Source: a virus | Length of the DNA: 23,586 bases | Strand: one strand, 5' to 3' | Virus record (IMG/VR): IMGVR_UViG_3300034375_000162 | Location: 1-23,586 of that record | In this document: positions 1 through 23,586 of the stretch, in pieces | How positions within the stretch are numbered: the stretch's first letter is position 1 | How the letters are laid out: each line of letters opens with the position of its first letter | The notes under the pieces: model-generated | Told to the model about the DNA's origin: nothing | The model's input: the letters and a program-made list of their open reading frames with translations, nothing else | Database searches by the model: none | Program-made: the position numbers and the translations under genes

Positions 1-231
1 TCGTGTATCATGGGACATGTTCAGGATAGGGATATAGCTTATGCAAGAAAAGCAGATGGAAGTAGTATTACTGGTTTGTTCGCTGGCATTTTTTATACTC
101 ATTCTGAAGATTATCTAAACCCCCAGACTAACGGTAGCTGGTCAGGTATCTGGATGTTGAATGAAGTAGACAACGGATCCTTTGACGAACTACCCATCAG
201 CATAAACTACCTCAGGAGAAAGTATGGATGA
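1..231 (+). CDS. Unknown protein, C-terminal part (5'-partial)
   Basis: The reading frame is open from the first base of the window and ends at TGA 229-231. The first ATG is at position 10, but no ribosome binding site is visible in the nine bases before it, so the gene probably begins upstream. The visible 73-76 residues are hydrophilic with several aromatic residues (FYTHSEDYLNP, SWSGIWML) and end in a basic LRRKYG tail. I do not recognise the family. The stop codon overlaps the start of the next small gene (ATG 228-230), which places it in the same operon as the DUF3310-type protein and the ribonucleotide reductase, so a role in DNA or nucleotide metabolism is possible but only inferred from position. 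Confidence 0.55.
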   Translation, partial: SCIMGHVQDRDIAYARKADGSSITGLFAGIFYTHSEDYLNPQTNGSWSGIWMLNEVDNGSFDELPISINYLRRKYG

Positions 232-377
232 CGTTCGACGAGTTGTTAGAACACGTTGCCGAACACTACGATGAGGTAACAATCATGGAAGCACTAGAGA
301 TAACAGCAGAGGATCTGGTAGAGCGGTTTGCAGATCGTGTGCTAGAGAAAGTCTACAAGTTTAAGGAGATGGAATGA
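228..377 (+). CDS. Small acidic helical phage protein (49 aa)
   Basis: This 49-codon frame starts at ATG 228 and stops at TGA 375-377. It fills the space between two better supported genes and is linked to both by four-base ATGA overlaps (228-231 and 374-377). An AGGAG at 214-218 lies about 9 bases before the start. The product begins MTFDELLEHVAEHYDEVT, is rich in Glu/Asp and Leu, and has a central ITAEDLVERFADRV segment that looks entirely helical. Small proteins with a similar I-T-x-E-D-L-V-E-x-F motif occur beside nucleotide-metabolism genes in marine phages as I remember them; this is recollection, not a search result. No function is known. The tight coupling suggests co-translation with the DUF3310-type protein. 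Confidence 0.7.
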   Translation: MTFDELLEHVAEHYDEVTIMEALEITAEDLVERFADRVLEKVYKFKEME

Positions 378-649
378 GTATTGACGACGCAACTCCAGCA
401 GAGTGGGACGGTATTTCTATATTAAAGAAGCCAAAGGCAGACCCTGTAGAAAAACCAGACCACTACAACAAAGGTGCTATTGAAGCTATCGAGGCTATCA
501 AAGCATCTATGCCAGCCAACGAGTTTAATGGCTACTTGAAAGGCAACGCATTGAAGTACCTATGGCGGTACGATTATAAAGGTAAACCAGTAGAAGATTT
601 ACGTAAGTGTCGCTGGTACATTGACAGATTGATTAAGGAACTAATTTAA
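374..649 (+). CDS. DUF3310-type phage protein
   Basis: This 91-residue protein carries the pattern I associate with the DUF3310 family of phages, sometimes labelled a nucleotide kinase without firm evidence. The key blocks are KPDHYNKGAIEAIEAI (residues 27-42), GNALKYLWRYDYKGK (57-71) and DLRKCRWYIDRLI (75-87). The conserved His-Tyr pair at 30-31 and the Lys-Tyr-x-x-Arg-Tyr helix are both present. The first 25 residues are a variable, Pro- and Lys-containing leader. An AAGGAG at 363-368 precedes the start, which overlaps the stop of the 49-residue gene by ATGA. Its own stop overlaps the reductase start (TAATG, 647-651). The neighbourhood is consistent with a role in nucleotide metabolism or DNA replication, but the activity is unknown. 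Confidence 0.88.
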   Translation: MSIDDATPAEWDGISILKKPKADPVEKPDHYNKGAIEAIEAIKASMPANEFNGYLKGNALKYLWRYDYKGKPVEDLRKCRWYIDRLIKELI

Positions 650-2520
650 TGGATGCATATCAACAGTACATACACAAGTCCCGCTATGCACGTTACCTAC
701 CAGACGAGCAGCGACGGGAGACGTGGGAAGAAACAATCGACAGGTACCTAAACTTCTGGGTTGAAAAAGGCAGACTAACACTAGAAGAAGCTAATGGTAT
801 GTTTAAAGACATTCACGATCTAGATGTTATGCCCAGCATGAGAGCGTTAATGACTGCTGGTGAAGCACTAGACCGTGACAACGTAGCTGGCTTTAACTGT
901 AGCTACATGCCTATCGACCATCCTAAAGCCTTTGACGAAATGATGTACGTACTTATGTGTGGTACAGGCGTAGGCTTTAGCGTAGAGCGACAGTACATTA
1001 CAAAATTACCGGAGGTAGCAGAGGAATTTCATGCCACAGATACAGTTATACACGTCGCCGACTCTAAAATTGGATGGGCTAAAGCATATCGAGAACTTAT
1101 CAGCCTGTTGTATTCGGGTCAACTTCCAAAGTGGGACGTATCTGGAGTACGACCTGCAGGGGCAGCCCTTAAGACTTTTGGAGGTAGAGCGTCTGGCCCA
1201 GAACCTCTTATTGACCTCTTTAAGTTTACCACCGAAGTCTTTCGGGAAGCTGCTGGACGTAAGCTATCTTCCATCGAGTGCCATGATCTCTGCTGTAAGA
1301 TTGCACAGATCGTTGTCGTCGGCGGAGTTCGTAGGTCCGCTCTCATCAGTCTGTCTAACCTCACTGACGATAGACTCCGACGATGCAAGTCAGGCCAGTG
1401 GTGGCAGGACAATCCACAACGTGGACTAGCAAACAACAGTGCGTGTTATACAGAAAAGCCAGATTTTGAGGCATTCCTAAATGAGTGGAAAAGTTTATAC
1501 GAGTCCCGATCAGGAGAGCGAGGTATGTTCTCTAGAGTCGCAAGTCAAAAGCAAGCTGCAAAGAACGAGCGACGAGATGCTACCTATGATTTTGGAACTA
1601 ATCCATGTAGCGAGATCATCCTACGACCTTACCAATTCTGCAATCTATCAGAAGTTGTTGTCAGGGCATCCGATACGTTGTCAGACCTCAAACGAAAAGT
1701 TCGTGTTGCGACTATCCTTGGAACTCTACAGGCTACCTTGACTGACTTCCGTTACCTACGTAAGGTATGGAAGAACAACACAGAGGAAGAAGCATTACTA
1801 GGAGTATCACTTACTGGTATCATGGATCATCCGACACTGTCGGGAAGGAAGGACAAAGGTGTACTCAAGACATGGCTTACTGAGCTACGTGAAGAAGCTA
1901 TCGCTACGAATAAATCATGGGCTGACCGACTGGCTATTAATACTAGTTGCGCTATCACCGCCGTTAAGCCTTCTGGTACTGTTAGTCAACTGGTGGATTC
2001 TGCTAGCGGTATCCATCCACGATACGCACACCAGTACATTAGACGAGTACGAGCAGATGCAAGAGACCCATTGTGTGCAGTCCTTGAGGCCGCTGGAATC
2101 CCCGTAGAGGACGATGTAATGTCACCCAGTACTAAGGTATTCAGCTTCCCTATAAAGTCTCCTGACGGGGCTGTGGTGGCCTCTGAGATGGGTGCTATGG
2201 AGCAACTTGAACTGTGGGAGATATACCAAGACTATTGGTGTGAACACAAACCATCAATGACGTGTTACTATCGTGATGATGAGTTCCTTGAGGTAGGTCA
2301 GTGGTTGTATAACAAGTTCGACAAGATAAGTGGAGTTAGTTTCCTTCCTTATTCCGAACACACGTACCAACAGGCTCCTTATGAACCCATCGACGTAGAG
2401 ACCTATGAGAAGCTAAAGGAGGAATTCCCAGAGACGATTGATTGGAACATCTCTGAGAACTCTGACATGACGGAAGGGTCTCAGCAGTTAGCCTGCACGG
2501 GTAATAACTGTGAGTTGTAA
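649..2520 (+). CDS. nrdJ: Class II (adenosylcobalamin-dependent) ribonucleoside-triphosphate reductase, monomeric
   Basis: This 623-residue protein matches the Lactobacillus leichmannii-type monomeric reductase, which reduces ribonucleoside triphosphates to deoxynucleotides with adenosylcobalamin as radical source. It would supply dNTPs for phage replication in the cytoplasm. All catalytic landmarks are visible: substrate-reducing Cys84 (FNCSYMP) and Cys331 (QFCNLSE), the thiyl-radical Cys320 with Asn318 and Glu322 (TNPCSEI), and the C-terminal Cys616/Cys621 pair (ACTGNNC) that re-reduces the active site. The Cys320-Cys331 spacing of 11 equals that of the Lactobacillus enzyme (408/419). Other family blocks are GGRASGP (178-184), GGVRRSA (225-231) and VKPSGTVSQL (439-448). 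It is about 115 residues shorter than the Lactobacillus enzyme, mostly between Cys84 and Cys320. The ATG at 649 overlaps the upstream stop, with AAGGA at 635-639. It is the last gene before a terminator. Confidence 0.96.
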   Translation: MDAYQQYIHKSRYARYLPDEQRRETWEETIDRYLNFWVEKGRLTLEEANGMFKDIHDLDVMPSMRALMTAGEALDRDNVAGFNCSYMPIDHPKAFDEMMYVLMCGTGVGFSVERQYITKLPEVAEEFHATDTVIHVADSKIGWAKAYRELISLLYSGQLPKWDVSGVRPAGAALKTFGGRASGPEPLIDLFKFTTEVFREAAGRKLSSIECHDLCCKIAQIVVVGGVRRSALISLSNLTDDRLRRCKSGQWWQDNPQRGLANNSACYTEKPDFEAFLNEWKSLYESRSGERGMFSRVASQKQAAKNERRDATYDFGTNPCSEIILRPYQFCNLSEVVVRASDTLSDLKRKVRVATILGTLQATLTDFRYLRKVWKNNTEEEALLGVSLTGIMDHPTLSGRKDKGVLKTWLTELREEAIATNKSWADRLAINTSCAITAVKPSGTVSQLVDSASGIHPRYAHQYIRRVRADARDPLCAVLEAAGIPVEDDVMSPSTKVFSFPIKSPDGAVVASEMGAMEQLELWEIYQDYWCEHKPSMTCYYRDDEFLEVGQWLYNKFDKISGVSFLPYSEHTYQQAPYEPIDVETYEKLKEEFPETIDWNISENSDMTEGSQQLACTGNNCEL

Positions 2521-2525
2521 CTTAA

Positions 2526-2548
2526 TAGGGGCTTCGGCCCCTTTTTTA
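2526..2548 (+). terminator. Rho-independent terminator between convergent operons
   Basis: A perfect 5-bp stem GGGGC/GCCCC (2528-2532 and 2537-2541) closes a TTCG tetraloop with the very stable C(UUCG)G arrangement. Six T residues (2542-2547) follow on the + strand. It lies 8 bases after the reductase stop. On the - strand the hairpin is preceded by A residues but followed only by TATTAAG, so termination in that direction should be weaker. The stop codon of the - strand ejection-protein gene (2546-2548) sits inside the T-tract. Confidence 0.93.
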
Positions 2549-4849
2549 ATAGACAGTATTCATAAACTCCTGAGAGTCTTGTAATCCTTTTTGCCTAATC
2601 TTTTCGTTAAACTTCCTAGCCTGCATACTCTTTATCCAGTTAGGACCAAAACGTTTAGTACCTTCCTGAATAAACTTAACAAGTAGTTGTTTGTTTCTAC
2701 CCGGATGCACAGAACGAGAAGCATAGTCTTCTATTAATACTTTTTGTCTTGATGCACCAAACTCATTACCAGCTAGTTTATACTCACCTGATGCAACCAA
2801 CGCACCAAGCATTGCATTTTGATAAGGAGCAGCAAGCTCTCTAAGTAACGACAACTCCTTACCATCTAGCTTCACGCCAACAAACTCACTATCAATAACA
2901 GGAATGTTAGCTTCTTTTCTGTATATCTCTTTCTGCACTTGAGATTGATTAGTAGGAACAAAGTTCATCTTTGTAATAATCTCAAAGAGATTTTGATTCA
3001 TGTCTACACCTTCAAACTGAGGAGTAGCTTCAGGTAACGTCTCTCTTAATCCTGGCACACGCTGTATTATTTTCTCGTAGGCTGTTTTAGCTATGCGTTC
3101 TTCTTCGTCTAGAATACGTGCTAAGTCAGAAACACCAGTAGGAATAAATCCTTTGCCTATGTCAACACCAGAAGCAATAGCCCCTTCAACTAAACTTTTG
3201 TTGGAGTATCTAAAGTTATCTAAGAATCGTATACCAGACTCAAGCACTGTTTTATTTAACGACGCATTAAGAAGACCAATCATCATCTCATCAATCATGT
3301 CTATTGCTGGAGTTTCTTCAGGATCTTCAAAGTCTCTCTCTCTAAACACAGCTTCTGCTACGTCTACATAAAGACCGAGAAAACCTCCTATAGGTTCTAT
3401 GCGATCAAAAGGAACATAGACATCACCAACAAGAACAGACCTTTCAGGAATACCTGCCTGTTGCCATCTGCGTCTTTCTTCTAGATCTTTGGGAGTACCT
3501 GTTATAAAAGGAAGACCTTCCTCACTTTGCGTAGCAAACAAAGTACCAATGCCCATCATAAACGCTGAGCCAATAGCCACTCTTGTTAAATAATCTTCTT
3601 GGTAACCAGCCTCAGTAACTATCTTACCGTCCCTCATTTTCTTTCTAAGGATTTTAGGTCTAAAGAAAGGTATCAATGCAAGAGGAGTATAAGACATACC
3701 ATCCATTGCAATGTTATACGGAGTCTTAGTAAAAGGGAACGCTTGACTAACTACAGCACCTACTACATTCTCTCCTAAAGAATACTCCTTACCCATCTTA
3801 CCTTTAGCCCTGCCTAATACATTAACTAGTCCTGTTACAGGAGATAATGTTTTGGTAGGTATTCTTCTTTGGAATGTAAGGTTTAAAGCAAACTCTCGAA
3901 TATCTTCGTAAGGAATATCTTCATCGGCAAACAAAGGTTTAAAGAATTCATTAGTCTTTTTTTCTAATGCAGCAGTAGCACCACGAACAGCTTTAAAGTT
4001 AGAAGTGGCTTCTATTTCTTTTGCTAAGTCCATCTCTCCTTGATATCGTGCGTTATGTGCATTCATAACATCAGAAAAATACTCAGCGTGTAACTCATCA
4101 ACTGACCTTCCTGTTGCCTGAGCTTGCTTAAGTGCTTGTTTACGTGCCATCTCAGAAACACGTAAAGTCCTAAAAAATACTTTAGCTGCTTCGTCAATAG
4201 CAACAGCGCCTCGTTGAGGAATAGTAATCCATCTTAGTTTATCAGGCACCCGCTGGTTTGCCATGAATTCTATGTCAGAAAAAAATCTAACAGCTTCTTG
4301 ATCTGTAAGATTGATAGAATCAACAAACGCTTTTATGTCTGCTTCAGTGATGCTATCGTCTGTTGCAGCCCACGATCTAACATAAGCTTCTTTAGCTTTT
4401 TCTTTTAGTTTTTCTTCTGTCAAGCCAGCACGTGCAGCTACAATTCTAATATCTGTTTCTACGTCTGAAGCAATACCTGTCTTCATAGCAGACTTAAAAT
4501 ACCTAAGCATGTTAGTAGTTAGTTGTGCATCTTTTCCTAATATAGCAGAATAAGCAGCATAAGTATTTACTGCTCCGTTACGTATCATAGAGTTAGGAAC
4601 GTATAAAAGACCTTGAGCCATTGCTGACCCTATGTTAGCCATGAACATACCTGTTGATGCAAGCAACGCATTATTATGAAGAGCAGAAATAACAGTAGCA
4701 ATATTAAAGTTCTTAGACCCACCGTCGTTAAGAAGCTGACGTATAACTTCTGGACGTATAGAATCAAACTCTTCAGGCATAGAGTCAACGGCAGCAAGGA
4801 GCCTGTTAATACTTTCTTCACATTCTTTTGATATAACTTTTCTAGCCAC
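2546..4849 (-). CDS. Large internal virion (ejection-type) protein, last gene of the structural operon
   Basis: This is a protein of about 767 residues. I chose GTG at 4849 as start because GGAG (4859-4856) lies six bases before it; an in-frame TTG at 4861 would add four residues but has no binding site. The start overlaps the upstream stop by 8 bases. Two hydrophobic stretches are visible (near residues 60-85, containing GMFMANIGSAMAQGLL, and 423-440, containing VAIGSAFMMGIGTLFA). The central block with PFTKTPYNIAMDG (about 372-384) and RWQQAGIPERSVLVGD (about 461-476) resembles conserved parts of very large internal virion proteins of T7-like and N4-like phages, as I recall them. The probable role is in the DNA-ejection apparatus of the particle. 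I saw no lytic transglycosylase motif. Function is inferred from size, position and motif style. Confidence 0.75.
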   Translation of the reverse strand: MARKVISKECEESINRLLAAVDSMPEEFDSIRPEVIRQLLNDGGSKNFNIATVISALHNNALLASTGMFMANIGSAMAQGLLYVPNSMIRNGAVNTYAAYSAILGKDAQLTTNMLRYFKSAMKTGIASDVETDIRIVAARAGLTEEKLKEKAKEAYVRSWAATDDSITEADIKAFVDSINLTDQEAVRFFSDIEFMANQRVPDKLRWITIPQRGAVAIDEAAKVFFRTLRVSEMARKQALKQAQATGRSVDELHAEYFSDVMNAHNARYQGEMDLAKEIEATSNFKAVRGATAALEKKTNEFFKPLFADEDIPYEDIREFALNLTFQRRIPTKTLSPVTGLVNVLGRAKGKMGKEYSLGENVVGAVVSQAFPFTKTPYNIAMDGMSYTPLALIPFFRPKILRKKMRDGKIVTEAGYQEDYLTRVAIGSAFMMGIGTLFATQSEEGLPFITGTPKDLEERRRWQQAGIPERSVLVGDVYVPFDRIEPIGGFLGLYVDVAEAVFRERDFEDPEETPAIDMIDEMMIGLLNASLNKTVLESGIRFLDNFRYSNKSLVEGAIASGVDIGKGFIPTGVSDLARILDEEERIAKTAYEKIIQRVPGLRETLPEATPQFEGVDMNQNLFEIITKMNFVPTNQSQVQKEIYRKEANIPVIDSEFVGVKLDGKELSLLRELAAPYQNAMLGALVASGEYKLAGNEFGASRQKVLIEDYASRSVHPGRNKQLLVKFIQEGTKRFGPNWIKSMQARKFNEKIRQKGLQDSQEFMNTVY

Positions 4850-7013
4850 ACTTAACTCCAAACAGGTTGGTGATTAGTTGATTGCGATTAACACGGCGTG
4901 TATTCTCTGCTACAAAACGCTTAGTCTTTTTAGCCTGCGTTAATACATGAGAAGCAGCACGACCGTTAGTTCTTTGCATTTCTGCAATGTAGTTATTGAA
5001 GTATAAATCTTCTACTAACTTAACCATCTCAGCACTGTCAGCTTGGCCGTCTTTCTTGAGCTTACGCATTTGCTTCAGAGTCTGATCTACTCTGTTGTTA
5101 GCTTCAATAAACAGAGGACGTAGTGCTTCCATTTCTTCTGCTGTAAAGATCCTGTCTTGATCCATAACAAAGTCTACGAGTGTATCATAGTCTCTACCTA
5201 TTGGACCTGCCTTTAACCTAGCAGCTGCTTGCTCTACGTTGTCATACGTAAACTTACGCTCAGAAATAGTAGTAAGATTCTGAATAGCCCAGTCAACGTC
5301 CTCGTCTTTAAAACCCATTTGCTTAGCTTGCTGACGTTGCTTCTGTTCTGTTGATGCAGCAAGAAGCGTAGCACGACGACCTATTTCTTCTTGGGTCATT
5401 TCTTCCTGTCTGCCTATGTCTCTACCTACAGGCATATCTGCTCTATCTCTAGCAGTAGATGGTGGCATCTCACCAGCACGACGCGCTGCTGCTTCGTTAA
5501 TACCTGCTGATACTTCTTGTGCATACTGTACTGCAGGACGTACACCAGCAGACGATGCACTAGGTGGAGCATCTAATCCTAATCGTGGAGCAGCATCATC
5601 AGAGTTAAGGATATAATTTAACTTGTTCGCTGCATCAGTAACAGGATCACCAGTCTCTTTTGGTGGAGGTAGCTTTACACTAATCTCTGCATCAGTAGGA
5701 TTGTTTAGCTCTAATCTGTTTTTTTTGTTGACAATCTGCAAAGGATTATCGTATCCTACGCCTGATATAGTAACAACATATCCGCCATTAGGTGAGTAGT
5801 CTAAACCAGTAAGAGTATCTATCTCTTGTTGCAGTTCTTCCTCTCTTCGTTCTGCACGAGCCTGCCTAGCTTTAGCACCAGCTTCTCCGGGTTGTAGTTT
5901 TTCTTTGCGGCGAGCTAATCTATCTAGTTGGTTTTCTAGTGAAACAACCTTTTCTTTGATGACAGCAGCTTTTTCGTTAGCTTGATTAAGCTCTTTCTGC
6001 CTAGCAATGCGTAGCTTCTCTATCTGCTTTTCGATAGGTTTACGCTTCTTACGCCCTACTTGTTGTGTTTTCTGCTCAAGGTCTGCAATCTGCTGATCTA
6101 TGTTTTGTACCTTAAGTGTTGCAGGAGTAGAACGAGTAACTTGAGGAGTAGGCTCTACAGAAGTAGTAGTAACAGGAGTCTCTACAGGTCTGTTCATTCG
6201 AGGCTTGTAGTCTTGACCAGCAAGCGCAGTTGGCTGTAAAGATACAGGCTGTGGTGCTAGTTCTGGTTTTGTTTCAGTCGGACGTAACGGTGGAGTAACA
6301 AGAGCCCCTGCAGTACCAACGCCAGCGCCTAGTCCAGCACCTATGCCAGCACCATAAATAGTGTTCATTAAACGACTGTCGCCGAACTCTTCGTATACAG
6401 GAATAAGCGCACCCTGAGCAGCACCCTCTGCACCACCACCAGCAGTAATACCTAAAGCAGTAGCTACTCTAGGAGCGTTAGGTAGGAGTTTAGTAGCGCC
6501 TGCTACAGCTAACTTACCACTAACACCACCAGTAGCTAAACCAACAGGATCAACAACAGCACCCGTTAACATACCTGAGAAGTAATCTTCAGGTGCTCTA
6601 GCTAGTTCTACTCTAGTATCAAACTCTTCTTCGAGGGACTTTTTAGGAGCTAAGCCTAAACCACGAAGAGAATCCATTAATCCATCTGTAAAGCCAGCTA
6701 TAGATGCTGCGTTTATACGTTGAATACCCATACCAGCAGGAGCAAACGGAGCCATCTCTGCAGCCTGTGCAGAAGTAAGACCACTAAACCCAGCCTCTTC
6801 AGGGCCAAGCTCTTTAGCTCTACGCTGGACAGCCTCGTTCATCAGAGTAGCACGAACCTGCTCTGGTATTTCATTAGTAGGGGTATTCCCAAAGATCACT
6901 AACAGATCATCTACGGGTATTTGATCAATAGGCGTGTTGCCATACTTCTCTAATAGTTTTTCTACTGTAGGTGTCTGCTTAGTGTCGTCTTCTTTAACGA
7001 CCAGCTGTACCAT
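4842..7013 (-). CDS. Internal virion/ejection-type protein with Gly-Ala hydrophobic segment and coiled coil
   Basis: This 723-residue protein has a modular layout. A short tandem repeat lies at residues 25-52 (GNTPIDQIPVDD, then GNTPTNEIPEQV). A Gly/Ala-rich hydrophobic region at about 146-240 includes GAGIGAGLGAGVGTAGALV and could insert into membranes. A Pro/Thr-rich linker (242-298) and a charged coiled coil (about 303-400, KKRKPIEKQIEKLRIARQKE) follow, then an Arg/Gln-rich C-terminal half. A hydrophobic glycine-rich part plus long helices is typical of podovirus ejection proteins such as the T7 gp15/gp16 group, though no sequence match is claimed. Its ATG (7013) lies two bases after the stop of the upstream gene. 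It overlaps the next gene by 8 bases, so the two large proteins are translationally coupled and may act as a pair. Confidence 0.7.
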   Translation of the reverse strand: MVQLVVKEDDTKQTPTVEKLLEKYGNTPIDQIPVDDLLVIFGNTPTNEIPEQVRATLMNEAVQRRAKELGPEEAGFSGLTSAQAAEMAPFAPAGMGIQRINAASIAGFTDGLMDSLRGLGLAPKKSLEEEFDTRVELARAPEDYFSGMLTGAVVDPVGLATGGVSGKLAVAGATKLLPNAPRVATALGITAGGGAEGAAQGALIPVYEEFGDSRLMNTIYGAGIGAGLGAGVGTAGALVTPPLRPTETKPELAPQPVSLQPTALAGQDYKPRMNRPVETPVTTTSVEPTPQVTRSTPATLKVQNIDQQIADLEQKTQQVGRKKRKPIEKQIEKLRIARQKELNQANEKAAVIKEKVVSLENQLDRLARRKEKLQPGEAGAKARQARAERREEELQQEIDTLTGLDYSPNGGYVVTISGVGYDNPLQIVNKKNRLELNNPTDAEISVKLPPPKETGDPVTDAANKLNYILNSDDAAPRLGLDAPPSASSAGVRPAVQYAQEVSAGINEAAARRAGEMPPSTARDRADMPVGRDIGRQEEMTQEEIGRRATLLAASTEQKQRQQAKQMGFKDEDVDWAIQNLTTISERKFTYDNVEQAAARLKAGPIGRDYDTLVDFVMDQDRIFTAEEMEALRPLFIEANNRVDQTLKQMRKLKKDGQADSAEMVKLVEDLYFNNYIAEMQRTNGRAASHVLTQAKKTKRFVAENTRRVNRNQLITNLFGVKCG

Positions 7014-7015
7014 TA

Positions 7016-8029
7016 TTAACGACCCATCAATTGATTAAGAGTAGGAACTCCGTTTGTTGGTTGAGTAGGCTGAACATCTCTTTCAGGAACTTTTTTAGGA
7101 GACCATACAAATTCAAAGTCTTGACCTACCGCAGATATTGCAGTATCATTCAGCATATTAAGAATACGCTCAGGTACATTACCATCTTTGTCTAGGTAAA
7201 TATCTAGTTTGGTTGGCTTTGCAGTAGGAGCAGGTTGACCCATAGCAGCCAGCATAGGATCTTGCCTACCTTGATAAGTAACTAACAAAGTACGTTTACG
7301 ATCTGCTTTAGAGTCTTTTTCTTTAGACAACTGACTAGCTTCTGCTCTGGCTACCTCTGCCGCTGCTTTACTACCAAACGCCTTTACCGCAAGATCAATA
7401 GCCTTTTGTCTATTACTGTCAGTTATTTTATTTTTACTTAACCACTTAGCCCATTCTCTTGCTTCTTCTACGTCAGCATCTTGATCAAGACGATTTAGTA
7501 TCTGTGCCTGAGTAAGACCACGGTACTCTTCTTTTCTATCATCTGGTACATACTTATCAAAGAATGTTTCAAACTGCTCATTAGTAGCTTGCGTTTTTTT
7601 ACGACTACGAACAGCTTGTAGTTGGTTTTCTACTGCAGTTACATCCCGACCAGCAGCTGTTGCCATACTACGTATACGAGACTCAAGACTAGCAATCTTT
7701 TCAGGATCGGTTTCAGTTATGTATTGCTGATACAGCTTGTTCAACTCAGCATTAGCTTCAGCCTTTTTAATCTCAGCCATTCTTTCTTGAGCAGCATCCA
7801 TTTGAGTTTGAGCAGCAGTAATTTGAGCAGGAGTCTTAGCTGTCTGCATAGCGTACTGAGCACGTTGCATAGGCGTCATAGATCGTAATGCCTGCATTTG
7901 CTGCTGCTGCATTTGTTGTTGCTGTAGCTGTCCGGGAAGCTGTGCCGCTTGTTTTGCAGCAGTAAACATCCCCTGCCCGAAAACAGGATTAGCCATTTGC
8001 CTTAAAAATTCTTGTGAAAATTTAGCCAT
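7016..8029 (-). CDS. Probable internal virion protein, Gln-rich (337 aa)
   Basis: This 337-residue protein starts at ATG 8029 with AGGG about 7 bases upstream, 10 bases after the preceding gene. The N-terminus is followed by a Gln/Met-rich stretch (residues 32-47, LPGQLQQQQMQQQQMQ), then long helical Ala/Gln/Glu segments with strong coiled-coil character to about residue 140. A charged middle (EEYRGLTQAQILNRLDQDADVEEAREWAKWL) and a Pro-rich tail ending in LNQLMGR complete it. There is no signal peptide and no membrane segment. Position between the gp14-like protein and the two large ejection-type proteins argues for an internal virion protein that is ejected with the DNA. I do not recognise a named domain. 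Confidence 0.68.
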   Translation of the reverse strand: MAKFSQEFLRQMANPVFGQGMFTAAKQAAQLPGQLQQQQMQQQQMQALRSMTPMQRAQYAMQTAKTPAQITAAQTQMDAAQERMAEIKKAEANAELNKLYQQYITETDPEKIASLESRIRSMATAAGRDVTAVENQLQAVRSRKKTQATNEQFETFFDKYVPDDRKEEYRGLTQAQILNRLDQDADVEEAREWAKWLSKNKITDSNRQKAIDLAVKAFGSKAAAEVARAEASQLSKEKDSKADRKRTLLVTYQGRQDPMLAAMGQPAPTAKPTKLDIYLDKDGNVPERILNMLNDTAISAVGQDFEFVWSPKKVPERDVQPTQPTNGVPTLNQLMGR

Positions 8030-8039
8030 TGTTCTGCCC

Positions 8040-8954
8040 TTATCCGAATAAAGCGCCTAATGTCGATATTAAATCAGCATTTCCTGTTGATCTAGGAGTT
8101 AATGCACCTTGTAAAAGACCAGTGCCTGTTTGACCTAACAAGTTAGCTCTTGCTTGTTCTGCAACCAACTGAGCTTCAATACCAGACATAGTTGCTTCAC
8201 CAAACAAACCAGCACCTTGCAACTGAGCTTGCTGCTGTAACGCTGCCAACTGCTGTGCAGGCTGAGTAGCCGCCATAAGTTGTTGTTGTGGCAAGTAAGC
8301 AGATCCAAGAAATTGCTGACCTAACGCTGCTTGCTGCATTTGTTCTGCTTGTGCTTGTTGCATAGCACCTAACATAGCTCTATTACGGGCTTCTTCTTGC
8401 GCTGTAGCCATTGCCAACATTTCAGGAGTAGCGCCACCATAAGCAGCAGAGCTTGTTCCTAATCGACCTTGAGCTGCTAGTCGCTCTTCTAATGCAAGAC
8501 GCTGACGCTCCTCTTCAGGGCGCTGCACACTACGCATTCTTTCAAAGATAGCTTGCTCACGGGCATCTCTAGGCTGCACAGCTTGACCAAAGAAACCACC
8601 AGCACCTCCTAGTAATTGAGTCTGCAAAGCAATCTCTTCAGGAGACAAACCCATAGTAGTTTCGATGCCACCAGAAGGAGTAACTCTAGTACCTAGATCA
8701 GCCCCAGTAGCAGTGGTTACGGTAAAGGGTCTAAACTGTGTTTGTTCCAACTGTGTTGCAGCAAGATCTTCAGCACGTGTTCTTGCTTTAGTGCCTATGT
8801 CACTAAGACGCCCATAAGCTTCTCCTGTTAGCAGTCCACCGACAACACCCGGAAGCAAAACATCTGGTTGCATCAGGTACGACCCAAGGTCTCCTAAGAA
8901 ATCAAAGAAGCCTCCGCCGCCTCCAATAGTTTCATCGTCTGTTGCTACAGCCAT
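8040..8954 (-). CDS. Probable internal virion protein (gp14-like), Ala/Gln-rich
   Basis: This 304-residue protein has an N-terminal Gly-rich hydrophobic patch (GGGGGFFDFLGDLGSYL, residues 12-28) and a second weakly hydrophobic block (LLPGVVGGLLTG, about 33-44). A long Ala/Gln/Glu helical region runs from about 120 to 285 and includes RLGTSSAAYGGATPEMLAMA (about 164-183). That stretch is familiar to me from small internal virion proteins of marine podoviruses that occupy the slot directly after the nozzle gene, comparable to T7 gp14. T7 gp14 forms the outer-membrane part of the ejection channel; the same role here is inference. An AGGAG lies a few bases before ATG 8954. The gap to the nozzle gene is 13 bases. 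Confidence 0.72.
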   Translation of the reverse strand: MAVATDDETIGGGGGFFDFLGDLGSYLMQPDVLLPGVVGGLLTGEAYGRLSDIGTKARTRAEDLAATQLEQTQFRPFTVTTATGADLGTRVTPSGGIETTMGLSPEEIALQTQLLGGAGGFFGQAVQPRDAREQAIFERMRSVQRPEEERQRLALEERLAAQGRLGTSSAAYGGATPEMLAMATAQEEARNRAMLGAMQQAQAEQMQQAALGQQFLGSAYLPQQQLMAATQPAQQLAALQQQAQLQGAGLFGEATMSGIEAQLVAEQARANLLGQTGTGLLQGALTPRSTGNADLISTLGALFG

Positions 8955-8967
8955 TGTTATCTCCTAA

Positions 8968-10491
8968 TTAAATTAGCTTTCCTATCAAAGCCATTACGTT
9001 AATTTCTTGAAGTGATAAAGCAGCTCCGTTAATGTCTGCTTCTAACCCAACTACTACGCTCGTACCGTACCCAGTAGTGTTTATTGATCTTTGACTAGTT
9101 AACTGGCCTGCTGTAAATTCTACGGTAGTATATTCACTTTCTCCGTAGTAGCCCGTTGTCTGAGTACCTACTGTAAACTCAGCTGTAGAATACGACGTAT
9201 CAAAATTATAAGCCCATTTAAGGAATACTGTTGCGTCATTCGCCCCTACTAATGTTGGTTTTAGTTTCTTAAGAATTTTAACGCGAGATGCGTCACCAAA
9301 AGTTAGGCTAGGGCTATAGTATTTAAACCGATATTTTAATCCGTTATCTTGGTAACCAGTATACTGACTAATTCCGTTAGTAGTTCCTATATACAGAGTC
9401 CCATTTGCGATTCTAGAAAAAGCAGTAAAACCTGTACCTATCCAGCGAGTAACACGATAAGATCCGTTTTCTAACGTTCCTCTCACGTCAAAACAATAGA
9501 TAACGTTTTGCCCTGTAAATGCAATAAGATAAAAACCTTCTTCAGGACTGTAAACAGTACGAAAAAACTCTGATTCGTTTTGCAGTGAAGAAATAATATC
9601 TTTAGTAATATTAGTAGATAAACTACTTATTGGCATTGACTTTTCTTGTATTGTTCTGCTAAAGCTTTTTAGTCCTGTGTGTGAAAGAAACAACACATCT
9701 GCACCAGTGTGCTGTATAGTGTCTCTGTCTACACAACCTACGCCTGCTACCGTATCTACCAAACTCATTGTAGCTGGGGCTTCAGCGCCTTGATAAACAA
9801 TAATGCTGTGCTTACCAAAGATGATCAGTAGACCGTTGTGTGCTGCTAATGCAACAATCTCGTCATAACCATCGGGCCAGACTTTAGACACGTCAATAGA
9901 ACCACTAGTACCGCCAGACCAGTCATGTCCAATTAACAAGTCTGACCAGTAAATAGTAGACTTATCACTACTAAAATCAGCAGTCCAAAGACGGCCATAA
10001 GCTGCTAGAACTTCGTTGCCGTACATAGCACTAGTAACACCAGCTGCGCCAGAAACGCTACTGAGCGTTACTACAGAGCCTCCTGCGTTATCGTATACAA
10101 GAGGCTGATACCCACGCTGAAAGAAATAAATCTTGTCATTAAAATTGACCATCTTCCAGTTGTCAGCAGTAATTGTGTAACTGCCGGGAGTTTCGTCAAC
10201 CAATGTGGTAGTGCCACTAATAATCTTGTTGTTGCCTACAGAAAATATTTTATTATTTCCTGCATCGTCTCTAAACTCTTCTATTGCACGAATAGGACTA
10301 GTACCTAAAACAGTCTTAGTAGTTGTTATTACGTTGTGTCCTTTGCGAGAAGCAATACGACCACGTTTATCAATTACAGCGTTGTCTGCAATTTCTGCAA
10401 ACGACGGGTCTTGAGCCAACGGCGAGTCTTCGGTGTTAACACCTTTGAACGCTGGGGCTACAAGATTGATACTTTGCAGTTGTTGAGCCAT
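8968..10491 (-). CDS. Tail nozzle / head-tail stabilisation protein, beta-propeller type
   Basis: This 507-residue protein opens with a pattern common to phage stabilisation/nozzle proteins: APAFKGVNTEDSPLAQDPSF (residues 12-31), then NAVIDKRGRIASRKG (37-51). The body consists of repeated short beta-strand units with Trp, Tyr and Gly turns (for example IYWSDLLIGHDW, LIIFGKHSIIVYQG, LYIGTTNGISQYTG), as expected for a beta-propeller. The C-terminus (GLEADINGAALSLQEINVMA) also fits. The family includes P22 gp10 and, functionally, T7 gp12; it closes the tail tube below the adaptor. The start is one base after the stop of the gp11-like adaptor, the usual adaptor-nozzle gene order in podoviruses. 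Assignment to nozzle rather than another propeller protein rests on that order. Confidence 0.85.
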   Translation of the reverse strand: MAQQLQSINLVAPAFKGVNTEDSPLAQDPSFAEIADNAVIDKRGRIASRKGHNVITTTKTVLGTSPIRAIEEFRDDAGNNKIFSVGNNKIISGTTTLVDETPGSYTITADNWKMVNFNDKIYFFQRGYQPLVYDNAGGSVVTLSSVSGAAGVTSAMYGNEVLAAYGRLWTADFSSDKSTIYWSDLLIGHDWSGGTSGSIDVSKVWPDGYDEIVALAAHNGLLIIFGKHSIIVYQGAEAPATMSLVDTVAGVGCVDRDTIQHTGADVLFLSHTGLKSFSRTIQEKSMPISSLSTNITKDIISSLQNESEFFRTVYSPEEGFYLIAFTGQNVIYCFDVRGTLENGSYRVTRWIGTGFTAFSRIANGTLYIGTTNGISQYTGYQDNGLKYRFKYYSPSLTFGDASRVKILKKLKPTLVGANDATVFLKWAYNFDTSYSTAEFTVGTQTTGYYGESEYTTVEFTAGQLTSQRSINTTGYGTSVVVGLEADINGAALSLQEINVMALIGKLI

Positions 10492-10492
10492 A

Positions 10493-11140
10493 TTAAATAG
10501 TCCTAAATACCATTTCTTCAGGGTGTTTGACTGCGTCTATAGCAATAGCGTCAGACAAAAACTTATCAGCAATAGCAAAATATTCAGCAGCAGATGTACC
10601 GCCAGTCTCACCACGTTCACGCGCTAATAAAGCTATAGCAAGGTGGACTACAGGCATAGCAGGTACAAGTAACGAATCTGTGTTAGAGCTTAAGTCTGCT
10701 TGTCGTTTAATAACATCAAAGCGGAGACTGTACACTCCATCAGGAGTTGGTCCTACTAGTACCTGCGTATCACCACTAGAGTCTAACCCATTGTACGTGT
10801 AGTACCGTGGTGCGCCTTCTGCTGCGCTGCTAATGTACAGCTGTTCGTTAAACCAGTCTTTTGTTTGGTAGTCCATAAACAAGTTGCTAGTGTCATTTAA
10901 GACACACATGACTTTTACATTATCACCGCTACCCGTTAATGAGTAGGTGTTGTCTGATGCAGTAGTAGAAACAGTAATTGTTTCGCGTAAAGCAGACCAG
11001 TCAGTTGCTTCTTCTACTAGTTTTTTTGCATCATTAATAAAATCACCTACCATTTTTACGTAGGTAGTACTAGTGACTGACGTGGTTTCTTCTTCACGCA
11101 ATCGACGCAGTACATTGTTCATTAGATTAAGATACGTCAT
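10493..11140 (-). CDS. Tail tubular protein A-like adaptor (gp11-like)
   Basis: This 215-residue protein has the layout of podovirus adaptor proteins. An N-terminal helical segment (TYLNLMNNVLRRLREEET, then VGDFINDAKKLVEEATDWSALRET) is followed by a beta-rich middle (TYSLTGSGDNVKVMCVLND) and a C-terminal helix bundle with HLAIALLARERGETGG and EYFAIADKFLSDAIAID. In T7 the equivalent dodecamer sits under the portal and joins it to the nozzle. The ATG at 11140 overlaps the stop of the large repeat protein by ATGA, so translation is coupled. The next gene, the nozzle protein, starts one base after its stop. The order adaptor-nozzle-internal proteins supports the call. Confidence 0.88.
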   Translation of the reverse strand: MTYLNLMNNVLRRLREEETTSVTSTTYVKMVGDFINDAKKLVEEATDWSALRETITVSTTASDNTYSLTGSGDNVKVMCVLNDTSNLFMDYQTKDWFNEQLYISSAAEGAPRYYTYNGLDSSGDTQVLVGPTPDGVYSLRFDVIKRQADLSSNTDSLLVPAMPVVHLAIALLARERGETGGTSAAEYFAIADKFLSDAIAIDAVKHPEEMVFRTI

Positions 11141-14100
11141 GCTAACATTCCTCGTCTGCGCGTCCGCATTAATAATTGTTGTGCTTCTTCATTGTAGTCT
11201 ACTACTGGGGTTTTGATAGCAAGTTCTGGTACTTCTCTAGGACGATATGTAATACCCTGCAAAAATTCTTCATAGGGTACTCTAGCAGGTGCAGCAGCGG
11301 CGGGAGCAAACATACCTCCAGCAGCTAAAGCATTAAGCACATTGCCTGCCATAATTTGATCTTCTAACGCTTGTTGTTGTTCGCCGTAAAGTATTTGAAA
11401 TTCTTCTTGGCCCATAATGATATCTTCTTGACCTGACAGAATATCCCGTTGTCCACTAAGAATATCATCTTGTCCTGCAAGAATATCTTCAAGCTGTTGG
11501 TTAGATATATCTAATCGTTGTGTTACGTTGTCTTGAAATTCGTTGTAAGCTTCGTACTGACTTATTTGACCTTGTTGCAAAGCCTCAAAATTTACATTAA
11601 ATTCGTTGGCTAATTCTTCAATACTAAGATTTAACTCGTTAAACGTATCTAAAGACGCAAGATTAAGTTCTTCTAAGTTTCCATTTACACTAATTAAAGC
11701 TTCAGTAATTCTTATTCGGTCTTCTTGAGCCGCTAAAAATTCATCTGCTACATAATCTTGGAATTGGTTTATAGCTTCAGTTTGGCTTATTTGCCCTAAC
11801 GCTAAAGCTTCAATATTTACATTTGTTCCTGCAAATAATTCTTCAAGAGTTTCGTTTTGAGCCTGAAACTGCTCAAACATAGTGTCGCTTAATAAGTTAA
11901 CGTCTCCGCCAACATTAAGGATAGCTTCTTGTAAGCTTTGTCTTTCTTGTTGAGCTGTTTCAAACTGCCCTGCTAGATAAGAGTTAAGGCTTTCAAAAGC
12001 TTCAGCTTGTGATATTTGTCCTTGCTGAAGGTCTTCAATGCTAAAACCAACGCCTTCAAAAAGTTCAGCAAGAGTTCCACCAAATTCTTCAAACTCTCGT
12101 TGGAAGTCAGCACTTAGTTGTGTGACGTTTCCATCAACAGCTATAATAGCTTCTTGAAGCGCTCTACGCTCGTCTGATGCAAGACCAAACTGTTCTGTAG
12201 CAAACGTAGCAAAGTCATCGAAACCAGCTTCTACAGCTTCTTGTAAAGCTATAATGTTAGTGTCGAGCATTTCTAACTCAGCACTAAGACCACCTTCAAT
12301 ATTAGATAAAGATTGTATTAAGGACGCTTCAAGACCCGTAATACTTTCTAAAAATAAAGCTTCTTGTTCACTAAACTCAGTAGCAATGCCGTTAATAGCG
12401 TCGTTAAATCTGCTGGTAAGATCTTCAAAATTTTCTTGAATGTTTTCAAAACCAGCTTGTACTTCTTCAGAAGTAGAAAAACCAAAGCTATCTAATATGC
12501 TTCTAACTTGTTCTTCTGTTACAGCATCAGGAAGAGCTATTCCAGAAATAGCCTCATTAATTATTTCTCTTACGTCATCTACAGATAGACCTTCGCCGCT
12601 GCCGGGCAATGAGTCAATAGCTTCTTGTATTATCTGCCTGACTTCTTCTTCTGTTGCTCCATCAGGAAGATCGGATATTGCTTGTCTTAACTCTTCTGTT
12701 GTTAGTCTAAACTCTTCTGCTGTTAAATACCCTGCTTCTGATAAGGCTAAAGTAAGTCGTTCTTCTGTAACAAAGCCAGAGTTAGCAAAAGCATCAGCAA
12801 TATCAGCAGGCGTAGCATAACCTGCTTCTGCTAAAGCTTGTATTACTTGTTCTGGAGTAGCAAAACCAGCACCTTGAATAGCTTCTTGAACTTGCTCTGT
12901 TGTAGCTACGCCAGCCAAAGCTTCTGTTAATTGTTCTTCTGTTAGGTAGCCAGCATTAGCTAACTCTTGACGTATACGCTCAAAGTTTTGTTCTGATAAC
13001 GTAACGCCGTTAAGTTCAAAGTATTCAGCAATGTCCTCCATTGTAGGCATTGCATCAAAATCAGGAAGAGTCTCAACAAAGTTATTGATGATAGTGTTTA
13101 TTTGTTCTTGTTGTCCAGCAAACTCTGTATCAAGCTGCTCTAAAAAGTCAGCAAACAACCCTTCAACTACAGAGACAGGGTCTTGATCTGTATCACCGTC
13201 ACCAGTACCGTCACCGCCATCTTCGTCGTCTCTATCATCGCTTCTATCAGGGTCTCTAATGTAAGTAGGAATATCAAAATAGTCAGCTAGGAAAAAGTTG
13301 TACCGCGACTCTTCGTCCAATGTCTTCCAATCACCGGGAAGTACTCCTCCTTCTTCCTCATAACGCGCTATAAGGTCATCCATAGAGTACTGATAGATGT
13401 CTTCTTCTAACGCATGGAATGACAGGTCGTCTAACAATGACTGATACGTACCAGAGTTAATTGTCTCTAGTCCAGTGTCTTCTAGTTGTTCTCTTGTATA
13501 CTCTTCGTTAAAATTAAACTCATATTCTTCGCTTTCTGCTAATTGAAAAAACTCGTCTAGTTCTTTATTAACAAAATAGTTATTGCCTCTGTTAGTAAAC
13601 ATTAAGGCAACTTCGTCTTCTTCTACTTCTTCGTTAAAAGGAGGAAAATCTTCTTCAGGAGTATTAAAGTTTTGTGTTAGTATACTACGTACTGCACCGT
13701 AAACACGAGGGTCTAAAATTAAAGGAGGAAGCCACTGAGGTATTGAAGGAAAAGCTACTCCAATAACACCACCGATAACGGAACCTGCTCTAGTAGGATC
13801 TGCAATAGCTCCTGTAATACCGCCAATAATTTCTCTAACTTTTTCTTCAAGCGCACCAGCAGCAGCTTCCCCAGAACGAATAATAATTTCACCAATATCG
13901 TTCAGTACTTCTCCAATGTCGCCTTCTTCCCACGCTTCTCCAATATCTGTTTCGTCGATTATTGTCCATACTTTGTTTACAGCTTCTTGTATTGTAGGAA
14001 GAAAAATAACGCCAGCAGAAGGCATCCAATCAGGTAATGATATTCCGGGAAGATGAGGAATCATTACATCTAAAATGCCGGGACGATATTCTTCTACTGT

Positions 14101-14916
14101 TACAAGATCGCCGTTTTCGTCTGTTATAGGATTCCCGTCTACATCGCGTAATACTACAGGAACATTTTCACCAAAGATTCGACCCCCAGTTTCAAGAATG
14201 TCAAATATATTTCCTGCTATTCCGCCACCTTCAGTTACAACAACTTCTCTACCAGTTACTGTAGTTGTAGTAGCAACAGGAGGAGCAACGCCAGCAAAAG
14301 ACATACCGCCTTGTTCTATAAACAACTTGGTTAGTTCGCCGGGGTCTTCCATGTTTGCAAGCGCTTCAGGATTGTCATACATTGTATCAACAATCTCTTG
14401 CGCTCTTTCTAAAGCTCCAGATACGCCACCAGTTTGTTCTATTTCTTGCAAGGCAGCTTCAATTTGAGAATTATACCATTCTTGAGTTGCTGTTTCGTCT
14501 CCACTTATTTCTGGAGGAACATCACCAATTCTGCCAACAATACTGTCCCATATCATTTGGAAAGTATCGTCTGCAAAAAGAGTATCTAAATCAGAAGGCT
14601 CTCCGTCTTGGTCTTCTGGGTCTCTAGTATCGTTTAGGACATTTCTTCTAATCCATTTTTGTAATTTATCTTCTGCTTCAGTTTCTTCTATAAACTGTCG
14701 AAAAAGAGAATCAGCTAAATTTCTAAAAGAATCTTCTCCCGGTAAATCTTCAAACTCAGGTACTTCAAAAGGGTCATCACCAAAAGTGTTATCACCAAAA
14801 GGATCGTCATCAAAAGAAGTAATAGCTCTTACATTATCTATAGTACCACTTGTTTCAAAGTCGTAAGCTCTGGCTTCTTGAATAGTTGAAAATGTACGAT
14901 CACCAACACTATACAT
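11137..14916 (-). CDS. Large acidic multi-repeat coiled-coil protein (1259 aa), probable virion protein
   Basis: I do not recognise this 1259-residue, strongly acidic protein. In order it shows an Asp/Phe-rich start (DDDPFGDNTFGDDPF, 36-50), a segment with amphipathic or hydrophobic stretches (about 279-410, including GGITGAIADPTRAGSVIGG), an Asp/Gly-rich linker (555-579), six 15-residue units of the type AGFATPEQVIQALAE (655-742), three exact 75-residue units (906-1130), a four-times repeated heptad DILSGQx (1144-1171), and a C-terminus ending RTRRRGMLA. Long helical repeats suggest a trimeric coiled-coil rod such as a tail fibre, while the hydrophobic N-terminal half could suit an ejection protein. 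It lies between the lysis-type cassette and the adaptor, and overlaps the adaptor by ATGA. The start has only a weak binding site (GGAAAA about 8 bases upstream). A virion role is inferred from position. Confidence 0.6.
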   Translation of the reverse strand: MYSVGDRTFSTIQEARAYDFETSGTIDNVRAITSFDDDPFGDNTFGDDPFEVPEFEDLPGEDSFRNLADSLFRQFIEETEAEDKLQKWIRRNVLNDTRDPEDQDGEPSDLDTLFADDTFQMIWDSIVGRIGDVPPEISGDETATQEWYNSQIEAALQEIEQTGGVSGALERAQEIVDTMYDNPEALANMEDPGELTKLFIEQGGMSFAGVAPPVATTTTVTGREVVVTEGGGIAGNIFDILETGGRIFGENVPVVLRDVDGNPITDENGDLVTVEEYRPGILDVMIPHLPGISLPDWMPSAGVIFLPTIQEAVNKVWTIIDETDIGEAWEEGDIGEVLNDIGEIIIRSGEAAAGALEEKVREIIGGITGAIADPTRAGSVIGGVIGVAFPSIPQWLPPLILDPRVYGAVRSILTQNFNTPEEDFPPFNEEVEEDEVALMFTNRGNNYFVNKELDEFFQLAESEEYEFNFNEEYTREQLEDTGLETINSGTYQSLLDDLSFHALEEDIYQYSMDDLIARYEEEGGVLPGDWKTLDEESRYNFFLADYFDIPTYIRDPDRSDDRDDEDGGDGTGDGDTDQDPVSVVEGLFADFLEQLDTEFAGQQEQINTIINNFVETLPDFDAMPTMEDIAEYFELNGVTLSEQNFERIRQELANAGYLTEEQLTEALAGVATTEQVQEAIQGAGFATPEQVIQALAEAGYATPADIADAFANSGFVTEERLTLALSEAGYLTAEEFRLTTEELRQAISDLPDGATEEEVRQIIQEAIDSLPGSGEGLSVDDVREIINEAISGIALPDAVTEEQVRSILDSFGFSTSEEVQAGFENIQENFEDLTSRFNDAINGIATEFSEQEALFLESITGLEASLIQSLSNIEGGLSAELEMLDTNIIALQEAVEAGFDDFATFATEQFGLASDERRALQEAIIAVDGNVTQLSADFQREFEEFGGTLAELFEGVGFSIEDLQQGQISQAEAFESLNSYLAGQFETAQQERQSLQEAILNVGGDVNLLSDTMFEQFQAQNETLEELFAGTNVNIEALALGQISQTEAINQFQDYVADEFLAAQEDRIRITEALISVNGNLEELNLASLDTFNELNLSIEELANEFNVNFEALQQGQISQYEAYNEFQDNVTQRLDISNQQLEDILAGQDDILSGQRDILSGQEDIIMGQEEFQILYGEQQQALEDQIMAGNVLNALAAGGMFAPAAAAPARVPYEEFLQGITYRPREVPELAIKTPVVDYNEEAQQLLMRTRRRGMLA
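11527..12201 (-). repeat. Three tandem 75-codon repeats in the 1259-aa protein
   Basis: Residues 906-980, 981-1055 and 1056-1130 align without gaps. Landmarks recur at exactly 75-residue steps: GQISQ at 966, 1041 and 1116; the Leu/Ile before (Q/T)EA at 920, 995 and 1070; and Phe at 910, 985 and 1060. The DNA period is therefore 225 bases. The copies have diverged clearly in sequence but kept length, which suggests the spacing itself is structurally constrained, as in a regular coiled-coil rod with hinge (GQISQ) points. Confidence 0.9.
12691..12954 (-). repeat. Six tandem ~15-codon repeats in the 1259-aa protein
   Basis: Residues 655-742 contain units of the form [A/S]G[Y/F]-x-T-x-E-(4x)-A-(2x), beginning at 655, 670, 683, 698, 713 and 728. 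Five of the six have the two-residue AG or SG opening; the one at 670 has lost it (13 residues). Similar short AGY-x-T helical repeats occur in shafts of phage fibres as I know them. Confidence 0.85.
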
Positions 14917-14918
14917 AT

Positions 14919-15263
14919 TTATTTTTTCCAGTTAGCTAAACCACGAATACCAAATGATGCTGCAACAGCAGCCCCTAAGAAACCCTTGTACCAATCAGGC
15001 ATACCATCTAAAGCAGCAAACCCTTGCATAACTACAGGCACCATGCTAGGAAAGAACGCAAGTATACATGGTACTGAAAACAAGATAGTAAACCATTCGT
15101 CCTTCCATGAACTGCTTGCGTTATTTGCATGAATATTTTCCCAGTTAGCGTCCTGCTGAATAGCCACCATTTTACGCTCATGGATAGCCTTCTTCTCTTC
15201 TGCTTTACGCTCAAGATGACCGCCAACCAAAGAAACTATAGGCCCAAGAAGTTGCTGAATCAT
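14919..15263 (-). CDS. Holin-like membrane protein (114 aa, resembles 3TM gene-transfer-release holins)
   Basis: The 114-residue protein has a hydrophobic, possibly amphipathic N-terminus (residues 3-14), a charged Lys/Glu/Arg helix (18-40) and two clear membrane segments (about 57-78, FTILFSVPCILAFFPSMVPVV, and 92-109, around FLGAAVAASFGIRGLA). The SSWKDEW motif (51-57) just before the first membrane segment and the WYKG before the second resemble holins first described in gene transfer agents (GTA_holin_3TM family, from memory). Such proteins form inner-membrane lesions that start lysis. It is the last of four consecutive small membrane-protein genes, and its ATG overlaps the stop of the preceding gene by ATGA (15260-15263). 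The alternative is another small inner-membrane protein of the lysis cassette. Confidence 0.72.
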   Translation of the reverse strand: MIQQLLGPIVSLVGGHLERKAEEKKAIHERKMVAIQQDANWENIHANNASSSWKDEWFTILFSVPCILAFFPSMVPVVMQGFAALDGMPDWYKGFLGAAVAASFGIRGLANWKK

Positions 15264-15607
15264 TCGACGTCTTTATCCCAAAGCGCTTCGATTGTTCCGA
15301 TGCGTATTGTTAATTCATGTACTTCTTCTTCTATTTGACGCAAACCAACCACATCAATTTGAAGCCCTTCAATTAACATATCTTGTCTAGCATCTGCTGG
15401 CAGCGATCCTAACTCTCCTCTAGGCCATAAAATACGAAACTCTGTGTTTCGCTCTATTTCCATTTGAGATTTATCAAATGAATGCTCAAGCGTATTAAGC
15501 CGTTCTTGGATACTAAAATAAGCCATTGTTGCAATAGACGTTGCAACAACCATCGCAAGCAAATTACGAATAGGTATGGTTATGTCAGTAGATTCATTAA
15601 TATCCAT
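15260..15607 (-). CDS. N-terminally anchored coiled-coil protein (115 aa), possible inner-membrane spanin
   Basis: One membrane segment at residues 14-32 (LLAMVVATSIATMAYFSI) is followed by a hydrophilic, helical domain. This contains ERLNTLEHSFDKSQMEIERN, then the motif FRILWPRGELGSLPADARQD (57-76), and ends in a second heptad-like helix (VVGLRQIEEEVHELTIRIGTIEAL). The motif with WPRGELGSLPADA is one I recall from uncharacterised proteins of marine phages. A single N-terminal anchor plus coiled coil in the periplasm is the layout of inner-membrane spanins (Rz type), but no partner lipoprotein gene is visible and the family is not a known Rz family. It lies between the coiled-coil/TM protein and the holin-like protein, overlapping the latter by ATGA. 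Confidence 0.68.
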   Translation of the reverse strand: MDINESTDITIPIRNLLAMVVATSIATMAYFSIQERLNTLEHSFDKSQMEIERNTEFRILWPRGELGSLPADARQDMLIEGLQIDVVGLRQIEEEVHELTIRIGTIEALWDKDVE

Positions 15608-15609
15608 TG

Positions 15610-15807
15610 CTACCTAGCAAACTCTAAAATGGCAATCGCCATAGTAATCATTACTGCTACCATGCCGAACCCACGAGTCATTAGCGACTCTAGTCGGTCA
15701 AAGCGCTTGTTGTGTTCGTCAAGCTGCATCTGAATCATTTCGTAGCGAATACTACATTCACGCTCGTGAGCTTCTAACCGACTTATTGCTTGCTCTAGAT
15801 CAGACAT
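15610..15807 (-). CDS. Small coiled-coil plus C-terminal membrane anchor protein (65 aa), XhlA-like
   Basis: Residues 1-44 form a charged helix with heptad Leu/Ile positions (EQAISRLEAHERECSIRYEM, then IQMQLDEHNKRFDRLESLM). Residues 47-63 (FGMVAVMITMAIAILEF) form one membrane segment, followed by the terminal Ala-Arg. This architecture, an N-terminal coiled coil with a C-terminal anchor, matches XhlA-type haemolysin/holin-associated proteins. A good AAGGA precedes ATG 15807 by about 6 bases. The gene starts 10 bases after the 56-residue gene and ends 2 bases before the next. A role in lysis is inferred from architecture and cassette position. Confidence 0.72.
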   Translation of the reverse strand: MSDLEQAISRLEAHERECSIRYEMIQMQLDEHNKRFDRLESLMTRGFGMVAVMITMAIAILEFAR

Positions 15808-15816
15808 AACGAATCC

Positions 15817-15987
15817 TTACTTCTTTGCGTGGCCGACGTTAACAGCCATGATGTCAATGAACTTATACAGCTTTGCCAGCCATGCGTCGTCTTTTGGCGT
15901 AGGCGTTACCGCCGCAATGACTGAACATACAGTCACAACCATAGGTGCAACCACTGCCAAGTCAGAAAGTACTTTTAAGATGTCCAT
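15817..15987 (-). CDS. Very small membrane protein (56 aa), possible holin
   Basis: This 56-codon frame starts at ATG 15987 and stops at TAA 15817-15819. Its first 13 bases overlap the end of the 100-residue gene in another frame. The product begins MDILKVLSDLAVVAPMVV, carries one hydrophobic segment (about 9-28, ending in SVIAAV), then TPTPKDDAWLAKLYKFIDIMAVNVGHAKK with a basic tail. AGGTG lies several bases before the start. The TPTPKDD-x-W-x-x-KLYKxID pattern is one I have seen in uncharacterised phage proteins. With it, the gap of about 170 bases between two well supported genes is completely filled. A short single-span protein with a basic C-terminus could be a small holin or antiholin, but this is not established. 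Confidence 0.78.
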   Translation of the reverse strand: MDILKVLSDLAVVAPMVVTVCSVIAAVTPTPKDDAWLAKLYKFIDIMAVNVGHAKK

Positions 15988-16277
15988 GGCACACCTGCTT
16001 CAGTTGTTGGGTTTTTCTGCTCTTCAATCTTAGCCGTCAATGAAGCCTCGACAGCGTCTTGGTCAACACCGTTAGCCCAGCACCAGCCCAATACAACAGA
16101 CTCAGTAAGGTCTGCATAGGGTACAAAGTCAGGTGCAGATGCGTCAGGTGTAAATGAGCAAGTGCCGTAAGCAGAAGCAGAATGATCGCCGTCTACTTCA
16201 GTTACACGCCAGTGTGCAACGATAACGCCGCCGTCTGACACGTTGTGTTCCATTGTAGATATAGTCCATGTAGCCAT
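15975..16277 (-). CDS. Conserved phage protein (100 aa) downstream of the tail fibre
   Basis: This 100-residue acidic protein starts at ATG 16277 with a good AAGGAG about 8 bases upstream, 11 bases after the fibre stop. Its pattern is MATWTISTMEHNVSDGGVIV, then AHWRVTEVDGDHSASAYGTC, then FTPDASAPDFVPYADLTES, followed by Trp-rich VVLGWCWANGVDQDAVEASL and a terminal NPTTEAGVPW. I recall this as a widespread uncharacterised phage family found next to fibre genes; the current DUF number cannot be confirmed here. No membrane segment or catalytic motif is visible. Its place directly after the fibre gene suggests a small fibre-associated or tail protein. Confidence 0.78.
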   Translation of the reverse strand: MATWTISTMEHNVSDGGVIVAHWRVTEVDGDHSASAYGTCSFTPDASAPDFVPYADLTESVVLGWCWANGVDQDAVEASLTAKIEEQKNPTTEAGVPWTS

Positions 16278-16288
16278 TAGTTAGCTCC

Positions 16289-19200
16289 TTAAATAGCCGA
16301 AATAATAAATGCAAGTAGCTCAGAGTAGCGCACACCCATTCGTGAACGCTCTTCACCAGTTTCTTCATCAGTCCAAGTTGAGTTAATAAACATACCGTAA
16401 CGTCCAGCGTCCAAGCCCTCAGCAGTAAACGCATCCTGTAGGTCTTGAGCAATGATGCCAAAGTGGATACGAGCGTCGTCGCCTTTCTCTTCTACGGCAG
16501 ACTTCCATCGGAACTTACGTAGTAATCCTTTAGCCGCTACAGCAACACGTTGCTCTGCATCAGACAGTGCTTCAATGTCTTGCTTTTCATTACGGTCGGA
16601 GGTTTGGATAGTGCCGTTAGTGGCGTAAATGTCTTTGAAACGGTTACCTGACTGGCCTAAATCAATAGCATTGTCTCTTCCGTTGCCAGCGTCATTAGAC
16701 GGTCTTATTGCGCTATCGACAAAAGTAAGAAAAGTATCGGAAGTTGTTGCACTACCAATATAAAAATAGCCTCCGATGCTACCAGCAGAGCCTACTAAAC
16801 TGCTTCCTTTGTAAAATCTAAGGATGTCTCCGTCGCTATTGTTACGATTGAGATATAAAACAGTGGCGTTGTCTCGTGTGTGATATGCGTAACCCGAACC
16901 ACCAAACTCATGGCCGACCGTAACGAGACTTGTAGAAGTCTTCCCCACAAGAAGATTGCCAGAGCTGTCGATACGCATTTTTTCACCAATGTTACCTACA
17001 TGGAACTGTAACGAATCATCAGTGTGGTTATATTGAATACCGCCCACGTTACTATCTGCGCTGTCTCCAAATATAAGTTGTGAAACAGAAGTAGTATCGT
17101 TTGTAGTAATGTAAAGTTGCGAATTTCCAGAGGGCGCTTCTACATTAAGTAAACCAGCAGGCGACTGAGTCCCTATACCGACATTCCCGCTTGAGTCGAT
17201 GCGCATTTTTTCAGTTGTATTAGTAAACAACTGCAAACTGTTGTCTGAGTGGTCATAGGTAACTCGACCGACAGCGTTTGAAGTATCGCCAAACAACAAG
17301 CCTGTAAGTGCGCTAGTTGATGTAGATGCAATTTGCAAAAAGGTATTGCTAGAACTAGATACTTCAACGTTATATCGTGGTGAAGTCGTGCCTACGCCGA
17401 AATTGCCAGAGCTGTCAAACCTAGCCATTTCACTGCCGTTACCTTTACCAGTAAACCGCATTGCATCTACTGAGTGTGAATACCTTATTCCAGCGGCGGC
17501 TGTGTTAGTACTATCCCCGAAGTAGATGTTTTGGTTTGGGCCAGTGTAATTTCCGTAGAAGAAGAAACTTTGGTCGCTTGCTCCGTCTGTAACACGCAAA
17601 CGCATTGTGGCATCGCCAGAATCTTCGATTACTTCAAACTTTTGACCAGAAGGCGAGCCTCCTATACCGATATTGCCGCTATCATCAATCACTAGCCTTT
17701 GGTTGCTACCCAATGTACTGCTTTCTGCAATAACAAAAGACGTAGCTGACCTGTCAAGACCTATCGTGAATTCTCTGGAGCCTTGAGTTTCAAATGAGAT
17801 AACGGCATCGTCACCTGTCGCAGTACCTTCATTGTGAATATCAATGCCTAGCTGTGAACCGCCACCGTCTGCTTTAACAGATAACTTTTTTGCAGGCGAC
17901 TGAGTCCCAATACCGACATTGCCATCGTTACGGACTCTAAACATTTCACCCGCATTGTTGTGAACGCTAAAGACTGCCGCATCAGCAATACCTGCGCCTC
18001 TTTGCGATGCTATAACTTTTAAAGCTACGCCATCACCTGCGTCTCCGCCTGAGTTATCAATAAGTACGGTTGGTGTTGAGCCAGTATCACTTTGAATAGT
18101 TGCTGAATCAGCCGTCACACTACCCGTTACGTCGATGCCTGAGCTATCAACAGCTACTCTTGTTGCGTTGTCCGCATAAAGCGACAAAGTATTGGTGCTG
18201 TGGTTGTATTCAACTGCGCCTATATAGTTATCTAGGTCATCACCAAAACGCAAACTTCCAGTATTGGTACTGTTGGTGCTGTCAATTCTAATTCCACCAC
18301 CATCTCCGCTATGATTGATAATAACTTGGTCTGCAACATCAACAGTCAAACCGTCAGCAGAAATACTCCCCGTAACGTCGATGTTGCCTGTGCCAGTAAT
18401 GTCATGACTATTAAGGTCAAGATCACCACCAAGCTGTGGCGTAGTGTCCTCTACAAGTTCATTAGTTGCCGCTACAGTGCTGTCTACATACGCCTTAATA
18501 GATTGTTGAGTAGCCAATGCCGTAGCGCTGTTGCTAGACATATCGTCTTGATCAAGGATGTCTGTGACGTTGACTGAGCCTGTGCCAGACAGACCGTCGA
18601 ACTCTATAGTTCCACCAACATCTAAACCAGCAAACGTAGGGCTGTCAGTAGTTGCTACGCCTTGGTTCAGAGCCTTGACTGAGGCTTCGCTAGTCAACTC
18701 TGAGTCCATCAAGGCACCAGCCGCTGTAACGTTAGCTGTGTCAGTTACGTCTGCTGAGGCTTCGATGCCATCTAGTTTTGTATGGTCTGCGTCAGTAAAG
18801 ACGTTAGAGTCCGTAGCAGAATCCACCAGTGTGCGAATTTCTGCGGCTGTTTGGTCAGCAGTAGCACCGGACTCAATGCCATCCAATTTAGTGCCGTCTG
18901 CGGCTACATCACGGCCATCAACAGTACCGTCTACAGTAATGTTACCTGTAGCAGAGACAGTAGTAGCAGAAACAGCGGCAGGAGTAGTGCCACCAATGAC
19001 AGTACCGTCGATAGTACCACCGTCGATGTCAGGAGTATTTACGTCAGGAGACGTGAGAGTCTTGTTAGTAAGCGTCTGAGTGCCAGTCAGTGTGGCAACG
19101 GTAGAGTCAATAGCAAAGGTAACAGCATTACCTGAGCCAGACGTATCAATACCAGTGCCGCCTGTGAAGGTCATGGTTTCGCTGTCTAGGTCGATACTAA

Positions 19201-19540
19201 GCGCACCGCCAGTGTCAGCTTGGAAGTCTAAGTCTTGTGCAGTAACTTGTGAGTCAACGTAAGCTTTTACGGACTGCTGTGTAGGAACCAGAGTTGCACT
19301 GTCGGACGACATATCGTCTTCGTCAACGAATGCAGTAACGTTTATAGTTCCATCAGAAATAGTTTCAAAAGTTAAGGTTCCGGTAAACGTAGGCCCTGCT
19401 GTGTCAGCTTTAGTTGCAATAGCTGTGGAGATTGCATCAAACTCTGTTTCAAATTCAGCGCCACGGATGATCTTTCCTGAGTCGCCTGTAGGTAACGAGT
19501 CCTTAGCTTCAAAGTCTGTAGTCTTAGTATAGTTCGACAT
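16289..19540 (-). CDS. Tail fibre protein with C-terminal peptidase S74 intramolecular chaperone
   Basis: The N-terminus (YTKTTDFEAKDSLPTGDSGK) resembles the attachment region of fibres in T7-like marine phages. Two DDMSS-x-SAT-(4x)-TQQS(V/I)KAYVDS modules (76-97 and 332-353) and KLDGIE units (218-223, 255-260) follow. Four copies of a roughly 40-50-residue module with FGD...Y-x-H-S...DSSGN (about 430-469, 672-721, 748-794, 822-869) make the distal part. A LGQSGNRFKDIYA-x-NG motif (961-975) leads to the S74 chaperone, which trimerises the fibre and then cuts itself off. The expected Ser-Lys pair is Ser981 and Lys986 (TSDRNEKQDI), so cleavage before Ser981 would release about 103 residues. The protein stops soon after GVRYSELLAFI. 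AGGA (19551-19548) precedes ATG 19540. The fibre would recognise the host surface. Confidence 0.93.
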   Translation of the reverse strand: MSNYTKTTDFEAKDSLPTGDSGKIIRGAEFETEFDAISTAIATKADTAGPTFTGTLTFETISDGTINVTAFVDEDDMSSDSATLVPTQQSVKAYVDSQVTAQDLDFQADTGGALSIDLDSETMTFTGGTGIDTSGSGNAVTFAIDSTVATLTGTQTLTNKTLTSPDVNTPDIDGGTIDGTVIGGTTPAAVSATTVSATGNITVDGTVDGRDVAADGTKLDGIESGATADQTAAEIRTLVDSATDSNVFTDADHTKLDGIEASADVTDTANVTAAGALMDSELTSEASVKALNQGVATTDSPTFAGLDVGGTIEFDGLSGTGSVNVTDILDQDDMSSNSATALATQQSIKAYVDSTVAATNELVEDTTPQLGGDLDLNSHDITGTGNIDVTGSISADGLTVDVADQVIINHSGDGGGIRIDSTNSTNTGSLRFGDDLDNYIGAVEYNHSTNTLSLYADNATRVAVDSSGIDVTGSVTADSATIQSDTGSTPTVLIDNSGGDAGDGVALKVIASQRGAGIADAAVFSVHNNAGEMFRVRNDGNVGIGTQSPAKKLSVKADGGGSQLGIDIHNEGTATGDDAVISFETQGSREFTIGLDRSATSFVIAESSTLGSNQRLVIDDSGNIGIGGSPSGQKFEVIEDSGDATMRLRVTDGASDQSFFFYGNYTGPNQNIYFGDSTNTAAAGIRYSHSVDAMRFTGKGNGSEMARFDSSGNFGVGTTSPRYNVEVSSSSNTFLQIASTSTSALTGLLFGDTSNAVGRVTYDHSDNSLQLFTNTTEKMRIDSSGNVGIGTQSPAGLLNVEAPSGNSQLYITTNDTTSVSQLIFGDSADSNVGGIQYNHTDDSLQFHVGNIGEKMRIDSSGNLLVGKTSTSLVTVGHEFGGSGYAYHTRDNATVLYLNRNNSDGDILRFYKGSSLVGSAGSIGGYFYIGSATTSDTFLTFVDSAIRPSNDAGNGRDNAIDLGQSGNRFKDIYATNGTIQTSDRNEKQDIEALSDAEQRVAVAAKGLLRKFRWKSAVEEKGDDARIHFGIIAQDLQDAFTAEGLDAGRYGMFINSTWTDEETGEERSRMGVRYSELLAFIISAI

Positions 19541-19569
19541 CGGAAAGTCCTATTGCAGAAAAGAAGGAG

Positions 19570-19600
19570 AAGAAAGGAAAAGGGGCCATTGCTGACCCCC
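19570..19600 (-). terminator. Rho-independent terminator after the major capsid gene
   Basis: Read on the - strand, GGGGTC (19599-19594) and GGCCCC (19587-19582) form a 6-bp stem with one G-U pair around a 6-base AGCAAT loop. It is followed by TTTT and a pyrimidine-rich run (TTTTCCTTTC, from 19581). It begins about 9 bases after the capsid stop codon, inside the 68-base gap before the fibre gene. Partial termination here would keep capsid transcripts more abundant than fibre transcripts. Confidence 0.82.
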
Positions 19601-19608
19601 TAAGTTCG

Positions 19609-20589
19609 TTACTCTGCGACTGCGAGAACGAAACCAGCTTCGGGTCGGTATACGTTAACACCGTACAGGCAGTCAGCCGTGTACAGAGTTGAGAGGTATT
19701 CCTGCTTGTACTGGGTTTGTGAACGTACAGCTTGCTGCTCTGCCATAACAATAGCGTCTTTGTGGAACAGAAGTGCTGCACGAGTATCGGCAGATCCTGC
19801 AGTATTGTCTGCAGCAGCTTCGATAGTTGCACAGTTGGCTGAAACGTAAACGTCTACACCATAAAGGTTACCAATAAGACCAGACTGTACGCTCTGTCCT
19901 GAAACAAAATCAGAAGACACGTAACGGTCGATACCCATGATAGTGTTACGAACAGAAGGTGGAATGACAAGTACACGGTCTTCCATTGGTACGTTGTTGT
20001 CGTCAAGCTTCTGAATCATGTCACGGAAGAACGCATCAGTAAACACATCTGCTGGAACAATAGTGTCGTCAGTGTACTGAGTAGTTGTGCCACCGTCGTT
20101 GAAGAAACAACCAGTGTGCTGATAGTCAGTAGGAGCTACTGAGTCAGAGAACACAACAGAACCGCCGTCACCAAAACCAGTACCACAAGAGTGGAGGTCA
20201 GTGTCGATCTTAGTAGCAAGAGCGTAACCAGCGTCTTCAGTATAGAACTGACGGAGGCTAGAAAGCGCCTGTACTTCAACGATGTCTTCGATAAGACGTG
20301 AGTACTCGAAGTGACGGTCGATATCAACAGTCAGTTCGCTCTCAGTGTTTGCAATGATAGTAACTGCAGTGTCAGCAGCCTTAGCATTTGCATCACCACG
20401 AGTGGGCTTAGGAATGTGAAGCTTGTCGCCCTTCTTGCCATTCATAGCGATACGCTTGACAAGTGGAGCCATTTTTAGGTTCTTTTGATAGGCAGCAATG
20501 ATTTCGTCACTCCAGATTTCTGGAATAAACGTTGCCGCTTCAGTCTTCGCAGTATTACCAGCTGCGCCCGGATAAGTTGCAGTAGCCAT
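19609..20589 (-). CDS. Major capsid protein
   Basis: This 326-residue protein lies directly after the scaffold gene. It has the look of podovirus coat proteins with the HK97 fold: FIPEIWSDEIIAAYQKNLKM (residues 21-40), then KKGDKLHIPKPTRGDANAK (52-70), an extended loop ending in SELTVDIDRHFEYSRLIEDI, and a late segment with DRVLVIPPSVRNTIMGIDRY, NLYGVDVYVS and LYTADCLYGVNVYRPEAG. It would assemble the icosahedral shell. A strong AGGAG precedes ATG 20589, and a terminator follows the gene, both suiting high expression. No 10A/10B-type frameshift extension is visible after the stop. Confidence 0.94.
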   Translation of the reverse strand: MATATYPGAAGNTAKTEAATFIPEIWSDEIIAAYQKNLKMAPLVKRIAMNGKKGDKLHIPKPTRGDANAKAADTAVTIIANTESELTVDIDRHFEYSRLIEDIVEVQALSSLRQFYTEDAGYALATKIDTDLHSCGTGFGDGGSVVFSDSVAPTDYQHTGCFFNDGGTTTQYTDDTIVPADVFTDAFFRDMIQKLDDNNVPMEDRVLVIPPSVRNTIMGIDRYVSSDFVSGQSVQSGLIGNLYGVDVYVSANCATIEAAADNTAGSADTRAALLFHKDAIVMAEQQAVRSQTQYKQEYLSTLYTADCLYGVNVYRPEAGFVLAVAE

Positions 20590-20603
20590 GTCAATCTCCT
20601 AGA

Positions 20604-21404
20604 TTATTTGACTCGACCCTCCGCATAAGCTGCCATAATTTCGTCTGACAAAGCTTGATAACGATCAGGGTCATTTTTCATTAGTTTAATAATGTCGGCC
20701 CTACGATATACCTTCTTACGACTACCTTCAGCACTGCCTCGTGCATTGCCTGTATTAGCTGCCCTGAGTGTTTGCTTACGTGCTTGTTTTTCAACTTTAG
20801 CAGTTTGCTGTGCAACTGTTTTTCGTTCTTTCCAGAGTGAAAAAAGCTCATCAGCAGCGTCAGCATCGTACTGTTGGTCAGCGGCTACAAACAATTGAGT
20901 CCTAATTTTTGATGCTTTAATCCATTCAGCAAACTTAGGATCGCTAAGAATTTGTTGCATATCTGGATGTTTAGCTTGAAGCGTAGCCAAAGATGACTGT
21001 TTTTTGTACTGTTCTGTGTACTGTTGTGCTTCTTTAATTTTAGGATGATTTTCAATTGCACGATTAACAGCGGCTTGAGGATCTGTAAAATAGTCTATAT
21101 CGTTTTCAGGCTCAACGTGTTGCTGTTGAGGTGCTGGTGGTTGTGTTTGACTACTAATGTAATCATCTACAACCTTACGAAGCTCTCCTACTTCAGAGGA
21201 CTGACGACCTAAAAGCTTTTCAGCCTCTTGGTGCATCTGTACAACTTCTTCTAGAGACTTACCTTGGTACTTCTCAGGAACTGTAGGTTTTTCTGTTTGA
21301 GGTTGCTCAACTTCTGTTTCTTGTTGAATCTCATCAACTTCGTTTTCAATGGTGTCCACATTTTCCTCTTCAGGTTGTGGATCAAGCATTGTTGCTCTTG
21401 ACAT
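20604..21404 (-). CDS. Capsid assembly scaffolding protein
   Basis: This 266-residue protein has the composition expected of a phage scaffold: a very acidic N-terminus (Glu/Asp-rich, about residues 8-45), a Pro/Gln-rich stretch (about 87-97), a helical middle (AVNRAIENHPKIKEAQQYTEQYKKQ) and a basic C-terminal helical end (RRADIIKLMKNDPDRYQALS, near 234-253) that in this class contacts the coat protein. It begins MSRATMLDP with GGAG about 9 bases before ATG 21404 and ends 14 bases before the capsid start. Gene order portal-scaffold-capsid supports the call; the sequence alone is low complexity. It should be absent from mature particles. Confidence 0.88.
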   Translation of the reverse strand: MSRATMLDPQPEEENVDTIENEVDEIQQETEVEQPQTEKPTVPEKYQGKSLEEVVQMHQEAEKLLGRQSSEVGELRKVVDDYISSQTQPPAPQQQHVEPENDIDYFTDPQAAVNRAIENHPKIKEAQQYTEQYKKQSSLATLQAKHPDMQQILSDPKFAEWIKASKIRTQLFVAADQQYDADAADELFSLWKERKTVAQQTAKVEKQARKQTLRAANTGNARGSAEGSRKKVYRRADIIKLMKNDPDRYQALSDEIMAAYAEGRVK

Positions 21405-21425
21405 AATTAAACTCCGTGATTATAA

Positions 21426-21647
21426 TCATTGTGGAGACTTCTTTTTACCTGCTTTTTCGTGTTCTCGTACCCACTTCATATGCTGACCGGGAAAGTCCCC
21501 AGTAGAGCCATCAAGGTGAAAAGACGGGGCAGATACCATTTTAGTAGCGTTAGCACCACAACCGCACCTACTGGTTGTAATACCACTTTCTACCATTTCT
21601 TCAAAGACATGTCCGTTAGTACAACGGAAGTCATAAATTTTAAACAT
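21426..21647 (-). CDS. Small zinc-ribbon protein (FmdB-like N-terminus)
   Basis: This 73-residue protein starts MFKIYDFRCTNGHVFEE and has potential zinc ligands Cys9, His13, Cys28 and Cys30 (C-x3-H...C-x-C), a reduced version of the FmdB-type zinc ribbon, which usually has two CxxC knuckles. The second half holds MVSAPSFHLDGSTGDFPGQH and a basic tail (KAGKKKSPQ). The APSFHLDG-x-x-GDFPG segment is familiar to me from small phage proteins encoded beside capsid genes. The start overlaps the end of the 84-residue gene by 8 bases; no strong ribosome binding site is seen, so translational coupling is likely. Function is unknown; binding of nucleic acid or an assembly role is possible. Confidence 0.8.
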   Translation of the reverse strand: MFKIYDFRCTNGHVFEEMVESGITTSRCGCGANATKMVSAPSFHLDGSTGDFPGQHMKWVREHEKAGKKKSPQ

Positions 21648-21894
21648 CTACAGGATCTTCTTCTTCGGCTTCTGCTTGCTCTTTAGCTGCTTCTATAGTA
21701 CCTTGAAGGTTAATTACAGAAGCAAGAGCAGCAACTTGGCCTTTACGGAAATATAAATCTTTTGTGTCTTTAACTGTTTGAATGTCAGCTAAATTTTGTG
21801 CATTATTAGATAACTCTTGTATGAGTTGTTTGAAACCTTCGGAATTGAAGAGTTCGAAGTAGTTGTCGAAGTAGGTTTCAAGCTCAGTGTTCAT
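21640..21894 (-). CDS. Conserved acidic phage protein (84 aa), first gene after the internal promoter
   Basis: The 84-residue product begins MNTELETYFDNYFELFNSEG and continues with FKQLIQELSNNAQNLADIQT, then TKDLYFRKGQVAALASVINL, ending in a Glu-rich tail. The DLYFRKGQ-x-x-AL pattern is one I recall from small proteins in the portal-scaffold interval of marine podoviruses. It is probably mostly helical, with no membrane segment or catalytic motif. AGAGG (21904-21900) lies 5 bases before ATG 21894, and a consensus sigma-70 promoter lies just upstream, giving a leader of about 25 bases. It is the first gene of a promoter-to-terminator unit that also contains the zinc-ribbon, scaffold and capsid genes. 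Function unknown. Confidence 0.82.
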   Translation of the reverse strand: MNTELETYFDNYFELFNSEGFKQLIQELSNNAQNLADIQTVKDTKDLYFRKGQVAALASVINLQGTIEAAKEQAEAEEEDPVDV

Positions 21895-21925
21895 AGTTTC
21901 CTCTAATGTTGTTAACTATAGTTTT

Positions 21926-21954
21926 ATTATAGCATACTTTTTAACGGTTGTCAA
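21926..21954 (-). promoter_or_regulatory. Consensus sigma-70 promoter with extended -10
   Basis: On the - strand, TTGACA (21954-21949) and TATAAT (21931-21926) both match consensus perfectly and are separated by 17 bases, the optimal spacing. A TG one base before the -10 box makes it an extended -10. Transcription should begin near 21919. The -35 box contains the TGA stop codon of the upstream basic-protein gene. A 10-base palindrome, AACTATAGTT (21914-21923), covers the start point and could be an operator. The promoter reads into the 84-aa, zinc-ribbon, scaffold and capsid genes. Confidence 0.92.
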
Positions 21955-22217
21955 GCTTTTCTTGTAGACTTCCTTCGTTTACCTGAAGCTGTGACTGCGT
22001 GTTTAATTGCTTTGGGGCCAGTCTTACGGCGAGCAGAAGAAGTTTTCTCAGCTTTGGTCATCTTAGCTGCTACTGCTTTGGGTCTACAAGAGGGGTAGGG
22101 ACGTTTGCTGTTCTTAGCGGACTTACGCCCACAAGGTTTGCCTGTCTTAACGTCTACCCACTCCTCCTTAAACCACTTCTTAAGGGCGGCACCCTTTTTA
22201 CTTTTTCTTACGGCCAC
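21951..22217 (-). CDS. Small basic protein, DUF5872-like (88 aa)
   Basis: This 88-residue, Lys/Arg-rich protein starts at GTG 22217; the frame continues AVRKSKKGAALKKWFKEEW, then VDVKTGKPCGRKSAKNSKRP, YPSCRPKAVAAKMTKAEKT and a basic tail with TGPKAIKHAVTASGKRRKS. This is the pattern I know as DUF5872, found in phages and large DNA viruses. Two Cys (CGRK and SCRPK) are conserved in that pattern. No strong ribosome binding site is visible, and the start lies 20 bases inside the upstream 52-residue gene, suggesting translational coupling. Its TGA stop is part of the -35 box of the next promoter. The high positive charge suggests DNA contact or packaging, which is inference. Confidence 0.82.
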   Translation of the reverse strand: MAVRKSKKGAALKKWFKEEWVDVKTGKPCGRKSAKNSKRPYPSCRPKAVAAKMTKAEKTSSARRKTGPKAIKHAVTASGKRRKSTRKA

Positions 22218-22356
22218 TTTTGTTACCCCAGTTCTTAGCGCCGACTTTGCGACACTTAGCTACAGCACCAGATGCGTACGCAGAAGGCCAAACTTTGTAT
22301 CTAGACTTGACCTTACGTGCACAAGCGTCGTTAGCTTTCTTTTTTTTAGCAGCCAT
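22198..22356 (-). CDS. Small basic Cys-containing protein (52 aa)
   Basis: This 52-codon frame runs from ATG 22356 to TAA 22200-22198 and fills the gap between two other basic-protein genes. The product begins MAAKKKKANDACARKVKSRY, continues KVWPSAYASGAVAKCRKVGA, and ends in KNWGNKSGRKKK. The motif C-x2-KVKSRYKVWPSAYASG-x3-KC is one I recognise from many small proteins of marine phages and large DNA viruses; its function is unknown. Cys12 and Cys35 are the only Cys. The ribosome binding site is weak (GAGTTT region), and its 3' end overlaps the next gene by 20 bases in another frame. Charge and neighbours suggest a nucleic-acid-associated virion component. Confidence 0.82.
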   Translation of the reverse strand: MAAKKKKANDACARKVKSRYKVWPSAYASGAVAKCRKVGAKNWGNKSGRKKK

Positions 22357-22363
22357 AAAACTT

Positions 22364-22552
22364 TTAAACTCGTCGTCTTGTGTTGCTACGGTTTAGTCGT
22401 TGTTGTCGTCGGCCAGTTGCCATAGTACCTCTAGATGGAGGGACATAAGGTCCTCCGGGAGAAGTTACTCTTTTAGTTTTAGTGGCCGTCGCCGTCTTCT
22501 TTTTGGGTGGACGACCTACTTTACTTCCGTATGTTCCTTTTCCTTGTGGCAT
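22364..22552 (-). CDS. Small basic protein (62 aa)
   Basis: This 62-residue protein begins MPQGKGTYGSKVGRPPKKKT, continues with ATATKTKRVTSPGGPYVPPS and ends in an Arg/Asn/Gln-rich tail (RRQQRLNRSNTRRRV). GKGTYGSxxGRPPKK resembles starts of small uncharacterised phage proteins, and GRPPKK is similar to an AT-hook core (GRP), a minor-groove DNA-binding motif. A strong AAGGAG lies about 7 bases before ATG 22552. It starts 10 bases after the DUF6321-like gene and ends 7 bases before the 52-residue gene. DNA binding is inferred from composition only. The protein is likely unstructured without a partner. Confidence 0.75.
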   Translation of the reverse strand: MPQGKGTYGSKVGRPPKKKTATATKTKRVTSPGGPYVPPSRGTMATGRRQQRLNRSNTRRRV

Positions 22553-22562
22553 AGTTATCTCC

Positions 22563-22829
22563 TTACCATTTTTTGCATGACCAGTATCTAGCTGTCAGCT
22601 TACTGGGTGGGTTTGTGTCACACTTGTGACGTGCTCTAAACGACTTTCGTCGTGCAGGCTGGTCTTTCTTAATAGTCATCTTAGCGTCACCAAAACGAAT
22701 AGTTTTAGTCTTGTCGCCTTCCTTGGCAACTACTACAAACTTTTTAGTTGGGTGATTAGGCGTCCGCTTTGGCTTGTTGTACCCGCTTACCCCTGCTCGT
22801 GCTAGTTTTGGGTCCTTTGACTTGGGCAT
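22563..22829 (-). CDS. Small basic protein, DUF6321-like (88 aa)
   Basis: The 88-residue protein starts MPKSKDPKLARAGVSGYNKP, continues KRTPNHPTKKFVVVAKEGDK and ends with a basic segment (QPARRKSFRARHKCDTNPPS, then LTARYWSCKKW). I know this pattern as the DUF6321 family of phage proteins, in which SGYNKPKRTP-x-HPTKSH is highly conserved and the end is normally FxARH...AAYWA. The family number is from memory. The start overlaps the portal stop by one base (ATGTAA), so translation is coupled. The conserved location just after portal genes suggests a virion or assembly role, but no function is established. Confidence 0.85.
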   Translation of the reverse strand: MPKSKDPKLARAGVSGYNKPKRTPNHPTKKFVVVAKEGDKTKTIRFGDAKMTIKKDQPARRKSFRARHKCDTNPPSKLTARYWSCKKW

Positions 22830-23586
22830 TACATAGCTCCTCCACCTTGGTTTCCAGTTCCTGTATTCGGAGCCATTGGCCTTGAAACTCTTGGTTGACC
22901 CTCTGCAGGAGCAGGCGTAGTTCGTGGTCCGTTAGCATTGTTTTTGCCCTCTATTTGTTTTTCTTTAAGAAGAGTATCAGCTACTTTCATGCGGCGTTCA
23001 AATTCTCTGTCTTCTGCACCGCCTTCACGTAAGTTTCGAGTGATTGCATTAATTTGGTCAATTTCAAGCTCTTGCGGCACTGCTTGAGCTTCTGCTGAAA
23101 GTTTAGCTGCTCTAGCTTGAGATTCTTGCGCTTGTGCAGATAACGCTGCGGTTTGTGACTGTTGAAACTGCAACTGTGCTTGTTGAGCAGCCATCTGCAT
23201 TTGTTGTGCCTGAGGATTTGGTTGAACAGCTTGAGCCATAGCGACAAGAAGTTCTTCACGATTAGACAAGTTCATGTTATCAATAACAGATTGAATTAAT
23301 GTGTTATACAACGGTGAGTCTTTACCCATAGTCTGTAACAACTGTACCAACTGAGTAACTTCGTACTCACGGGCAATAATACCTAGTGTACTACTAGCAT
23401 TAAATTTGTAGTCAGCTACAGGGTAGTTTTCTGGGTCAAACTGCATGTACCGATAAGCAGCTTTCTTAACAAACGGAATTAAGAACGACTGCTGGAAGTT
23501 AATTAGTGTACGCTTGTGGCGTTTAATAATAGCGCCAAGAGACATACTAATACCAGCGGCAGTAGCCTCGTTGTTAACCTGACCTG
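22829..23586 (-). CDS. Portal protein, C-terminal part (5' end outside window)
   Basis: The frame is open to the right edge of the window (GQVNNEATAAGISMSLG at the edge); the first internal ATG at 23545 is therefore not the true start. The visible part has the portal pattern NNEATAAGIS-x-SLGAIIKR followed by FLIPFVKKAAYRYMQFDPEN, typical of podovirus head-tail connectors. A long Gln/Ala-rich helix follows (about 115-175 residues from ATG 23545, with AQQMQMAAQQAQLQFQQSQT), then a Pro/Gly-rich tail (RPMAPNTGTGNQGGGAM). Such C-terminal helices form the barrel that projects into the capsid. The dodecameric portal is the DNA entry and exit channel. It is coupled to the downstream basic-protein gene by a one-base overlap. 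Confidence 0.87.
   Translation of the reverse strand, partial: GQVNNEATAAGISMSLGAIIKRHKRTLINFQQSFLIPFVKKAAYRYMQFDPENYPVADYKFNASSTLGIIAREYEVTQLVQLLQTMGKDSPLYNTLIQSVIDNMNLSNREELLVAMAQAVQPNPQAQQMQMAAQQAQLQFQQSQTAALSAQAQESQARAAKLSAEAQAVPQELEIDQINAITRNLREGGAEDREFERRMKVADTLLKEKQIEGKNNANGPRTTPAPAEGQPRVSRPMAPNTGTGNQGGGAM

Follow-up and report, generated by a model that had tools for sequence, protein, structure and literature searches.

Organization of the capsid gene region

The window equals one virus record of 23,586 bases; it is a fragment from which the early region is missing, and its genes for scaffold and capsid lie on the minus strand downstream of the portal gene. Between portal and these genes, small ORFs for very basic proteins are clustered (22829-22198, minus), showing weak, partial matches to DUF5872 and DUF5754. 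The last gene before the junction studied here encodes an 88-aa basic protein (22217-21951, minus; DUF5872-like, E 2e-6), and is followed by an 84-aa acidic ORF (21894-21640, minus), for which no Pfam or PHROGs match was found. Next come a 73-aa ORF (21647-21426, minus) that weakly resembles a zinc ribbon (Zn_ribbon_8, E 4e-5, below cut-off), a 266-aa putative scaffold (21404-20604, minus), which belongs to a PHROG of unknown function and owes its proposed role to its location ahead of the capsid gene, and the major capsid protein (20589-19609, minus; phrog_267, E 4e-54; Phage_capsid_2).

Directly after the capsid stop, a G+C-rich hairpin runs into T-rich sequence (19601-19570, minus); this matches the pattern of an intrinsic terminator and is best described as terminator-like. 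Of 81 sequences, 80 have an equivalent hairpin 3' of the capsid gene; its stems differ in sequence while the pairing is kept (e.g. GGGGGTC/GGCCCC and GGCCCCC/GGGGGGC). A separate short hairpin lies upstream of the scaffold start (21436-21412, minus), where CTCC pairs with the GGAG Shine-Dalgarno sequence of the scaffold gene. Since this pairing is kept in 59 of 62 distinct relatives, as CTCC/GGAG, CTCC/GGGG or TTCC/GGAA, it suggests that the scaffold may be under translational control.

A consensus sigma-70-type promoter precedes the capsid genes

The junction between the gene for the basic protein and the 84-aa ORF holds, on the minus strand, a TTGACA -35 box (21954-21949) and a TATAAT -10 box (21931-21926), separated by the 17-base spacer ACCGTTAAAAAGTATGC, with the TG of an extended -10 (21934-21933) one base upstream of the -10 hexamer. 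All of this stands as described in the initial annotation, including its observation that the -35 box is fused with the stop codon of the upstream gene: the TGA (21953-21951) of the 88-aa ORF falls within TTGACA, and apart from this codon the promoter is intergenic. The site scores 12 of 12 consensus bases, with a spacer inside the 16-18 base range of the sigma-70 extended -10 class, and a perfect match was found in none of 100 dinucleotide shuffles of the whole window. Judged from these letters, it is most likely a host sigma-70-type promoter of the extended -10 class. Spacing alone would place the transcription start at 21919 (minus).

Together, the promoter at one end and the terminator-like hairpin at the other frame scaffold and capsid as one unit.

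Conservation across relatives

Through the capsid protein 80 relatives were collected, and 66 sequences, the window included, hold the junction before the 84-aa ORF. Both boxes are perfect in 19 of these 66, have one mismatch in 11 and two mismatches in a further 11. At most one mismatch is thus seen in 30 of 66 junction sequences, as against 0.3% of mononucleotide shuffles of the same stretches; for two mismatches the shuffles give 3%. The 17-base spacer and the extended -10 TG are found in each of these 30 sequences, the TG having been no condition of the search.

In a per-position comparison of 31 distinct promoter-bearing sequences, in which the TG was required and is hence constant by construction, the TTGA of the -35 box and the bases at -12, -11, -9 and -7 are invariant, and the final -35 base is A or T. 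The boxes are more conserved than most of the spacer, where variation peaks at positions -26 to -23 and -13 and a conserved A-rich segment occupies -22 to -18.

These patterns bear on the idea that the match arose by chance and has no function. The window does offer one example of such a chance match: a second perfect TTGACA-N17-TATAAT (21398-21426, plus), not listed in the initial annotation, that is poorly conserved, since no more than 10 of 74 sequences retain it with one mismatch or none. As it also has no TG and runs antisense to the scaffold start, we rejected it as a promoter, and its letters are best explained by the scaffold start codon (ATGTCAA) together with an AT-rich hairpin loop. 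The minus-strand match, however, overlaps coding sequence only at the stop codon and persists although the spacer letters change, and a similar promoter precedes the terminase small subunit gene TerS in the same genomes (see below); chance is therefore an exceedingly improbable explanation for it. Because many relatives keep the promoter in the same spot, it is very likely that host polymerase makes the capsid mRNA. The initial annotation's proposal that host RNA polymerase does so directly is in this respect supported by a conserved sigma-70-type promoter, from which use of that polymerase would follow.

Conservation of the boxes is not uniform. They are kept in place in many relatives and lost in some in which the flanking genes are kept, the pattern that the initial annotation had named as counting against its reading; these latter relatives, however, have a different early module. 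Some relatives with capsids 85-91% identical have no promoter but keep the terminator, and the promoter, in a point against the reading favored below, is therefore not essential to this capsid operon. Eight loci (L008, L010, L011, L019, L024, L026, L028 and L029) have at the capsid-promoter position a mutually similar, different sequence, CTGACWTTTTTTARAAANCGTGSTAMAAGGCA, which retains the TG and the 17-base spacing but not the consensus -10, and might represent a promoter that is weakened or under different control.

The start-site palindrome

A 10-base palindrome, AACTATAGTT (21914-21923, minus), covers the predicted start, as the initial annotation had noted in suggesting that a repressor or timing factor may be needed. 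If so, the promoter would be real but held down until late infection by a repressor bound at the start site. The centring of AACTATAGTT on the predicted +1 is in keeping with this idea, as is the length of the start-site palindromes across the promoter-bearing relatives (mean 7.87 versus 6.56 in shuffles, with none of 300 shuffle sets as high), although this test overstates the enrichment, as the sequences are related. Against it, the palindrome is perfect in the close kin of the window and varies elsewhere, so that a mild enrichment in length is not matched by conservation of sequence; in several to many promoter-bearing relatives the start-site palindrome is no longer than expected by chance; the TerS promoter mostly has no palindrome of the same sequence; and no transcription regulator was recognized among eight small early ORFs of the near-complete relative G001. 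Thus, an operator role for the palindrome is weakly supported and control by such a repressor is unlikely; nothing that we found requires one.

Host-type promoters and the phage RNA polymerase question

Since the window has no early region of its own, its lack of an RNA polymerase gene is inferred from relatives, principally G001. This record of 35,178 bases is probably close to complete, as the tail-fibre pieces at its two ends share sequence. It encodes DNA polymerase A, endonuclease I, an SSB-like protein, a class II ribonucleotide reductase (RNR), terminase and portal, and, in our reading, a primase-helicase-like protein. No T7-type RNA polymerase is present in its ORF inventory, and no early ORF is long enough to encode one, the longest on the early side being the 623-aa RNR. 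A search of nine records with Pfam RNA_pol models gave no match, but the controls were silent too, making it uninformative; the argument for absence is therefore drawn from the G001 inventory. These viruses thus appear to form a marine phage group without an RNA polymerase of its own.

The promoter had initially been regarded as surprising by comparison with T7-like phages, in which late genes would be read from phage polymerase promoters or by read-through. With no T7-type RNA polymerase in a near-complete relative, host-type promoters are to be expected and the surprise is unwarranted. The initial annotation had proposed looking for further copies of the promoter, and relatives do have a second one of the same class: in G001 (23590) and its kin, TTGACT-N17-TATACT with a TG precedes TerS, with which the rightward late block begins. 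Another candidate, near the RNR genes (G001 15043, minus; G005 26567, plus), was rejected: its letters fall within the endonuclease I gene and are explained by a conserved peptide there, DKxxILWYxIxTL.

The host polymerase could also be directed by a phage-encoded or alternative sigma factor preferring sigma-70-like boxes, and the conservation of the A-rich spacer stretch, together with the many early ORFs (most of them) without an assigned function, leaves some room for this. However, a full sigma-70 consensus with an extended -10 does not call for any special factor, and G001 showed no sigma-like ORF, which makes such a factor very unlikely.

Late promoters co-vary with the early module

Both late sites, i.e. 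those before the capsid unit and before TerS, are readable in 26 loci; the promoters are both present in 13 of these and both absent from the other 13. All 13 relatives with the capsid copy therefore have a TerS promoter of the same class, with the capsid copy nearer to consensus (mean mismatches about 0.85 versus 1.5). On the capsid tree, and on quick trees of TerL, portal and scaffold, the two promoter states are interleaved, indicating that the state changed several times.

NinG, NinB and Erf genes were assigned in the early modules of relatives, and promoter state and early module co-vary clearly in this sample. Records that combine a polymerase A or RNR gene with a readable capsid junction are promoter-bearing (ten, counting the window), except for L046, which carries NinG plus a distant RNR; the six records with a NinG-type gene (L011, L019, L024, L033, L046 and L079) all have no promoter. 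The L024 record (G002, 58,241 bases) contains a pair of distinct NinG genes (96% and 86% to the query) alongside two late-gene sets, and may therefore be a chimeric or redundant assembly. As promoter-less relatives, where this can be checked, carry the NinG-type early module despite similar capsids, gain and loss of the late promoters seem to follow the early module, be it by recombination carrying both sites or by selection after a module swap.

In all readable relatives of this set without the capsid promoter, an element AGGATAGGGRGGG, often in the form TATAGGATAGGG, precedes TerS on the plus strand (L011 3171, L019 2610, L024 3186, L028 3280, L029 25, L032 230, L034 714, L038 2357, L039 477, L079 1209); several also have a short hairpin and a T/A-rich segment downstream of it. 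The element may be a site for packaging, or it may belong to a different late-transcription system. A more far-reaching possibility, which we raise tentatively and hold to be rather doubtful, is that the late-transcription system as a whole is exchanged with the early module: genomes with polymerase A and RNR would use consensus host promoters before TerS and the capsid unit, whereas those with NinG/NinB (lambda nin-like) have neither and would rely on some other late system, for which antitermination or an activator working at the conserved TATAGGATAGGG before TerS is a candidate. This would entail several switches, each at two sites about 5.6 kb apart.

Mechanistic interpretation and comparison with known systems

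The reading that we favor, with a probability of roughly 0.85, is that a host sigma-70 extended -10 promoter drives a dedicated capsid transcription unit, closed by an intrinsic terminator, that adds to transcription from the TerS promoter. Host RNA polymerase would start at about 21919 and transcribe in turn the 84-aa ORF, the zinc-ribbon ORF, the scaffold and the major capsid protein up to the terminator, which would probably be partial. As this output would come on top of transcription begun before TerS, scaffold and capsid mRNA would exceed other late mRNAs, giving strong expression of the unit.

A precedent is presented by T7, where promoters phi9 and phi10 serve scaffold gene 9 and capsid gene 10, followed by the terminator T-phi, and are read by the phage's own single-subunit RNA polymerase. 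In the layout described here, scaffold and capsid likewise have a strong promoter in front of them, and a terminator stands immediately behind the capsid gene; in contrast to T7, the boxes are of host sigma-70 type and no single-subunit RNA polymerase was found in the near-complete relative. Marine podoviruses with predicted sigma-70 promoters but no RNA polymerase have been described. One of them, Polarivirus skadi, reported to encode no RNA polymerase and to have four predicted sigma-70 promoters (PMC10504331), is comparable in both the apparent absence of the enzyme and the type of promoter, but its promoters are reported to lie close to genes for DNA replication and manipulation, with no terminators detected (PMC10504331), whereas the promoter described here precedes the capsid genes and a terminator follows them.

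The window capsid is less than 32% identical to database phages among the matches listed, and no close database isolate was found with the capsid, terminase or a 215-aa structural protein. The nearest database match to the DNA polymerase of G001 is that of Pelagibacter phage HTVC103P (49.6% identity), whose genome is about 54 kb, versus about 35-37 kb for the near-complete relatives here. Genome contigs with ten of the loci fall in unrelated metagenome bins and give no host call.

While a host-type promoter before capsid genes is an arrangement of a known kind, its gain and loss in step with a module is the more interesting part. The arrangement shows how uncultured marine phages seemingly without an RNA polymerase can secure capsid expression, by a consensus host promoter before the scaffold and capsid genes and a terminator after them. 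A promoter class tied to the early module while the capsid stays similar amounts to a natural experiment on the rewiring of late transcription at module swaps.
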